Assembly (NCBI RefSeq): GCF_900109575.1
Contig: NZ_FOAF01000012.1
Span: 1-64,000, forward strand
Direction: 5' to 3'
DNA from: Olivibacter domesticus
GTDB lineage: Bacteria > Bacteroidota > Bacteroidia > Sphingobacteriales > Sphingobacteriaceae
DNA: 64,000 nucleotides
Position 1 is the stretch's first letter. Every line of letters starts with the position of its first letter. Below are positions 1 through 64,000 of this stretch, one piece after another. Position numbers and translations under genes: made by a program. The notes below the pieces were generated by a model. That model was not told where the DNA came from. It saw only the letters and a program-made list of their open reading frames with translations, and ran no database searches.

Positions 1-10
1 GGATCATACC

Positions 11-24
11 GAATTCTTGGGGGG
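11..24 (+). repeat. left inverted repeat core of the IS
   Basis: GAATTCTTGGGGGG, an exact inverted match to 1405-1418. The extended ends also share GGATCA outside the core and an AT-rich A/T-TTTAA inside it. Confidence 0.85.
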
Positions 25-29
25 ATACT

Positions 30-1013
30 TTAAGCATACAATTTCATTACCCGATATAGGAAGAATTTAGTATCTCTGACACCTCGGAATACGCTTCTGA
101 AAGCTTTCAATTTAGCATTGAAAGATTCGGCAGAGGCATTGGTACTCTTGTTATCAAAGTAATGCAGGATATTGGGATGATGTGCCGCAATAGATCTGGC
201 CACGCTTTGGAAAGATGCTATTCCGGAATTTTCCACCTGATTGTGCCATAGGCCGAGTTTGGTAAAAGCGCCCTCTTTACTCTTGCATTTATTGAAGATA
301 TCTCCCAATGCTATCCCCAGATCATATGCCTTTTTAAGTAGGGGAAAGCGTAAGAAAAGCAGCTCTGCACGATGTTTCTGGCTTTCTGTCCATCTTGTAG
401 GATGCCTGAACAGCAGATGTCTCGACCTGGCCAGGAGCTGTTTGAGCGTATCCCCGTTGGGTAGCAGCTCAGGATCGTAGGGAACACCCTCCTTACGTGC
501 CTTTGCGATCTTCCTGCTTTCATCATCCAACACTTCCCAACGGTATCTGATGCGCAATTCCTGAACGGCATCATAAGCAAGTTTCTGTACATGAAACCTG
601 TCTATCACCCGTCTGGCGTTCCTGAAACATCGACGGATTGCCTTTGCCATATTGGGAGCCATATCCATAGTAACCTCCCTGACCCTGTTCCTCATTCTCA
701 AAGGGATACGTTCCAGGGCATGGATGATATCTTCCGCCTTTGTTCCCCTAATGGTCGCCAGCACGGTTCCTTTTCTTCCTTTGGCGGCTTTGCTGCTTAC
801 AATGGTATAGAGTTCGCCATTGCTGAAACTGGTCTCATCGATACTCAGCTTTTCTGATATATTCCCCGGGAACACGGTCCAGTGTTCAGCATGGGGTTTC
901 TGGTCCCAGTCATGAAAGTCGCTAAGATGGTTCTTATATTGTTCCTGAAGCTGTTTGCCATCCAACTGGAAGAAAAGCCCTAAAAGATGGGCACTGATGG
1001 GATAGTTATCCAA
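30..1013 (-). CDS. ISAon1 family transposase, catalytic part
   Basis: Catalytic half of the insertion-sequence transposase, about 327 residues, with a DDE_Tnp_ISL3-like fold. Candidate catalytic acids are the Asp of LSIDETSFSNG (about residue 58), the Asp of VTMDMAPNM (about residue 116) and the Glu of NASAESFNAK near the C-terminus. The helical insertion before the Glu contains the usual HNQVENSGIASF-like stretch. The start is TTG at 1013, overlapping the stop of the N-terminal ORF by eight bases (TTGGATAA). The second frame lies +1 relative to the first, so the two parts are made either by coupled re-initiation or by a +1/-2 frameshift. No internal stop is seen and it may be active. Confidence 0.88.
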   Translation of the reverse strand: MDNYPISAHLLGLFFQLDGKQLQEQYKNHLSDFHDWDQKPHAEHWTVFPGNISEKLSIDETSFSNGELYTIVSSKAAKGRKGTVLATIRGTKAEDIIHALERIPLRMRNRVREVTMDMAPNMAKAIRRCFRNARRVIDRFHVQKLAYDAVQELRIRYRWEVLDDESRKIAKARKEGVPYDPELLPNGDTLKQLLARSRHLLFRHPTRWTESQKHRAELLFLRFPLLKKAYDLGIALGDIFNKCKSKEGAFTKLGLWHNQVENSGIASFQSVARSIAAHHPNILHYFDNKSTNASAESFNAKLKAFRSVFRGVRDTKFFLYRVMKLYA

Positions 1014-1359
1014 ATATCCCCTTTAAAAAAAGCCCGAATTCCGTAGTCATTCGAGCGCCCTGGCGAACCAGGTTCCAGTCTCTGGTAATGATTTTCCCGC
1101 TTTCCAGAACCAGCCAGCGTCTTCGTCTAATATGAAGGGTAACTTTCTGACCGCGAATAGGAAAGTCTTTGATCTCCGAAGGTGGCATAAAGCCTTTTGA
1201 TTCCAATTGGACACTTTCATATCCAGATGGGGCGATATTCTTTTCATCAAGGTGGATCTGGAGCCCTTTGTCCTTCTGGACTACTTCCATGATATCGAAA
1301 TAATCTAATAGCCCCTCGGGCATTAATAAAGTCAAAAGTTTACGTTCGGCGTCTTGCAA
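1006..1359 (-). CDS. ISAon1 family transposase N-terminal region protein
   Basis: First reading frame of the insertion sequence, 117 residues, presumably the DNA-binding part that recognises the terminal repeats. It opens with a short helical segment containing LLDYFDIMEVVQ and ends in a basic region with HIRRRRWLVLESGKI (about residues 76-90), typical of the N-terminal protein that precedes ISAon1 transposases. Its last codons pass through a run of T and A (1022-1031 on the plus strand) and it stops at 1006-1008, inside the start of the catalytic frame. The two-gene arrangement matches what I recall of this family; whether a fused product is made cannot be seen here. Confidence 0.82.
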   Translation of the reverse strand: MQDAERKLLTLLMPEGLLDYFDIMEVVQKDKGLQIHLDEKNIAPSGYESVQLESKGFMPPSEIKDFPIRGQKVTLHIRRRRWLVLESGKIITRDWNLVRQGARMTTEFGLFLKGIFG

Positions 1360-1385
1360 GGTATATATTCTTTAATAACGCTAAA

Positions 1386-1604
1386 CTAAGAATTATTTAA
1401 ATTTCCCCCCAAGAATTCCACTTGATCCTTAATTTCTATATTTGCAATCTTTCGTTCCAGTTCTCTTTTTATCTCCTGATAGTCATTTGCTTCCATGTTA
1501 TCGGTTACTAACAACTCCCTAGCCTTGCTCATTCGGGCATTCAACTCATCAATTTGTCCAAGTATTAAATCCCAACATCTATAGCAACTTAAAATTTCAA
1601 TGGC
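1386..1604 (-). pseudogene. C-terminal remnant of a serine recombinase
   Basis: An open minus-strand frame with no proper start, bounded upstream by a stop at 1605-1607. It encodes a coiled-coil tail with the stretches QIDELNARMSKARELL and EANDYQEIKRELERKI. This pattern is characteristic of the C-terminal coiled coil after the zinc ribbon of large serine recombinases carried by Bacteroidota mobile elements. The catalytic and zinc-ribbon domains are absent. From about 1428 downward the frame is insertion-sequence DNA, so the element cut off the natural 3' end. Family identity rests on the coiled-coil pattern alone, so it is likely but not certain. Confidence 0.6.
1405..1418 (-). repeat. right inverted repeat core of the IS
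   Basis: CCCCCCAAGAATTC, the exact reverse complement of 11-24. It lies inside the open frame of the recombinase remnant, so that frame runs on into IS sequence up to 1386. Confidence 0.85.
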
Positions 1605-1650
1605 TTAAATACTTTTTAGAAAGAGTAACAGTGTTAAAGAATATGGAATA

Positions 1651-1998
1651 TCATTGTGTCTTAATCTTATCTCTATGCTTCAGTCCAAATTGAATTAAAG
1701 CGTCAAGGACAAGTCTTGTTTCAGAGGCGTGTTTTGTAAGTGTATAAGAAACTGTAACGGGTTTTGTGTTATTAACGGTCCGTATAATCAGTAAGTTTTC
1801 TTCCAATTCCTGCAACTCTTTTGACAAAACTTTCGGTGTTATACCCGTAGCCCTTTCTTGTAAGTCTTTAAATCTCATTGTTTCATAGGCATGTAAATTA
1901 TGTAGAATACAAAATTTCCATTTACCCCCTAATAACTGAATGGCGTCTTTTAGAGCCAATATTTCTTCTTTTTTAACATCACTTTTTTTGTCTCTCAT
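1651..1998 (-). CDS. HxlR-family winged-helix transcriptional regulator
   Basis: About 115 residues with the HxlR layout: LLGGKWKFCILHNL (about residues 20-33), then the recognition region FKDLQERATGITPKVLSKEL, then the wing with PVTVSYTLT. Such proteins bind DNA as dimers and usually respond to electrophiles, redox state or aldehydes. The frame can be extended upstream to 2049, but ATG at 1998 is preferred because MRDKKS is a typical N-terminus and AGGAAA lies just upstream. It is divergent from the DHFR-like gene at 2083 with an 84-base gap, and HxlR genes often control the neighbouring oxidoreductase. No inducer can be read from the sequence. Confidence 0.88.
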   Translation of the reverse strand: MRDKKSDVKKEEILALKDAIQLLGGKWKFCILHNLHAYETMRFKDLQERATGITPKVLSKELQELEENLLIIRTVNNTKPVTVSYTLTKHASETRLVLDALIQFGLKHRDKIKTQ

Positions 1999-2082
1999 AA
2001 ATATAGTCACTTTCCTAAAGGTAATGAATAACAAATATAAAGTAAACACCCCTTACTTTTACACCCAAATAAAATATCAAAA

Positions 2083-2589
2083 ATGAAAGTTACATTAATA
2101 GCGAACATTTCGGTCAATGGAAGAGTATTGCTTTCTGATCATCCTCACTATCAATTACCACCAGAAGCAATGAATTTTTATTTAGAATTTGCAAAGCAGG
2201 CAGGAAACCTTGTTATAGGATTTAAAACCTTTGAGAATTTTCAGAATTTCCCCAAGGAAACAAAAGCTCTTTTTGAGGGGATAGAAATCGTGGTATTATC
2301 TAATGTGGTAGCCACGACAGAAGATTACAAAATCGTCAATAGCCCTGAAGAAGCAATTGACTATATGAAAGCAAAGGGCTTACACGAAATCGCAATTGGC
2401 GGTGGAACTGGCACGTTCAATGCTTTTATTGACAAAGATTTGGTAACGGATGTTTATTTAAATATTAACCCTATAATCACCGGAACTGGGGGAATATTAG
2501 TAAATAGCAATGAATTGAATGCTAATTTTCAGTTTAAAGAATATGCGTATAAAGATGGATTTATACGCCAACATTTAACCAGGTCGTGA
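2083..2589 (+). CDS. Dihydrofolate reductase family protein (RibD C-terminal domain-like)
   Basis: Cytosolic NAD(P)H-dependent reductase-like protein of 168 residues. The N-terminal strand MKVTLIANISVNGR, the LVIGFKTFENF segment (about 47-57), the IAIGGGTGTFNAFI nucleotide-binding glycine motif (about 106-119) and the late TDVYLNINPIITGTGG strand (about 125-140) match the RibD_C/DHFR fold. These standalone proteins are usually of unknown substrate and are not the essential folate enzyme. It is divergently transcribed from the HxlR regulator, a common pairing that suggests induction by that regulator. It probably belongs to the accessory patch next to the insertion sequence. Confidence 0.85.
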   Translation: MKVTLIANISVNGRVLLSDHPHYQLPPEAMNFYLEFAKQAGNLVIGFKTFENFQNFPKETKALFEGIEIVVLSNVVATTEDYKIVNSPEEAIDYMKAKGLHEIAIGGGTGTFNAFIDKDLVTDVYLNINPIITGTGGILVNSNELNANFQFKEYAYKDGFIRQHLTRS

Positions 2590-2696
2590 CCAGAAAATAG
2601 AAGAATGTAATAACGCTTGTTTTTTCGTAGAATCCAAGTCTTAATTGCCAGAAATGAATATTTTCAACATGTAGTACTAAAAATAATTTTTGGTCA

Positions 2697-4985
2697 TCAG
2701 AAACCTTTCGATTGCTGATTTTTGTTAATTCCCCACTGCTTATTGGGCGCTTTACCGAGTTTAAACGCTAATTCTCCCCCATTCATCAACTCTTCATAGG
2801 TGATGTAATTTCTTGTTAAGGAAGCACCATTAAGCTGTATTGACTGAATGTAAGGGTAATCATCAGGCGACTGATCGCATCTTACTTTCCAAACTTTGTT
2901 ATCCGGAAGATGAATTTCATAACGCTGATAAAGAGGGGTAGTTAACGGGTATTCTCCAGCGATAGGATTCACTGGATAAAACCCCAAAGCCGCAAAAACG
3001 TACCATGCAGACATCTGGCCAGCGTCATCATTGCCACTTAAACCGCCCGGCCCATCGCTATATTCCTCATTTAGAATTTGACGCACTCGCTCCTGTGTTT
3101 TCCATGGCGCATTCGTATAATTATAGAGGAATGGAATTTGATGACCAGGCTCATTCCCGTGCCAATAGCCCCCATTAGCAAACAACTGATCAAGGCTCTT
3201 TTCTAAAACCTGCTGCCCTCCCATCAGTTTAGCTAAGCCAGGTATATCTTGGGGCACATAAAAGGTATATTGATGAGGGGTTCCTTCTGTAATGTAGGGC
3301 TCTCGCGCCTCTCCATGAAAGGGTTTATACCAAGAGCCATCCACATAGCGCCCCCTGACCATTCCAACCTGTTTATCAAAAACCAGTTGATAGTTCTTGG
3401 CGCGCTTTAATAATTTATCATGATCCTCAGATTTCCCCAAAGCCTTGGCAAACATAGCCAATGCATAATCATCGTATGCATATTCCAATGTTCGGCTTAC
3501 CTGCTCCTTTTTATGGAAAGCGATAGGCACGCTATCTTCCATAGGGATATAACCATATTTTAAATAAGATTGTAATCCCCGTCTACCCTTTCCTTGATAA
3601 TAATCTAAAGAATCGGCTACCACAAATGCATTTTTGTACATTAGACGATAAGCTTCTTGCGCATCGAAATCTCTTATTCCTTTTAAATAAGCAGAAGCGA
3701 TAACCGAAGTGGCATGATCACCAATCATCGCTGCCGTATAACTATTCCAGCATGGAAATATGGGCAACCAGTCGCCTTGCCGGCCTTTATCTACAAGAGA
3801 AGAAACCAAGTCATTCACTAACGTAGGTTTTAAAATTTCGAGTAATGGTATTTGTGCACGATAAATGTCCCACATCGAAAAATCATCGTAATAATCCCCT
3901 TTACTGGTTCTGAGCTTATTCTGCGAAGCAAATGCAGGATACTGACCATCCACATCACTAAACAATCTAGGGTGTTGCATAGCGTGGTATAAGCTAGTAT
4001 AAAAAACACGCTTTTGCTGATTAGTAGCCTGTTCAATCATTACTTTGCCCAAAGCAAGCTCCCATGCTTGCTTTGTCTTTTGCTGAATACCTGAGAAATC
4101 CCAGTCAGGAACCTCGTTCACCAAGTTTTTATACGCGTTTTGTGCGCTTGTAAAAGACGTACCCATCTTTATATGGAGACGTTCACCTTTTTTAAGATAA
4201 AAACCGAGATAAACGCCTACATTTCCGTCTCCTATCACCTTTTTCGATTGGATAATCTTACCTTCTTTAAAAACGCCATTGATAGTTGTTTTTCTATCAG
4301 TAACCATGTAAAGGTGTCCATCAAACCCGGCGTATTCTCCCGATCCTTGATAAATACGATGTACAGGATTGGTTCCGATTACTGCAGCCTCATCATTTAA
4401 CGTTAATTCACCTGCTTCTTCATCACTATTAGCATTTATCAACAAATAGACACTATCAGAAGTCAGCGCAGTTATTTGTATCATTCCCACTCTTGCGCTT
4501 CCTGTCATCTCAACCTTCAAGTTGTAGCGGTCTAATTTAACCTTGTAGTGAGCGGGACTACTCATCTCATTATCATGGGTAAAAGTACTTTGCGGGTCTT
4601 TTAAAGCCAATGCTAACGGCCCGCTAATGGGCATAACACTGAAACTCCCATAATCTTGTGTACAAGAACCACTTAACCAATGTGTACCGCGAAAACCATT
4701 AATAAGTGAATCGGTATAATAATAAGGTGCTATACATTTCCCTTCGGTTTTTCTTGTTTGAGCAGTCCACTGTGTCATAGCAAAGGGCGGAGCCACAGAT
4801 GGAATTGTATTAGCATATTGCTCGGAACTAGCTTCAATATGCTTCTGAGACGCTGAAGTGGTACTTGCAGCCGTTCCTGCCATTGGTTGTACATAATTTA
4901 CCAGCGATGCATCTTCTTGGGCAAAACAGGGTGAGCTACTTATAACAGCTGTTAAGAAAATATAAAAAAAATGTCGGATCTTCAT
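2697..4985 (-). CDS. GH92 family alpha-mannosidase, secreted
   Basis: Calcium-dependent exo-alpha-mannosidase of glycoside hydrolase family 92, 762 residues, acting in the periplasm or at the cell surface on mannose-rich glycans. An N-terminal signal peptide (hydrophobic residues 6-19, cleavage likely after CFA) is followed by a beta-sandwich (about 30-290) and an (alpha/alpha)6 barrel. The family signatures GNEPGHQIPFLYNY (about residue 610) and GGLSGNDDAGQMSAWYVF (about residue 650) are present; the paired Asp in NDDAG matches the catalytic base pair described for Bacteroides GH92 enzymes. It stands alone, without a SusC/D pair nearby. A half-site resembling the operator of the LacI gene at 58280 lies about 225 bases upstream. 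Confidence 0.95.
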   Translation of the reverse strand: MKIRHFFYIFLTAVISSSPCFAQEDASLVNYVQPMAGTAASTTSASQKHIEASSEQYANTIPSVAPPFAMTQWTAQTRKTEGKCIAPYYYTDSLINGFRGTHWLSGSCTQDYGSFSVMPISGPLALALKDPQSTFTHDNEMSSPAHYKVKLDRYNLKVEMTGSARVGMIQITALTSDSVYLLINANSDEEAGELTLNDEAAVIGTNPVHRIYQGSGEYAGFDGHLYMVTDRKTTINGVFKEGKIIQSKKVIGDGNVGVYLGFYLKKGERLHIKMGTSFTSAQNAYKNLVNEVPDWDFSGIQQKTKQAWELALGKVMIEQATNQQKRVFYTSLYHAMQHPRLFSDVDGQYPAFASQNKLRTSKGDYYDDFSMWDIYRAQIPLLEILKPTLVNDLVSSLVDKGRQGDWLPIFPCWNSYTAAMIGDHATSVIASAYLKGIRDFDAQEAYRLMYKNAFVVADSLDYYQGKGRRGLQSYLKYGYIPMEDSVPIAFHKKEQVSRTLEYAYDDYALAMFAKALGKSEDHDKLLKRAKNYQLVFDKQVGMVRGRYVDGSWYKPFHGEAREPYITEGTPHQYTFYVPQDIPGLAKLMGGQQVLEKSLDQLFANGGYWHGNEPGHQIPFLYNYTNAPWKTQERVRQILNEEYSDGPGGLSGNDDAGQMSAWYVFAALGFYPVNPIAGEYPLTTPLYQRYEIHLPDNKVWKVRCDQSPDDYPYIQSIQLNGASLTRNYITYEELMNGGELAFKLGKAPNKQWGINKNQQSKGF

Positions 4986-5210
4986 GAGAATAGTCTGTAA
5001 ATAATCGATTCCTTTTCGGGATATGGCTAGGTGATATTATAGGTTATCTTTTTGTTATTGGCCTTATGTTTTCAATTAAACAACATTATGGCTTATTAAA
5101 ATATTTATAGATTAATGGATATACTTGAAACAATTATTATGCATTAAGAATTAGTAATTATTACAAATGTATTGATACTTGCTATCTGTCAAAGTAATGT
5201 TTATTATTTT

Positions 5211-5225
5211 TTTACTTAATCGTTT
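5211..5225. promoter_or_regulatory. LacI-type operator half-site candidate
   Basis: TTTACTTAATCGTTT, identical over 15 bases to the left side of the palindrome in front of the LacI gene (58229-58243). The right half of the palindrome is not conserved here. A match of this length can occur by chance in AT-rich DNA, so this is a candidate only. Confidence 0.35.
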
Positions 5226-5317
5226 TCGCAGTAGAATTTTTTAGATGTTGTTTGAGAGAAGCAACATGGTATTCACTTTATAATTCGGCAAAATTCTTAA
5301 AAAAGGAAAATAACTAC

Positions 5318-5325
5318 TACCTTTG
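5318..5325 (+). promoter_or_regulatory. adk promoter -7 box
   Basis: TACCTTTG, a perfect TAnnTTTG element of the Bacteroidota housekeeping sigma factor, 150 bases before the adk start. No good TTTG is seen at the -33 position. Confidence 0.5.
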
Positions 5326-5474
5326 CGACCGTTATTTTTACAAGCATCGCAAGGTATGACTTACGAAGAAGCGATGATCCAGGTGCGGATAAGCTTGAAT
5401 TGAGGCTCCGCAGAATACATTCATTTATGTCAAAACCTAATCCATTAACGATTAGGATATTTAAAATTACAAGC

Positions 5475-6050
5475 ATGCTAAATTTAGTTTTATTTGGTCC
5501 TCCAGGAGCCGGAAAAGGCACACAATCTCAGAAGCTCATTGAAAAGTATCAACTGATTCACCTATCTACGGGAGATATTTTGCGTGGAGAAATCACCCAA
5601 GGAACCTCACTTGGCATCGAAGCCAAGAAATTAATGGACGAGGGTAAGTTAGTCCCTGATGAAGTTGTAATTGGCATGATCAGTAACAAACTAGATAACA
5701 ACAGTGACGCCAAGGGATTTATTTTCGATGGTTTTCCGCGTACCGTTGCACAGGCAGAAGCGCTTGATTCCTTATTGGCTTCTAAAAAGGCTCAGATTTC
5801 GGGTATGATTGCACTACAGGTAGAGGAAGCAGAGCTAGAAAAGCGTTTGCTATTAAGAGGAAAAGAATCTGGCCGCCCCGATGATGCAAATCCGGAAATT
5901 ATAAAAAAGCGCATCGTTGAATATAACAGCAAGACAGCTCCAGTAGCTAACTATTATGAAGAACAAGGGAAGCTCAAAAATATTAATGGCGTAGGTTCGA
6001 TTGAAGAAATATTCAGCAACATATGTCAAGTAATTGATAATTATAAATAG
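5475..6050 (+). CDS. adk: Adenylate kinase
   Basis: Cytosolic adenylate kinase (ATP + AMP to 2 ADP), 191 residues from the ATG at 5475. It begins with the P-loop FGPPGAGKGTQ (about residues 7-17), followed by the AMP-binding LSTGDILRGEI (about 35-45), the FDGFPRTVAQAEAL motif (about 84-97) and the LID region RGKESGRPDD (about 132-141). The short LID without zinc cysteines is usual for Bacteroidota. Upstream in-frame starts at 5400 and 5427 would add a stretch that family members lack, so they are rejected. Twelve bases separate it from obg, so the two are probably co-transcribed. Confidence 0.96.
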   Translation: MLNLVLFGPPGAGKGTQSQKLIEKYQLIHLSTGDILRGEITQGTSLGIEAKKLMDEGKLVPDEVVIGMISNKLDNNSDAKGFIFDGFPRTVAQAEALDSLLASKKAQISGMIALQVEEAELEKRLLLRGKESGRPDDANPEIIKKRIVEYNSKTAPVANYYEEQGKLKNINGVGSIEEIFSNICQVIDNYK

Positions 6051-6062
6051 TACTACCAATCC

Positions 6063-7061
6063 ATGGCTCAGGGTTCAAATTTTGTTGATTACGTTAAAAT
6101 CTGTTGCCGTTCGGGTCATGGAGGGGCGGGTTCCGCACACCTACACCGCGATAAGCATACTGCTAAAGGCGGTCCTGATGGTGGAGATGGCGGAAGAGGT
6201 GGCCATATTATACTTAAAGGCAACAGCCAACTATGGACGCTTTTACATCTCAAATACCGTAAACATATTATTGCCGAACAAGGAGGCCCAGGTTTGGCAG
6301 CGCTTCAGCATGGTAAAAATGGAGAGGATGAGATCTTAGAGGTTCCGTTGGGAACGATTGCCAGAAATGCGGAGACAGGCGAGATCCTCTTTGATATTAC
6401 CGAAGATGGCGAAATAAAGATCCTTACTGCCGGCGGCCGTGGCGGACTAGGAAATTGGCACTTTAAAAGTCCTACCCAACAAACACCCCGTTTTGCGCAA
6501 CCCGGTGAGCCAGGTAAAGAAGAATGGATGATTTTAGAGCTTAAAATTTTGGCTGATGTGGGTCTCGTGGGCTTCCCAAATGCCGGAAAATCAACGCTCT
6601 TGTCGGTTGTTTCCGCAGCTAAACCTGAAATTGCTGATTACCCCTTTACTACTATCGTACCAAATTTAGGCATTGTATCTTACCGTGATAATAAGTCATT
6701 CGTTATGGCAGATATACCAGGCATAATAGAAGGGGCTTCTGAGGGGAAAGGTTTGGGGTATCGTTTTTTACGGCATATTGAGCGAAACTCCGTGCTGCTT
6801 TTTATGGTTCCTTCAGACACGAATCGAACTATTGCAGAAGAATATCAGATATTACTCCATGAACTCACTGCTTATAATCCGGAGCTGCTAGACAAACCGC
6901 GCTTATTAGCGATAACAAAATCTGATTTATTGGATGAAGAGCTCCAAAACGAAATGGAAAAGGAGTTACCTAAAGACATCAAACATATTTTTATATCGTC
7001 TGTTGCTCAAAAAGGAATTTCTCAGCTAAAAGACCTTGTTTGGCAAGCTATAAACAGTTAG
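6063..7061 (+). CDS. obgE: Obg/CgtA family GTPase
   Basis: Essential ribosome-associated GTPase involved in 50S assembly and stress signalling, 332 residues. The glycine-rich Obg fold occupies about residues 1-158, with repeats such as [12 protein letters not shown]. The G domain follows: G1 GFPNAGKS (about 167-174), the TTIVPN switch I, G3 DIPGIIEG (about 213-220), and G4 appearing as ITKSD rather than NKxD. The protein ends soon after the G domain and has no C-terminal OCT domain, which is normal in Bacteroidota. It follows adk by 12 bases. The start ATG at 6063 gives the usual [14 protein letters not shown]-terminus. Confidence 0.95.
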
Positions 7062-7221
7062 TTTTTATTATTTTAAATAAACACTGAAAAATACAACGCA
7101 ACACTATTCTCGTCTGTAAGATTTGGACGTGCCATCTTTATTAAATTCTATAGCGTATTTTTGTCTTGAACCATCAATTGTTCGTGGGTACCAAGTTAAT
7201 TTCCCACCAGAGAAGATTTTT

Positions 7222-8739
7222 CTATTGTCGCATCAATCGTATACTAAACAAATTATTTCTTTCATCCTTAGCTTCTAACACCAATCTTTTTCTCTTTGAT
7301 AAGTGCAGCAGCTTATTTAATTTCTTAATATCTTTTAACAGATCTTCAGACGCAATACCATTAATTCTTTCAACAATGGCTTCCTCCTTAATTTTCCCCC
7401 TCATGCTAGGCGAAATCGAAAACTTAACTCTCAAGTGCCCAGCATGATCGAATCCCATCATTAGCCCTCCAAGGATAAAATCTTGTGGGTAATTAAAAGT
7501 ATGATTAGGTGATAAATAGATTACTTTCTTTAAGAGATCTATTACAAAATTATAACGACCGATGAGACGGGCACCTATCGAGCCATCGGCAATGGTTTTC
7601 CAATTTCTATCAAGGTTTTTTGTATCCATTAAATTTATTGGAATATTTTCCAACGGCAAATTTGAGCCTAAAGTGAGGCCGCTAGCGATTCCTCCAAAAG
7701 CAGTTGAAGTTACGCCCATGCTTGTAACAAGACTGGTATAAAGTGGCCTGAAGCCATTTGTTAGCAGATTATTCGCTACTACAAAGGATGGGAATACTAA
7801 TAGATTATAACGAGCTCCTGTATCAAAGAAAAAGCTTCCCCGTACATTTTTACGTCGAGCGATATTCAATTCTACCGGTAATAATATATTGCCTGGGACC
7901 TTAACAGGTATAGCAATAGCATTTTCTTCGGGTTCATAATATCCAAAATCATACAATGACAGTTCATTTTTATCATAATTCACTTTTACGATAAAGCGTT
8001 TGGTTAATGTATTGCCAATAATACCGTCTGTGCGTTTATGATAATCATTAACAAGTGCAATGCGTTGGCCAGTTAAAGCCAACTTGCCTAGATATACCGT
8101 ATTTTCTGTAGATACATAAGCCTGCCTATGCCCCCCTAATACGGTGACTTGTTTCGTTTTATTAGCGACTATACCTAACGAATCGGCTAAATCTTTAGAT
8201 AAAACCATGCCGTCGGCACCAGTGTCAAACAATAACCGCACCATACGCTTATGGCTATTCAAGGTAACTTTTAATATGATTGCACCATTATCATTCTCAA
8301 AGGGAATTGTAATTCTATGCTTAGCAATGACACTTCTATCCATGCCAAATAACCTATCAAACTGTTCAAGATAAAGTATGCTACCACCCTTATCCAATAC
8401 CATATCGTTCGTATCTAACAATTTGTTACGATTATAAAAGCCAATTTTTACGAAGGTTAAATCACGCTTTTGCTGTATAGAGATTAAAGCTATTGAGTCG
8501 GCAGGATAGTTTTTTAGTATTTGTTTGAGCATTCCATCTGTCGCATTCATATGGTATGCAGCTATACTAAAATCTGTAGAAAGAAGTGGCTTGAGTGCTG
8601 CAGGATTTTTGTATTTAAATATTTGGTTAAGAGCGGTTAAAGCTTTCCTAGCCGATATCTTTTCTTGCGCAATTAGTTGTGGAACATTGCCTAAAAAAAC
8701 GAGTAATGCAGCTACCAATATCCTACATGTAATAATCAT
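7222..8739 (-). CDS. Secreted retropepsin/pepsin-like aspartic protease family protein with two DTG motifs
   Basis: A 505-residue exported protein with a signal peptide (about 1-24, ending LIAQ). It carries two retropepsin-like lobes in one chain, with LLFDTGADGMVLS at about residue 171 and FFFDTGARYNLLV at about residue 306. Both keep the Asp-Thr-Gly active-site triad, so the chain could form an intramolecular pair like pepsin. The last 85 residues look like a degenerate PDZ domain. A roughly 120-residue region before the first lobe resembles a secreted NTF2-like/accumulation domain but is not recognised. The next gene upstream (8841) is a paralogue. Catalysis is inferred from motifs; many such Bacteroidota proteins have no known substrate. 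Confidence 0.8.
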   Translation of the reverse strand: MIITCRILVAALLVFLGNVPQLIAQEKISARKALTALNQIFKYKNPAALKPLLSTDFSIAAYHMNATDGMLKQILKNYPADSIALISIQQKRDLTFVKIGFYNRNKLLDTNDMVLDKGGSILYLEQFDRLFGMDRSVIAKHRITIPFENDNGAIILKVTLNSHKRMVRLLFDTGADGMVLSKDLADSLGIVANKTKQVTVLGGHRQAYVSTENTVYLGKLALTGQRIALVNDYHKRTDGIIGNTLTKRFIVKVNYDKNELSLYDFGYYEPEENAIAIPVKVPGNILLPVELNIARRKNVRGSFFFDTGARYNLLVFPSFVVANNLLTNGFRPLYTSLVTSMGVTSTAFGGIASGLTLGSNLPLENIPINLMDTKNLDRNWKTIADGSIGARLIGRYNFVIDLLKKVIYLSPNHTFNYPQDFILGGLMMGFDHAGHLRVKFSISPSMRGKIKEEAIVERINGIASEDLLKDIKKLNKLLHLSKRKRLVLEAKDERNNLFSIRLMRQ

Positions 8740-8840
8740 TTACAGCATCTAATGGTAAAGATCTAAACGCCCAATATGGGACTAACTGATCGCAAATATA
8801 GGTAAACGTTGCCTTAGTAATGCAGGAAATGGTGAATTCG

Positions 8841-10046
8841 TTAAAACACCTGCTTAATACTTTTGATTTTGAATTTAAAAATTATTAGCTCTTCTCCTCG
8901 CCTAATTAAGAGAGAAACTTCCTTCTTAGGCCGCTGCAGTGCTTTTTTATATTTTGCAAAATCCAGACTAAAGTCGCCGTTCACAGCTAGCAACAAATCA
9001 TCCTCCTTTAACCCTGCTAGCGCAGCGGGCGAACCTTCCGCAACTCCTCCAACCTCAATATTACCTTGGATAAGTTGCAGATCTAGTCCTGAATAAGCGT
9101 AGTCAAAACGATCCCTAAAACTGTTGTTAGGTGTGAGGTGGATATCTCCCTTGGCATAGTTATAAATAATGTTAAAACGTCTAAAAATATCATTACCAAT
9201 AAGCCCCCCTAAATAGGGGTATGATGTGACATCAAAAACATCATCAAATATTAAGGTGGGAACGTGTTTAAATTTATAAGGACCGAATTTTAGTTCTTTT
9301 ATTACGGTAAGGTCCATTTGAATTTTTCCGCCCAAACCATGCCCCTCTTTTGGCCAAAGTTTTCTATTCCACGCCAATAAACTACTATCCTCAACAAATT
9401 CCTTCGAAAGCATCACACAAACCCCTGCGCCAATGTCATGTAAAAACCGGGCATTAATCGGCCTTTTATCTTTTAGTGAAGCTCCGTGCACAACTAAACT
9501 TTTAATATTAGGTTTCAACAGAAAGCCTCCTTTTGGATATCGTATTGTACCCTTAGAGCAGATTTCTATGACACTTTCATCATAATTGATCTTTATGATA
9601 TATCTGCTAAAGAGAGAGTAACCGATAATGCCATCTACCCTAATGCCATATACACTGGATAAGAAAGAATAATCATTAATATGAAAATTTAAGCTGTCTA
9701 CCGTAAACGCTGGAAAATTAAGGTGCTGATTATAAAGAAAGCTAACCTGCTTAATGCCCGCTACCCCCCTTATTCTTACAGAAGTTGGCGTTGGGTCTAA
9801 CCCTAAGTATACAACTGTTGATGAATCGAGCGAAATGCCACCACTTCCTGTATCCAGAATAAAATTAAGAGAATCGATCTCATTGTTCAAAGTAGCCTGT
9901 ACAACTACTACTCCTCCTGTTAAGGTCTTAAACGGTAATTTACAGAGCACCTCTGATGGAGATGGCACAATTTCCTCTTGCGCAAATGTAGAATTGTGCG
10001 AAACTATCAAATAAGTTAAGCATACAAAAGCAAGGAAGATGCGCAT
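8841..10046 (-). CDS. Secreted retropepsin-like protein with C-terminal PDZ domain; second lobe DIG
   Basis: A 401-residue exported protein (signal peptide about 1-22, ending TFAQ). The first retropepsin-like lobe has LNFILDTGSGGISLD at about residue 64. In the second lobe the motif is FLHDIGAGVCVML at about residue 204, so Thr is replaced by Ile. A PDZ domain fills about 315-395, with VAEGSPAALAGLKEDDLL. It is a paralogue of the protein at 7222 on the same strand, 101 bases apart. The altered second motif may reduce or redirect activity. A small-RNA-like element ends about 56 bases upstream of the start and may share its promoter region. Confidence 0.8.
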   Translation of the reverse strand: MRIFLAFVCLTYLIVSHNSTFAQEEIVPSPSEVLCKLPFKTLTGGVVVVQATLNNEIDSLNFILDTGSGGISLDSSTVVYLGLDPTPTSVRIRGVAGIKQVSFLYNQHLNFPAFTVDSLNFHINDYSFLSSVYGIRVDGIIGYSLFSRYIIKINYDESVIEICSKGTIRYPKGGFLLKPNIKSLVVHGASLKDKRPINARFLHDIGAGVCVMLSKEFVEDSSLLAWNRKLWPKEGHGLGGKIQMDLTVIKELKFGPYKFKHVPTLIFDDVFDVTSYPYLGGLIGNDIFRRFNIIYNYAKGDIHLTPNNSFRDRFDYAYSGLDLQLIQGNIEVGGVAEGSPAALAGLKEDDLLLAVNGDFSLDFAKYKKALQRPKKEVSLLIRRGEELIIFKFKIKSIKQVF

Positions 10047-10101
10047 TTTAACAAGTATTATAATCGGTTAAGATAAAGTTAAAAATAATCAACCATTATC
10101 C

Positions 10102-10168
10102 AAAAAAAACAGGCCAATAATCGGGGAGATTAGAGGCCTGTTTAACCAATTATAAACCTAAATTATGA
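10102..10168 (-). ncRNA. Small RNA-like element, copy 1 (conserved 5' segment plus terminator)
   Basis: Read on the minus strand: a promoter at 10174-10204, a 5' segment TAATTTAGGTTTATAATTGG (10165-10146), and then a hairpin. The hairpin arms are AAACAGGCC and GGCCTGTTT (10135-10143 with 10107-10115), with an inner TAATC/GATTA stem closed by the loop UCCCC. A run of eight T follows (10102-10109). The predicted transcript is about 67 nt with no open frame. The same 5' segment and hairpin logic recurs at 34591-34658 and 59422-59501. It may be an independent small RNA or an attenuator for the gene starting at 10046. Confidence 0.6.
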
Positions 10169-10173
10169 AAGCA

Positions 10174-10204
10174 CAAAATTAGCAATAAAAATTGAAAAAA
10201 CAAA
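10174..10204 (-). promoter_or_regulatory. Promoter of small RNA copy 1
   Basis: On the minus strand TTTG (10201-10204), then exactly 19 bases, then TAATTTTG (10174-10181). This is a perfect match to the Bacteroidota TTTG-N19-TAnnTTTG consensus. Confidence 0.7.
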
Positions 10205-10265
10205 TATTACCAAAAGACGCGTATCTTTTTAAAAAAACGTAAAAAGATAAATGTCTCATAAACAG

Positions 10266-10838
10266 TTATAAAATTTTAAAACCAACTGATAAAGTATAGA
10301 TTCCTGTTTTTTGCTCGAGCCCTTTGTTTAAATCCGTGAAGCCTCTACTATAGCGCGCATCAATTGTGATGCTCCCTAAATCGACTCCTGCATTCAATAC
10401 ACCTCCAAGGTTGAACTTTTTAAAATCAAGATCTTTCAGTTGATTCGGTTCGCTTAAGTTATAATTTAAGTCGGGCCCGATCGAAAGCCTAAAATTTAGA
10501 TTTTCTGTATCGATTACTTTATACCCTACCATAAGCGGTACGTTAAGCTGATTAAATTTAGGATCGAATTTTTTACCTTGGTGCTCAAACTCTCCTGAAA
10601 AATGCACAAAGTTAATTTCAGGCTGCAAAAATATTTGATGACCAATCCTCGCGAAGGCGCCGGCCGAAAAACCTACCTTACCTGTTTCCTCTTTCAGCTC
10701 TTTTAATCCAGAAGGCAAATTAGCATAATTGGCTCCTGCCTTGATACCAAACGTCAAACCATCAGTTTGTGCTTTCGTCACTCCATTTACAGCAATCATC
10801 ATTAGAAGAGCTGCTGCGAACATTTTGAACATTTTCAT
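10266..10838 (-). CDS. Porin family outer-membrane beta-barrel protein
   Basis: A 190-residue exported protein (signal peptide about 1-23, ending TKAQ) predicted to form a small eight-stranded outer-membrane barrel. It has alternating hydrophobic strands such as TFGIKAGANYANL near the start, FRLSIGPDLNYNL in the middle and GIYTLSVGFKIL at the very end. The terminal hydrophobic residue is typical for Bam recognition. It matches the outer-membrane protein beta-barrel (OMP_b-brl_2) type abundant in Bacteroidota. It is monocistronic and divergent from nhaA. Function is unknown. Confidence 0.85.
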   Translation of the reverse strand: MKMFKMFAAALLMMIAVNGVTKAQTDGLTFGIKAGANYANLPSGLKELKEETGKVGFSAGAFARIGHQIFLQPEINFVHFSGEFEHQGKKFDPKFNQLNVPLMVGYKVIDTENLNFRLSIGPDLNYNLSEPNQLKDLDFKKFNLGGVLNAGVDLGSITIDARYSRGFTDLNKGLEQKTGIYTLSVGFKIL

Positions 10839-10918
10839 AAAATATTTTAATTTTAATTCTTAGCTAAGACAACTCAGAATGTCTTCCCCCTATCCATTTT
10901 TTTTTTATTTTCGCAAGT

Positions 10919-12103
10919 ATGGCAAAACTCATCAACATTAAATCGTTCCAAGAGTTTCTAAGGTCTGGTACAGCAGGTGGAATCATACTAATACTATGTG
11001 TACTTATCTCTCTCTCTATTGCTAATTCCGGCTGGAACACTGCTTTCAATCAATTACTGGAAACAAAAATAGGCTATCATTCAACTGCGGTCCATCTTGA
11101 ATACCCCATCATACTATGGATTAATGACGGATTAATGGCTATATTCTTTTTGCTTGTAGGTTTAGAGATAAAACGCGAACTTGTAGAAGGTGAGCTAGCC
11201 ACTATAAAAAAGGCCAGCCTGCCGGTATTTGCAGCTATTGGAGGCGTTATTGTGCCGGCTTTGATTTACTTTTCTTTTAATAAGGGGACGGAATTCGAAG
11301 GCGGCTGGGGTATCCCGATGGCAACTGATATTGCTTTTGCCTTAGCTATTATTACGCTATTGGGAAATAAAGTACCTTCTTCTTTAAAGATATTTCTTGC
11401 TGCCTTGGCTATTGTTGATGATCTGATAGCCATACTCGTCATAGCTGTTTTTTACTCTTCCTCTTTAGAATATACTTATTTAATGTACGCAGGTTTAATA
11501 TTTATATTGCTACTGCTTTTCAACAAGTTCGGAGTAAAGAACCTAGCCTTTTATATTATTCCGGGATTGTTCATTTGGTATTTTATCCACCATTCCGGCA
11601 TACATGCCACTATTGCCGGCGTATTAACAGCATTCGCATTACCCACCACTCCCGATGCTACGGAGTCGCCTTTAGAAAAACTTGAACACCTCTTAGTTAA
11701 ACCCGTAAACTTCATCATCATGCCTATATTTGCATTAGCCAACACCAATATTACCTACGAAGAAGGCATGCTAGAAGGATTGTTTACGCCGTTAGGGCTT
11801 GGCATAGCATTGGGTTTAATACTTGGCAAACCAATCGGTATAACAGCTCTTTCGTGGATCGCTGTAAAACTAAAAATAAGCAATCGTCCAGCGGGAGCCA
11901 AATGGAAGCATATATTGGGTGTCGGGATGCTAGGGGGGATTGGCTTTACGATGTCAATTTTTATTGCTTTGCTATCTTTTGCTGATTCTCCCCACATACT
12001 TTCGGAAGCTAAATTCTCTATTTTAACCGGCTCCGTGTTCTCGGCTATGTTGGGTAGTTTCCTACTATCAATGTCTACAAAAGAAAAAAAGAGAACAACC
12101 TGA
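10919..12103 (+). CDS. nhaA: Na+/H+ antiporter NhaA
   Basis: Inner-membrane electrogenic Na+/H+ antiporter, 394 residues, with about eleven hydrophobic segments. Diagnostic stretches are LLVGLEIKRELVEGEL (about residues 78-93), GIPMATDIAFALAIITLLG (about 136-154) with the family Asp corresponding to E. coli Asp133, and ALAIVDDLIAILVIAVFYSS (about 162-181) with the transport Asp pair. The late GIHATIAGVLTAFALP and GIGFTMSIFIALL segments also match. It exports sodium in exchange for protons in pH and salt homeostasis. Start ATG 10919 gives a normal cytosolic N-terminus. It is monocistronic. Confidence 0.96.
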   Translation: MAKLINIKSFQEFLRSGTAGGIILILCVLISLSIANSGWNTAFNQLLETKIGYHSTAVHLEYPIILWINDGLMAIFFLLVGLEIKRELVEGELATIKKASLPVFAAIGGVIVPALIYFSFNKGTEFEGGWGIPMATDIAFALAIITLLGNKVPSSLKIFLAALAIVDDLIAILVIAVFYSSSLEYTYLMYAGLIFILLLLFNKFGVKNLAFYIIPGLFIWYFIHHSGIHATIAGVLTAFALPTTPDATESPLEKLEHLLVKPVNFIIMPIFALANTNITYEEGMLEGLFTPLGLGIALGLILGKPIGITALSWIAVKLKISNRPAGAKWKHILGVGMLGGIGFTMSIFIALLSFADSPHILSEAKFSILTGSVFSAMLGSFLLSMSTKEKKRTT

Positions 12104-12152
12104 TTTTTTTTAGCTGATTCTCAACCGGTAACAAAATAAATGAATTTTATTT

Positions 12153-12182
12153 TTTGAAATACAAAATGGTTATCTATCTTTG
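12153..12182 (+). promoter_or_regulatory. tRNA-Glu promoter
   Basis: TTTG at 12153-12156, an 18-base spacer and TATCTTTG at 12175-12182: a near-perfect Bacteroidota promoter about 42 bases before the mature tRNA. Confidence 0.7.
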
Positions 12183-12223
12183 CAGACCGAAAAACGGATA
12201 GGAAATCGGTAAAAACAATAAAA

Positions 12224-12295
12224 GGCCCGTTCGTCTAGGGGTTAGGACGTTAGATTTTCATTCTAGAAACAGGGGTTCGATTCCCCTACGGGCTA
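12224..12295 (+). tRNA. tRNA-Glu (anticodon TTC)
   Basis: A 72-base cloverleaf. The acceptor arm is GGCCCGT pairing ACGGGCT (first pair G-U). The D arm is TCTAGGGGTTAGGA, the anticodon loop TTTTCAT with TTC at the centre, and the T arm AGGGGTTCGATTCCCCT. CCA is not encoded. There is no recognisable mobile element or direct repeat of the tRNA end nearby, so it shows no sign of being an attachment site here. Confidence 0.95.
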
Positions 12296-12315
12296 CATAA
12301 GGAGACAAAAGATTC

Positions 12316-12348
12316 AAAACCTGCAAATTAAACATTTGCAGGTTTTTT
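12316..12348 (+). terminator. Rho-independent terminator after tRNA-Glu
   Basis: A 12-base stem, AAAACCTGCAAA with TTTGCAGGTTTT (12316-12327 and 12335-12346), a seven-base loop and a T tract. Confidence 0.85.
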
Positions 12349-12590
12349 GCTTTCATTCGATTTTTTTATTTTCAATCGCTGAATAAAGCATTTATGCTTA
12401 TTTATTAGGGATTAAGAGAGACTTTATTAGCTTTTAAAGCAGTATAAATGGTTTTAATATACTCTTAAATTATTTTAATTTTTGAAACAACTATAAAAGC
12501 TGTAGATGGATAGTGCATGATTCTTGTACAATCTTTTAAACCTTTTATTTGGAAGAAGGCGAGAATTTTGTTATCTTACGAAAAACAGCT
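12349..12590. other. AT-rich intergenic region before the SPFH gene
   Basis: About 240 AT-rich bases between the tRNA terminator and the SPFH start. No gene or conserved element is seen. Confidence 0.5.
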
Positions 12591-13538
12591 ATGAACATTT
12601 TTGAGCTTTTAGATACATTCTCTTGGATCTTCTATGTCGTTATCGGGATATTTTTGTTACGCTTTCTGGGGTTATTTTTCACAGTGAAACAGCAAACTGC
12701 CGTGATCATGGAACGGTTCGGCAAGTTTCGGGATATACGTCATGCTGGATTTCAATTCAAGATTCCTATAGTTGATAAGATTGCCGCCCGCCTTTCACTT
12801 AAGATCCAGCAATTGGATGTTGTCGTTGAAACAAAAACCCAGGACGATGTTTTTGTTAAACTAAAAATTTCGGTCCAATATGTTGTCATTAAGGACAAGG
12901 TTTACGAAGCCTTTTATCAGCTGGACAATCCTTATACGCAGATTACATCCTATGTTTTTGACGTCGTACGGGCAGAAGTTCCAAAACTTAAATTAGATTA
13001 TGTTTTTGAAAAAAAGGACGATATCGCTGTTGCTGTCAAGGGTGAGCTTCAGGGAGCGATGAATGATTACGGGTACGATATCGTAAAAACGTTGGTCACC
13101 GATATTGATCCCGATGAACAGGTAAAACAGGCTATGAATAGGATAAATGCAGCAGAACGGGCGAAAGTCGCTGCACAATATGAAGGAGATGCGCAGCGGA
13201 TACTTACTGTGGAAAAGGCCAAGGCCGAAGCGGAAAGCAAGCGCCTGCAAGGTCAGGGTACCGCCAACCAACGCAGGGAAATTGCAAAGGGATTGGAAGA
13301 GTCGGTAAATGTTCTGAACAAGGTGGGCATCAATTCGCAAGAGGCCTCGGCCTTGATCGTTGTTACACAACATTACGACACCCTACAGGCAATGGGGACC
13401 TTAGGCAAATCCAACTTGATCTTACTTCCTAATTCACCGCAAGCAGCTGGTGAGATGCTCAACAATATGATTGCCTCCTTTGTTACCGCCAACCATATCG
13501 GAAATGAAATGGAAAAGAAAAAAGAGCAAGACGAGTAA
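12591..13538 (+). CDS. SPFH/Band 7 domain membrane protein (stomatin-like)
   Basis: About 315 residues from ATG 12591. One N-terminal membrane segment (FSWIFYVVIGIFLLRFLGLF, about residues 8-27) is followed by the Band 7 domain: QQTAVIMERFGKFRDIRHAG through the DIDPDEQVKQAMN segment (about residue 180). A long Ala/Glu/Lys coiled coil (AAERAKVAAQYEGDAQRI onward) and a hydrophobic assembly tail complete it. Such proteins form membrane-associated cages that organise proteins or proteases. An upstream TTG (12549) would extend the protein, but the ATG just before the membrane segment is more natural. It is monocistronic, and no NfeD partner is seen. Confidence 0.9.
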   Translation: MNIFELLDTFSWIFYVVIGIFLLRFLGLFFTVKQQTAVIMERFGKFRDIRHAGFQFKIPIVDKIAARLSLKIQQLDVVVETKTQDDVFVKLKISVQYVVIKDKVYEAFYQLDNPYTQITSYVFDVVRAEVPKLKLDYVFEKKDDIAVAVKGELQGAMNDYGYDIVKTLVTDIDPDEQVKQAMNRINAAERAKVAAQYEGDAQRILTVEKAKAEAESKRLQGQGTANQRREIAKGLEESVNVLNKVGINSQEASALIVVTQHYDTLQAMGTLGKSNLILLPNSPQAAGEMLNNMIASFVTANHIGNEMEKKKEQDE

Positions 13539-13541
13539 CAA

Positions 13542-13612
13542 TGTCAGATATTTTAATGTATTTGATTTCTTCGCAAATCTCTCGTTAACCTTGTATTAGC
13601 AAATATCTGACA
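13542..13612. repeat. 71-base element bounded by perfect 12-base inverted repeats
   Basis: TGTCAGATATTT at 13542-13553 and AAATATCTGACA at 13601-13612, 47 bases apart, just after the SPFH stop codon. No T tract follows, so it is not a standard terminator. Confidence 0.5.
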
Positions 13613-13697
13613 GCTCTTGTGCTTAAAATAGCCTCAGCAAGAAAGTTTAGACATTCATTATTTGATGAAAAGGGGCTTTAGGTATCCTCTATTATTT

Positions 13698-13752
13698 AAT
13701 TGACATACCATTATTTAGCGTTCTCCAAGCAGTTAAGCTAAATATGTCAATT
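13698..13752 (-). terminator. Hairpin after the degenerate kinase gene
   Basis: AATTGACATA (13698-13707) pairs with TATGTCAATT (13743-13752), with an inner TTTAGC/GCTAAA stem. It overlaps the stop codon of the minus-strand kinase gene. The T tract is poor, so it may instead protect the mRNA 3' end. Confidence 0.5.
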
Positions 13753-14868
13753 GCCATCGTTCTTAATTTCCAATCTAACTGGATTTGCTAAGGATGACAG
13801 TGGGATTTTTACCATTGCTATAAAATAATTATATGTATCAACAGAATATTCAAGCTTCCCTAAATTATTATACGCGAAGGCCAGTCTCTTGCTTATATTG
13901 TCTAAACCAGCATTATATCCTTCGACTTTTTTGTTACTGCTTATTACATTCTTCGTTTTTATATAAAAAACATCGTTCTCGACGTACAGTTCTATCGATC
14001 CTTTATTTCCAGGTGTGATCAAGTCACCATGCTTAAACATGTTCTCTGCTAAAGTCAAGAGCACTAGCGGGATTATCTCCAAATAGACAACTTCCTTTGA
14101 GTAATGAAGGCTTACCTGTAGTTCGCTATCGAACCTAAGTTGGTTCAAGTAAATCAGATGTTCAACTTGTCTAATTTCATCTGAAATCAATACAAACTTT
14201 TTTTTGTCGAGATCGTCCAAGCTATAACGTATCATTTCCGTAAGAACTGATATAGCCTTTGATCCCCGCTCAGAAGTTTTTTTTGTTTTTCTTTGTAAGA
14301 AATCAAGCAGGTTAAAAAGAAATTGTGGATTTATTTGTGCTCTAATGTATGCATAGTCAGATTTAATCAACTCCTTTTCAATATTTTTTTTCTCCATAGC
14401 ACTGAGGAAATGCTGTCTTTCAAGATCAATGTTTTGTTTATTCTTAGCATCAGCTTCTCGAAAAAGATAATAGGCAGAAGCCGGAATGGCAAAATAGATA
14501 ATTCTCCAAAATGATCCGGCATAATAATAGGTATCCAGTTTAACAATCGATACAAAATTTGTTCCCGAAAAATGGATAATAATTAGTCTTACAGCGTGGA
14601 CAGCAAAAACATAAGCAAAATATTCTAACACCATTAAAAGTATCAGCATAAAGGCTTTATTCTTCTGCTGCTTCAAAGCAAATGGAAGAACCACTAAAGC
14701 ATGACAATAGAAAAACAGAATAATTTTAATATAGACTAAGATGTAGTCACCAAGCATACCAAACCGTCCTGATATAAACGCGGGCAGTATAATATCATAG
14801 ATTAAAAAAATGGTCCATCCAATAATGTGATATTTCTTCTTCTTTAAAGAACTAGCAACTCTATTCAT
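13747..14868 (-). CDS. LytS/YehU-type sensor kinase homologue lacking the phospho-acceptor His
   Basis: A membrane protein of 373 residues with several hydrophobic segments in the first 155 residues, then a His_kinase (PF06580-like) region. The canonical motif is INPHFLFN; here it reads INPQFLFN, with Gln at about residue 182 (codon CAA, 14323-14325) in place of the phosphorylated His. The N box AENMFKHGD (about 270-278) and the AGLDNISKRL segment of the G box are retained. It should therefore be able to bind ATP but not autophosphorylate at the usual site. It lies 90 bases downstream of a paralogue that shows the opposite pattern, suggesting a hetero-oligomer or a pseudokinase. Confidence 0.85.
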   Translation of the reverse strand: MNRVASSLKKKKYHIIGWTIFLIYDIILPAFISGRFGMLGDYILVYIKIILFFYCHALVVLPFALKQQKNKAFMLILLMVLEYFAYVFAVHAVRLIIIHFSGTNFVSIVKLDTYYYAGSFWRIIYFAIPASAYYLFREADAKNKQNIDLERQHFLSAMEKKNIEKELIKSDYAYIRAQINPQFLFNLLDFLQRKTKKTSERGSKAISVLTEMIRYSLDDLDKKKFVLISDEIRQVEHLIYLNQLRFDSELQVSLHYSKEVVYLEIIPLVLLTLAENMFKHGDLITPGNKGSIELYVENDVFYIKTKNVISSNKKVEGYNAGLDNISKRLAFAYNNLGKLEYSVDTYNYFIAMVKIPLSSLANPVRLEIKNDGN

Positions 14869-14958
14869 TATCTGGTTTTAACATATTTCTATTTATTTGC
14901 AGCTCTATTTTAATCTCCAACGATAAAAGCAATTACGTTACTTGCCATAATTCTTCAT

Positions 14959-16056
14959 TCAACTACTTGTTGGTTCTATATATGCTTTCATAGGGTTTGC
15001 TAAAACACCAATTGGAATTTTAATTTGGACAACAAAGTAGTTATGCTCATCAACAAAATATTCTAGGAATTCAGAATTACCATAGGCCAGTGCAAGTCTC
15101 TTTTTTATGTTTTCAAATCCTAGGTGGTATTCGACCTCGGGTCTATTATCCTGAATCGAATTGATTGTTTTAATATGAAAGACATCATCCTCCACATGTA
15201 AATTTAATGCCGCCTTACTTCTTAAGCTAGTTAGATCTCCGTTCTTAAACAGGCTTTCTACTAAAGTCAAAAGAACTAACGGAATTATTTCCAGATGCAT
15301 AACTTCTTTAGAGTAATTAAAATCTATCTGTAATTTGTTGTCAAATTGAAGTTGAAATAAGTAAATAAAATTTTCGACTTGTTCAATCTCATCAGACACC
15401 AAAATAAACTCTTCTTGTAATCCCCCCAAACTATACTGCATCATTTCTGAGAGACCAAGTATAGCTTTGGAGGTTTCTATTGAGGTAGTTTTTGTTTCCT
15501 GATATATAAAGTTCAGTAGGTTAAATAAAAAATGAGGATTAATTCGTGCCCTGAGATAAGCGTAGTTCGATTTGATTAGCTCCTGCTCCATATCTTTTTT
15601 TTCTATAATATCTAGAAAACGGGTTTTTTCAAGCGCCATATTTCGTCTATTCTCAACATCAAGTCGCCGAAGAAAATAATAAGTGGTGGACAAGGCGACA
15701 AAATAGAGAAATCTCCAAATTGTTTCAGCAAAAGTTTTAGGATCAAATGTACGGGTCGATATTAGACCCAATAAGCTAACTGAACGGATAATTAGAATAT
15801 GAGAAATGCATTCTAATACTATTATAAAGCACAGAATTACAATCCTATTTTTCCGCCTGCTCAAAGCATACGGCAGAACAATTAAAGCGTGAATGTAAAA
15901 CGTTAAACAATGTATAAGATAAAAAGTGACATAATCTCCGAATATACCAAACTTACCCGTCAAGACCGCTACTACTGAAACTTCGTAGGTCATAAAAAGA
16001 GCCCATCCAATAAAGTGAAGTTTATTCTCCTTTAAAAAGTCAAAAATCTTGTTCAT
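14959..16056 (-). CDS. LytS/YehU-type sensor histidine kinase with degenerate N box
   Basis: A 365-residue paralogue of the downstream gene, with the same layout: hydrophobic segments in the first 150 residues, a linker helix, then the kinase core. The phospho-acceptor motif INPHFLFN is intact (His at about residue 175, codon at 15532-15534). The N box, however, reads VESLFKNGD (about 264-272), where the family has VENxxKHG; the metal-coordinating Asn is Ser and the His is Asn. The G box retains only LGFENIKKRL. This protein may accept phosphate but be poor at binding ATP. It probably works with its neighbour and the LytTR regulator at 16378. Confidence 0.85.
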   Translation of the reverse strand: MNKIFDFLKENKLHFIGWALFMTYEVSVVAVLTGKFGIFGDYVTFYLIHCLTFYIHALIVLPYALSRRKNRIVILCFIIVLECISHILIIRSVSLLGLISTRTFDPKTFAETIWRFLYFVALSTTYYFLRRLDVENRRNMALEKTRFLDIIEKKDMEQELIKSNYAYLRARINPHFLFNLLNFIYQETKTTSIETSKAILGLSEMMQYSLGGLQEEFILVSDEIEQVENFIYLFQLQFDNKLQIDFNYSKEVMHLEIIPLVLLTLVESLFKNGDLTSLRSKAALNLHVEDDVFHIKTINSIQDNRPEVEYHLGFENIKKRLALAYGNSEFLEYFVDEHNYFVVQIKIPIGVLANPMKAYIEPTSS

Positions 16057-16150
16057 CCGGCTAATCCTTTAATTTGTGTAGTGTCTTATTATGTCTGTGT
16101 AAAGATTTTCTCTAAAACATCGACTTACCCTAAATTAACGTCAAAAAGCC

Positions 16151-16288
16151 ATGAATTATCAGAAAGTTAAAATCAAAAAAACAACTATTTTTAAGTTCAA
16201 ACAACTTAAGATAAAAAATTCACTTCCAGTTCAAGGAGTCTCTTCGACAGATGCAATTATATACCAACCGAAACAAGAAAGCACTTAA
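16151..16288 (+). CDS. Possible small peptide gene (45 codons)
   Basis: In the 321-base gap between the LytTR regulator and the kinases, the plus strand has ATG at 16151 and a stop at 16286-16288, giving 45 residues. The first half is strongly basic (KVKIKKTTIFKFKQLKIKN). The second half is neutral and polar (SLPVQGVSSTDAIIYQ and a QEST end). There is no cysteine, signal peptide or clear ribosome site. Peptides of this kind next to LytS/LytTR pairs can be signals or RiPP precursors. A lysine-rich frame in AT-rich DNA can also arise by chance. Confidence 0.25.
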   Translation: MNYQKVKIKKTTIFKFKQLKIKNSLPVQGVSSTDAIIYQPKQEST

Positions 16289-16377
16289 GGCAAATCCTCA
16301 TACTTTAGTAACTACTTTTTTGGGTTAGCTATAAATAAAAGTGGAATGGCTCTAATTAGCCTATAAGTATCTAATAA

Positions 16378-17118
16378 TCAAAATCTTCCAGTTTTTGCAG
16401 TTCTACTGTTAATGTATTCATTAAATTCATCCCTATAAGAAATTCCTATGGGAATAAGAAGTTTATGAGTCATCTTTATCCGATAATTTTCTACCTCTTC
16501 AATATGCTGTTTGGAAATAATAAAGGATCGATGAACCTGAATGAATTTTTCGTTAAGGAGTAACGTTTTCTTTATTTCTGACAGGGTTAAATAAACAACC
16601 AAAGATCCCTTAAGGGTGTGAATATTAATATAATTTTTGAGGCTTTCTACTGCAATAATATCATCGTAATGTACCTTCACAACATTCTGCTTATTTTCTT
16701 TCTCGGAAACTTTAACAAAAAAGAAATTATCTTGCTTATTTATTATGGGACTATTATTTTCCTTTTCAATCAATTTTGTGATTGCTGCAGCAAACTTTGG
16801 AAATGAGAATGGTTTCAATAGATATGCAGACGCTCCTACTTCAAATGCTTCGGAGGCAAATTCATTATAAGCTGTAGCTAAAACTAACCATTTAACTTGC
16901 GTTTTTATTGTTTTTGATAATGCCAATCCATCTAAATGGGGCATATTAATATCCATAAAAACAATATCGAATTTATTTTCACTTCCAGTAATCTCATTTA
17001 AGGCCAACACTGGATCGGTAAAAGTCATTACAAGCTCTAAATTCGGCATCTGTGCAATATAGTCTTCTAAAACTCCTATTGCGCTCCGTTCATCATCAAT
17101 AATAACACATTTCAACAT
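16378..17118 (-). CDS. LytTR-family response regulator
   Basis: A cytosolic two-component regulator of about 246 residues. The receiver domain (about 1-125) has the acidic pair in IIDDE (about residues 6-10), the phospho-acceptor Asp in FMDINMPHLDG (about 55-65), TAYNEFASEAF, and the Lys of LLKPF. The LytTR DNA-binding domain (about 140-240) has VESLKNYINIHT and FIQVHRSFIISKQHIEEVE. ATG 17118 is preferred over the TTG two codons upstream. The two tandem kinase genes lie downstream on the same strand after a 321-base gap, so it is their likely partner. Confidence 0.92.
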   Translation of the reverse strand: MLKCVIIDDERSAIGVLEDYIAQMPNLELVMTFTDPVLALNEITGSENKFDIVFMDINMPHLDGLALSKTIKTQVKWLVLATAYNEFASEAFEVGASAYLLKPFSFPKFAAAITKLIEKENNSPIINKQDNFFFVKVSEKENKQNVVKVHYDDIIAVESLKNYINIHTLKGSLVVYLTLSEIKKTLLLNEKFIQVHRSFIISKQHIEEVENYRIKMTHKLLIPIGISYRDEFNEYINSRTAKTGRF

Positions 17119-17414
17119 AGGCAAACATTTTTTTAAAAATAGAGGAAACTGTTAATAAAGCCAAAATCTTGTATAATTTACTTTTATTACAACCTTGTTA
17201 TTTTACAGAAATAAAGCCCAGGCAACAATAATCACTATAATTATAACAAATTTGTCGCTTAAAATAGAAATTGTTTCTCAAAACCAATACATTAAGAAGA
17301 GGTATATTTATACCTATTGTTTATTTCCGAAAAATAAACTTTCTTTACTTCACAAACACCCCTATTTAAGCAAATAGGTACAAATAAAACGATCTTCTAA
17401 AGATAATTTAATTA

Positions 17415-18002
17415 ATGAGCCCAAGCCAAGATAACATTCAGTTAGCTCACGCAGTAGCAACAGCAGTTGGTATAGATCCCCAGGTATACGCATACCATGA
17501 CGATGATAAGACGAATACTTTACACATTCTTAATTGTAAAGATCCACTCGACGTAAACAATTACATATATTGTACAATAGGACTGTCTGATTTCCCCAAT
17601 AATATAGAAATGAGCGATGGTTCGGAAAAAAACATTCCCGTCGAGCTATTACTAAGTGGAAATAATAGTAGCAATAAATGGGCAAATATATTATCTACTG
17701 TGGGTTTTCATATTACCAAAAACCAATGGAACTGCCAACCCGGTACTGTCTTTAAAAATATGGTGAACATATATCATCAAAATATAGCACTGAAACATCT
17801 ACTTTTTGTAGAGCCATTGATGTGGCAAGAAAAATTGGATTCCATGAAACTTTCCGGTAAAAAAGTTTATTTTCTTCTACTGGTACCTATTTCAGATGCG
17901 GAGTGTAATTATCGGGAGAAACATGGTTTCGACGCTTTGGAACAACTCTTCATGAAGCACGAAATTGACATCACCAATCTTAATAGGGCATCGGTACTTT
18001 AA
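17415..18002 (+). CDS. Suppressor of fused (SUFU) domain protein
   Basis: A 195-residue cytosolic protein matching the SUFU fold. The central region has TIGLSDFPNN and VELLLSG, the later region GTVFKNMVNIY, and the C-terminal signature is LLLVPISDAECNYREKHGFD followed by ALEQLFMKHEIDITNLNRASV. Bacterial SUFU proteins are commonly immunity proteins of polymorphic toxin systems. No toxin or secretion gene is adjacent, so here it looks like an orphan immunity gene or a protein with another binding role. It is divergent from the LytTR gene with about 300 AT-rich bases between. Confidence 0.75.
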   Translation: MSPSQDNIQLAHAVATAVGIDPQVYAYHDDDKTNTLHILNCKDPLDVNNYIYCTIGLSDFPNNIEMSDGSEKNIPVELLLSGNNSSNKWANILSTVGFHITKNQWNCQPGTVFKNMVNIYHQNIALKHLLFVEPLMWQEKLDSMKLSGKKVYFLLLVPISDAECNYREKHGFDALEQLFMKHEIDITNLNRASVL

Positions 18003-18043
18003 CAATTCAAACAGGTAAACAAAGAAATTTGGGACATCCTATA

Positions 18044-18340
18044 TTAGTCCTTTTTAAAGGATAATCCTGCTTCCTGCATTGCCACACGAAGTTTTGGAAG
18101 CGTACTAGGCCCCATACCATGTAGCTTCAAAATTTCGTTTTCACTAAAGGTAGCTAATTGTTGCAATGTTACGATGCCCTTCTGTTCAAGTGCCCGTTTT
18201 GCGGGGGCGCTAATAGTAGCTAAAAAACCTTCCTTTGGTCTATTTTCTTGCTCACAGACGGGACAAACGGGGCAGTCGCTGCTTTTATAATATTGATGTC
18301 CATTGCTACAAATACGAAGCGTCTTCTTTTCGTTAATCAT
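18044..18340 (-). CDS. Small zinc-ribbon plus helix-hairpin-helix protein (RpoA C-terminal domain-like)
   Basis: A 98-residue protein. The N-terminal part has CSNGHQYYKSSDCPVCPVCE (about residues 11-30), a Cys/His set suited to one zinc ion. The C-terminal part (about 42-95) resembles the RNA polymerase alpha C-terminal domain: APAKRALEQKGIVTLQQLA and ILKLHGMGPSTLPKLR, a helix-hairpin-helix found in DNA-binding proteins. Database relatives are often named for the alpha-CTD. A role in nucleic-acid binding is likely, but the process is unknown. It stands alone, convergent with the SUFU gene. Confidence 0.75.
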   Translation of the reverse strand: MINEKKTLRICSNGHQYYKSSDCPVCPVCEQENRPKEGFLATISAPAKRALEQKGIVTLQQLATFSENEILKLHGMGPSTLPKLRVAMQEAGLSFKKD

Positions 18341-18412
18341 ATCAACTTTAAATTGCGTTATGCCTTTTTTGAACGCATCATCAGCAAATAAATAAATGTA
18401 TCAAAACACCTA

Positions 18413-20092
18413 TCATATATCACCTTTTTTCAGCTGTTCAACAGCAAAATTAGCAGCTCTCGCCGTCATCGCCATATAAGTTAAAGACGGATTAACACAA
18501 CCGGAGGAAGTCATTGCGGCACCATCTGTTACAAAAACATTAGGTGCATCCCATACCTGATTATTACCGTTTAGCACAGAGGTTTTTGGATCTCTTCCCA
18601 TACGTGCTGTTCCCATCTCATGAATTCCCTGTCCCATAGCAAAAGTAGCTCTATATTCGCTCACTTGCTTCACACCTGCCGCTTCCAACATTTCTCTTCC
18701 TTCTTTCACAATGTCATCAATCATTCGTTTTTCATTTTCCTTAATTTCGGCATCCATTGTCAACACAGGCAATCCCCATTTATCCTTTACATTTTTATCC
18801 AAATAAATTCTATTTTCATGGTAAGGCAAAATTTCGCCAAAGCCAGTAATACCCATTGTCCAAGTTCCAGGTTCACAAAGTTCCTCTTTAAGATTTATCC
18901 CTATGTTTAACTCGGCCACATCTCGCTGCCATCCTTCTCTGCTAGCGCCGCCTTGATAGCCAAAGCCTCTTATATAATCTCGCTTTTCACCCTTAATATT
19001 TTGAAAGCGAGGTATATAAACGCCATTTGCCCGTCGTCCAAAAGTATATTTATCTTCAAATCCTTCCACGATACCTCTCGCCCCATTACCAAGCGTATGA
19101 TCCATCACATTATGTCCCAATTCGCCTGAACTGCTGCCCAATCCTCCTTCCCAGATATCCGTAGCAGAATTCATTAATATCCAAGCAGAATTCAATGCGG
19201 AGGCGTTGACGAAAATAACTTTAGCAAAATACTCATACGTCTGATTATTTTCCGCATCTAATACAGCGACACCTTTGGCCTTGCCGGTTTCTTTATCATA
19301 GATAATATTCGTCACGATCGACCATGGCCGCACCGTTAGGTTACCTGTTTTAACTGCTGCTGGCAATGTGGAGGTTTGTGTGCTAAAATAAGCACCAAAA
19401 TTACAGCCATTGCTACATTGGTTTTGATATTGACAATTAATTCTGCCAGGAAGAGGCTTGGTAATATTGGCAACGCGACCAATAATCAAATTACGCTCAT
19501 TATTATAATGCTTTTTTATTCTGGCCGCTACATCCTTTTCTACTACATTCAGCTCCATCGGAGGTAAAAAATCACCATCTGGTAATACGGTAATACCATC
19601 GCGATTACCACTAATGCCTGCAAAGCGTTCTACATAGCCATACCAAGGGGCCAGATCCTTATACCGAATTGGCCAATCTACTGCAATACCGTCTTTCAGA
19701 TTAGCGTTGAAATCCAGATCACTTAAACGGTAACTTTGCCGCCCCCATATAAGTGACTTCCCACCTACTTGATATCCTCGAATCCAGTCAAAACGCTTTA
19801 CTTCAACGTATGGGTTATCAATTTCATTTACCAAAAAATCCACATTTCCCTCGGTCATTGGCCAATAACGCTTTTGTATGGGATGTTCTTCGATCATGTG
19901 CTGGCTTCGATTGTTTCGGTAAGGATAATCCCAAATACTTTTAGACGCAAATTTGTAATCCTTTACGTGTTCCACATTCCGACCCCTTTCCAACATCAGC
20001 GTTTTTAAACCTTTTTCTGTGAGCTCTTTTGCTGCCCAACCGCCACTGATACCTGAACCGATAACGATAGCATCATACACATTGTTCGACAT
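18413..20092 (-). CDS. GMC family oxidoreductase
   Basis: FAD-dependent glucose-methanol-choline oxidoreductase, 559 residues. The N-terminal dinucleotide fold has AIVIGSGISGGWAAKELTEKG (about residues 9-28), and the substrate region WGRQSYRLSDLDF (about 116-128). The C-terminal part has MGTARMGRDP and VFVTDGAAMTSSGCVNPSL (about 515-540), with the conserved Asn. There is no signal peptide. In many Bacteroidota this enzyme pairs with a Tat-exported gluconate 2-dehydrogenase subunit 3 partner, which would carry it to the periplasm; no such gene is seen here. The substrate is probably a sugar or polyol. Confidence 0.9.
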   Translation of the reverse strand: MSNNVYDAIVIGSGISGGWAAKELTEKGLKTLMLERGRNVEHVKDYKFASKSIWDYPYRNNRSQHMIEEHPIQKRYWPMTEGNVDFLVNEIDNPYVEVKRFDWIRGYQVGGKSLIWGRQSYRLSDLDFNANLKDGIAVDWPIRYKDLAPWYGYVERFAGISGNRDGITVLPDGDFLPPMELNVVEKDVAARIKKHYNNERNLIIGRVANITKPLPGRINCQYQNQCSNGCNFGAYFSTQTSTLPAAVKTGNLTVRPWSIVTNIIYDKETGKAKGVAVLDAENNQTYEYFAKVIFVNASALNSAWILMNSATDIWEGGLGSSSGELGHNVMDHTLGNGARGIVEGFEDKYTFGRRANGVYIPRFQNIKGEKRDYIRGFGYQGGASREGWQRDVAELNIGINLKEELCEPGTWTMGITGFGEILPYHENRIYLDKNVKDKWGLPVLTMDAEIKENEKRMIDDIVKEGREMLEAAGVKQVSEYRATFAMGQGIHEMGTARMGRDPKTSVLNGNNQVWDAPNVFVTDGAAMTSSGCVNPSLTYMAMTARAANFAVEQLKKGDI

Positions 20093-20474
20093 AATGATTA
20101 TAATTTATTATAGTTCGTTTGTTAGTTTTATATTTAGTCCTTTTATTCTTAACAATGCCAACGTTAGCATAACTGGTTAAAAAAAACGCTCCGTAAATGA
20201 CATTCCCTAAAAATTTGTAATTTAATACTTCTTGGTTTTGAAAAAGTTTTAGATATACTTCCTTTTCAAATATAAACATCCAAGCCAAATTAGAAAAATA
20301 TTCAAGAATTTTATTTTTCGGGCAAACAACAAATCGGTTCTTTATAAATAATAATATACATAGATAGAGGTTTTTATAATCCCAATTTCATTTATCTATC
20401 CCATCCTCATCTTTTCTGTAAATGACTGCAACAATTCTTTATTTTGCATATCTAAATTGTATTTGATTTAAAAT
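20093..20474. other. Divergent intergenic region between GMC oxidoreductase and metallophosphoesterase
   Basis: About 380 AT-rich bases. TATTTTGC at about 20440 is a weak -7 box for the plus-strand gene. No gene, repeat or structured RNA is seen. Confidence 0.4.
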
Positions 20475-21692
20475 ATGTTAAGCAGAATCATTTTCATCAT
20501 ACCTATTTGGATTTTATTGGATTTTTATTTCTTCCAATCACTCCGCTCTGTAACCAGTACCTTGCAGCCAGGTTCAAGACATATAATTCATTGGGCTTAT
20601 TGGCTATTTGACCTATTGCTTATATTGGCTATACTTTACTTGATACTTATTAATCCAAAGTTGCTACCCAACAAATATATCTTCGTTCTGGTAGGTTTTG
20701 TGTTATTAACCATTTTACCAAAATTGCTGGTATTACCTTTTCTTTTATTGGAAGATATATCGCGGTTAGGTAGTTATGCCTTTCAGCATAAAGATCATAC
20801 TGGTTTTCCGGGTCGCCGAAGGTTTGTTAGTCAACTCATACTCGGGATAAGTGCGATCCCCTTTCTTTCTATCATTTACGGCATGTCTAAAGGCAAATAT
20901 AATTACAAAATTCATCGTCATACACTCCGATTTAAAGATCTGCCCGAAGCGTTTGATGGCTTTACCATCACGCAATTATCTGACATTCATTGCGGTAGTT
21001 TCACTGACCGTGAAGCTGTAAAACATGGTATTGACTTAGCAAACGCACAAAAAAGTGACCTGCTGGTATTTACGGGCGACTTAGTTAACAACGAGGCGAT
21101 TGAACTGGATGAATGGCAACCTCTATTTGCACAGTTAACGGCGCCATTAGGTGTATTTTCTATCTTGGGTAATCACGACTATGGTGATTATATTACCTGG
21201 ACCTCTCCAGAGGCGAAGAGTGCTAACCTCGATCGGCTCAAAGTGATGCAAAAAGAAATGGGATTCCGTTTACTTCTGGATGAACATGTCAAAATTGAGA
21301 AGAATAATCAGCACATCAACCTGGTAGGTATTCAAAACTGGGGGAAAAGCTTTGCGCAATATGGAGACCTTAATAAAGCCATGCTCGCTGTAGAGGACAA
21401 CGCGTTCAATGTCTTATTATCTCATGACCCTACACATTGGGAAGCACAAACACTCCTTCATCCAAAACCCATTCACCTAACGCTGGCTGGTCACACGCAT
21501 GGCATGCAATTTGGTATCGAAATTCCTGGATTAAGATGGAGTGCTGTAAAGTACATTTATAACCAATGGGCCGGACTGTATCATAAAGAGGATAAATACA
21601 TTAATGTAAATCGAGGTTTTGGATTTATAGGCTTTTCGGGAAGGGTTGGTATCTGGCCGGAAATTAGCGTAATTACGCTGAAGAAAGCTTAA
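20475..21692 (+). CDS. Membrane-anchored metallophosphoesterase
   Basis: A 405-residue protein with about four N-terminal hydrophobic segments (roughly residues 1-140), followed by a calcineurin-like phosphoesterase domain. The metal-binding motifs appear in order: LSDIHCGSF (about 168-176), VFTGDLVNNE (about 198-207), LGNHDYGDY (about 230-238), LLSHDPTHW (about 312-320) and LAGHTHGMQFG (about 338-348). This layout matches YkuE-like enzymes that act on lipid-linked or extracytoplasmic phosphoesters. The substrate is unknown. It precedes the fluoride riboswitch of the next gene and is probably transcribed separately. Confidence 0.9.
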   Translation: MLSRIIFIIPIWILLDFYFFQSLRSVTSTLQPGSRHIIHWAYWLFDLLLILAILYLILINPKLLPNKYIFVLVGFVLLTILPKLLVLPFLLLEDISRLGSYAFQHKDHTGFPGRRRFVSQLILGISAIPFLSIIYGMSKGKYNYKIHRHTLRFKDLPEAFDGFTITQLSDIHCGSFTDREAVKHGIDLANAQKSDLLVFTGDLVNNEAIELDEWQPLFAQLTAPLGVFSILGNHDYGDYITWTSPEAKSANLDRLKVMQKEMGFRLLLDEHVKIEKNNQHINLVGIQNWGKSFAQYGDLNKAMLAVEDNAFNVLLSHDPTHWEAQTLLHPKPIHLTLAGHTHGMQFGIEIPGLRWSAVKYIYNQWAGLYHKEDKYINVNRGFGFIGFSGRVGIWPEISVITLKKA

Positions 21693-21773
21693 ACGCAGCT
21701 CCCATACATTGCATGTATTTTACCGCCCTATCGTGCATTTTGTATATCAGCAAATTTTATTTATGTTTGTTTC

Positions 21774-21830
21774 ACGGAAATGATGCCTTCCGACTGAACC
21801 GCCCTAAAAAAGCTGATGGCGTCTACTGAA
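21774..21830 (+). ncRNA. Fluoride riboswitch (crcB motif)
   Basis: Aptamer with all hallmark parts. Stem P1 is CGGAA (21775-21779) with TTCCG (21788-21792). Its loop GATGCC (21782-21787) forms a pseudoknot with GGCGTC (21818-21823). The conserved ACTGAACCGCC segment and GCTGATGGCGTCTACTG match the published crcB consensus as I recall it. It sits about 56 bases before the CLC-F antiporter start on the same strand, the classic fluoride-relief arrangement. A downstream hairpin and alternative pairing are described separately. Confidence 0.93.
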
Positions 21831-21869
21831 TAGATCTTTAGGCAGATATGCCTCTGATTTTTTGTAGAC
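21821..21869 (+). promoter_or_regulatory. Predicted expression platform of the fluoride riboswitch
   Basis: GTCTAC at the 3' edge of the aptamer (21821-21826) is exactly complementary to GTAGAC at 21864-21869. Between them lies the hairpin AGGCA-GATA-TGCCT (21839-21852), followed by CTGATTTTTT. Fluoride binding would keep GTCTAC in the aptamer; without fluoride the GTCTAC/GTAGAC helix or the terminator-like hairpin can form. The mode of control (termination or start-codon access) is inferred. Confidence 0.55.
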
Positions 21870-21885
21870 TATTAGCTTATATATC

Positions 21886-23163
21886 ATGATAAATAAAATC
21901 TTTTCACTGGAACAAATTCGAGTTTTTAAGAATCTGTTAAGATGGACGGTGATTATTTTGCCTGTTTCCATTGTAATAGGAAGTATGGTTGCTTTTTTTT
22001 TATGGGCATTGAATCTTTCCATTCACTATCGTTTTGAGCATCCATGGCTCTTATATTTTTTACCTTTTGCTGGCCTACTTATTCATTTTTCTTACAAGCT
22101 TTATGGAAAAACTTCTGAAAAAGGCAACAACCTTATTCTGGATGAAATTCACACACCGGGAGGTGGAATACCGAAACGAATGGGGCCGCTTGTGCTGGTC
22201 AGTACTGTAATAACTCATTTGTTTGGGGGTTCAGCTGGCCGTGAAGGAACAGCTGTTCAGATTGGCGGCAGCATCGCTCACATGTTCAGTAAGTGGTTTA
22301 AGCTTGATACGAAAGAAACACGTATGCTATTAACAGCAGGCGTTGCCGCTGGTTTTGGTGCAGTATTCGGAACACCACTAACCGGTGCCATCTTTGCACT
22401 AGAGGTATTAACCATCGGACGCATACAGTATTTTGCCATATTCCCCTGTTTAATAGCGAGTCTAATAGGTGATCTCACTGTATCTGCCTGGCAGGTGCAT
22501 CACACCACCTATCGCATCGACACCTTCGACATACCTAACTACTTTGAAACCTATTTTTCGTTAAATATCCTGCTTTTGACAAAAGTTGTAATAGCTTCCA
22601 TCGCCTTTGGCTTGTCTAGTTTGCTGTTTGCACAAATGGCTCATCGCTTAAAAAAAATTTTCTTGAGCCTTTTTCGGAAAACCTGGATAATCCCTATAAT
22701 AGGAGGGACTATTATTATCATTTTAACGCTTGTTTTAGGAAAACCCGATTATCTAAGTTTAGGAGTAGATGCCGAATATCCTGGAGCAATCACCATCCCT
22801 TCGGCGTTTAAAGAAGGCGGATCCGACACCTGGAGCTGGCTATGGAAGACGATTTATACAAGTGTTACCTTGAGCAGTGGATTTAAGGGAGGTGAAGTAA
22901 CGCCATTATTTTATATTGGTGCCACGCTCGGAAACACGTTATCGTCTTTGCTAAATGCTCCAGTCGGACTTTTTGCAGCACTCGGGTTTATTGCGGTCTT
23001 TGCTGGTGCTACCAATACACCCTTGGCATGTACAATTATGGGTGTAGAACTATTTGGTGGGGAGTATTTGATTTATTTTGCCGTAGCATGTTATACCGCT
23101 TATTTCTTTAGCGGACATGCAGGGATTTATAGTGCACAGAAAATTTGGGCAAGGAAGGGATAG
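21886..23163 (+). CDS. CLC-F type fluoride/proton antiporter
   Basis: CLC-family membrane transporter, 425 residues, with about twelve hydrophobic segments. GGSAGREGTAVQIGG (about residues 114-128) carries the gating Glu at about 120. At about 80-83 it has GNNL where chloride CLCs have GSGIP; as I recall, an Asn or Met at this position marks the fluoride-specific CLC-F branch. The late GFKGGEVTPLFYIGATLGN motif is also present. It would export fluoride from the cytosol using the proton gradient. The fluoride riboswitch directly upstream independently supports this assignment. Automated annotation may call it a voltage-gated chloride channel. Confidence 0.93.
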   Translation: MINKIFSLEQIRVFKNLLRWTVIILPVSIVIGSMVAFFLWALNLSIHYRFEHPWLLYFLPFAGLLIHFSYKLYGKTSEKGNNLILDEIHTPGGGIPKRMGPLVLVSTVITHLFGGSAGREGTAVQIGGSIAHMFSKWFKLDTKETRMLLTAGVAAGFGAVFGTPLTGAIFALEVLTIGRIQYFAIFPCLIASLIGDLTVSAWQVHHTTYRIDTFDIPNYFETYFSLNILLLTKVVIASIAFGLSSLLFAQMAHRLKKIFLSLFRKTWIIPIIGGTIIIILTLVLGKPDYLSLGVDAEYPGAITIPSAFKEGGSDTWSWLWKTIYTSVTLSSGFKGGEVTPLFYIGATLGNTLSSLLNAPVGLFAALGFIAVFAGATNTPLACTIMGVELFGGEYLIYFAVACYTAYFFSGHAGIYSAQKIWARKG

Positions 23164-23402
23164 TGTTAAATGAGGCATGCCATATCAAAGTTGAGATGAG
23201 TTACCTACGCATTAACAGATAAGTAAGATCAAATCGTAACATGAACTTATGGGGCGGGTAGACTCAAATAAATCAGCAAACTCAGGCATACTAAAAACCA
23301 ATCGACAGAAAATTAACAATAAATTAACATCAATAACATTCAAAGGTACTTTACCGCACCTATCTTCGCATCTTAGTTCAAAAATCATTAAAATCATTTA
23401 AG

Positions 23403-25040
23403 ATGATACGCCTACATGTCACCATTGTATCCCTTCTTCTAATTCTGCAGACGGCCTACTCGCAAGAATCCAAACCATTAAATCGTCCTAAACTCGTAGT
23501 AGGACTAATGATTGACCAGATGCGTTGGGATTATCTTTATCGTTATTATGATCGTTATCAAGAAGGCGGATTTAAACGCCTGCTCAACGAAGGCTTTAGT
23601 AATGAAAACACCTACATCGATCACCTCCCTACGGTTACCGCCATCGGACATAGCTGTGTGTATACCGGAAGCGTTCCTTCTATTACCGGTATTACCGGCA
23701 ATGAATTTATTGTCCGTGAAACAGGTAAAAACATGTATTGTGCCGAAGACAGCACCGTTCAGGGGGTAGGTACTTCTGGTAAAGGTGGACAGATGTCGCC
23801 TAAAAACCTGCAAGCTTCTACTATAACCGATGAGCTTAAATTAGCAACTAATTTCCGTAGTAAAGTTATTGGAATTGCCTTTAAAGATCGTTCAAGCATC
23901 ATGCCTGCCGGACATTTTGCCGATGCCGCTTATTGGTTTGACAGCCAAGCTAACTGGATTACGAGCAGCTATTATATGCAAGATTTACCGAAGTGGGTAA
24001 AAAAATTCAATGACGAAAAAAGAGCCGTCAATTATTTAAAAGATGGTTGGAACACGCTGTATCCTGCAGATAGCTATGTACAGAGTAGTCCGGACGACAA
24101 CCCTTATGAAGGACCGATGAAAGGCACTACGCGCCCTATTCTCCCAGTCAATGCCGAAACGTTAGAAAATAACGGTGCCCGTATTATTTATAGTACACCC
24201 TTTGGTAATGCCTTCGCCTTAGACTTTGCAAAAGAAGCCATCAATCAGGAGCAACTGGGCCACAATCCAGCTAATGTACCCGATTTCCTGGCTATCAGCT
24301 TGTCTTCTACGGATGCTATTGGGCATCAATATGGCGTAAATGCTTTAGAGGTGGAAGACATGTACCTCCGTTTAGATCAGGATATAGCCAAATTCTTGCA
24401 ATTTTTAGATGAGAAGGTAGGGCATGGCGAATACACCTTATTCCTAACAGCCGATCATGGCGCTTCTCACAATAATCCTTTCTATATTGATCATAAAGGC
24501 AGTGGCGGGTATGTCAGCGACGAGGTATCAAAAAACCTTAACAAACAGATATTAACAAAATTTGGCACCGATCAGGTAATCCAAAGTCTTGAAAACGATC
24601 AGGTACATTTAAATCACGCGCTCATTGCGCAGAAAGGTCTAAACGAAGAGACTATCCGCTCTTTTGTTGTGGATTACCTTCGACAGGTTCCCGGTATAGC
24701 TTTTGCAGTCGACATGGACAAAGTAGGAAGTAGTTCGGTACCGCAACCCATTCGCGAGCGGATCATAAACAGCTATAATTATAAGCGCAGCGGTGTGATA
24801 CAAATCATCTTCGATCCGCAGTGGAAAAATGGTTCTCCAAATCAAACCGGTACAGGCCATAGTGCATGGAACCCCTACGATGCACACATACCTCTGCTAT
24901 GGATGGGCTGGGGAATTCCTGCTGGCAGTAGCAATAAAGTGGTCAGCATGTGTGATATTGCACCTACCCTAGCGGCTATGCTTCATATACAAGAACCTAA
25001 TGGAAATGTAGGCAAGCCTATATCTTTCCAGAAAAAATAA
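23403..25040 (+). CDS. pafA: Alkaline phosphatase, PafA type
   Basis: Secreted, calcium- and zinc-dependent phosphomonoesterase of the alkaline phosphatase superfamily, 545 residues. The signal peptide (about 1-19, ending AYSQ) precedes VVGLMIDQMRWDYLYRYYDR with the first metal Asp (about residue 38). LPTVTAIGHSCVYTGS carries the nucleophilic Thr (position 79 matches the PafA nucleophile number). The later metal sites are STDAIGHQYG (about 303-312) and TADHGASHN (about 350-358). PafA-type enzymes are widespread in Bacteroidota and release phosphate from organic esters independently of phosphate status. A strong inverted repeat follows. Confidence 0.93.
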   Translation: MIRLHVTIVSLLLILQTAYSQESKPLNRPKLVVGLMIDQMRWDYLYRYYDRYQEGGFKRLLNEGFSNENTYIDHLPTVTAIGHSCVYTGSVPSITGITGNEFIVRETGKNMYCAEDSTVQGVGTSGKGGQMSPKNLQASTITDELKLATNFRSKVIGIAFKDRSSIMPAGHFADAAYWFDSQANWITSSYYMQDLPKWVKKFNDEKRAVNYLKDGWNTLYPADSYVQSSPDDNPYEGPMKGTTRPILPVNAETLENNGARIIYSTPFGNAFALDFAKEAINQEQLGHNPANVPDFLAISLSSTDAIGHQYGVNALEVEDMYLRLDQDIAKFLQFLDEKVGHGEYTLFLTADHGASHNNPFYIDHKGSGGYVSDEVSKNLNKQILTKFGTDQVIQSLENDQVHLNHALIAQKGLNEETIRSFVVDYLRQVPGIAFAVDMDKVGSSSVPQPIRERIINSYNYKRSGVIQIIFDPQWKNGSPNQTGTGHSAWNPYDAHIPLLWMGWGIPAGSSNKVVSMCDIAPTLAAMLHIQEPNGNVGKPISFQKK

Positions 25041-25053
25041 TGGAATAGTAAAA

Positions 25054-25097
25054 AGGTTTGTCAATGGAATAGTATTCGCTCTTCCATTGACAAACCT
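25054..25097. terminator. Bidirectional terminator between pafA and a phosphoesterase gene
   Basis: Perfect 16-base arms, AGGTTTGTCAATGGAA (25054-25069) and its complement (25082-25097), with a 12-base loop between two convergent genes. A five-T run follows on the minus strand. Confidence 0.85.
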
Positions 25098-25138
25098 ACT
25101 TTAGCTAATAAAAACAGCTATCGATGGCTTTTAAGAGA

Positions 25139-26092
25139 TTAAACAGTCCAGCCGTACGGTATATATATGTTATCAAAGGTGCCATCTTCATATAAATCTA
25201 CCAACGCATAGCCATTTTTAGTGGCATAACGATCTCCTTTCCACCAGTTACCGCTGACAGCACCATTACTGATGTAGGTTACACCCTGATATTTGACTTC
25301 ATCATTTAAGTGAATATGCCCACTTAGAGCCAATTTTACTTGAGGATATTTTGTAAAAAGTGTCACTACACGTTCCGCATCATTTAATATGGCCCCCCCA
25401 CCCAATTGATAACCTGTATCCGTTTTTCCAAGATGTCCTACTACCAAAGGAGCTGCCGACAAGATTGGTGCATGTGATAAAATAACGGTATGTTTTTCTT
25501 TATTTGCTTCCAAATCCTGCTCCAACCATTCAAATTGCGCGTCGTCTAGCTGGCAAGCATACCATTGTCCATCTGTACTGCGTGGCTGTATGCTATCCAA
25601 CACGACAAAATGCCATCCTGATTGATCAAAGCTACGATAAGGTTTTTGCAGGCGCATCATATCCAGCGCATAATTCTTTCCATAAAGCGGATCTATTTTC
25701 TGACCGAAACCCCAGCAGTCATGATTGCCAATGCAATATTCGATAGGAAGACTATTTTCTCCCGTCATCAATTGATGCCAAAGTTTCCACTGCGTTTCTA
25801 CCCGATCTTTTGGCTGCTTTAATGCGTCCATAATACAATCGCCCGTATTGATAATGAGTGTTGGCCGATCTGCCTGTGATTGTACATGGTGTAAACAACT
25901 GGCTAAGCCCTTTGGAGCATTTAACTCTGGTTGCATATGTACATCTGTTAAGTGGGCAAAACGTAAAGCACGCTTGGCTGTTCCCGCATTATTACCGTCC
26001 TCTGTTAACACATTAGCGAAGGCCGATTTCCCCAACAATAAGCCTGTGAGGCCGCCTATACTCAAATTTTTCAGTAATGATCTACGATTCAT
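25139..26092 (-). CDS. Tat-exported metallophosphoesterase
   Basis: A 317-residue calcineurin-like phosphoesterase. The N-terminus MNRRSLLKNLSIGG carries a twin-arginine motif, so it is probably exported folded. Metal-binding motifs: AHLTDVHMQPEL (about residues 47-58), INTGDCIMDA (about 81-90), CIGNHDCWGFG (about 117-127), ILSHAPILS (about 204-212) and LSGHIHLND (about 255-263). Its layout matches the two phosphoesterases at 41875 and 42856. The motif set fits cyclic-nucleotide or glycerophosphodiester phosphodiesterases, but the substrate is unknown. It is convergent with pafA. Confidence 0.9.
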   Translation of the reverse strand: MNRRSLLKNLSIGGLTGLLLGKSAFANVLTEDGNNAGTAKRALRFAHLTDVHMQPELNAPKGLASCLHHVQSQADRPTLIINTGDCIMDALKQPKDRVETQWKLWHQLMTGENSLPIEYCIGNHDCWGFGQKIDPLYGKNYALDMMRLQKPYRSFDQSGWHFVVLDSIQPRSTDGQWYACQLDDAQFEWLEQDLEANKEKHTVILSHAPILSAAPLVVGHLGKTDTGYQLGGGAILNDAERVVTLFTKYPQVKLALSGHIHLNDEVKYQGVTYISNGAVSGNWWKGDRYATKNGYALVDLYEDGTFDNIYIPYGWTV

Positions 26093-26506
26093 CTGCTTTT
26101 ATTTTATGATCTATTAAACACGAAGGATATTAATAATTGTGCTCTTAGGATAAAGGCAAATTTATATGAGCCAATGTTAAGTTAATATGAAGATTTCTTT
26201 GTGTTTTCATCCCTTAATCGGCATTGGTAACCGATTAATACCATTAAAGAGGTTATAATGCATATATCAACTTAGTGAATCTTTATTTTATGGTTATTTT
26301 GTTACAAAAACTGACAAACATTTTACCATTTTCATAATACGCATCTACCAGCGGTTGGTGTGCAATTAAAAGAATAAGAGATATGATAAAAAAAAGAGAA
26401 CACCCGTGCAAACCACCTTAAAGAAGATAGAAGCTTATAGACAACATTTATACTTATTTATTTTTTAACATTTTAATTTTTTCAATTATGCAATAGATAC
26501 GCAAAC
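26093..26506. other. Intergenic region before the FN3 protein
   Basis: About 410 bases of AT-rich sequence between divergent genes. I see no gene, repeat or conserved structure. Confidence 0.4.
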
Positions 26507-27115
26507 ATGGGCTTTAGCAAAATATCAGATGATACTTTAGCCACATTAGGTGTTACAGTTATCACCGCGATGACAGATAACCCTCATTTTGAAACGCCTT
26601 TACCAGCATTGGCTGATGTACAGTTAATTGTTGACGATTTTCGCGATAAGTTAGCCAGTACCCGAAAAGGAAGCCCACTGAATACCAGTGAGAAAAATCA
26701 CAGTAGACAACTGTTAGAAAGCGAACTTAAAAAATTAGCCTTCTATGTTAATACAGTAGCAAACGGTGCTCTTCACATTGTTTTAAGTTCTGGTTTCCCG
26801 GCAAAACAGTTGCGCACATCAATGGATATTCCTTTGTTTCCTGAACGGCTACGTCTCTTGGACACTCCACAAAGCGGACAACTGCGCTTTGATTTTAATA
26901 TGGCAAAAAGTGCTTGGGAATACGAATACAGCTATGCTACATTTGTAGATGATAACGGTATACCGCAATGGGGTAACATTTTGACGACCACATCCTCGCG
27001 CAACAATATCATTGCCCCTTTAGAAGCGGGGAGCATCTGCCGTGTACGAGTGCGATCGCGCAATGGCAAAGGCGTGAGCGACTGGAGCGAACCTGTTAGC
27101 CGCATGGCCAGGTAA
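26507..27115 (+). CDS. Fibronectin type III domain-like protein
   Basis: A 202-residue protein of unknown function without a signal peptide. The N-terminal half is helical (LADVQLIVDDFRDKLASTRK, ending in LESELKKLAFYVNTVANG). The C-terminal half resembles one FN3 beta-sandwich, with WEYEYSYATFVDDNGIPQW and ICRVRVRSRNGKGVSDWSEP (about residues 178-197), a typical FN3 G-strand and WS-like end. Similar short proteins are common in Bacteroidota as hypothetical proteins; some lie near type VI or phage-like structures, which are absent here. It is monocistronic with a hairpin after the stop. Confidence 0.65.
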   Translation: MGFSKISDDTLATLGVTVITAMTDNPHFETPLPALADVQLIVDDFRDKLASTRKGSPLNTSEKNHSRQLLESELKKLAFYVNTVANGALHIVLSSGFPAKQLRTSMDIPLFPERLRLLDTPQSGQLRFDFNMAKSAWEYEYSYATFVDDNGIPQWGNILTTTSSRNNIIAPLEAGSICRVRVRSRNGKGVSDWSEPVSRMAR

Positions 27116-27121
27116 TTCTTG

Positions 27122-27143
27122 GGGACGGGCAGAAGCTCGTCCC
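27122..27143 (+). terminator. Terminator after the FN3 protein
   Basis: Stem GGGACGGGC/GCTCGTCCC (one G-T pair) with an AGAA loop, followed by TGCTTTATT. The T tract is imperfect. Confidence 0.6.
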
Positions 27144-27227
27144 TGCTTTATTAGGTTTTTATTACACCTATCTAAACTAGTATTCATGGCTTTTTAATAT
27201 ATTGCTGCTGTTTTTTCAAGGAAACTT

Positions 27228-27809
27228 ATGTTTGAGGTATTATTTGAACACATTGACAAAAAAATTACGCTTACAAAAGAGGAAGAGAATAAATTAACAC
27301 CGTTTTTCATTCCAAAAAAGTATCGTAAAAGACAATATGTGCTTCAGCAAGGAGATATATGTAAGTACATAGCTTTCGTAGAAAAGGGTATGCTCCGATC
27401 TTTTCAAGTAGATGATAAAGGTAATGAGCACGTTATTCAATTTGCACCTGAAGGTTGGTGGATTGCCGACAATTACAGCTTCTTAACAGGGAGTCCCAGC
27501 AGTTACGACATTGATGTACTGGAAGATGCCGAAGTATTACTAATTACCCAGACCGCTCTGGAGGAAATGCTCCAAGCTATTCCCGTGATGGAACGTTACA
27601 TGCGCATACTCATGCAAAACAGCTTGATTAGTATGCAGAACCGTATTGCCTGTACACTAGGTTCAAATGCTGAAGAACGGTATCAGGGAGTGCTCAAAGC
27701 ATTACCTAATATAGCCCAACGGGTTCCCCAACATATGTTAGCTTCTTTTTTAGGCATCACCCCTGAAACCTTGAGTAGAGTAAGAAGGCAGTTATTAAAA
27801 AATAGTTGA
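27228..27809 (+). CDS. Crp/Fnr family transcriptional regulator
   Basis: A 193-residue regulator. The cyclic-nucleotide-like sensor fold (about 20-115) contains YVLQQGDICKYIAFVEKGML and VIQFAPEGWWIADNYSF. The helix-turn-helix at the C-terminus (about 160-190) reads HMLASFLGITPETLSRVRRQ. This is the common Bacteroidota Crp-like type that does not bind cAMP by the E. coli residues and whose ligand is usually unknown. It lies just upstream of three small redox enzyme genes on the same strand and may control them. Confidence 0.9.
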   Translation: MFEVLFEHIDKKITLTKEEENKLTPFFIPKKYRKRQYVLQQGDICKYIAFVEKGMLRSFQVDDKGNEHVIQFAPEGWWIADNYSFLTGSPSSYDIDVLEDAEVLLITQTALEEMLQAIPVMERYMRILMQNSLISMQNRIACTLGSNAEERYQGVLKALPNIAQRVPQHMLASFLGITPETLSRVRRQLLKNS

Positions 27810-27950
27810 ATTGTTGCGTGGTCAAATATGTTGAATTGTCATTAGATTCCGCACTAAAATCTTGATCTAAATCAATAAATTTCTTATTCTATATCAAGGG
27901 AGAAAAACCTAATGGGCGCTACCTTTGTAGTGTTAAATCAAAGGAGCAAC

Positions 27951-28616
27951 ATGATGAAGACAAAACAGACCATAGCTATCATCGGTGCAACCGGAAGTAT
28001 GGGAACTGCCATAGCAAAATGCTTGGCTCAAGCTTCTTACCGTTTACTATTAATGGGGTCAGATGAAAATAAGCTTCAGAACTTACAAGATAATATAAAA
28101 CAGTTGAATGCAGCCGCCGACGCAGATTGGTTACTGTGCCCTATAGACGCCAGTTGGGAAGCGGATATTATTATTCTAGCAGTTCCTTATATAGCGGAGA
28201 AAGAACTAGCACCAAAAATAGCGGCAGTAGCTACGGGAAAAATTGTGATCAGTATATCCAATCCAATAACCGCCGATTTTACAGGGTCATTACTGCCCGA
28301 TCATACAAGTGCAGGAGAAGAATTGCAGCAGCTCTTACCACATTCAAAAATAATAAAAACTTTTAATACCACTTTTGCAGCCAATTTTGGTCAGCCTGTA
28401 TTTGCAGGGAATACTGCCGATTGTTTTCTTGCGGGAAACAGTGACGAGGCTTTACAGCAAACGGCGGTGCTAGTAGAAGCAGTAGGATTTAAACCAATCA
28501 TCACCGGTGATATAAAGAAAAGCCGCACATTAGAGAATATGCAGATTCTTCTTATGCAATTGGGCATAAAAAATCATTATAACTGGCGCGCCGGTTGGAA
28601 AATCCTACATGATTAA
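27951..28616 (+). CDS. NAD(P)-binding reductase (NADPH:F420 reductase-like)
   Basis: About 221 residues. A Rossmann fold starts with IAIIGATGSMGTAIAKCLA (about residues 6-24), and the IIILAVPYIAEKELAPKIA segment (about 74-92) and KIIKTFNTTFAANFG (about 140-154) are typical of the F420 oxidoreductase coenzyme-binding domain family. Such proteins often act with a dinucleotide but without F420 in Bacteroidota. The start ATG at 27951 is chosen because AAGGAG lies six bases upstream, unusual in this region where ribosome sites are weak. It is followed after 63 bases by the dioxygenase gene; both are probably in one transcript. Confidence 0.82.
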   Translation: MMKTKQTIAIIGATGSMGTAIAKCLAQASYRLLLMGSDENKLQNLQDNIKQLNAAADADWLLCPIDASWEADIIILAVPYIAEKELAPKIAAVATGKIVISISNPITADFTGSLLPDHTSAGEELQQLLPHSKIIKTFNTTFAANFGQPVFAGNTADCFLAGNSDEALQQTAVLVEAVGFKPIITGDIKKSRTLENMQILLMQLGIKNHYNWRAGWKILHD

Positions 28617-28679
28617 ACGGGATATTATTTCCCATGGGTAAACAAGCAATTATTAAGCATTTTGGCAGGAGAAATAAGT

Positions 28680-29513
28680 ATGAACAGTCTAGGCGCATTT
28701 AATCAATATACCGATTCATTAAAACAAGATGGTTACTTAATGCCGGTACTTTTTATCGGTCATGGATCACCCATGAACGGTATCGAAAACAATATATATA
28801 GTCAAACATGGGCAGCAATGGCAGAAAAGATCCCTACACCAAAAAGTGTGTTGGTCATTTCCGCACATTGGTTAAGCAAAGGAACTCAGGTAACAGCGAT
28901 GGATTTTCCAAAGACGATACATGACTTCGGTGGATTCCCTAAAGCATTATACGAAGTGCAATATCCGGCCCCTGGAAACCCAAATTTAGCAGCTGAGACG
29001 GCAAAATTAATCAAAAGTACGGACGTAGTGCTCGATCATGATTGGGGACTAGATCATGGCGCTTGGACAGTTATTCGTCACATGTATCCAGATGCCAGCA
29101 TACCCGTTCTTCAATTAAGTATAGACTACAGCAAAGATGCCCGTTACCATTATGAATTAGCAAAACAGTTATACGAGCTAAGAAAAAAAGGTGTACTTAT
29201 TATAGGCAGCGGCAATATGGTGCACAACCTGCGTATGGTTTCCTGGCAGCATATAGATGAAGTTAACTATGGTTATGATTGGGCTGTTCAAATGAACACT
29301 ATTTTTAAAGACCTGATAGCTAACGGTCACCATGATAATTTAATTCGATACGATCGATTAGGAAGCGAAGCATTACTGGCCATACCAACGCCCGATCATT
29401 ATTTCCCGCTTATATACACACTTGCCTTACAAGGCAAAAAAGATGACGTACAGTTTTTTAATGACTATGCCGTTGGCGGATCTTTAACCATGACATCAGT
29501 GAAGATTGGTTGA
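28680..29513 (+). CDS. ygiD: 4,5-DOPA-extradiol-dioxygenase-like protein
   Basis: A class III extradiol ring-cleavage dioxygenase homologue of the YgiD/DODA type, 277 residues from ATG 28680 (AGGAG nine bases upstream). Metal-binding and active-site histidines are seen in LFIGHGSPMN (about residue 23), VISAHWLSKG (about 61) and LDHDWGLDHGAWTVIRHMY (about 118-136). The late NMVHNLRMVSW and PTPDHYFPLIY motifs also match. It would cleave catechols with oxygen using one zinc or iron. In bacteria it is often next to pirin or reductase genes in oxidative-stress clusters; its true substrate is unknown. Confidence 0.88.
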   Translation: MNSLGAFNQYTDSLKQDGYLMPVLFIGHGSPMNGIENNIYSQTWAAMAEKIPTPKSVLVISAHWLSKGTQVTAMDFPKTIHDFGGFPKALYEVQYPAPGNPNLAAETAKLIKSTDVVLDHDWGLDHGAWTVIRHMYPDASIPVLQLSIDYSKDARYHYELAKQLYELRKKGVLIIGSGNMVHNLRMVSWQHIDEVNYGYDWAVQMNTIFKDLIANGHHDNLIRYDRLGSEALLAIPTPDHYFPLIYTLALQGKKDDVQFFNDYAVGGSLTMTSVKIG

Positions 29514-29570
29514 ACGGTTAAGTCGGCAGAATAGTAAAAAGCATCAACATATTTAGTACTTAACAATATC

Positions 29571-29605
29571 TTGATACTTGATACTTGATACTTGATACTT
29601 GATAC
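29571..29605 (+). repeat. Five tandem copies of TTGATAC
   Basis: Five perfect seven-base repeats in a row, 20 bases before the start of the next gene. A tandem array in a promoter or leader can change copy number by slippage and alter expression. Confidence 0.9.
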
Positions 29606-29625
29606 TTTAAAAAAATAAAATAAAC

Positions 29626-30282
29626 ATGATGAAAATTGCATTAATTGGCGCCACAGGATTTGTTGGCAGAGTCGTTTTAAACGAATTATTAACACGTGAC
29701 GAAGCGGTAACAGCTTTGGTACGCGATCCTTCAAAACTCGATGTTACAGACGAAAAGCTCCACACTATTAAAGTAGATGTAACAAACACAGCAGCGTTAG
29801 CGCAAGCCGTAGAAGGTTACGATGTAGTTATTAGCGCTTACAATGCTGGTTGGACAAACCCTAACCTGTACAATGATTTTCTAGAAGGTGCGAAAGCTAT
29901 TCAAGAAGGTGTTAAACAAGCAGGAGTAAAACGTATTATTGTTGTTGGTGGAGCCGGAAGCTTATATACCACAGAAGGCATACAACTAGTTGATACGCCA
30001 GGATTTCCCAATGAATGGAAACCAGGAGCCACTGCCGCACGCGATTATTTAAATATACTCAAAGAAGAAAAAGAACTAGATTGGACATTTTTAAGTCCTG
30101 CCCCTGAAATGCATCAAGGTTTACCAAGAGAACGCACAGGTACTTACCGACTAGGAACAGATTATCCGGTGGCCGATCAAAATGGTAGAAGCTGGATCAC
30201 AGTGGACGATCTCGCAGTAGCTATCGTTGACGAAGCACTTCATCCAAAACATCTTAAACAACGTTTTACTGTTGGATATTAA
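29626..30282 (+). CDS. NAD(P)H-binding oxidoreductase (atypical SDR)
   Basis: A 218-residue cytosolic protein of the NAD(P)-binding atypical short-chain dehydrogenase family (NmrA/YwnB-like). The nucleotide motif is IALIGATGFVGRVVLNELL (about residues 4-22), followed by VVISAYNAGWTNP (about 66-78) and RIIVVGGAGSLY (about 102-113), typical of proteins that bind NADPH but lack the full SDR catalytic triad. Functions in the family include quinone or flavin reduction and redox sensing. A tandem heptamer array lies directly upstream and a strong hairpin follows the stop. It appears to end the small redox cluster. Confidence 0.88.
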   Translation: MMKIALIGATGFVGRVVLNELLTRDEAVTALVRDPSKLDVTDEKLHTIKVDVTNTAALAQAVEGYDVVISAYNAGWTNPNLYNDFLEGAKAIQEGVKQAGVKRIIVVGGAGSLYTTEGIQLVDTPGFPNEWKPGATAARDYLNILKEEKELDWTFLSPAPEMHQGLPRERTGTYRLGTDYPVADQNGRSWITVDDLAVAIVDEALHPKHLKQRFTVGY

Positions 30283-30322
30283 TTGAAACACATCCAATTT
30301 GGTATTCATTAAATAGTATAAG

Positions 30323-30360
30323 CAGGCATACGGTCAGCATTGCATCCAACCGTATGCCTG
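30323..30360 (+). terminator. Terminator-like hairpin
   Basis: Perfect 12-base arms CAGGCATACGGT and ACCGTATGCCTG around a 14-base loop, after the oxidoreductase gene and before a convergent gene. The T tract (TCTATTATAATT) is weak. Confidence 0.65.
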
Positions 30361-30407
30361 TCTATTATAATTCACGCCCTATACCACTCGTTCAAGACTT
30401 AACCATG

Positions 30408-30629
30408 CTATCCTTCTTCATATAGACGGACAACTTTAAAGCCTGCAAATTGCAGACAATGTACAATTTCGGAAGCACATAAACCCACTCCTTCCACGAT
30501 CAAAAGATTGTAAATAGAATCGAAATCTACGGTCCATTTTTTCAAACCTTCGATACCTTTCAAAAGCGGATCAATTACCTTTAAAGCTGAGGTAGTATCT
30601 AAACTTGTTTTAAATTTTAACGTTTCCAT
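30408..30629 (-). CDS. HMA-like small protein without the CxxC metal site
   Basis: A 73-residue protein with the length and strand pattern of a heavy-metal-associated (CopZ-like) domain: METLKFKTSLDTT, then helices, WTVDFDS, and FAGFKVVRLYEE at the end. In metal-binding members the first loop has the form T-N-x-C-x-x-C; here it reads TSLDTTSALKV, with no cysteine. The two cysteines present (CASEIVHC) lie in the second helix. It may therefore be a structural or signalling relative rather than a metal chaperone. It lies 64 bases downstream of the antiporter gene on the same strand. Confidence 0.6.
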   Translation of the reverse strand: METLKFKTSLDTTSALKVIDPLLKGIEGLKKWTVDFDSIYNLLIVEGVGLCASEIVHCLQFAGFKVVRLYEEG

Positions 30630-30693
30630 ACAATCTAATTTTATTTATAAACTCATTTATTATATCTCCCAGACCCTATTAAAAGGGTATGGA

Positions 30694-32970
30694 TCATGCA
30701 GGTTTTATAATCAGTACCGAAGGTGTTTCGGATAACCAAACGCTTCGTGTTTCAATAGACTTTTTCCAACTGTTCAGGCTGATAATCATTAAATCCTGTT
30801 GAACCAAGGATTCCATTTTCATTTTATCACTATGCGTCCATACAATATGTTCAGGCGCAACCTGCTGAATAGCCCTTATTGATTCTTTAAATTCGACATC
30901 ATGCTTTATCACACCCATCACATCCAATAAAGTGATTTTCACCTGTCCGTTGTGAATAAGTTTCTGTATATAGATCAACAAAAAGCTATCACTTAATGAG
31001 AAAACGGGTACAATTACATTTTTTATTCCCCCCAGATTCTTATCGATCAATATGCCTGTAGGAATTTTAGTCGCCTTTAGGATTTGCTTTGTACGTTCGT
31101 CAAAGACCCCCACTGTAAATAACTTTTCTCTGCCTGTCAACGTATCATATAGGCGCTCCGGATTGATAACCCGGGTGGTAAATCCTAGAATTTTACCTAA
31201 AAAAGTACCTTCAAAAACCGACTGACCAATACCGATAAGCAATAAATCAAAATCGCCTTCATTAGCCATTTCCACAATTTCATCGTCAATACTTTGTGAT
31301 GGTTTAAAGAGTGATATTACTGGCTGACTAAGGCTATTAGCTTCTTCTTTTATTGGAGCAAAACTTTCCCTCTCATATTCTCCCACATTAAAATTATTAA
31401 GCTCATTGCCTGGAGAAAGGTGCAGAGCCGTAATAGTAGCAGATTCTTTAGATTTACGAATCATTGAATGCGCCAAACGAACGAGTAGCCTTCCTGTTGC
31501 CGGACTTCCAAAAGATATTAATATATTGTATTTATCTTTCATGCTTAGCGCAACCGAAGTTTCATCCTCTTCATTTTTAAAGAACTTATTGATCAGATCC
31601 AATGCTGGCCCTGTCATAAATGTAGTAATGAGCGCCATCAAGACAAGCATAGCAAACATTTGTGGACTAAGGACGCCTAAATCATACCCTATATTTAAAG
31701 CGACAAGCTCCATAAGGCCTCTTGTGTTCATCAATGCCCCTATCGTTAAACTACTATGCCAGTTTTGTCCTACAAAGCGGGCAGCTACCGCGCTCCCTAC
31801 AAATTTACCAACCACAGCCACCAATATAACAATACCGCACATCTGCCACAATCCAGCTTCATTGAGGAGGCCAATTTGCGTTCTCAACCCCGTAAACACA
31901 AAAAATAAAGGTAATAATAGCACCAGTGCTACATCCTCTACTTTATCAATAAAAATATTTCTAAAATTGACATTGGCAGGCATAATTACCCCAGCCATAA
32001 AGGCCCCAAAGAGCGCATGTATACCGATAACCTCGGTGCACCAGGCAGACACGAGGAGGGTCACAAAGAACACACCAACAATAGGTTTGCTTAACGCCTC
32101 TTTGTTGGAATAAATATCTCCCATACGTCTCAAAAACGGACGAACAACTTTCAACATCAGGAAGACATATCCTATAGCAAGTAGTATCGTATACCCAGCA
32201 CTTAATAATGATCCGGCTTTTACCACCGCAATTACTGCTGCCAATATACACCACGCAGTAATATCATCTGCTGCTGCACATGTAATCACCACCGATCCCA
32301 ATTTAGTTTTAGTTAAACCCCGCTCCTGAACAATCCTTGCCAAAACCGGGAAGGCTGTAATACTCATTGAGATCCCAATGAAAAGTGCATAAGAAATAAA
32401 GCTGACGTGGTCTGGTGCCGATTGCTGATAGATAAAATAAGCCAAGAGCACTCCTAATGCAAATGGAAAAACGATGCTAGCATGGCTAATTACAACGGCC
32501 TCATGAGCTTTATTACGCAAAACTTTTAAATCAAGTTCCATACCTACCACGAACATAAATAAGATAAGTCCGACTTGACTCATTACGCTTAAATTACCTA
32601 AAGAAGAAGCGGGAAAAAGAAAGGAAGAAAATTCCGGAAAATAGGCTCCAACAACCGAAGGCCCTAACACGATACCTGCTACAATTTCCCCAATTACGGA
32701 TGGTTGTCCGATTTTTTTACAAACAAAACCAAAAGCTCTTGCTACCAAAATAATAGCAATGATCTGTAAAAGTAAAATGGCAAAGGGGTAGGTAAAGTTA
32801 TGCGAAAGCGAAGCTAGGAAATGACTCCAGCTAGAAGATTCTGAGCTTGACATATTAACAGAGAGTCTGCCCATTTGAAAAGTCTCTCCTTTAATAATCA
32901 TTAAATAGATAAAGGCAGAAAGTCCACCAATCACCGTAATATAGAACAATAAATTTTTAATTCCCTTCAT
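30694..32970 (-). CDS. Cation:proton antiporter, CPA2 family, with C-terminal stress-domain region
   Basis: A 758-residue membrane protein. After one N-terminal hydrophobic segment there is a Na_H_exchanger domain (about 70-440) with about twelve segments, including GQPSVIGEIVAGIVLGPSV and the ion-site motif ITCAAADDITAWCILA with its Asp pair. The C-terminal 300 residues are cytosolic and resemble two universal-stress-protein-like lobes. This arrangement is common in Bacteroidota K+ or Na+/H+ antiporters. ATG 32970 (MKGIKNLLF) is preferred over an upstream GTG at 32997. Upstream is the LytS/LytTR pair, 110 bases away on the same strand. Confidence 0.9.
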   Translation of the reverse strand: MKGIKNLLFYITVIGGLSAFIYLMIIKGETFQMGRLSVNMSSSESSSWSHFLASLSHNFTYPFAILLLQIIAIILVARAFGFVCKKIGQPSVIGEIVAGIVLGPSVVGAYFPEFSSFLFPASSLGNLSVMSQVGLILFMFVVGMELDLKVLRNKAHEAVVISHASIVFPFALGVLLAYFIYQQSAPDHVSFISYALFIGISMSITAFPVLARIVQERGLTKTKLGSVVITCAAADDITAWCILAAVIAVVKAGSLLSAGYTILLAIGYVFLMLKVVRPFLRRMGDIYSNKEALSKPIVGVFFVTLLVSAWCTEVIGIHALFGAFMAGVIMPANVNFRNIFIDKVEDVALVLLLPLFFVFTGLRTQIGLLNEAGLWQMCGIVILVAVVGKFVGSAVAARFVGQNWHSSLTIGALMNTRGLMELVALNIGYDLGVLSPQMFAMLVLMALITTFMTGPALDLINKFFKNEEDETSVALSMKDKYNILISFGSPATGRLLVRLAHSMIRKSKESATITALHLSPGNELNNFNVGEYERESFAPIKEEANSLSQPVISLFKPSQSIDDEIVEMANEGDFDLLLIGIGQSVFEGTFLGKILGFTTRVINPERLYDTLTGREKLFTVGVFDERTKQILKATKIPTGILIDKNLGGIKNVIVPVFSLSDSFLLIYIQKLIHNGQVKITLLDVMGVIKHDVEFKESIRAIQQVAPEHIVWTHSDKMKMESLVQQDLMIISLNSWKKSIETRSVWLSETPSVLIIKPA

Positions 32971-33080
32971 AGCAAATATGAGTACGATGCTACTCACTTA
33001 TGCTAAATTAACACACGAAAGATTTTTTTTATAAGGAACGATAGATTTTTGTAACCAACAAGATGAATTTTGTAATAAAC

Positions 33081-33791
33081 CTAGCTTGTATAATTTTCGA
33101 AGAAAGTTTTACGATAATGTTCATTCAATGCAAATTGTAAACGCTTGCCTTCCGTATCCAATATATTAGTATTAATCGTCTCGGAAGTATAAGTAGCAAT
33201 AACGTGTTTGGCCAGTATAGTTTGTCTATTAACCCGAATGAATATCCTTCTAGGCAACAATTTCATCAGATCATCAAAAGAAATATTTTTGAGGATGATC
33301 TCGGTATCGTTTCGAAGCATTGCTCGCTTATCACGCTTATCGGTATCGGCCACTGTGATATATAATAATTCATTAAAATAAAGAAAGGTTTTACCTTTAT
33401 TACTGTTTATATGTATAAACTCTTCAGGCGCTTCTTGTTTTTCTAAATATAATTTTGCCTTTTGCAAAGCCTTTTCCAGCCGATCCTGCTTAATAGGTTT
33501 CCTTATATAATCTATAGCCTCAAGATCAAACGCTTCCGCAGCATATTGCTTGTAGGCTGTAGAAAAAATGACCAATTTCCCTTGAAGGTGTTTAGCAACT
33601 TCTAATCCATTTATGCCGGGCATTTCAATATCGAGAATACAAACGTCAAAATCCAAATCATTGATTTCTTTCAAAAATTTCGTTGGGTCATTGTACGCTT
33701 TTACCACCTCGACATATTCAATTTGTTCGCACAGGCGCCTTAAATAAGTAAGCCCCGGTAACTCGTCGTCTATTAATACACATCTAACCAT
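33081..33791 (-). CDS. LytTR-family response regulator
   Basis: A 236-residue two-component regulator. The receiver domain has VLIDDELPG (about residues 5-13), the phospho-acceptor Asp in CILDIEMPGINGLE (about 52-65), FSTAYKQYAAEAF and the Lys of IRKPIK. The LytTR domain (about 135-232) has LYITVADTD and IFIRVNRQTILAKHVI. Its start overlaps the stop of the kinase gene by eight bases (ATGGTTAG), so the two are translationally coupled. The antiporter gene follows on the same strand and is a plausible target. Confidence 0.92.
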   Translation of the reverse strand: MVRCVLIDDELPGLTYLRRLCEQIEYVEVVKAYNDPTKFLKEINDLDFDVCILDIEMPGINGLEVAKHLQGKLVIFSTAYKQYAAEAFDLEAIDYIRKPIKQDRLEKALQKAKLYLEKQEAPEEFIHINSNKGKTFLYFNELLYITVADTDKRDKRAMLRNDTEIILKNISFDDLMKLLPRRIFIRVNRQTILAKHVIATYTSETINTNILDTEGKRLQFALNEHYRKTFFENYTS

Positions 33792-34506
33792 AAGGTTCCC
33801 GTAGTTTTATTTCCAAATACGTCGTGTATATCCCGTTACCAACAGATTCATTATAACTAAAATCCTGACCGTAAATAGCTTTTAAGCGCTTATTAAAGGT
33901 AGGATTTCCCAACCCGCCTTTTACTTTCTCCAAATTACTCCCCGCTTCAATACTATTCGATACAGAAAGCTGAAACCATCCATCTACCAAATCAAACACA
34001 ATCGATATAAAGGCGTCCTCACGTTGCAGACTAGCATGTTTAAAGGCATTTTCAATGGGATTAATAGTAATCAATGGTGCTATAAGCCCCTCTTCATACA
34101 AGCGATTTTCAACATTGATTTTATTTTTAACATGTAAATTAAATAAGGGACTTGTTTTTAATCGGTTTATCTCGATGAGGCTCTTAGTAAACTCAATCTC
34201 TTCTTTCAAATTCACATATTGGGTGCTCGATTCGTACAAAATGTAGTCGAGTACATTTGATAATTTATCCAATGCGTAATAACTCTGATAGGCATGGGAT
34301 TGTATGGCATTAAGTGCATTTTTAAATAGATGCGGATTGAGCTTATATCGGAGTACTTCATCATCTGCAACAGCTGTTTTCTTCTCCAGTTCCTGATAGT
34401 TACGTTTTAATAAACCATTTTCACCTTTAATAATACGCAATTTATTAAGCAAAAATATAATGATGATGGTAAGTGTTATAGCTATTGCGATAAAAATAAT
34501 AAGCAT
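33784..34506 (-). CDS. LytS-type sensor histidine kinase
   Basis: A short kinase of about 240 residues from ATG 34506 (a TTG at 34554 would add 16 residues). One N-terminal hydrophobic segment (MLIIFIAIAITLTIIIIF) anchors it. The kinase region has the phospho-acceptor motif LNPHLFKNALNAIQ (about residue 58), the N box PIENAFKHA and a partial G box GGLGNPTFNKRL. All key residues are intact, unlike the two kinases at 13747 and 14959. There is no extracytoplasmic sensor domain. It overlaps the downstream LytTR gene. A small-RNA-like element ends 85 bases upstream. Confidence 0.88.
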   Translation of the reverse strand: MLIIFIAIAITLTIIIIFLLNKLRIIKGENGLLKRNYQELEKKTAVADDEVLRYKLNPHLFKNALNAIQSHAYQSYYALDKLSNVLDYILYESSTQYVNLKEEIEFTKSLIEINRLKTSPLFNLHVKNKINVENRLYEEGLIAPLITINPIENAFKHASLQREDAFISIVFDLVDGWFQLSVSNSIEAGSNLEKVKGGLGNPTFNKRLKAIYGQDFSYNESVGNGIYTTYLEIKLREPYG

Positions 34507-34590
34507 TGGCCATATAGATCTGTTACTAAACAAAATGTACGCTTTTATTAGCAAACATATATAAACTACCGTTATTATGCAATTTTCGTC

Positions 34591-34658
34591 AAAAACGAAA
34601 GGTCTCCAATCGGGGAGATTGAAGACCTTTACTAACCAATTATAAACCTAAATTATGA
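34591..34658 (-). ncRNA. Small RNA-like element, copy 2
   Basis: On the minus strand: CTTG (34692-34695), a 20-base spacer, the -7 box TATCTTTG (34664-34671), then the segment TAATTTAGGTTTATAATTGG (34655-34636), identical to copy 1. The hairpin follows: arms AAAGGTCT and AGACCTTT (34623-34630 with 34598-34605), an inner AATC/GATT stem with the loop UCCCC, then CGTTTTT. The outer arms differ from copy 1 by compensating changes while loop and lead segment are kept, so structure is selected. The predicted length is about 68 nt. Confidence 0.6.
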
Positions 34659-34809
34659 TGATACAAAGATAAGTACCGGAAACGTTCCCTGCAAGTATTT
34701 TAGATGTTTTAACATATTTTAACATTCTTCAAATTTAGTGAAAATTGCCCTTCAAATTGGCTCCCAATGCTTTTTACGCATTAATAGCAGGGGCGAAAGA
34801 GCGTTCATT

Positions 34810-36075
34810 TTAGACATTCACATGATAATCTTTTTTAAAAGGTTCTCCTTTCCAAGCTTTTAACATCGTCCATGGTTCAAAAGGTTCCGACCAAAATGAA
34901 TGTTTTTCAGGCAGCCCCAGTGGCAGAAACGAAAGCGATGTTAAGTACATACTTCCTGTATTACTATAGGTATCAGCCAAACCTTCCTGTTGATTTCCAA
35001 CAATGCCTAGGCTTAGCCATTCGCCTTTTACGAAAGTTTCTGGTATAAATATCCTTTTCTTAACGGATGTTATTGCACATCGTACCTGCGACGGCTTAAT
35101 CCACTCCGGTAACCCATCTTCTAATGCCAATTGGACCAAAGGTTGAAAAATGGCCGTTCGGTAGGTTGCTGAACGACCAAAAATAGGATAAGTACCTTCT
35201 GGAGAAACCATGCGCTCCAAAAATTCAGCGTACCGCTGCATACGTTTATATGCGAGATCGTATTCTTCCTTTGATCTGCGTTTATGCTGCACATTTACGC
35301 GAAGTACATCTATCAACATGGGTTGAATGACATAGCTATTATAATAATCAAAACTGAAAACAGGGCCATCCCCATACCATCCATCACCTTTATACCATTC
35401 TTTAATCTTTTCTAATGCATAATCTATTCGTTCTTCCACAAAGTCCTCCCCAACACTAAGTAAAAAGCTTTCTATCATCGCTGCAAAGAGTAACCAGTTA
35501 CTTTCGTAAGGTTTTATTCTCCGCAATTGTTTAAATTCATGAACGAGCCGTTTTTTTGTTGTATCATCTAATGGTTCCCATAATGCCTTTGGCGCTTTGA
35601 TAAGGCTCTGCGCTAAAAATGCCGCATCAACCAACGGTTGTGAACCGCTGCTCCAACTTAAATAATCTGGACTTTCGGGATCCACACCATGTGCAATACT
35701 GGCTAACAATTGTTTATTTAAACGTTTTCTTATAACATCCTCTTCCCTATTAGCATTCTCTAAAGCGAACCAAGGAGCCAAACCTGTAGACAAACGGCCC
35801 AATCCTTCTAAATATCCTACCCCCTTATCTCGATTATCCCAAATAGGACTCACTTGCATATCCATGTTTTTTCGTAAGGTTCCTTTGCTCATATTACTTA
35901 ACAGAGGACTTGCAATTTTATCCAATAAATCGACCCAATATTTACGGTCGTCTATGCCACTTGGTAGCTTCTCAATTTCGACATCTTTCGTTCCAGCAAA
36001 TAACTGAGCAGGCTGTATGAATAATCCTGCAACACTGGCGAATGATAATTTTCTTAAAAGGTTTCTTCTCTTCAT
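34810..36075 (-). CDS. DUF2264 domain protein, Tat-exported
   Basis: A 421-residue exported protein. The N-terminus MKRRNLLRKLSFASVAG has twin arginines. The rest matches DUF2264 (PF10022): YWVDLLDKIASPLLSNMSKG (about 46-65), the YLEGLGRLSTGLAPWFALE motif (about 87-105), YESNWLLFAAMIESFLL (about 190-206) and GDGWYGDGPVFSFDYYNSYV (about 230-249). These are alpha/alpha-barrel features; from memory some relatives act on uronic-acid-containing glycans. The acidic residues in GDGPVFSFDYY are candidates for catalysis. It stands alone; no carbohydrate genes adjoin it. Confidence 0.85.
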   Translation of the reverse strand: MKRRNLLRKLSFASVAGLFIQPAQLFAGTKDVEIEKLPSGIDDRKYWVDLLDKIASPLLSNMSKGTLRKNMDMQVSPIWDNRDKGVGYLEGLGRLSTGLAPWFALENANREEDVIRKRLNKQLLASIAHGVDPESPDYLSWSSGSQPLVDAAFLAQSLIKAPKALWEPLDDTTKKRLVHEFKQLRRIKPYESNWLLFAAMIESFLLSVGEDFVEERIDYALEKIKEWYKGDGWYGDGPVFSFDYYNSYVIQPMLIDVLRVNVQHKRRSKEEYDLAYKRMQRYAEFLERMVSPEGTYPIFGRSATYRTAIFQPLVQLALEDGLPEWIKPSQVRCAITSVKKRIFIPETFVKGEWLSLGIVGNQQEGLADTYSNTGSMYLTSLSFLPLGLPEKHSFWSEPFEPWTMLKAWKGEPFKKDYHVNV

Positions 36076-36450
36076 TATTTATCTTTTCGGTACCGGAAAT
36101 AACGGATATACTGAATTCAAAAATATACTTTAATTCGATAAACCTGCACATAATTCCTAATCATTTTTGAGGAAAAATATTCATTTAAAATCTCTTCGTC
36201 AGCCACCCCAGCGCTTGGTTAGGAGATATCTCTCTTCGATTCACTTCGTTTGATGTAGACAGCCTCCGCATGCCTGGGATATCTTAGTTACACCGTGCTC
36301 TACGCGATATGATGGCAGTCTTACAACAATGTCATAAAGATTTGGTAATCTTAAATAAACATTATAGAAATTTCCATTGATTTAATTTGCTGATATGTCA
36401 CCATTAATAGATAATGACATGCTAACAAAACACGCTTTAAACCACAAAAA
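36076..36450. other. Intergenic region with a GC-richer REP-like island
   Basis: About 375 bases. The centre (36191-36310) is less AT-rich than its surroundings and contains AGATATC (36224-36230) mirrored by GATATCT (36278-36284) and a CTTCGATTCACTTCG stretch. It recalls the short palindromic intergenic repeats of Sphingobacteriaceae, but no second copy is seen in this window. No open frame is supported. Confidence 0.4.
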
Positions 36451-37713
36451 ATGAAAAAACCAATTTACCTTTTCTCTCTTGTTTTATTCATGTGTTCATG
36501 CTCAAAAAAAGAAGTATTGGAAAAGCAAAATCTAGCGCAGGATCTTGCTTCAGTGAACACAAATAGTACATTGACCTTGGCCTCTAATGTATCTGTTGCG
36601 TATACCGATGAAAGCAATTTTGTTCAAAATTTAGCTAGTCATGGATTTAAAAGTATTGATCAACTAAGCCTAAATAGAGCAGGGCAAGCTAGCGGGTACA
36701 ACACGACATACGGCTTTAACATCCCGGCAGATAGGCAGGTTAAAGGATTTAAATGGAACAAAGGTGATCAGGACACCAAAGAATGGAGACCACAGGGTAT
36801 TACCGGTTTTGCAAAAAACGGAAAAAATTACTTACTCGTTACCTGGTATGGGATAGGTCCTTCCAACATTGCAGGTGTATATAACCAGCACAAAGGAGTT
36901 CGTATAAGTCTAGTAGACATTACTAATATGTCCAGTATTACCTATCGCCATATATTATTAGTTCAGAATAAAGCAAATATGACTAACAGCGAACTTTATA
37001 GGCCTTCGAATGAATATAGTCAATTGAATGGGTTTGCCCCGGTAACTATACATGCGGGCGGAGTTGCTTATTATAATGACAAAATCTATGTTGCCGATAC
37101 CCGGTTGGGATTAAGAGTATTTGATTTGACCAAATTTTTAAGTGCTGCTGGTGATCCTAATGAGGAACGCATTGGTATTGAAACGGACGGGAGTTTGAAA
37201 GCCTTTAATTATGGTTATGTATTACCACAAATAGGCTATTATAAAATCACAAATGCGAACCCTTTTTCTTGTGTTGCACTTGGTGAGGGGAGCACCGCTA
37301 GCGAATTGCGACTATGGACAGGCCAATATTTAGGTGCAGCTGATGGAAAAATCCCTCAGGTATACGGATTTCCTATCAACAGCCAGGGGCAGTTGGTTGG
37401 CGCTGTTGAAAGTATTTCTCCACTCGACAAATATGACACCCCTGTTTATGGAATGCAGGGCGTTTACCGCAAACAAACAAAGACCATTATGACAACCACT
37501 GGTAACAGTAGCTATGAAGGTTCAACCGCTCGACTGGTGCGATACAATGATGGCACTACTGCCGCTACTCGCTACAGGTGGCCTCATGGTGCTGAAGATT
37601 TATATCATGAACCAAACACCGGTTTGCTTTGGAATCTTACTGAATACGAAACCGCAAAATATAATAAGGAAAACCGAACAGTTTTTGCGGTAAGGTATTC
37701 GGATTATGACTAG
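36451..37713 (+). CDS. Secreted lipoprotein of unknown function, possibly beta-propeller
   Basis: A 420-residue exported protein. The signal peptide MKKPIYLFSLVLFMCSCSKK has Cys at 15 and 17; one is probably lipidated. The remainder contains repeated short strands: YLLVTWYGIGPSNIAG, IYVADTRLGLRVFDLTKF (about 211-228), MQGVYRKQTKTIMTTTG (about 338-354) and GLLWNLTEYE near the end. The second of these is typical of beta-propeller blades. I do not recognise the family. It is monocistronic, and the neighbours (DUF2264 gene and PQQ-type dehydrogenase) are in other orientations. Confidence 0.7.
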   Translation: MKKPIYLFSLVLFMCSCSKKEVLEKQNLAQDLASVNTNSTLTLASNVSVAYTDESNFVQNLASHGFKSIDQLSLNRAGQASGYNTTYGFNIPADRQVKGFKWNKGDQDTKEWRPQGITGFAKNGKNYLLVTWYGIGPSNIAGVYNQHKGVRISLVDITNMSSITYRHILLVQNKANMTNSELYRPSNEYSQLNGFAPVTIHAGGVAYYNDKIYVADTRLGLRVFDLTKFLSAAGDPNEERIGIETDGSLKAFNYGYVLPQIGYYKITNANPFSCVALGEGSTASELRLWTGQYLGAADGKIPQVYGFPINSQGQLVGAVESISPLDKYDTPVYGMQGVYRKQTKTIMTTTGNSSYEGSTARLVRYNDGTTAATRYRWPHGAEDLYHEPNTGLLWNLTEYETAKYNKENRTVFAVRYSDYD

Positions 37714-37770
37714 TTAAAGAACCTGGGCAACAGAGGCACCCCTCTCACAATTGAAAGTCCTAGCATTGGA

Positions 37771-37813
37771 ATACACTGCCCCCAAAAGTTAGACATTTTT
37801 TGGGGCAGTGTAT
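37771..37813. repeat. Hairpin with IS3-like terminal motif
   Basis: ATACACTGCCCC (37771-37782) and GGGGCAGTGTAT (37802-37813), perfect 12-base arms, with CAAAAGTTAGACA between. The left part resembles the ends of IS150-group IS3 elements. It lies between two convergent gene ends. It may be a terminator, a remnant of an insertion-sequence end, or both. Confidence 0.6.
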
Positions 37814-37853
37814 ATGATATACAACCTGTTTTTATTAACGCTTTATTAAAAGC

Positions 37854-39101
37854 TTAGCTTTTTCCTTTATAGGCTATCCGGTAAACGGTTCCCTGCAAAT
37901 CATCACTTACATATAAAGCACCGTCGGGCCCCTGCGCAAGTCCGCATGGTTTATGCTGACTGGGACCGGTAGGATGTGCTAAATCAACACCGGCGAAATC
38001 ATCTGCAAATATTTCCCAATCACCACTAGGTTTGCCATCTTTGAAAGGGACAAAAGCCACGCAGAAACCCTTATGAATTTCGGTCGACTGACCGTGAAAA
38101 GCTATAAAGGCCCCATTTTTGTACTTTTCAGGGAACATGTTGCCCGTATAAAACAACATATCATTAGGTCCCAAATGTGCAGGAAATGCCATAACAGGGT
38201 CTAAGTATTTACGATCACTTTCTTTTTTTCCATCACCACCAAATTCCGGCGCTTGCAATTGTTTATGTTGCACCTGATCATAGTATATGTAAGGCCATCC
38301 GGCATCCGCTCCTTGTGTCAGCTCATACATGGTCTCCGCTGGAAACTTAGCAGAATAAGCGGCATCAAAATATTGTGGATAATTTTCATGGAAAGCGCCT
38401 CGTCCATGGTGCATAGCAAATAAAGATTTTGAGATATCATTCCAAGCAAAACCGACAACGCCCTTTAAGCCTGTCGCAAAACGTACAGCATCGGTGTAGC
38501 TTTGATTGGGTTTATCTGCCTTGAATTGCCAGATACCGGCAACCGAATCTAGCAAGGGGCAAGATTTTCCATCAGTTGTTTCATTTTTGCAAGCATCAGA
38601 ATAAGAAGCCACAGCAACATATAAATTGTTGTTATCGTCAATTACCATGGGTTTTGAGCCATCAACAGCCCGAGCTACAAGCCCTGTTACAATAACTTCT
38701 GGCTGCTTATCATTAATCACTTTTTGATTTTTATCAAGTTTATAGCGGTAAACAGTTGTATTTGACGAGGTGTACAAATAATCATCTTTAATAAGAATAC
38801 CAGTACCCGGGTAATTTCCAAAGGAACTTGTTTGATCTACAATACCGTCGCCATCTGTATCTGATAAGCAATAAATTCCTTTACCATCTTTTAACGCGCC
38901 AAGTTTTATATAAATATCTCCTGATTTATTGACGGCCAAATGCCGGGCAGAACCTAAAGAATCGGCAACGATAGTAGCCGAAAAACCCGGTTCTAATTTA
39001 AGGGGTGCTGATTTTGCTTGGTTAGTTGGTTTGGAGTTACATCCAAAAAGTAGGGTTGCAAAGGCAATGGCCCCAGCAAAATGTAAGAGTTTTTTGTGCA
39101 T
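37854..39101 (-). CDS. PQQ-dependent sugar dehydrogenase-like lipoprotein (sorbosone dehydrogenase family)
   Basis: A 415-residue exported lipoprotein; the lipobox is LLFGC with Cys at 21. A six-bladed beta-propeller of the soluble glucose/sorbosone dehydrogenase type follows: HLAVNKSGDIYIKLG (about 54-68), GLKGVVGFAWND, GADAGWPYIYYDQ (about 267-279), MLFYTGNMFPEKYKNGAFIA (about 315-334) and the closing GLAQGPDGALYVSDD (about 390-404). These enzymes oxidise sugars in the periplasm with PQQ; many Bacteroidota homologues lack proof of activity. It stands between a lipoprotein gene and the DUF5690 transporter, 154 bases from the latter. Confidence 0.82.
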   Translation of the reverse strand: MHKKLLHFAGAIAFATLLFGCNSKPTNQAKSAPLKLEPGFSATIVADSLGSARHLAVNKSGDIYIKLGALKDGKGIYCLSDTDGDGIVDQTSSFGNYPGTGILIKDDYLYTSSNTTVYRYKLDKNQKVINDKQPEVIVTGLVARAVDGSKPMVIDDNNNLYVAVASYSDACKNETTDGKSCPLLDSVAGIWQFKADKPNQSYTDAVRFATGLKGVVGFAWNDISKSLFAMHHGRGAFHENYPQYFDAAYSAKFPAETMYELTQGADAGWPYIYYDQVQHKQLQAPEFGGDGKKESDRKYLDPVMAFPAHLGPNDMLFYTGNMFPEKYKNGAFIAFHGQSTEIHKGFCVAFVPFKDGKPSGDWEIFADDFAGVDLAHPTGPSQHKPCGLAQGPDGALYVSDDLQGTVYRIAYKGKS

Positions 39102-39255
39102 TTTTAAGCTCGTTATTTTAGTGTTTCTGATCTGACACCTAACAATTTAGGCTACGGGGCGTAAAACTAAAAATATCTAGCTATATCTCATGATACAATA
39201 TGTATTTTTTATGTTGCATGCTATATCAAATACAAGCGATTCATTATCATCAAGT

Positions 39256-40575
39256 CTATGTACAGGAGGGCCTGTAAATTGCCTCTTCATTTTTTTGCTG
39301 TCTTTTCTTTCCGCCAAAAAAAACAAATACAAACACTAGTAGGATTAGGCATACAGGAACGATTGAATAGCAAAAATAAATCAGTATTGATGACCATTTC
39401 ACGGTAGGCATGGCAAACTCTTTTAACAACAATAAGCCTACACTTCCTAAATACCCTACCGAATCACATAAGTAGACAAAAAAACCTGCATTTGCTCTAA
39501 TTTTAAATAAGGCTATAATTCTTTCAAATAAAACAGTTTGAACGGGAGTATATGCTAGAAATAGCCCAACACCTATCAACAACATCCAACTATAGGCGTT
39601 GATATAATGTAGTTGGAAAAGAAATGTACTGGTTCCGCTTAGCAATATCCCAAACATCATCAAGGCAAGCGTAAAAATAAATCCTTTATTGTTATTACGA
39701 ATGAAAGCAATCAAACCAATAGCAAGCACCACAATAATACTGCTTATAATTTCTGTAGTGGCAAATACCGTCTCAGAATACCCTGGTTGAATTTCATCCC
39801 AGATCTCAACCGAGAAATTATCTCTGAAGTCTCTCATAACAGTAAGAAAGGCATAGATAACAACAATACATGCTACTCCAAGTCCATATACCGCCATGAC
39901 AGCTTTTCGAGCTTCTTTATCCATCGGAATACGTTCCGCTCGTAACAACTGATCTTTACTATTTGGAGCCGGGATTACAGATAGCATCCAAACGAAAAAC
40001 AAAAAGAATGGAAAGAAAAATCCACCGACAATAAAGGGCATCCAGAATTCCGATGCACCCAACAGATGTTGGATAAACAAATAGACTGTTTTAAGTACGC
40101 CAGAAGCAACAATGATACTGATATTTAAACCAAAGCTTAACAGTTCGGTAAACTTCCGCCCTTCTAAAAAACTAAAAACAATTCCCCAGATCATTCCCAA
40201 GGGAAGCCCATTTAAAAATAAACATAGAAAATTGTAAGGAAAAGGGATCACAGCAAATAGCAAAAGGCTTAATGCAGCGATTAGAATAAGTGCAATAATA
40301 AGCTGCACTCTTTGATTAGGCCTCATTTCTGCAATCACCTTAATACCAATAAATTTGGATGTCATATACCCTAATACCTGCGCAATAATTAAGATGGATT
40401 TATAATCCATCCCCCATAACCTTAAGCCATCATAGTGCCCCATATTAAAAGGTTTACGAAAAGCATACATGCAGAAATAAGCACCGAAAGCTGCAAACGC
40501 ACACCACAAGATGAAACTAGGAGAAGACGTTTCTGCTAACCAACGTGAAACTTTATTCTTGGATTTTGTTTCCAT
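39256..40575 (-). CDS. DUF5690 family MFS transporter (organophosphate-antiporter-like)
   Basis: A 439-residue inner-membrane protein with about twelve hydrophobic segments. The N-terminal region AYFCMYAFRKPFNMGHYDG (about 32-50) and LGYMTSKFIGIKVIAEMRP (about 68-86) resemble the GlpT/UhpT organophosphate:phosphate antiporters, including the Arg in the first helix. As I recall, the NCBI family name is DUF5690. It lies 18 bases downstream of the TIGR03364 FAD oxidoreductase and ends the large minus-strand array with SusC/D and phosphoesterases. A role in importing a phosphorylated or phosphonate compound is therefore likely but not proven. Confidence 0.85.
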   Translation of the reverse strand: METKSKNKVSRWLAETSSPSFILWCAFAAFGAYFCMYAFRKPFNMGHYDGLRLWGMDYKSILIIAQVLGYMTSKFIGIKVIAEMRPNQRVQLIIALILIAALSLLLFAVIPFPYNFLCLFLNGLPLGMIWGIVFSFLEGRKFTELLSFGLNISIIVASGVLKTVYLFIQHLLGASEFWMPFIVGGFFFPFFLFFVWMLSVIPAPNSKDQLLRAERIPMDKEARKAVMAVYGLGVACIVVIYAFLTVMRDFRDNFSVEIWDEIQPGYSETVFATTEIISSIIVVLAIGLIAFIRNNNKGFIFTLALMMFGILLSGTSTFLFQLHYINAYSWMLLIGVGLFLAYTPVQTVLFERIIALFKIRANAGFFVYLCDSVGYLGSVGLLLLKEFAMPTVKWSSILIYFCYSIVPVCLILLVFVFVFFGGKKRQQKNEEAIYRPSCT

Positions 40576-40593
40576 TGTATAGGGGGTGCTGTG

Positions 40594-41757
40594 TTATAAA
40601 TTGAAAATCCTCTTTACGCTTTCTTCTGTATATCCAATTCCTGCAGTCATACCTTTTCCTCCAATACAAGTGCGAATCAATATACTTTCAGTTACATCTA
40701 TCTCGACAATATTTTTATCGGGGTGTTGTGGATAGTAGCCTGCCCAGCTACTACTAATTTTATGAACATCAAAATTAGCGATACGTGCTGCCTCGTTCAA
40801 CATTAACTGATTGATGTAATCACTGATCCGAAAACCTAGATCGTCTAATTGATTGGCATCTGCATATTCATGAGAGTCGCCAATAATAAAACTTCCGTCA
40901 ACAGCTTTTTTGAATAAAATATGAATGCCCCACTTCTGCAGTTCCTTGTAATGATCCGGCGTGGAGATTTTATTAAAAGACGGACAGTAATGTTCAAAAC
41001 TCTCGTAACGTCTTATGGTGAGGCCTGTTAAAATATTACCCTCCAATTGCACTTCCGGCATGGGCACTGTACGCAACATCTGCAACTTACTTACTACTTG
41101 TCCACTCTTGCTATATATCTCTGGGAATAACAACTTAAATTCATTGCCATTACAGATAACCACCTTTTCACCTAAATACGTAGAGCCATTTGAGGTTTTC
41201 ACACTTACGCCACCTGTGCTGTTTTCGCAGCTAATAACGGGTGAGTTATATAGCAAGGTAAGCTCCTTGAATTGTTCTTGCATATAGGCATGCACCTTGT
41301 AGATCATTTGATCAGGTTCTACACTTACCTCCTGTGGAAAGAAAAGCCCCTCCTTCACATAGGAGGATTTTAAAGCCGTATATTTTGCTAATACATCTGT
41401 TGCTGATAGTAATTTACAGGTATAACCAACTGTATCATAATGGTCTTTCAGCTCGTGAATAAGCTGTTGCTCACTTTCATCTGAAGCTATATAGACACTA
41501 CCATTATTGCGGACACTTATATCAAACTCTTTTTGAAGCGACTGATAAACCTCCAGCCCTCTTACACCATAGCGAAACCACTGATCAACCATACCAGATG
41601 GTACTGCCTGCCCAAAATTTCGAACGGTGGCACCCACAGGATAATTGTCTTTCTCCAATAACAGTACTTTAAGCCCTGCTCTTAGTGCATGGTAAGCATG
41701 AAAGGTTCCTAATATTCCGCTACCTACCACAATTAGATCATATTTTTTATCTTGCAT
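40594..41757 (-). CDS. TIGR03364-type FAD-dependent oxidoreductase
   Basis: A 387-residue FAD enzyme of the DAO (glycine/D-amino-acid oxidase) fold. The N-terminus has YDLIVVGSGILGTFHAYHAL (about 6-25) and the FAD loop GATVRNFGQAVPSG (about 42-55). The C-terminus has the closing FAD region with GGKGMTAGIGYTEES. The RNFGQ motif and overall length match the TIGR03364 family, members of which lie in phosphonate-catabolism loci and oxidise N-methylated aminophosphonates in described cases (from memory). Here it is between a phosphoesterase gene and the DUF5690 transporter, with no PhnX-like phosphatase adjacent. Substrate unknown. Confidence 0.88.
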   Translation of the reverse strand: MQDKKYDLIVVGSGILGTFHAYHALRAGLKVLLLEKDNYPVGATVRNFGQAVPSGMVDQWFRYGVRGLEVYQSLQKEFDISVRNNGSVYIASDESEQQLIHELKDHYDTVGYTCKLLSATDVLAKYTALKSSYVKEGLFFPQEVSVEPDQMIYKVHAYMQEQFKELTLLYNSPVISCENSTGGVSVKTSNGSTYLGEKVVICNGNEFKLLFPEIYSKSGQVVSKLQMLRTVPMPEVQLEGNILTGLTIRRYESFEHYCPSFNKISTPDHYKELQKWGIHILFKKAVDGSFIIGDSHEYADANQLDDLGFRISDYINQLMLNEAARIANFDVHKISSSWAGYYPQHPDKNIVEIDVTESILIRTCIGGKGMTAGIGYTEESVKRIFNL

Positions 41758-41874
41758 AAGCTTGAAGATTTTTTAAAAGCATTTTAAAATACATTTATAT
41801 CACTGCTAATACTGCACGACACAATATTAAACAATGTTTATAAATAATAAACAATAAAATAGGTTAAGTTTTTG

Positions 41875-42837
41875 TTAATAATAGGAAAACTGTGCTGGAT
41901 AAGGAATGACACGATCGGAAATATGCGGTACTGTTTCATATCCCAAATAATAGCTTTGTTCCTCACCCGTGAGATTTTCCGAATAGGACGATTCTTTTCC
42001 TTTTATAATAATAGTTCCATCATCCATGATATTTACCAAAGCCCATATAGGTTCCACGGTATGCACAAAACGATATCCTTTCTTGGTGCGTGCAAATTGA
42101 TACGCGATGCTATTAATTTGTAAATAAGGAATATCATTATACCAATTCAAATAGTCTTCGTGATGATGTCCGCTCAAAACCAAACGAATTTTTCGATGAC
42201 CTGCCTGCTTATTTATCCTTTCGAACAGTATACGGATTATGTTCCCTTCCATTAAGCCATCCAAATCATTATCTATACCCTGATGACAGAAAACGATCAC
42301 CGGCAATGAGGTTCTGTCCAGATCTTGATGCAGCCAATCATATTGCTCTTTTAGAATAGATCTTGGATACCTGGATGTATCATCTTGCGGAAGACGCTCA
42401 TTCCCGTTCAATACAACAAAGTGATATCCATTTAAATCGAAACTGTAATAGGCCCCGGCTGCATTCCAAAATTTAATCACGTCTTGGTGTGTAAAACCTC
42501 CATCCACGTCATGATTGCCTATAACGTGGTACTTGGGGCCTGTAAATTTATTCCAAGCCTCGATGAGCGTTTTATTCTCCTGTTTAGGCGAACAAAAATC
42601 ACCCATCTGTATGACGAAATTTGGTTTTTGCGTATTCATGTATTGCGTAAATGCTTCAATCCGTTCAACGCCATCTTTTATGAGGTCATGATGCAGATCA
42701 GCACAAACTCCAAAGCTCAACTGAATAGTGCGATTGCGCGCTGTAGGATCTGATGCTAATGCAGAAAGCGGGTTTGGTGACAGCGGTGTTAAAGCGCCCA
42801 ACACAAAGGAGTTTCGTATAAAATGTCTTCTCTTCAT
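41875..42837 (-). CDS. Tat-exported metallophosphoesterase (first of a pair)
   Basis: A 320-residue exported calcineurin-like phosphoesterase. MKRRHFIRNSFVLGALTP is a twin-arginine signal. Metal motifs: GVCADLHHDL (about residues 43-52), IQMGDFCSP (about 75-83), VIGNHDVDGG (about 105-114), VFCHQGIDND (about 195-204) and LSGHHHEDYL (about 229-238). It lies 18 bases downstream of a second phosphoesterase (42856) on the same strand. The two are only distantly alike, so each may cut a different bond of the same imported compound. It is followed by the FAD oxidoreductase after 117 bases. Confidence 0.9.
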   Translation of the reverse strand: MKRRHFIRNSFVLGALTPLSPNPLSALASDPTARNRTIQLSFGVCADLHHDLIKDGVERIEAFTQYMNTQKPNFVIQMGDFCSPKQENKTLIEAWNKFTGPKYHVIGNHDVDGGFTHQDVIKFWNAAGAYYSFDLNGYHFVVLNGNERLPQDDTSRYPRSILKEQYDWLHQDLDRTSLPVIVFCHQGIDNDLDGLMEGNIIRILFERINKQAGHRKIRLVLSGHHHEDYLNWYNDIPYLQINSIAYQFARTKKGYRFVHTVEPIWALVNIMDDGTIIIKGKESSYSENLTGEEQSYYLGYETVPHISDRVIPYPAQFSYY

Positions 42838-42855
42838 GATGCATTTGTTTTACAG

Positions 42856-43809
42856 CTAATAATAAATTGTTTCATATCGACTTGACCCATCTTCATACAA
42901 ATCCAAAATGGAATAGGCTGGTGGAAAATCGTCCAACACGCCACCCCACCAATTACCCGAAACTGCACCACCACAATAATAGTTGACACCTAAATAATTG
43001 ACCGAATCAACATAATGCACGTGCCCACTTAAAGCAACTTTTACATTCGCACTTTCTTTCAACATCTTTTTAACCTCAATAACATCTACATGCTGGTCCC
43101 CTCCGGGGAAACCTAATTCCTTAGCTGGCTTACGCTGTGCGGCATACAGCAAGGGGGTGACAGAAATAATGGGCACATGTGAAAAGATTAACACGGGTGT
43201 TTCTTTCGGTGTTTCCGCCAACTGTTTCTTTAACCATTCAAGCTGCTCTTCTCCAAAAGTATAGCCACCCTTGTCAGCAATATAATGTATGCTATCTAAA
43301 GCAATAAATTTCCACCCTTTGAGATTAAAGGCATAATACTCATGAGGTAATTCCAATTTATTCTTCACCCAGGTTTTGCCATAAAGCGGATCCTGACTTG
43401 AAGCCGCATAGCCGGCATCTTCCTTTGAAATGTACCAAACATCATGATTACCTATACAGCTTTTCATAGGTAGCTGATTATGCTGTATGACTTCATCCCA
43501 TGCCGACCACAACTTACTTACTTTATCTTTTGGTTGATTGTTCATATCCATCAATGAATCGCCGGTATTTATAATAATGTCTGGCTTATCCTGCAAGGCA
43601 TTTACTTCCTTCAAAACTTTGGCAAAAGCTTCTTTTGGTGCTGGAGTATCTAATAAATGGATATCTGTTAAATGTGCGACCCGAACGAGGCGTTTTATAC
43701 CTTTATCGCCTTTTCCTATACTGAAGGCTTTTAGATTCGAAAATGCAAGTAATGAAGAAGCAGATAATAAGCTGGCCCCTTTTAAAAAATTTCTTCTGTT
43801 ATTATTCAT
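42856..43809 (-). CDS. Tat-exported metallophosphoesterase (second of a pair)
   Basis: A 317-residue exported phosphoesterase closely resembling the one at 25139. MNNNRRNFLKGASLL is a strong twin-arginine signal. Metal motifs: AHLTDIHLLDT (about 46-56), INTGDSLMDM (about 80-89), CIGNHDVWYI (about 117-126), IFSHVPIISV (about 209-218) and LSGHVHYVDS (about 257-266). It begins seven bases after the SusD-like gene ends, so it is part of the SusC/SusD operon and should act in the periplasm on material brought in by that pair. Confidence 0.92.
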   Translation of the reverse strand: MNNNRRNFLKGASLLSASSLLAFSNLKAFSIGKGDKGIKRLVRVAHLTDIHLLDTPAPKEAFAKVLKEVNALQDKPDIIINTGDSLMDMNNQPKDKVSKLWSAWDEVIQHNQLPMKSCIGNHDVWYISKEDAGYAASSQDPLYGKTWVKNKLELPHEYYAFNLKGWKFIALDSIHYIADKGGYTFGEEQLEWLKKQLAETPKETPVLIFSHVPIISVTPLLYAAQRKPAKELGFPGGDQHVDVIEVKKMLKESANVKVALSGHVHYVDSVNYLGVNYYCGGAVSGNWWGGVLDDFPPAYSILDLYEDGSSRYETIYY

Positions 43810-43816
43810 ACTAGGT

Positions 43817-45304
43817 TTATTTAATTAGCCACATGACATCATTTTGCGTATCAGACCAATTGAATTGCCTTTGCAATGCTTCCTTCAAATTGGCTTCATT
43901 TGTACTATATTCTGTTGTTGGATAAGCCCATCTTTTAGGTATCTGATTATTATTCGCATTCGCCGGTCCGACACTAAATGCGGGCACCCCTGTCCTCCTT
44001 TGCTCATAAAATGCTTCTCTCCCAGAATTTTCAAAGAAAGCCACATATTTTTGTGTCAAAATTTGTTTTAATCCTTCTTCATTATTTCCTATATAAGCGT
44101 TTTTTAGCAAGAATGCATCCATCTTATCAACAAAAACACCGTAAAACTTCATCGATTCTTGTATTCCCAAAGCATAATGTTCGGCCGCATTTCCACTAGC
44201 CCAACCTCTATTGATTCCCTCTGCTAATGCAAAATGAACTTCCGATGCGCCTAATTGTATGGCAGGCATGCCAGCAGGAGAAACTACCCAATAATCGAAA
44301 TTAATCATAGACAACTGACCGTCTGTTGCTTGACGCAATAACGTACTCTGCAAATCACCGGTTTTACCTCCTTGATAAGCGCTGAACGGATTAGCAGGAT
44401 CAGGTGTGATACCATCTGCAGGCAGTGCCTGTATCATCAACCGGGGATCTTGCGTTGCCTTTAAGATATCGACATAGGTTGCACCCAATGTATTCCGTAC
44501 ATCTCGTTTAATAACGATTCCATCCGATGGCCAAAGTGGATAAATATTAATAGTACTATATTTAACTTGAAAGTTATCCTCATTGGAAAGTATCAAAGGA
44601 AATTGAGTACCATTTGTAAGCAATTCTGCAAACCGTTCTTTAATCCTAAGGTCGGGTGTATCGTCAGCTCTTTTGCTAAGACTTATTAGTATTCTTAATT
44701 TATATGCGTTTACCAGCTTACGCCACTTATCGATTGCCCCATTATACAAGAAATCACCTTCTAACACCTGTTTATTCTCCAGATGCGCATCTAATTCCAC
44801 ATTCGCTTCATCCAACCAATTCAACACCTGCTCATACACCTCACGTTGCGTATTATATCGTGGCTGAAAATTTCCTTCTGACCCTCCTTTTATGGCATCC
44901 GTCATCGGAACATCGCCAAACATAATGGTTGCCCTGGCAAAAAAGTAAGCCTTAAAGAATTTGGCCATTGTCAAATAAACAGCACCTAGATCGCCCGCCT
45001 TTTGCGCTTCTATTTCCATTCTATATACATCACGCAAGGCGCCATAAGGATCGTCAAAAGAACCCGTCGTCCAGTTATAAGGTTGGCCGGCATAATAGGC
45101 CTCGTTTTGCGTCATATATTGATTATGCCGTTGATCCTGACTCCAGGGGGCATCATAACTTCTCATCAGCAGGCCCGTAAAGATGAGCTTTGGTGCCGGA
45201 TCATATACAGCAGCTGGATCTTTTTGCAAATCCTCTATTTTTTTACAGGAACTTATCGAGCAAAGCGCAAGTCCGATAAATATTATTAATTTAAAACCGT
45301 TCAT
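43817..45304 (-). CDS. SusD/RagB family nutrient-binding lipoprotein (SusD-like type 2)
   Basis: A 495-residue surface lipoprotein (lipobox SISSC, Cys at about 20) that caps the adjacent SusC transporter. Helical TPR-like repeats occur in the first half (AVYLTMAKFFKAYFFARAT, about 105-123; WLDEANVELDAHLENKQV). The C-terminus has FFENSGREAFYEQRRTG and IPKRWAYPTTEYSTNEAN, diagnostic for the SusD-like_2 group often found with small or phosphorylated substrates. It follows its SusC by 34 bases and precedes a phosphoesterase by seven. Confidence 0.92.
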   Translation of the reverse strand: MNGFKLIIFIGLALCSISSCKKIEDLQKDPAAVYDPAPKLIFTGLLMRSYDAPWSQDQRHNQYMTQNEAYYAGQPYNWTTGSFDDPYGALRDVYRMEIEAQKAGDLGAVYLTMAKFFKAYFFARATIMFGDVPMTDAIKGGSEGNFQPRYNTQREVYEQVLNWLDEANVELDAHLENKQVLEGDFLYNGAIDKWRKLVNAYKLRILISLSKRADDTPDLRIKERFAELLTNGTQFPLILSNEDNFQVKYSTINIYPLWPSDGIVIKRDVRNTLGATYVDILKATQDPRLMIQALPADGITPDPANPFSAYQGGKTGDLQSTLLRQATDGQLSMINFDYWVVSPAGMPAIQLGASEVHFALAEGINRGWASGNAAEHYALGIQESMKFYGVFVDKMDAFLLKNAYIGNNEEGLKQILTQKYVAFFENSGREAFYEQRRTGVPAFSVGPANANNNQIPKRWAYPTTEYSTNEANLKEALQRQFNWSDTQNDVMWLIK

Positions 45305-45338
45305 AAATTGAAGTATTGAATGAAAGAATTAATAGGTG

Positions 45339-48300
45339 TTAAAAAGTAGCATTTAAGTTTACACCAAAACTCTTAACAGAAGGTGTTTGATAATCAGAGC
45401 TTGAACCTGTGAACTGATCAAGATCCATATTTTGTGTTCCTTTGCCAGTAAAATAAAAGAGATTCCTTCCCACTAGTGATATACTAGCCGTATTAAAGAG
45501 TTTTGTTCTTTGTAGCATACTTGCAGGTAAATTGTAGCTTAACACCACTTCACGTAGTTTCACAAAGGTTCTTTTCTTTGCTGCTATTGGCCCCGACTGA
45601 TAATAATTGGTTGCCCAACCCTGCCATAATACAGGTATATCATTTGGTGCAAACACGCGTGTATCGGCGATAATATTCCCATCCTGATCTGCGCTCAATT
45701 GCCCGCTTACAATTTTTAATCCGTCGGTCATCACACTCCCTTGATAATCTGCTACATCTCTATTTTGCCAGTCTTTTAAACGGTATTCATTGGCCGATTC
45801 GGGATGCGTACCCGAGCCCCACTGCTTCGCATCTTGTACATTGTTAATTAACCCTCCAAATCGACCATCAAACATAAAACTCAAGCTGAAGGTTTTATAC
45901 CGGAATGTATTATTCATGCTTATTGCCCAGTTATTGTCGGAGTGTCCTATTTTAGTCATATAAGGGTTATAAGCAGGCAAACCATTTGTTCCAACAATAA
46001 GCTTTCCCTGTTCATCTTTTTGAAAGTCCCGCACATAATAACTGTCCCATCGTTCACCTACATAGATATTTCCATAACGATTTTGTACACCATCTACTTC
46101 ATGCAACCAGGCATGATTGGTAGAGGCATTCAGCAAAACATTCCATGAAAAATTGGGACTTGAAATAGGGGTACCATCTATGCTAAGTTCCAGACCCTTT
46201 CTGAGTAAGGTTAAACCGTTGATCTGACGAGCACTTACGCCAGAAGTTACTGAGGTGGTAAGCTCGATAATGCTAGGCCCTTCCAGGTTTCGAAATACCG
46301 CAGCATCCAAGCCCAAACGTCCATCCAAAAAGCGCATTTCCAAACCTAATTCAAATGTTTTTACGCGTTCCGCCAACAAATCAGCGTTTGGAAGTACACC
46401 AGTATAGGCTACACCTGTATACGTATTATCCCAGCGGCCATAATTACTGTAAAAAGGAAGTAGTTTATAAATGTCGTACTGGGAATCTTCATCCACAAAA
46501 TCACTCGCCACATCTGCATAGGCTCCCCGTACCTTCATGGAAGAAATCACTTTAGGCAAAGTGACCATTTCGGAAACAACAGCACTTAGGGATGCTGAAG
46601 GATAAAAATATGTATTGTTTTTCAACGGCATGGTAGAAGACTTATCTACGCGCCCTGTTAAACTTAGGTACAACATACTCTTATAGTCTAAATCAACAAA
46701 GCCATACACACTACCTACCTGCCTTGACGCACGATCGTTTGTGGAAATAGTTGGCATAACCGAGTTACTTAGATCATAAACACCTGGTACTGTCAAACCC
46801 CTATCTGTTCGGGCAAATAATGATTTAACACCCACTGTTCGTAGGTTTCCATAAATCGATCCAGTAAATCCTATATTATCAAAGAAGCGGTCCTGGTATT
46901 TGAAAGAAGCTTCGGTATTATTTTCCCAAAAGGTATCGTAAGTTTCCTGATAACCTCCAACCCGACTGCCGCCAATCGTGTAACCATATAGATTAGCTGA
47001 TATAGGAATTTTTATAGTTCTGTTTCTATTCCACGTACTTACGCTGGTTCTGGCATTAAACGTTAGCTTATCCGACAACTTATAGTTCATCATCACATGG
47101 CCGTATACATCATCCTTATCGTAGGTTCTGAGGTTTTCATAGGCCGTCATCCAGGGATTATCATATATGGTATATTCCCTGTTAAACTGTTGTACATTTT
47201 CTTTTCCGGGTTGCCAATAATTTCTTAAATCATTGATATCATAATCTGCACCACCCCAAAGTGTCAGGATATAAATAGGACTGTGTGGCCCATAAGATAG
47301 GTTCGGATAATTTGGTGAATACTGTTTGTTATAGTTAATACTTGCATCAAATCGAAGCTTACTTCCCGCATTAATACCGCCCGTCAGATTCACATTTGTA
47401 CCGCCCAATTTCGTATTGGGCGTCGTACCTTTTTGAAACATTTGAGAAACAGAAAGTCTAAAATCTCCTTGCTCGCCTTTCGTAGAGATCGCAATATTGT
47501 TTGTACTAAGCAGCCCATTTTCAAGGAAATTCTTTAAATTATCCTTACCTCTCGCAATCCATGGCAGGGGAACAAGTTCTCCCGTTTCAGGGTCTGTGGG
47601 ACTATTGTATTGCGTAATTAATTGTCCTTCAAATCGGGGACCCCAGATGTTATAATCATTGTCGTTAATTCCCCCTCCTCTACCATCTTTAAATGCATAT
47701 TCGTAATTAGATCCCGGACCATATTCTGTTTGCATTTTCGGAATGGCATTATAGCCTGTTTGCAGTTGTGTGCTGGAATTGAACTCTACCTGAAAACCCT
47801 TATCGTTCGCTTTTGCTCGTTTTGTAGTAATCACAATGGCACCATTTTGACCTCTATTTCCGTATAGGGCAGCGGCATTTGCACCCTTAAGAACGGAGTA
47901 AGATTCAATGTCATCCGGACTTAAATTCCACGAATCCGTGTTAACGGGCATGCCATCTACCACAATAAGCACATTGCTTCGTCCTCTCAAGGTTATACCG
48001 GGGTCACCAAAGAGATTTGTGCTGGGTGTAATCGTCAACCCCGAAACCCGCCCTGCTAAATTTGAAATAGCACTTGGCTCCCTGGCTTTCACCAGATCAG
48101 GTCCTTTCACCTCTTGAATAGAGTAGCCAACAGCTTGCTTTTCTTTTTTAATGCCCAGCGCCGTGACGACTACCTCGTTAAGCCCTTGCTGGCTAGGAGC
48201 GAGTACTATCAATAGCTCTTGCTGCGTTCCTACTATTAAATCGTTGGCTTGATAACCAATAAACATAGCACGCAATGAATCTCCTTGTGTAACCTGTAAA

Positions 48301-48509
48301 CTAAACTTTCCACTTTGATCTGTGGAAGCAATTTTACCGCTGGTAACATTCCTAACGGTAACCCCAGGGATAGTTTCATTGGTCAATGAATCGGTGACTT
48401 TTCCACTTATTGTTTTGGTCTGGCCAAAAGAATAATGACAAAAGAGAATCATCAGCAGAAGGAACAATGCAGATGTCTTTTGTAAATGAGTTGGAGGTTG
48501 AACTAACAT
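45339..48509 (-). CDS. SusC/RagA family TonB-linked outer-membrane transporter (second pair)
   Basis: A 1056-residue outer-membrane TonB-dependent transporter. After a signal peptide (cleavage about FGQ at 30) comes a carboxypeptidase-regulatory-like domain (ISGKVTDSLTNETIPGVTVR). The TonB-box/SusC linker GLNEVVVTALGIKKEKQAVG (about 114-133), the plug with SNVLIVVDGMPVNTDSW and the barrel follow. The last residues (VNLNATF) end in Phe as expected. It pairs with the SusD-like protein downstream. The palindrome CAATCGATTG (48675-48684), similar to the centre of the LacI operator, lies 166 bases upstream. Confidence 0.94.
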   Translation of the reverse strand: MLVQPPTHLQKTSALFLLLMILFCHYSFGQTKTISGKVTDSLTNETIPGVTVRNVTSGKIASTDQSGKFSLQVTQGDSLRAMFIGYQANDLIVGTQQELLIVLAPSQQGLNEVVVTALGIKKEKQAVGYSIQEVKGPDLVKAREPSAISNLAGRVSGLTITPSTNLFGDPGITLRGRSNVLIVVDGMPVNTDSWNLSPDDIESYSVLKGANAAALYGNRGQNGAIVITTKRAKANDKGFQVEFNSSTQLQTGYNAIPKMQTEYGPGSNYEYAFKDGRGGGINDNDYNIWGPRFEGQLITQYNSPTDPETGELVPLPWIARGKDNLKNFLENGLLSTNNIAISTKGEQGDFRLSVSQMFQKGTTPNTKLGGTNVNLTGGINAGSKLRFDASINYNKQYSPNYPNLSYGPHSPIYILTLWGGADYDINDLRNYWQPGKENVQQFNREYTIYDNPWMTAYENLRTYDKDDVYGHVMMNYKLSDKLTFNARTSVSTWNRNRTIKIPISANLYGYTIGGSRVGGYQETYDTFWENNTEASFKYQDRFFDNIGFTGSIYGNLRTVGVKSLFARTDRGLTVPGVYDLSNSVMPTISTNDRASRQVGSVYGFVDLDYKSMLYLSLTGRVDKSSTMPLKNNTYFYPSASLSAVVSEMVTLPKVISSMKVRGAYADVASDFVDEDSQYDIYKLLPFYSNYGRWDNTYTGVAYTGVLPNADLLAERVKTFELGLEMRFLDGRLGLDAAVFRNLEGPSIIELTTSVTSGVSARQINGLTLLRKGLELSIDGTPISSPNFSWNVLLNASTNHAWLHEVDGVQNRYGNIYVGERWDSYYVRDFQKDEQGKLIVGTNGLPAYNPYMTKIGHSDNNWAISMNNTFRYKTFSLSFMFDGRFGGLINNVQDAKQWGSGTHPESANEYRLKDWQNRDVADYQGSVMTDGLKIVSGQLSADQDGNIIADTRVFAPNDIPVLWQGWATNYYQSGPIAAKKRTFVKLREVVLSYNLPASMLQRTKLFNTASISLVGRNLFYFTGKGTQNMDLDQFTGSSSDYQTPSVKSFGVNLNATF

Positions 48510-48674
48510 AATATATTTAACAGTTTTTGTTTATTAAAAACATAGCAATATTAAACTTTGTATATTATTAGTAAACTAATGTAACGTTAAATTTCCGTTA
48601 AAGTCAACCATTGCTGATTCACAAGTGCTTATTTTGTTTAAAAACAAGTAACAGCATCACTTTTCAAACTACAT

Positions 48675-48684
48675 CAATCGATTG
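48675..48684. promoter_or_regulatory. LacI-type operator core candidate upstream of the second SusC
   Basis: Perfect palindrome CAATCGATTG. The right arm continues as GCGTAAT; its complement ATTACGCAATC matches the LacI-gene half-site TTTACGTAAAC at 8 of 11 positions. Confidence 0.35.
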
Positions 48685-48726
48685 CGTAATTTTTTATTTA
48701 GTATCACTTAACAAACTCTATGTAAC

Positions 48727-48755
48727 AAAAAAGATCGCCTGACTAAGGCGATCTT
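48727..48755 (-). terminator. Terminator after the first SusD
   Basis: Nine-base stem AAGATCGCC/GGCGATCTT with a seven-base loop, followed on the minus strand by TTTTTT. It separates the first SusC/SusD pair from the second, so the second pair probably has its own promoter as well. Confidence 0.85.
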
Positions 48756-48778
48756 CAAAATTGACATTATTAGGCTAT

Positions 48779-50368
48779 CTAGTAGCCGGGATTTTGTACC
48801 AGTTTTGTATTTAATAACATTTCCGAGGTTGGCACCGGATAAATACGATAAGTTGCCGGTTGGCCACCAGGGTTAAAGCCCCAGGCACCTTCAAACTTGC
48901 CGAAACGTATGAGATCATTTCTACGCCAAGCTTCCCAGGCAAATTCTCTTCCACGTTCAATTAGTAGCTCATCGAGCGTAATACTATTCACTTCATCTGC
49001 TCCAGCCCTTATCCGTATTTTGTTCACCAGCGTTTCTGCTGTTTGCATTTCACCATTTACAGCTGTTGCTGCAGCACCTCTCAAGATCGCCTCAGCTTTC
49101 ATCAGGTAAACATCTGCTAAACGAAATACAGGCACATCATTATTAGAATCGCGATTACTCGGGTGGGTATTTTTGTCTGGATAAAATTTGATCGACCGGA
49201 CACCCCGTGCCTGCCCTAATTGATCGTTACCCACGTCCATAGTCGCTTCATTTCTTAACGGCATTTCCGGTGTAAAGTCCAGCTGCCAATCAATCGCCTG
49301 ATTCGGATTTGGCCCATTGTAACTCGCATCCAACCCTTTATTGGTTGTGGAGATCAAAATTGGATTACCGCTAAAATCAACCTGTTTCCCTGCCAGCCAA
49401 GTGTCATTACGTTTGTCACTCCTTAGATTAAACAGTTGATAAAAATCGGCAATCGTGCTCAATGCGATACTTGGCCTAAAAGGTAATTCGTATTTTTCCT
49501 GCAAGGCTGTATGCAATCCAAAACGTGAAAATTGATTACCTGTAGCGACATTCGCATCATAAGGAACCGCAAAGATCGTTTCACTATTAGGTCCATTCTC
49601 TGGCATAAACAAACCCGCAAAATCACCAACTAAGGCAAGATTGGATTCTGTTAGAAGTCTGTCTGCATAGGTCACGGATTCGGTATATTTTGGTGTTCCG
49701 ATATAATATTCAGCATTTAAATAAAGCTTCTGCAATATTACATAAGCTAACCAACGAGTTGGACGACCATAGGTTAACTGCCCTGTTTCAGTAGACAGGT
49801 CCGGCGCTGTTGCTATCAACTCCGACTCGATAAAAGCGAATACTTCTGTACGTGTGGACGTAGCCGGTTGCTCGGAGGAACCAAAGGAAGCGGAAATTGG
49901 CACATTACCATATAAATCCATCATAAAAAAATAAAACAGGGCACGCATCGTGCGGATCTCTGCCAGGGTTTGTGTTTTAGCGTCACTTTCTTCTGTGCTT
50001 TCAAACAAACTTAACAAGCGGTTACAGGTTTGAATGCCGCCAAAGCCCCACTCCCATACGGCTTTCACCGTAGGATGATCAGGATTCCAATTGTGCTTAT
50101 GCAACATACGGTACTGACCTCCATCATCATAGTTCCCGTCCCGAGCAGGAATTATTGCTTCATCCGAAGAAAGTTCCTGCATACGCCAATAGTTCACAGC
50201 ATAGCCTGATCTGAGTTGCGTATAAATAGGACCCGTTGCCGCAACAAACGATTCCGGCGTATTGGGAAAGTTATCAGGCGTAAGCTCCGATTCAACAGGT
50301 ACATCTAATTTCGTGCAGCTAGCTGCCATTACAACTATCAGTGCACTTAATATATATATCTTTTTCAT
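48779..50368 (-). CDS. RagB/SusD family nutrient-binding lipoprotein (first pair)
   Basis: A 529-residue surface lipoprotein (lipobox MAASC, Cys at 18). The SusD helical core includes CNRLLSLFESTEES and IRTMRALFYFFMMDLYGNVP (about 138-157). The conserved C-terminal RagB signature is FRLADVYLMKAEAILRG (about 422-438), followed by IRIRAGADEVNSIT and LIERGREFAWEAWRRNDLIR. It is the partner of the SusC at 50525, separated by a 156-base structured spacer. A strong terminator follows. Confidence 0.94.
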   Translation of the reverse strand: MKKIYILSALIVVMAASCTKLDVPVESELTPDNFPNTPESFVAATGPIYTQLRSGYAVNYWRMQELSSDEAIIPARDGNYDDGGQYRMLHKHNWNPDHPTVKAVWEWGFGGIQTCNRLLSLFESTEESDAKTQTLAEIRTMRALFYFFMMDLYGNVPISASFGSSEQPATSTRTEVFAFIESELIATAPDLSTETGQLTYGRPTRWLAYVILQKLYLNAEYYIGTPKYTESVTYADRLLTESNLALVGDFAGLFMPENGPNSETIFAVPYDANVATGNQFSRFGLHTALQEKYELPFRPSIALSTIADFYQLFNLRSDKRNDTWLAGKQVDFSGNPILISTTNKGLDASYNGPNPNQAIDWQLDFTPEMPLRNEATMDVGNDQLGQARGVRSIKFYPDKNTHPSNRDSNNDVPVFRLADVYLMKAEAILRGAAATAVNGEMQTAETLVNKIRIRAGADEVNSITLDELLIERGREFAWEAWRRNDLIRFGKFEGAWGFNPGGQPATYRIYPVPTSEMLLNTKLVQNPGY

Positions 50369-50401
50369 CTGTATAATTTATTTTTTAAAGGTGATGAAGC
50401 T

Positions 50402-50495
50402 ATCATGATTTTTCACAGGGTATTCGCTAAATAGGTGTTCAAGAGCTCGCAAGCTCGGTTTATTCCTTACACTGTGTGGTTTGGCAAATCATGAT
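50402..50495 (-). other. Structured spacer between SusC and SusD genes
   Basis: ATCATGATTT (50402-50411) pairs with AAATCATGAT (50486-50495), CACAG with CTGTG inside it, and a hairpin GAGCT-CGCA-AGCTC sits in the middle. An mRNA fold here could adjust the ratio of SusC to SusD. Confidence 0.45.
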
Positions 50496-50524
50496 GGTTT
50501 CATTATGTAAATCATCTTGAAATA

Positions 50525-53497
50525 TTAAAAATTCACATTAAGTCCCAACATGAACGAACGCGTTTTAGGATAATAATTACGGTTATCAACACCCGGCTCT
50601 ATCCCACCCATATTAACTTCCGGATCGATGCCTCGATAATTGGTAATAACAAATAAATTATTAGCACCCAAATATGCTCGGAGCGTACGATTGTTTGTTT
50701 TAAAAGTATATCCCAGTGTAACATTATCTAAACGTAGATAGGCGCCGCTTTCCACAAAACGATCTGATAAAAAATAAGCATTGTTATCATTGATCGGCTC
50801 CTGTTCATCTAGGGTAAAGCGTGGGATATTTGTTTGCGTTGCATTATTGGGGGCATTCATATCGGCCAATGTGCCATTGATAATTTTATTCCCTGTGACT
50901 CCCCTTAAAAAGAAGTTTAAATCAAACTTTTTATATTTGAAGGTATTGTTCCAACCGTAAACCAGCTTAGGTTGTGCATTACCTATATAATAAAAATCAT
51001 CGGATGTGGGGGCAATCGTTAGATTACCTTCTTTATCATAGAATTGGGATACGCCGTCCGCATTTTTACCCGCGTAACGCCAGGTGTAAATGGACCCCAA
51101 GGCATATCCTTCCTGCACACGCTGAGAGGCATTCCCCGACTGACCTCTACCGCCTAAAAAAGCAGTTTGTATAAGTGGCAATTCAAAATTATCATTGCTC
51201 AGCGAGGTCATTTCGTTTTTATTATGTGCTAAATTAATGGCGGTAGTCCAGCTAAATCCATTCCGGTTAACCGGTGTTGCCTGCAAGGATAGCTCGATAC
51301 CTTTATTAGTCATTTCACCGGCGTTAGCGGTAAGCCTAGGTACAAAATACTGGGTAGCAGACACCGGATAAGTCCATAGTAAATCTGATGTACGCTTATC
51401 ATATATATCCACAGAGCCAGAGAGGACATCGTTGAACAAACCAAAATCGAGCCCAATATTGATAGTAGCCGTGCGTTCCCATTTCAAGTCAGGATTATCA
51501 TTTTGAAAGGGCCCAATTGCGTTGATAAATTTCCCATCATAATAGAACCGTCCGGTTCCTGCATATAGGAATCGAGAAGTAAACACATCAAATCCTGCAG
51601 AATTACCCGAAACTCCATAACCAGCACGCAATTTTAAGCTGCTAATAACTGGCGCCCCTTGCATAAAATCTTCTCTATCAATGAGCCATCCAATCGATGC
51701 TGCAGGGAACAGCCCCCATTTGTTATTAGCACCAAAAGCAGATGATCCATCTCTTCTTAAGCTGGCCTGTAATAGGTATTTATTTTGATATTGGTAATTT
51801 ACTCTTCCATAGAAAGAGATAAGGCGAAGTGTCTGAATACGCTTCGTTCCATAATCAACAGCAACCCCTTCATCAGGATTTCCCAAGCCCGGATTATTAT
51901 AAGAAAGATCGTCGGTCACAAACCCCTGATTAGTGGTTTGAAAACCATCTCCCAAACGGTCTTCCTGCCAGGAGTAACCAGCTAATAATTTCAGACCATG
52001 CTCCCCAAATGTGCGATCATAGTTAAAAAAAGACTCGATAATCTTCTTCGTATTGGTAACCGTATTTCTGATCACACGGCCATTCACATTCTGAGCCAAT
52101 CCAGATAAACGGTTATAATAAATATTACTATCAATCCGCTCATCTTGATAGGATACATTTGTAGTAAAATCTAAGCCCTCTAGAATAGTCACTTTCGCTC
52201 CACCACTGGCTAAAAATAACTTTGTTTTTTGGTTAATCTCATTGTTATCTATCAACGATACCGGGTTTAGATAGCCACGCGTCACGGAAAAATCTTCACT
52301 ATATGAGCCATCCGGTTGTCTTACTGCTACAGTTGGCAGATAAATAAGCATATTACTGTAAACTTCATCAGCCACCAACTGGCTGTTTGTGCTGCTATTC
52401 GTAATATTTAAATTCAGCTTTAACCGATCGTTAAAAGCTCGTTGTTCCATATAGCCCCTTGCTATAAAGCGTTCCAAAGACGACCCTTTAATGATACCCT
52501 GATTATTTAAGTAGTTTACGCTTGCACCATAAGAAGAATTTTGACTGCTTCCACTAAATGAAAGATTATGATTATGCGAAATTCCCGTGCGACTTACCTC
52601 ATCCTGCCAATTTGTATTACTACCATCATCCGTCGTTGCAGTTTTACCATTCTCACTCAGATATGTTCGCAGCTCCTCCCCGTTCAACATATCAATTGTA
52701 TTTGAGATTTGCTCGGCAGCTACATAAGTGCTATAAGAAAGCCTGGTTGACCCACTTTTGGCTTTTTTGGTGGTAACCATAATAACTCCGTTAGCAGCAC
52801 GAGAGCCATAGATAGCGGTAGAAGCAGCATCTTTGAGTACATCAATACTTTCTATATCATCTGGCGCAATTAAATCAATAGAAGCGCCAGGAACACCATC
52901 TATCACATAAAAAGGTTCTTGAGACCCCGCTCGTAAAGTGGAAGGTCCTCGTAGAACAACCGCAGGTTTCTCATTTGGATTACCACTGCGCGTAATGTTT
53001 AATCCGGCAACCTTACCTTGTAGAAGCTGACTCGGAGTGCTAAATACACCCGTATTGAATTCCTCACTGCTCACAGAAGTTATAGAACCTGTTATTTCAC
53101 GTTTATTGCTCGTTCCATAACCAACAATCACTACCTCTCCTAGCCCCATAGGTTCCTCCTTCAATTTCACATTTAAGGTAATCTGTTTTCCTGCTACTAC
53201 TTGATAGTTGCGTAAGGTGTCTGGCATAAAACCGATGTAACTAAATACAAAGTCGTAAGGTCCCCCACTGGGAATAGATACAAACTGAAATAAGCCTTGT
53301 TCAGAAGTGCTTGCCTGAAAACTTTTTTGGGTGCTTTGGTTAATGGCGCGCACACTTACCCCAATAAGTGCCTTGCCTAGCGTATCTTGCACCAGCCCTT
53401 TTACAAGGGGTCTTTCCTGTTGCGCCAGCAATTGCTGACCAGAGAACAAACAGAAAGCGAATAAGATACCATTCTTAAATTGCTTTAATACATTCAT
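50525..53497 (-). CDS. SusC/RagA family TonB-linked outer-membrane transporter (first pair)
   Basis: A 990-residue outer-membrane transporter. The signal peptide (cleavage about LLAQ at 25) is followed directly by the carboxypeptidase-regulatory-like domain (VKGLVQDTLGKALIGVSVRA). Then come the SusC linker GLGEVVIVGYGTSNKREITG (about 120-139), the plug (FYVIDGVPGASIDLIAPDDI) and the barrel ending in LGLNVNF. It has no N-terminal STN domain, although ECF sigma and FecR genes lie directly upstream; in most such systems the STN domain signals to FecR. It follows FecR by 50 bases. Confidence 0.94.
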   Translation of the reverse strand: MNVLKQFKNGILFAFCLFSGQQLLAQQERPLVKGLVQDTLGKALIGVSVRAINQSTQKSFQASTSEQGLFQFVSIPSGGPYDFVFSYIGFMPDTLRNYQVVAGKQITLNVKLKEEPMGLGEVVIVGYGTSNKREITGSITSVSSEEFNTGVFSTPSQLLQGKVAGLNITRSGNPNEKPAVVLRGPSTLRAGSQEPFYVIDGVPGASIDLIAPDDIESIDVLKDAASTAIYGSRAANGVIMVTTKKAKSGSTRLSYSTYVAAEQISNTIDMLNGEELRTYLSENGKTATTDDGSNTNWQDEVSRTGISHNHNLSFSGSSQNSSYGASVNYLNNQGIIKGSSLERFIARGYMEQRAFNDRLKLNLNITNSSTNSQLVADEVYSNMLIYLPTVAVRQPDGSYSEDFSVTRGYLNPVSLIDNNEINQKTKLFLASGGAKVTILEGLDFTTNVSYQDERIDSNIYYNRLSGLAQNVNGRVIRNTVTNTKKIIESFFNYDRTFGEHGLKLLAGYSWQEDRLGDGFQTTNQGFVTDDLSYNNPGLGNPDEGVAVDYGTKRIQTLRLISFYGRVNYQYQNKYLLQASLRRDGSSAFGANNKWGLFPAASIGWLIDREDFMQGAPVISSLKLRAGYGVSGNSAGFDVFTSRFLYAGTGRFYYDGKFINAIGPFQNDNPDLKWERTATINIGLDFGLFNDVLSGSVDIYDKRTSDLLWTYPVSATQYFVPRLTANAGEMTNKGIELSLQATPVNRNGFSWTTAINLAHNKNEMTSLSNDNFELPLIQTAFLGGRGQSGNASQRVQEGYALGSIYTWRYAGKNADGVSQFYDKEGNLTIAPTSDDFYYIGNAQPKLVYGWNNTFKYKKFDLNFFLRGVTGNKIINGTLADMNAPNNATQTNIPRFTLDEQEPINDNNAYFLSDRFVESGAYLRLDNVTLGYTFKTNNRTLRAYLGANNLFVITNYRGIDPEVNMGGIEPGVDNRNYYPKTRSFMLGLNVNF

Positions 53498-53547
53498 CTT
53501 GAGTTGATTTTTTTAATAAGTGTTTGTGTGTGGTTATGGTGTAAAAA

Positions 53548-54564
53548 TTATTTTGCTTGTACAATAAAACCGTCTTTACTGCTCCCTTGTATTTCAACAT
53601 CATTTAACAGACATATTTTCTGTAACACATCATCAATGCGTTCCAGGTTCACATCGATGTCTCCTGTATATGTAATATCTTCCATTCCTACAGCGGTGCC
53701 AACTTCAATTTTCACCTGATAAGCATCAGCTAAAATCTTGAGTACTTCATTAAGCTTTATATTCTTAAACTGCAGTGTATTATCAACTATTTCAAATGAG
53801 CTTTCTGGATCGTTTCGTAATGGTTTTCCTGCCTTGATGACTTCTTTATTGGTGATACGGTTAAAAGTAAAGGCTTCCCCCGGAAGCAAGATCTTATTCA
53901 TAGCATTATCCATCGGATGCTCCATTTGCACTTGCACTTTCCCTGTATGAAGTTTTACAATCGTTTTATTCCCATTCACTGTTGTATTAATGGTGAAGGA
54001 GGTTCCAAGAGCAATAGTTTTTAACCCTCCTGCAAAAACGCTAAACGGCCTGGACTTGTCTTTTACTACCGCAAAAAATGCTTTACCCTCTAAATAGGTT
54101 TCTCGCGAGCTGTCGGTAAAATGTGCTAGATGCTTTAAGGTACTTTGGGGGTATAAGGTTACTAAAGATGAATCCGGTAAACTAAGTTTGATATTTTTGA
54201 GGGAGGTATTACGGTACACTTTCCATTGAGGAACATGTTGTATCAAGGTAGGATTTTCTTTTACAGTAAGAGGCACATCTTGCTCCGATACTTTCCACAA
54301 TCCAATTGCGACAAGCAAAAGCGTTAAGGTTGCTGCTGCCGAAAAAATTCCAGGCCAATAGATCCCTACTCTTTTCTCTTTTTTATCAGCTGAAGAATCT
54401 CTTTTTAATTGCGCTTTTATGTTTTGCAATAATTGGTCAGAAATCTTCTCATCTAGCCGTTCGTTTTGATCAAAGGATAACCATTCCTTTTCAGAAAACA
54501 ACCATTCTATGAATTTTTGAGGTTTATTCCAAAGTCGCTGCCTTATGTTTTTTCTTTCCTTCAT
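53548..54564 (-). CDS. FecR family anti-sigma regulator
   Basis: A 338-residue inner-membrane protein. The cytosolic N-terminus (about 1-70) would hold the sigma factor. One membrane segment follows (IFSAAATLTLLLVAIGLWKV, about 73-92). The periplasmic FecR domain has LSLPDSSLVTLYPQSTLKHL (about 126-145), ETYLEGKAFFAV and IALGTSFTINTT. The C-terminal DUF4974 has LQFKNIKLNEVLKILADAY (about 263-281). It transduces outer-membrane substrate signals to the ECF sigma factor encoded 84 bases upstream. Confidence 0.94.
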   Translation of the reverse strand: MKERKNIRQRLWNKPQKFIEWLFSEKEWLSFDQNERLDEKISDQLLQNIKAQLKRDSSADKKEKRVGIYWPGIFSAAATLTLLLVAIGLWKVSEQDVPLTVKENPTLIQHVPQWKVYRNTSLKNIKLSLPDSSLVTLYPQSTLKHLAHFTDSSRETYLEGKAFFAVVKDKSRPFSVFAGGLKTIALGTSFTINTTVNGNKTIVKLHTGKVQVQMEHPMDNAMNKILLPGEAFTFNRITNKEVIKAGKPLRNDPESSFEIVDNTLQFKNIKLNEVLKILADAYQVKIEVGTAVGMEDITYTGDIDVNLERIDDVLQKICLLNDVEIQGSSKDGFIVQAK

Positions 54565-54648
54565 ATTTACATGTAATACGTATGTCGAATGCTTAGCCCC
54601 TAAGGCTTAACAATTACTTAACATTGCAGAAAATTTTAGAAGAATTAG

Positions 54649-55182
54649 TTATAGAAAAATGGAGTACATATACTGTTTTAGCTGGCTCAGTACTTTTGTG
54701 ATATGGCTCTCTACTGTTTTAGTTGAAATACCCATCATCTCGGAAATTTCTTTATGGCTCATTCCCTTATCCCTACTCAGGTTAAAGATCAATTTACGCG
54801 TAACCGGCATTTCTGAAAGCTCTTCATCAAAAATCCGCATCAAATCTTTTGCTTCAATGATGCCAACCAAATTGTCTGAAAAAGGCGTAAACGCACTGTC
54901 GCCTTCATATTTATTTCTCGTCGCTTCTTTTCGAAGCTCGTCAATCATTACTTGCCTGGCCATATGAAATAGTTGTATAGAAAGATCAATATGGCTCTTC
55001 AATGTTTCTTTATTGTTCCAAAGTTTAATAAAAGTAAGTTGTACAACCTCCTCTGCAAGGAAATCAGATTGCGTCTTTTTTTTGATAAAGAAGTAAAGTC
55101 TTTGATGGTATTCCATATAAATGGTATCAAAGGCCTTTAAATCTCCTAGGCTTAGATCCTTTATTAATTGCATACGCCCCAA
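54649..55182 (-). CDS. ECF RNA polymerase sigma-70 factor
   Basis: A 177-residue sigma factor. Region 2 has YHQRLYFFIKKKTQSDFLAE and VVQLTFIKLWNNKETLK (about residues 25-63). Region 4 has MSHKEISEMMGISTKTVESH (about 142-161), a standard helix-turn-helix. The start could also be the internal Met four residues on. It heads the minus-strand operon with FecR, SusC and SusD, the common Bacteroidota arrangement for substrate-induced uptake genes. Confidence 0.93.
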   Translation of the reverse strand: MGRMQLIKDLSLGDLKAFDTIYMEYHQRLYFFIKKKTQSDFLAEEVVQLTFIKLWNNKETLKSHIDLSIQLFHMARQVMIDELRKEATRNKYEGDSAFTPFSDNLVGIIEAKDLMRIFDEELSEMPVTRKLIFNLSRDKGMSHKEISEMMGISTKTVESHITKVLSQLKQYMYSIFL

Positions 55183-55269
55183 AATTAGCCGGTAACTTTA
55201 AGCTTAAACATGATTCCATGTTAAACTTTTATTAAGCACGACCCGTAATAGAGATTACAGACCGAATTG

Positions 55270-55309
55270 TTTATAATTGGTTTTGCGGCTTTTCAACCGC
55301 TTTTATTTT
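55270..55309 (+). terminator. Terminator with partial similarity to the small RNA elements
   Basis: TTTATAATTGGTT (55270-55282) is shared with the small-RNA lead segment, followed by GCGG-CTTTTCAA-CCGC and TTTTATTTT. There is no TAnnTTTG box upstream, so this is at most a degenerate copy; it may simply be a terminator. Confidence 0.4.
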
Positions 55310-55321
55310 CTACCTACCGGC

Positions 55322-57013
55322 TTACCAAAATCTACTATAGATAACGGCTAATAATAATATCGTTGTAACACTCAATATAATGGTTGAGGGTTCAAGCTTA
55401 AACATTGATTTATCCAGCTCAATAGCCTTTGCACTGATCTTTGGCCCGGCCAAGCTTACACCTACCATCACGAGCATCGTTGTTAAGAAAGACCATCCTA
55501 AACAGATAAAGAAAGGTATTTCATAAACACCATCCGAATTTTTAAATGCTGAATACAACCAAGTTTCCGGTCCTAATAAGGAAACTGCCAATTGGTTAAA
55601 AAATATAGAAGCGGCAAACCCAGTTAAGATACCTACTACTGCAGCGGTACCGCTGGTACGTTTCCAGAACATACCTAGCAAAAAGGTGGCTAGAACACCC
55701 GGACTGATAAAGCTCGAATACTTTTGTACAAATGTATACCCTCCTTCTCCACTAATGCCCAATAAATCATTCCAGGTAAAGGCAATGCTTAGTAGCATGG
55801 CAACAACCACAGCTACACGCCCCGTTTTCACCATCTTGATTTCATCTGCGTCTTTATCCAGGTATTTCTTATACACATCCATCGTAAAAATGGTGGAAAT
55901 ACTATTAGCCTTCCCGGCAAGTGACGCCACAATAGCTGCCGTTAGTGCTGCAACTGCCAAACCTTTCAAACCTGCAGGAAGGAAAGTCAGAATGGCCGCA
56001 TAAGCAGCGTCTTTATTTCCTCCATCCATTGCCGGCAATAAACCCTTGCGATGCAAAACATAAGCAATAATACCTGGTAACATGACGATAACGGGCATTA
56101 AAATCTTCAGCAAGCTTGCAAATAATATTCCTGTCCGCGCAGTTTTAAGATCCGCACCCAGTGCCCGTTGTGTAATATATTGATTGCAGCCCCAATAGTT
56201 CAGATTGCTAATCCATTGTCCTGCAGCATACATACCAAAAGCGGGAAGTATAAGATACTTATCCACATAATCCTGCGAAGCTCCAGCGGTTGGTTTGGTA
56301 ATCATCAGATGGAAATGATCGGGCGCTTCTTTCATCAGTACATTAAATCCGGCCATCGCATCTTTGCCAAAACCAAAGCTTTCACTTACAATGGTGAGTG
56401 CCATATAAGTAGTTGCTAAACCACCAACAATTAAAACGGCCACCTGTATCGCATCGGTATAGCCGATCACCTTCATCCCTCCCAGCGTAATAAAGATGGC
56501 AAAAAGTGCCAACACCATCATGATTTCGTGGAAATGAGCGCCCCCTAACAAACCATTAATTGCTAAAGCCCCTAAATAAAGAATGGAAGTGAGATTTACG
56601 AAGACATAGAGAAATAACCAAAAAATAGACATGATAAGTGCTACCTGTTCATTATACCGCCGGGTAAGGAATTGCGGCATCGTATAAATCTTATTTTTGA
56701 TATAAACAGGCATAAGAAAAATTGCCACTAAGATCAATACCGCAGCACCCATCCACTCATAAATAGCCACCGCAATACCAGCAAAAAAACCATCGCCACT
56801 CATACCAATAAACTGTTCTGCTGAAATGTTAGACGCAATAATAGAAGCACCTATTGCCCACCATGTGAGAGAGCCTTCTGCAAGAAAGAAATTTTTAGAG
56901 CTGGTTGTTTCGGTTTTCTTTTTTCTTCTGTAAATCCAATACCCGTAGGAAATGACGATGATTAAATATATGGCAAATACTAGATAGTCCCAAATAACAA
57001 GTTGGTTTGGCAT
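55322..57013 (-). CDS. Sodium:solute symporter (SSS family), likely inositol or sugar uptake
   Basis: A 563-residue inner-membrane Na+/solute symporter of the SGLT branch with about fourteen hydrophobic segments. Diagnostic stretches: SKNFFLAEGSLTWWAIGASI (about 39-58) with SNISAEQFIGMSGDGF, YTMPQFLTRRYNEQVALI (about 112-129) and GLKGLAVAALTAAIVASLAGK near residue 350. SGLT-branch members carry glucose, myo-inositol and related polyols. It lies 178 bases downstream of the inositol oxygenase gene on the same strand, which suggests myo-inositol as substrate. An inverted repeat lies between the two genes. Confidence 0.9.
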   Translation of the reverse strand: MPNQLVIWDYLVFAIYLIIVISYGYWIYRRKKKTETTSSKNFFLAEGSLTWWAIGASIIASNISAEQFIGMSGDGFFAGIAVAIYEWMGAAVLILVAIFLMPVYIKNKIYTMPQFLTRRYNEQVALIMSIFWLFLYVFVNLTSILYLGALAINGLLGGAHFHEIMMVLALFAIFITLGGMKVIGYTDAIQVAVLIVGGLATTYMALTIVSESFGFGKDAMAGFNVLMKEAPDHFHLMITKPTAGASQDYVDKYLILPAFGMYAAGQWISNLNYWGCNQYITQRALGADLKTARTGILFASLLKILMPVIVMLPGIIAYVLHRKGLLPAMDGGNKDAAYAAILTFLPAGLKGLAVAALTAAIVASLAGKANSISTIFTMDVYKKYLDKDADEIKMVKTGRVAVVVAMLLSIAFTWNDLLGISGEGGYTFVQKYSSFISPGVLATFLLGMFWKRTSGTAAVVGILTGFAASIFFNQLAVSLLGPETWLYSAFKNSDGVYEIPFFICLGWSFLTTMLVMVGVSLAGPKISAKAIELDKSMFKLEPSTIILSVTTILLLAVIYSRFW

Positions 57014-57049
57014 GGATAGCTATTAAATAAAATAATTAAGGATATAGCC

Positions 57050-57084
57050 ATGCTAATCAATTGGTAAAAACAATCGATTAGCAT
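57050..57084. promoter_or_regulatory. Inverted repeat with operator-like centre upstream of the symporter
   Basis: ATGCTAATC (57050-57058) and GATTAGCAT (57076-57084) are perfect arms, with an additional ATTG/CAAT pairing inside. The right arm overlaps CAATCGATTA (57071-57080), a CG-centred core like those seen for LacI-family regulators. Confidence 0.5.
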
Positions 57085-57191
57085 AGATTTTTGTTAAAGG
57101 CAAACTTAGATAAATTGATTATATAATGCAATTTAACCAACGTCAATCACGGTTAAAAATCTTTCACCCGCAATTAAACGGCAAACAGCTT

Positions 57192-58067
57192 TTAAAATTT
57201 AAGTGTAGCAGGTAGATACTTTGCTACCAAATCTTCATAATAAGGTTTCAATTCTGCCCAATTAGGAGGCACCGGATTTTTAGAATAAAGATCATATGGG
57301 TTGAATAGATTCACCCATTTGAACATTTCCTGATCATGCTTACTTAATAAATGGTCATATGCATGTTCACGGTGTTGCGCATAAAAAGAATGGTAGCGCA
57401 ACATATACAGCGCACTCTCAGGTAAATAATCTTTCATCATCTGATAGACATATTCATCATGCCCCCATGACATCTGGACATTATCTAGCCCGCAATTAGG
57501 TTCATAGATACCATACTTAGTGTTAAATGTTTCGTTATCGTAATCAGGGTTTGATGTGAAAAATTCTGAATAAACAATCTTATCCGAAAAAGCACATCCC
57601 AATGGAAACGTATCACCCACCACTGCCCACTGGGGTTCTCCAAATAAGCACAGTACTTTCCCCATATCGTGAAACAATCCCGTCAACACCATCCAATCTG
57701 GATGACCATCAGCTCTAATTGCCTCTGATGTTTGCAACAAATGTTGAAACTGATCTAAATCAGTATCAGGATCTGAATCGTCCACCAACTCATTGAGAAA
57801 ATCGAAGGCCTGCCAAACAGGCATTTCTTTCTTGTCGAACTTTAAAAATTCGTTTTTCTTATTTTCAACAAATTCATACGACTGATACGTGTGATTTAAT
57901 CGATAGAATTCCTTAACACTGTCACGTGCAGGTTCTTCATAATTTCTATATTCTTCCTTTGTTTTATTTGTTGCAATGGTATCCGGATCTGGATAACGGC
58001 GCAATAAATCATCTTCCCAGTGATCTAAATCCGCTAGCGGATTATTTGAAATATCTTGATTGTTCAT
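57192..58067 (-). CDS. myo-Inositol oxygenase
   Basis: Non-haem di-iron enzyme converting myo-inositol to D-glucuronate, 291 residues, matching MIOX over its whole length. Iron-ligand regions occur in order: [20 protein letters not shown] (about 110-129) followed by [10 protein letters not shown], then [14 protein letters not shown] (about 199-212), then [20 protein letters not shown] (about 222-241) with the final LLSKHD. Bacterial MIOX is known in flavobacteria. The next pathway steps (uronate isomerase and so on) are not in the window. The LacI gene is divergent, 212 bases away, and the symporter follows. Confidence 0.94.
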
Positions 58068-58080
58068 AATGTTTAGTTAT

Positions 58081-58122
58081 TTCGTTATTGGTTATTCGTT
58101 GTTCGTTATTGGTTATTCCTTG
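58081..58122. repeat. Tandem duplication of a 21-base unit
   Basis: TTCGTTATTGGTTATTCGTTG followed by a second copy with one change (20 of 21 identical), about 14 bases upstream of the inositol oxygenase start. Shorter TTAACAAATCA repeats follow at about 58139-58168. Confidence 0.9.
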
Positions 58123-58228
58123 CTAGTCTTTTACTATTTAACAAATCACCATTTAACTACTTAACAAATCATCGCTTACCCAAATTTGCGACAAATTCTT
58201 TAGGAAAAATCATTTTTGAATGGATATA

Positions 58229-58250
58229 TTTACTTAATCGTTTACGTAAA
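58229..58250. promoter_or_regulatory. LacI-type operator, probable autoregulatory site
   Basis: A 22-base palindrome centred on CG: TTTACTTAATC and GTTTACGTAAA, half-sites alike at 9 of 11 positions. It lies 30 bases before the LacI gene and in the divergent control region of the inositol oxygenase gene. Confidence 0.6.
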
Positions 58251-58279
58251 TACCAAGTAAGATAACCGCGAAACAGACT

Positions 58280-59302
58280 ATGGCAACTATAGGGATGAAG
58301 GAATTGGCTAAGCAGCTTAATCTATCAACGGCAACTATTTCAAAAGCATTACGTGATAGTTATGATATCAGTGAAGAAACCAAACAGCGGGTGCTGAAAC
58401 TGGCCAAGAAGCTCAACTATATTCCAAACGCACATGCCAGTAGTTTGAGGGCAAAAAAAAGCAAGACACTGGCAATGGTGATACCAGAGGTAGCCGATAG
58501 TTATTTTGCACAATCAATTAATGGTGTGGAGGCGGTAGCACAGGCAGCGGGTTTCCATGTGCTGGTTTATTTAACGCATGAACAATACGAAAAAGAGAAA
58601 TCGATCTTAAAAGAACTGCTTAATGGTAGAGTCGATGGTGTGCTTATCTCTGTAACGAGCCAAAGTAAAGATGTTTCCCACATTAACGAGTTAAAAGATG
58701 CAGGCATACCCATCGTTTTCTTCGATCGTGTATTTGAGAATATCGGCAATGGAGAAGTTATTACAGACGACTTTAATGCAGCCTATCTATTAACGCAACA
58801 TTTAATTAATCAGCATTGTAAAAGCATTGCTTTTTTATCATTTTCCAATTCGCTATCTATTAACATGCTACGCCTAAATGGTTATAAAAGCGCTCTTCAA
58901 GATAACGGATTCAATATGGAGAAGAAAAACCTGCTAGCTTGCCTTAATCAAGAAGACGAAAACAAAGTGTTAATCGAAAAACATCTACATCGCAAAAACC
59001 GGCCCGATGGAATAATAGCATCTGTGGAGAAGCTAATAACACCACTCTATCTGGCTTGTCAAGCCGCAAAATTGTCTATTCCGGAAGACATTAAAATTGC
59101 CGCTTTCTCTAATCTTGCAAATGCGGCAATTTTAGCTCCTCCCATCACAACGATTACACAACCCGCTTTTGAAATGGGTAAAACGGCGGCAAGCCTATTA
59201 ATTAAAGCTATTAAAGGCCAAACGATTGACGCAGACGAGCAAAAAATTGTGTTGCCTTCTAAACTGGAAATAAGAAAATCATCGAGCGGGGCTTCTTTTT
59301 AA
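58280..59302 (+). CDS. LacI family transcriptional regulator
   Basis: A 340-residue repressor. The N-terminal helix-turn-helix and hinge read MKELAKQLNLSTATISKALR (about residues 6-25), NYIPNAHASSLRAKK. The periplasmic-binding-protein-like ligand domain follows: LAMVIPEVADSYFAQSINGV (about 64-83), GIPIVFFDRVF, SIAFLSFSNSL and ITTITQPAFEMGKTAASLLI near the end. The regulator is divergent from the inositol oxygenase/symporter genes and has a palindromic site in the shared region, so it probably controls inositol use. The ligand is inferred. Confidence 0.92.
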   Translation: MATIGMKELAKQLNLSTATISKALRDSYDISEETKQRVLKLAKKLNYIPNAHASSLRAKKSKTLAMVIPEVADSYFAQSINGVEAVAQAAGFHVLVYLTHEQYEKEKSILKELLNGRVDGVLISVTSQSKDVSHINELKDAGIPIVFFDRVFENIGNGEVITDDFNAAYLLTQHLINQHCKSIAFLSFSNSLSINMLRLNGYKSALQDNGFNMEKKNLLACLNQEDENKVLIEKHLHRKNRPDGIIASVEKLITPLYLACQAAKLSIPEDIKIAAFSNLANAAILAPPITTITQPAFEMGKTAASLLIKAIKGQTIDADEQKIVLPSKLEIRKSSSGASF

Positions 59303-59407
59303 ATTATAAAAAATGCCTCAAAAGGCCTTTAAAGGGTCCTTTACAGCTAAATTCCAAAAAAAGGAAAAAATATTTTAAAAAAGTATAGTAAATTAGTAGA
59401 CTTTTTA

Positions 59408-59415
59408 TACCTTTG
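59408..59415 (+). promoter_or_regulatory. -7 box of small RNA copy 3
   Basis: TACCTTTG, a perfect TAnnTTTG element. No clear TTTG is seen 19-20 bases upstream. Confidence 0.5.
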
Positions 59416-59421
59416 TTTCAT

Positions 59422-59501
59422 AGTTAAGTCTTCTCTTCTCATATATTAGGTTTTATAATTGGTTAGCTCAAAGTACCCGCCCATCGGGTACTTTGTTTTT
59501 T
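59422..59501 (+). ncRNA. Small RNA-like element, copy 3
   Basis: After the -7 box, the segment ATATTAGGTTTTATAATTGG (59441-59462 region) matches copies 1 and 2 with a few changes and is followed by TTAGCT. The 11-base stem CAAAGTACCCG/CGGGTACTTTG (59469-59479, 59485-59495) encloses the loop CCCAT, and seven T follow. The predicted length is about 80 nt. Unlike copies 1 and 2 it has no gene directly downstream on its strand, which favours a free RNA over a leader. Confidence 0.55.
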
Positions 59502-59601
59502 GAAATATTTGGAGATGGCATCGCCACTTCATGCATACTGGAAAAGCAGACTTGAACATATACTCTCCTTGGTAGTAAGGACCGGAGCGTTGTACCTCTC
59601 C

Positions 59602-60441
59602 TTATTCTGTATACTTATCAACTAATTCCTTTCGGGCTTGCTCATTAATACCTAATCCATCCTTAAAAAATTGATCTATAGATCCATAGCGCTTTTCCAA
59701 TGCTTTAAAAGTAGTCTGAAGATAAACAGGTTTTAATTCCAGCGCTGTGGAAATTGCTTCGATTTGTTCATCACTTAATGTACCCATTTTACTGAACATG
59801 GCTTTATTGCTGTTCTTTAAATAGTAATTAGATGCAATATAATCTTCTTCAATAGTTTTTTGCGGCACACCTAAACTGTACAGAATGAGTGCAGTGGCAA
59901 TACCGGTACGGTCACGCCCACCTGTGCAGTGATAAAGTATTGCTTCTTTATCGGCTGACGTTAACATTGCCTGAAAAAGCGGCTTATAGCGAATGGCCAA
60001 TGAATCTACGTTACCATAGAAGTCTATTAAAAAGTTTGGCAGCTTATTTAGGTCTTTTAAATTAGGCATGGCATCTTTACCTAAATGATTACTCCCCGCA
60101 CTGCAAAGGGTATAGTGCGTTCCTTCTGGAAGTTTATCGGCAGCGGCAGCGGCCTCTTCTTTACCACGGAAATCAAAAACTTGTTTAATGTTTCTGTCCT
60201 TAAACGTCTTTAGGTCCTGGTCCGTTAACCTACTAATTTCTGCTGAACGATATATCTCCCCCCATTTAACCTTTTTACCTGTTGCTGTCATATAGCCTCC
60301 AATATCCCTAAAATTAGCCGCGCGCTCCATTTTGACTAAGCGCCTACTGCTGTCGGCTATTTGTGATTTACCTGTGAATGGTAAAAAAGAAGCTAATAGA
60401 AGCAAAGTGAAGATTTTTTTGAATGCTGTTTTTTTGTTCAT
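59602..60441 (-). CDS. Secreted tyrosine-protein phosphatase family (LipA/MptpB-like)
   Basis: A 279-residue exported phosphatase (signal peptide about 1-26, ending GKSQ). The motif ANFRDIGGYMTATGKKVKWG (about 42-61) and the active-site P-loop HCTGGRDRTG (Cys at about 171) match the Y_phosphatase3/LipA family. This family includes enzymes that act on phosphoinositides as well as phosphotyrosine. The Arg-Asp inside the loop parallels the Lys-Asp of MptpB and LipA. It lies 42 bases downstream of a TonB receptor on the same strand, so a periplasmic role on an imported phosphorylated ligand is likely. Confidence 0.88.
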   Translation of the reverse strand: MNKKTAFKKIFTLLLLASFLPFTGKSQIADSSRRLVKMERAANFRDIGGYMTATGKKVKWGEIYRSAEISRLTDQDLKTFKDRNIKQVFDFRGKEEAAAAADKLPEGTHYTLCSAGSNHLGKDAMPNLKDLNKLPNFLIDFYGNVDSLAIRYKPLFQAMLTSADKEAILYHCTGGRDRTGIATALILYSLGVPQKTIEEDYIASNYYLKNSNKAMFSKMGTLSDEQIEAISTALELKPVYLQTTFKALEKRYGSIDQFFKDGLGINEQARKELVDKYTE

Positions 60442-60483
60442 GTTGTTGCTTGTTTTTGAAGTATATAAATTTCAGATGATGAT

Positions 60484-63321
60484 CTATAAGTCCCACCTTA
60501 TACCCGCCTGTCCACGCTGTCCATACCATTCATTCATGGTTGGCCGATACTGATCGCCTATATAGGTTCTCAAAGGTTCGTTGGTAAGATTGTTTAGTTC
60601 GAGGAATAATTTCAGGTGTTTATTGAGGTTTACAGTCGCCGATGCATCTATAGTGAAGTTGTCGTCAGTCCAGATGTAATAGCCTGGCCCAAGCGTATTA
60701 TCGATGGTTTCGATACTTTTACCTCTGAAATTACCTGCCAAACGAACCATTACGCCGTTTCTTTCATAATAAAGAATAGCATTGAAGAGATTTTTTGATT
60801 GGTTTGGCAGTGATATATTATCCATCACGATTACTTCCCCCTGCAAACGTGGAAGATCTGCGCTAGAATGGGTGTAAGTATAGTTAAACTCAACGCCAAA
60901 ACCACTCATAAATCCGCTGAAGAAATTGAACCTTTTGTTTATACCTCCTTCTAAACCAAAAATACTTGCAGACGCTAAATTTTTCGGTTGGGATAATAGG
61001 GTTTGTGTGCCATTCTCATTGGTAAGCGTACGATCGTTAAAGATTACATTCGTTAAATCCTTATAAAATACACCGCCGCTTAATATGCCTATATCTTCAA
61101 AATAATATTCGGCCATAAAATCAAGATTGTTCGAGAAAGTTGGCTTGAGTTTAGGGTTTCCCATACTGATAGAGACAATGGCTCCCGTAGCGTCTATACG
61201 CTCATTGGGTAATAAATCCGTAAAATTAGCTCTTGAAAATGTACGGGTATAAGCGGCACGAAGATTCAATTTGTTATGTGGACTGTATTTAAAATGTAGC
61301 ATTGGCAATAATGCATTATAATCGCTGTTAGCCGTTACAGGTTCAACCACACTTCCTTCAGCGGTAGTGCGTACGCGATTGCTATTGATATCGAGTGAAG
61401 TATGTTCATTACGTAACCCACCAATAACTTTTAATTGTGGTGTTAAGTCGTATTCTCCCATAATGTATGCAGCCCACACGTTTTCTCTACCGTGGTAAAT
61501 GGTTGCTTGATTATTCGCAGACGAAGCGTCTCTGAAGCCATTGGCTGCCAGCACAGCGGGATCATACAAATCAAACAATTGCTGCTTGGTCAACGGATTG
61601 ATGATATAGGCGCTTTGGTTGTTGGGTAGTTGGCTGAAGAAATTATCACGGTTAGGAAAATTCTCTGTTTGCAAAGAGCTTAACGTAATAGCCGGTTTGC
61701 TACCATCTGGAACTTGTACCAGCTGCGCACTGTTGATACCTCGTTTACTTTTGCTTCGATATTTGACACCAGCTTTCAATTTCAGCCGATCGCTTGTTTG
61801 ATGCGTAACATTTAGCTGCCCCACCTGATCATTTTCCCGGTTATTCAATTGAAGGATAGAAAGGGAAGACAGCGTCAATTGATTTGGGTTAATAGTTTCG
61901 GCAGCATTGTTTGGCTGTGCCGTGATATATAGCGGATCTTGACCAATGCCGTCTGGTGAATCTTGCAATAAATACTTTTTGCCATCAGCTGATAAGCCTG
62001 ACAGACCGCCTGGTATCGGTTGTATAAAAGTAGCAATGGGCAATCCACGCCTATCTTCTGAGGTTGTAGGGGGAGTATTAATGGCAAATTCTGAGGTAAA
62101 ATTACTATAGGCCCAATGAAATTGCGTTTTATTATTAAGCTGATGCTCTCCTCCAATTTCTCCACCATTTAACGTTGTTTCATAATGGGAATATCGGTAG
62201 TTATATTGGTAGCGGCTGCGAGCAAAATCAACGTACGACTCATAAACGGGACGTACGTCATCAAATTTATTCACCATCCCTCGCCCAAATAAACGGTGAC
62301 TTTCATTAAATTTCCATTCTAACCCCAAATTCAAACCGACGGTTTTGCGTTTACCCATATAACGCTTAAGCATCATATTATTGATAGATCGGTCTTGCGC
62401 ATAGCTAAGATCGTATGAATCTGCGCCCCAATTCCGATCCCAAATAGCTCCGGTGAGCATAACACCCAACTTGTCCTTTAAAAATCGATCGCCATAATTG
62501 ATGGAACCATTATAGGTGGCATTTTTGGAGATGGTGTTATAGCCCCCTGCCAAGCTCGCTCCTAACTGTCTCTGATTGGGTGCTGTACGTGTTATAAAGT
62601 TAATACTTCCGCCAATAGCATCTCCTTCTATATCGGGCGTAATCGCTTTTGCTACTTGTACATATTGTATCATCTCGGAAGGCACTACATCTAATACCGT
62701 GGCACGAGTTCCATAAACGCTGGAGCTCGGGAGCCTGCTTCCGTTGAGGAGAGTGGATGTCCACGCGAAAGGTGTACCCCGCACGGTAGCTTGATCGGCT
62801 TCTCCGTGATAGCGGGCTACAGCGACCCCCTGTACACGCTGAACGGCTTCTGCTGCATTTCGATCTGGTAGTTTTCCAATAGCATCTGAAGCGATCACAT
62901 TCATGATCGATGTGGCATTTTTCTGAATAGCATAGGCACGCCGTTGAGAGGGTAGAAAAGTACCATTAATAACGACTTCATTGAGTTTACCTTCTGCAGG
63001 TTCCAGCAAAATGGTAGCTAAATCGTTTATACCATCATGAAGCTGAATGCGAATTTTTCGCTCTTGCATACCGATATAATTAGTAATAAGGGTAACGCTA
63101 TCCCCTACTTTGGTTCCTTGCAATCTAAATTCACCGTTTAGGTTAGTGGAAGTGCGATTACCATTCTCTTTAACCAAGAGGGATACACCTGGTAGCTTAC
63201 CGGACTGCTCCGCTACTGTTCCTCTAATAACTTGTGCATCGGATTGTTTACCGTAGGAGCATAGGATATACAAGAAAATTAACTTACTAAACTTGTGCAC
63301 AAAGGTTTTGAGTTGTTTCAT
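60484..63321 (-). CDS. TonB-dependent receptor
   Basis: An outer-membrane receptor of about 945 residues from ATG 63321 (MKQLKTFVHKF); the frame opens further upstream at 63369 without a better signal peptide. A carboxypeptidase-regulatory-like domain (VIRGTVAEQSGKLPGVSLLV) is followed by the plug with GKLPDRNAAEAVQRVQGVAV (about 148-167) and a 22-stranded barrel ending in GIRWDL. The GKLPDxNAAEAxQRxxGV motif marks the TonB receptors of the siderophore/xylan-oligosaccharide type rather than SusC. Its transcript probably continues into the phosphatase gene. Confidence 0.92.
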   Translation of the reverse strand: MKQLKTFVHKFSKLIFLYILCSYGKQSDAQVIRGTVAEQSGKLPGVSLLVKENGNRTSTNLNGEFRLQGTKVGDSVTLITNYIGMQERKIRIQLHDGINDLATILLEPAEGKLNEVVINGTFLPSQRRAYAIQKNATSIMNVIASDAIGKLPDRNAAEAVQRVQGVAVARYHGEADQATVRGTPFAWTSTLLNGSRLPSSSVYGTRATVLDVVPSEMIQYVQVAKAITPDIEGDAIGGSINFITRTAPNQRQLGASLAGGYNTISKNATYNGSINYGDRFLKDKLGVMLTGAIWDRNWGADSYDLSYAQDRSINNMMLKRYMGKRKTVGLNLGLEWKFNESHRLFGRGMVNKFDDVRPVYESYVDFARSRYQYNYRYSHYETTLNGGEIGGEHQLNNKTQFHWAYSNFTSEFAINTPPTTSEDRRGLPIATFIQPIPGGLSGLSADGKKYLLQDSPDGIGQDPLYITAQPNNAAETINPNQLTLSSLSILQLNNRENDQVGQLNVTHQTSDRLKLKAGVKYRSKSKRGINSAQLVQVPDGSKPAITLSSLQTENFPNRDNFFSQLPNNQSAYIINPLTKQQLFDLYDPAVLAANGFRDASSANNQATIYHGRENVWAAYIMGEYDLTPQLKVIGGLRNEHTSLDINSNRVRTTAEGSVVEPVTANSDYNALLPMLHFKYSPHNKLNLRAAYTRTFSRANFTDLLPNERIDATGAIVSISMGNPKLKPTFSNNLDFMAEYYFEDIGILSGGVFYKDLTNVIFNDRTLTNENGTQTLLSQPKNLASASIFGLEGGINKRFNFFSGFMSGFGVEFNYTYTHSSADLPRLQGEVIVMDNISLPNQSKNLFNAILYYERNGVMVRLAGNFRGKSIETIDNTLGPGYYIWTDDNFTIDASATVNLNKHLKLFLELNNLTNEPLRTYIGDQYRPTMNEWYGQRGQAGIRWDL

Positions 63322-63408
63322 TTTTTTGTTTGCATTTTTTTGTTGCAAAACTGTATTTCTGAAAATCAACTATCGACCGTGTGAAGGAAGAGCTACGCGC
63401 ATACGTAT

Positions 63409-63422
63409 GAATGCCGGCATTC
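63409..63422. promoter_or_regulatory. Perfect 14-base palindrome upstream of the TonB receptor
   Basis: GAATGCCGGCATTC, flanked by near-symmetric CGTAT/GTATA. It lies about 90 bases before the receptor start and in the divergent region shared with the partial gene at 63584. It is a probable operator; the binding protein is unknown. Confidence 0.5.
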
Positions 63423-63583
63423 GTATATATAACATATTGTTTTTTAGTATTTTATATCGTGTTTAATTTTTATTAAGCTTTTGTTAAACTTGTGGTATGA
63501 GCAGCCTTTTTTTCGAAAATTCTATTTCTTAATATTCTGATAATATTGGAAGACTAAATTTGGTATGACACAACCAACTGGTG

Positions 63584-64000
63584 ATGGATTATATAATAGC
63601 TGCAGGTATGTTTCAGGCGGGCATTGCTGTCGCCTTGCTCTGGCTTAATAAAAAGCGCAATCAGTATGACAATCTGCTCATCACGCTGATAGCTTGCATA
63701 GGTGTTCACCTATTTGCAAAATGGGTTATTTATGCGATGGTGGATGACAAAGATGTCAAGCTAGCTATGAATACATTTATTCAACTTGCTTACGGTCCCT
63801 TGATTTATTTATATGTAAGAAAGTTGAAAACCGGTTTTATACCGCTAACTTACTTATTCCTCTTTTTACCGCTCTTTATTGCAACCGTTGCCTACTTCTC
63901 CGTTATTAGCTCATTATTTGTTAACCCAGTTATTGGACATGCGCATTTACAGATATACAATAATTGGACAAGCTATTTTATTGTTATTGGAAATGGGGTC
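63584..64000 (+). CDS. Partial gene: N-terminal membrane part, probably of an AraC-type regulator
   Basis: An open frame of 139 codons from ATG 63584 that runs off the window. It shows at least four hydrophobic segments: MDYIIAAGMFQAGIAVALLW, LLITLIACIGVHLFAKWVIY, IQLAYGPLIYLYVRKL and LTYLFLFLPLFIATVAYFSV. The QLAYGPLIYLYVRK pattern is typical of Bacteroidota membrane-embedded AraC-family regulators, whose helix-turn-helix lies at the C-terminus, outside this window. It is divergent from the TonB receptor and phosphatase genes and may control them. The assignment depends on the missing part. Confidence 0.6.
   Translation, partial: MDYIIAAGMFQAGIAVALLWLNKKRNQYDNLLITLIACIGVHLFAKWVIYAMVDDKDVKLAMNTFIQLAYGPLIYLYVRKLKTGFIPLTYLFLFLPLFIATVAYFSVISSLFVNPVIGHAHLQIYNNWTSYFIVIGNGV

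Follow-up and report, generated by a model that had tools for sequence, protein, structure and literature searches.

A multicopy family of putative small RNAs in Olivibacter domesticus and other Sphingobacteriaceae with a predicted seed for susC translation starts

The genome of Olivibacter domesticus contains a multicopy family of intergenic elements in which a conserved lead is followed by a terminator hairpin. We consider it probable, at about 70%, that these elements are genes of trans-acting small RNAs (sRNAs) whose common lead is a seed that pairs with the starts of susC genes and represses many uptake operons together. This reading is carried by the copy number and distribution of the family, the covariation of its fold, the spacing of its promoter boxes, its intergenic position and an excess of complementarity to susC starts. 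In the mechanism that we propose, an sRNA of about 65-80 nt, encoded in some two dozen copies, would consist of a largely unpaired 5' lead of 26 nt and a 3' intrinsic terminator hairpin. The mRNAs of SusC-type TonB-dependent transporters would be bound by the lead at their translation-initiation regions, in most cases over the start codon, which would keep ribosomes from loading and turn down many uptake operons jointly. As nutrient gates, SusC-type transporters have a central place in Bacteroidota, and within the literature searched a seed-based sRNA control of SusC has been described for Bacteroides. If true, a Sphingobacteriaceae counterpart with a different, equally matched seed would extend global sRNA control of SusC beyond gut species, and such control need not depend on RbpB.

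Copies in the window and in related genomes

In the window, by which we mean the whole 64,000-nt stretch of O. domesticus DNA that was analysed, the first-pass annotation had described the same design at 10.1, 34.6 and 59.4 kb, namely a TAnnTTTG box, a near-identical lead and hairpins of differing sequence, with an exact TTTG-N19-box promoter at copy 1. All of these parts were recovered (Table 1). Allowing up to three mismatches, the window contains three occurrences of the 21-mer ATTTAGGTTTATAATTGGTTA, compared with 0.02 expected from shuffles. The sigma-A box has been described to span positions -12 to -5 (PMC9723704). Its placement therefore predicts a transcription start at the first lead bases of copies 1 and 2, for copy 1 about 5 nt past the -7 box. 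The box of copy 3 lies 36 nt before the 14-nt core TTTATAATTGGTTA, compared with 17 nt in the other two copies, and therefore a longer 5' end is predicted for this copy.

Table 1. Positions of the three copies and their parts in the window.
Copy	Feature	Position	Strand	Remarks
1	whole element	about 10102-10168	-	
1	-33 element TTTG	10201-10204	-	19 nt before the -7 box
1	-7 box TAATTTTG	10174-10181	-	exact TTTG-N19-TAATTTTG
1	conserved 5' lead TCATAATTTAGGTTTATAATTGGTTAA	10142-10168	-	proposed seed
1	terminator hairpin	10107-10143	-	apical loop TCCCC; runs into T tract 10102-10109
2	whole element	about 34591-34658	-	
2	-33 element TTGC	34691-34694	-	TTGC-N19-TATCTTTG
2	-7 box TATCTTTG	34664-34671	-	
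2	conserved 5' lead	34632-34658	-	proposed seed
2	terminator hairpin	34598-34630	-	apical loop TCCCC; T tract at about 34591-34595
3	whole element	about 59439-59501	+	
3	-7 box TACCTTTG	59408-59415	+	further upstream than in copies 1 and 2
3	lead variant TCATATATTAGGTTTTATAATTGGTTAG	59439-59466	+	preceded by TCTTCTCTTC
3	terminator hairpin, class II	59469-59495	+	loop CCCAT; T tract 59496-59501

Apart from a tRNA and a fluoride riboswitch, nothing in the whole window matched Rfam at gathering scores. No Rfam match with an E-value up to 1 was found at copy 1, and copy 2 gave only three sub-threshold matches (E 0.82 to 4.2). The earlier statement that no named family has this sequence stands as far as the Rfam models are concerned, but in layout and in predicted mode of action the elements come close to the FopS family described below. 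The fluoride riboswitch aptamer (RF01734; 21767-21832, plus strand) is located just 5' of an ORF at 21886.

The 14-nt core was found in 20 exact copies in the 6.78-Mb genome. We built a covariance model (R1, from alignment A1) from 19 of them; the remaining one (L002), which has no adjacent hairpin, was left out of the alignment and of the later counts as a doubtful copy. A broader model (R2) gave 24 matches with E < 1e-4 in the same genome and 26 with E up to 0.0117. Among 27 sites with one mismatch to the core, the ten that were inspected (L021-L030) look like chance, and three other one-mismatch sites are members according to the model (C10:1408644, C10:2018107 and C17:3793). Copies in related genomes, to which the first-pass annotation had tied its proposal, were recovered by R1. 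Among the 60 relatives searched, 29 of the 37 genomes from the same family had between 1 and 23 matches (weak in G008, G017 and G024), and none of the 23 genomes from other families had any. In a sample of 395 genomes of the class, R2 matched all 15 same-family genomes, five of them, from genus g14, weakly (37-46 bits); outside the family 5 of 380 genomes gave weak matches of 37-44 bits, which on inspection may or may not be members. Carriers of the exact lead among the matches listed included Sphingobacterium, Mucilaginibacter, Parapedobacter, Olivibacter, Arcticibacter and Pedobacter. Where loci were retrieved with the exact lead, the query itself biases the apparent conservation of the lead; searching the relatives with the model avoids this bias and also recovered copies with partly different leads. 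A divergent variant was seen in genus g14 (L360, L361, L363, L364 and L114), with a lead like TCATAACAGGTTTATATTTGGTTAG, preceded by GACAAAGCCTGGC in L360, L361 and L114, and a loop that is not C-rich. In the open-access literature searched by topic we found no account of this family.

Copies 1 and 2 have the same apical loop on different outer stems, from which a conserved RNA structure had been proposed. The common loop was confirmed, and the hairpin of the whole family covaries. In an alignment of 100 distinct sequences, which was fitted to the covariance model, 98.7% of the cells pair and the covariation score was reached by none of 500 shuffles. Two-sided changes were found in all 8 modelled pairs, a measure that 42 of the 500 shuffles also reached. 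Moreover, all 103 sequences, folded one at a time, formed a hairpin with at least 11 facing complementary bases, and in the predicted single-sequence folds the lead is mostly unpaired and followed by the terminator hairpin. The main apical loops were TCCCC (52/103) and CCCAT (39/103). According to the loop, the 164 distinct copies within three substitutions of the lead were divided into 89 class I copies, 66 class II copies and 9 others.

Complementarity of the lead to susC starts

Read as its reverse complement, the lead resembles a start region with ATGA at its end. The O. domesticus genome contains at least 56 SusC genes (TIGR04056), and 56 were scored from -40 to +15 of the furthest in-frame ATG, a rule-set start that may be wrong in some genes. 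The predicted pairing with the lead was on average -12.2 kcal/mol at the 56 susC starts, which are paralogous and hence not independent, compared with -8.6 kcal/mol at 82 control ORFs, a mixture from the fetched stretches and the window (Mann-Whitney P 2e-9). None of 300 dinucleotide-shuffled leads reached this difference. A value of -12 kcal/mol was reached by 26 of 56 susC starts and 11 of 82 controls; the other 30 susC starts fall short of it. All 26 susC sites below -12 kcal/mol overlap the region from -20 to +3 of the start codon. Besides, 6-mers complementary to the lead (TAACCA, TTATGA, ATAAAC, AACCAA and ACCTAA) were among the most enriched in susC starts.

C-rich loops had also been brought forward as possible partners of G-rich start regions. 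This suggestion failed for susC, as GGGG was present in 1 of 56 and GGGGA in none of the 56 starts. Taken as a candidate seed, the loop paired no better with susC starts (mean -2.8 kcal/mol) than with the 82 controls (-3.4 kcal/mol). The seed is likely the lead rather than the C-rich loop. In LhrC the pairing motifs are C-rich, and the family described here differs in that susC starts offer almost no G-rich partner to its C-rich loop. LhrC is an sRNA of Listeria that is present in several copies per genome and regulates a surface adhesin (PMC4132741).

A similar arrangement has been described for FopS of Bacteroides thetaiotaomicron, a family of 14 sRNAs whose 5' seed pairs near the start codon and represses susC translation; for FopS-10 this mechanism was reported from experiments (PMC11697453). 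In the main text of that paper the term 'Sphingobacter' is absent. Both families have TAnnTTTG promoters (here class I, 64/89, but not class II, 0/66), an unpaired 5' seed followed by a terminator hairpin, which is predicted in our case, and a seed with complementarity to susC translation-initiation regions, calculated in silico here. The blocks TCATA, TTAG and GGTTA are common to both leads. However, sequence and spacing of the seed differ, and FopS does not share the C-rich apical loops, the promoter palindrome or the class II copies behind tRNA-like RNAs. The number of paralogues per genome is 12-15 for FopS in Bacteroides (RF04319; PMC11697453) and about 24 here. The host families within Bacteroidota are different, and the FopS lead was found in none of the 15 same-family genomes of the class sample.

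Membership in FopS was rejected, since the best score of the RF04319 model in the O. domesticus genome was 23.5 bits (E 0.8) against a gathering score of 56. None of its 8 weak matches in this genome lies at a copy, and the true FopS loci used as control (L117, L124 and L125) pass. The similarity of the class I lead to the FopS consensus was not significant, with 400 of 2000 shuffled pairs aligning as well; for the lead of copy 3, which was chosen afterwards as the closest-looking one, 4 of 2000 shuffled pairs were as good. No RRM_1 protein (PF00076) was found in the O. domesticus genome with E up to 0.001, whereas the control Bacteroides ihuae has one, and 18 of 41 genomes of the family encode an RRM protein. 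Therefore, RbpB is unlikely to be a general requirement. On the basis of layout and predicted pairing, we suggest that the family resembles FopS in the way it would work, and we do not class it as a FopS member.

We compared the leads of both lineages on 40 susC starts each (fetched of 49 scored matches) from G019, a second same-family genome, and from G108, a FopS-bearing genome of another family. At the susC starts of O. domesticus, the own lead reached -12.2 kcal/mol and the FopS lead -9.7 kcal/mol (P 9e-5). Similar results were obtained for G019 with -11.2 kcal/mol for the Sphingobacteriaceae lead and -9.0 kcal/mol for the FopS lead (P 2e-4). In G108 the order was reversed, with -12.4 kcal/mol for the FopS lead and -9.9 kcal/mol for the Sphingobacteriaceae lead (P 4e-4). 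In each genome the lead of the own lineage was better than 200 of 200 shuffles. For non-cognate leads the z-scores lay between -2.8 and -2.9, and 1 shuffle in 200 was equally low. Since these leads also beat shuffles, part of the pairing signal is a general property of susC start regions. If the proposed pairing is real, the two leads would offer a natural compensatory-mutation experiment between lineages.

DonS-type sRNAs are cis-encoded antisense RNAs that repress Bacteroides polysaccharide utilisation loci and are encoded opposite their own target. In contrast, the copies described here are intergenic: among 19 copies of the O. domesticus genome that were examined, none overlaps an ORF of at least 90 amino acids by more than 30 nt, and all 19 are not antisense to an ORF. 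GibS of B. thetaiotaomicron carries the R1 seed and acts at translation starts like FopS, but it differs by a second seed (R2) and a non-canonical promoter and is not described as multicopy in the account given there (PMC11697453).

Promoters, tRNA-like RNAs and viral contigs

In the 64 class I copies with a promoter box, the distance from TAnnTTTG to TTTAGG is 6-16 nt, and 61 of these copies have exactly 11 nt; in shuffled upstream sequence such a box is expected at a rate of 1.3%. These copies would be transcribed from their own housekeeping promoters and start at the lead. Among the 66 class II copies, all without a near box, 13 have a box further off and 28 are preceded by a T-arm sequence. 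Moreover, the sequence CTTTTC or CTTCTC recurs before the lead in copies of class II and in viral ones. We propose that class II and phage copies are either processed out of longer transcripts, behind tRNA-like RNAs or phage genes, or have a start site further 5'.

Immediately before class II copies we observed a tRNA-Leu-like RNA with the loop UUGUCUC in an odd anticodon arm and an insert of about 40 nt in the variable region. Five such units stand in tandem in Pedobacter sp. SYSU D00535 (L258:3983-5613), with a class II copy after each, and tRNA-like RNAs also precede class II copies in L105, L107, L108, L111, L174, L187 and L213. ARAGORN called no tRNA in L104-L112. The Rfam tRNA model scored 33.1 bits in L258 (gathering score 29) and matched nothing at gathering score in L105, L106, L109 and L111. 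The position of these copies suggests that the sRNA may be released by processing of longer transcripts.

The exact 20-nt lead was also present in 37 IMG/VR contigs (L392-L428), some of which may include host DNA, and a hairpin followed in all 37. A near promoter box was found in 1 of these viral copies, a preceding T-arm in 8 and CCC in or beside the apical loop in 23. Two contigs were annotated (10 proteins); both carry terminase and portal genes, and L405 an integrase gene. At least one tRNA gene was found in 10 of 16 viral loci scanned. A part of L421 aligns to genome G545 at 90%, and the flank of L398 is shared with the Sphingobacterium mizutaii locus L157. Therefore, the viral hosts include members of the same family. 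In BLAST searches against named phages L421 gave no match and L405 short terminase matches; copy 2 (96 bases) gave no match to named phages and plasmids. The FopS lead was found exactly in 24 IMG/VR contigs, five of which have one identical following sequence without an evident terminator hairpin, and a phage is mentioned in the FopS paper itself (PMC11697453).

The T-arms before class II and viral copies, the lack of a near promoter box in the other 36 viral copies and likewise in the T-arm-linked ones, and the recurring sequence before the lead all speak for a 3'-end element, i.e. a conserved processing or stabilising leader plus terminator of many transcripts that has no seed function. Nevertheless, we consider this unlikely, as the near-fixed spacing of the class I boxes puts the start at the lead and the lineage-matched complementarity to susC would be left unexplained. 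The orientation of neighbouring genes argues in the same direction. The upstream gene, where identified (18 copies in O. domesticus), is on the same strand in 11 cases and on the opposite strand in 7, so that the suspicion that the copies might all be mere terminators of upstream genes did not hold. The first-pass reading as a repeated small-RNA-like family is borne out by the fixed-spacing boxes, the covarying hairpin, the copies in related genomes and the intergenic positions.

For the viral copies, the sRNA reading leads to a wider proposal, which we offer tentatively and hold to be rather unlikely. Each Bacteroidota lineage might keep a multicopy anti-SusC sRNA whose seed co-evolves with the consensus of its susC starts, and the transcripts of its temperate phages might have this seed at their 3' ends and thereby turn down the SusC-type outer-membrane transporters of the host, which are possible phage receptors, during infection or lysogeny. 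The phage contigs with the same seed raise the testable question of why it is carried.

Other targets, neighbouring genes and the promoter palindrome

The best-pairing start of the window belongs to a metallophosphoesterase gene (42856-43809; -19.7 kcal/mol), and the aspartyl-protease/PDZ gene directly after copy 1 (8841-10046, minus strand, start at 10046) pairs with the lead at -17.4 kcal/mol; neither is a SusC gene. Two TonB-receptor genes of the window, which fall outside the 56 SusC matches, pair weakly (45339-48509, -5.4; 60484-63369, with an uncertain TTG start, -3.9 kcal/mol). The strong pairers in the window count against a reading in which SusC genes are the only targets. They would also fit a true sRNA whose main targets are genes other than susC, reached either by the lead itself or by way of a protein with affinity for lead and C-rich loop. 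In both classes, and in the viral copies mentioned above, CCC is repeatedly found within or next to the apical loop, and the target sets compared were SusC genes and mixed controls only. However, the enrichment at susC starts over shuffled leads, the exchange of leads between lineages and the near absence of G-rich loop sites in susC starts make this quite unlikely.

Copies 1 and 2 are each followed, about 30-50 nt past the terminator region, by the start of a gene in the same orientation, an aspartyl-protease/PDZ gene and a histidine kinase gene, respectively. Together with the good pairing at the start of the former, this would be consistent with a cis-acting leader or attenuator of the downstream gene. 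We regard this as very improbable, because just 9 of 19 O. domesticus copies are followed by a gene of the same orientation (the other 10 by one on the opposite strand), these 9 genes are dissimilar by eye (annotation covering those of the window), and copy 3 and its downstream gene are convergent. Taken over the whole family, the orientations of the neighbouring genes thus disfavour the cis-leader as well as the terminator-only reading. A selfish, REP-like mobile hairpin without cellular function would account for many copies, viral contigs included, but has a negligible probability, as box spacing, lead and fold are kept while the stems turn over by compensatory change.

Returning to the sRNA reading, a palindrome similar to AGTGTA-N4-6-TACACT (up to two substitutions) was found in class I (43/89 copies) and in class II (13/66 copies; raw counts without a chance rate). 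In the O. domesticus genome, 8 of 12 sites with the palindrome-plus-box pattern are at sRNA promoters, and the reversed pattern gave 2 matches. With the palindrome at about half of the class I copies, these might be governed by one shared transcription factor, which would respond to an inducing signal. The form AGTGTA-N5-TACACT overlaps sRNA promoters at G000:C10:1187384-1187407 and seven similar sites, and it was seen in other genera too. A palindrome site without an sRNA (G000:C12:288316-288339) lies directly 5' of a susC gene (match 284995-288135, minus strand), hinting that the factor may also act directly on a transporter gene.
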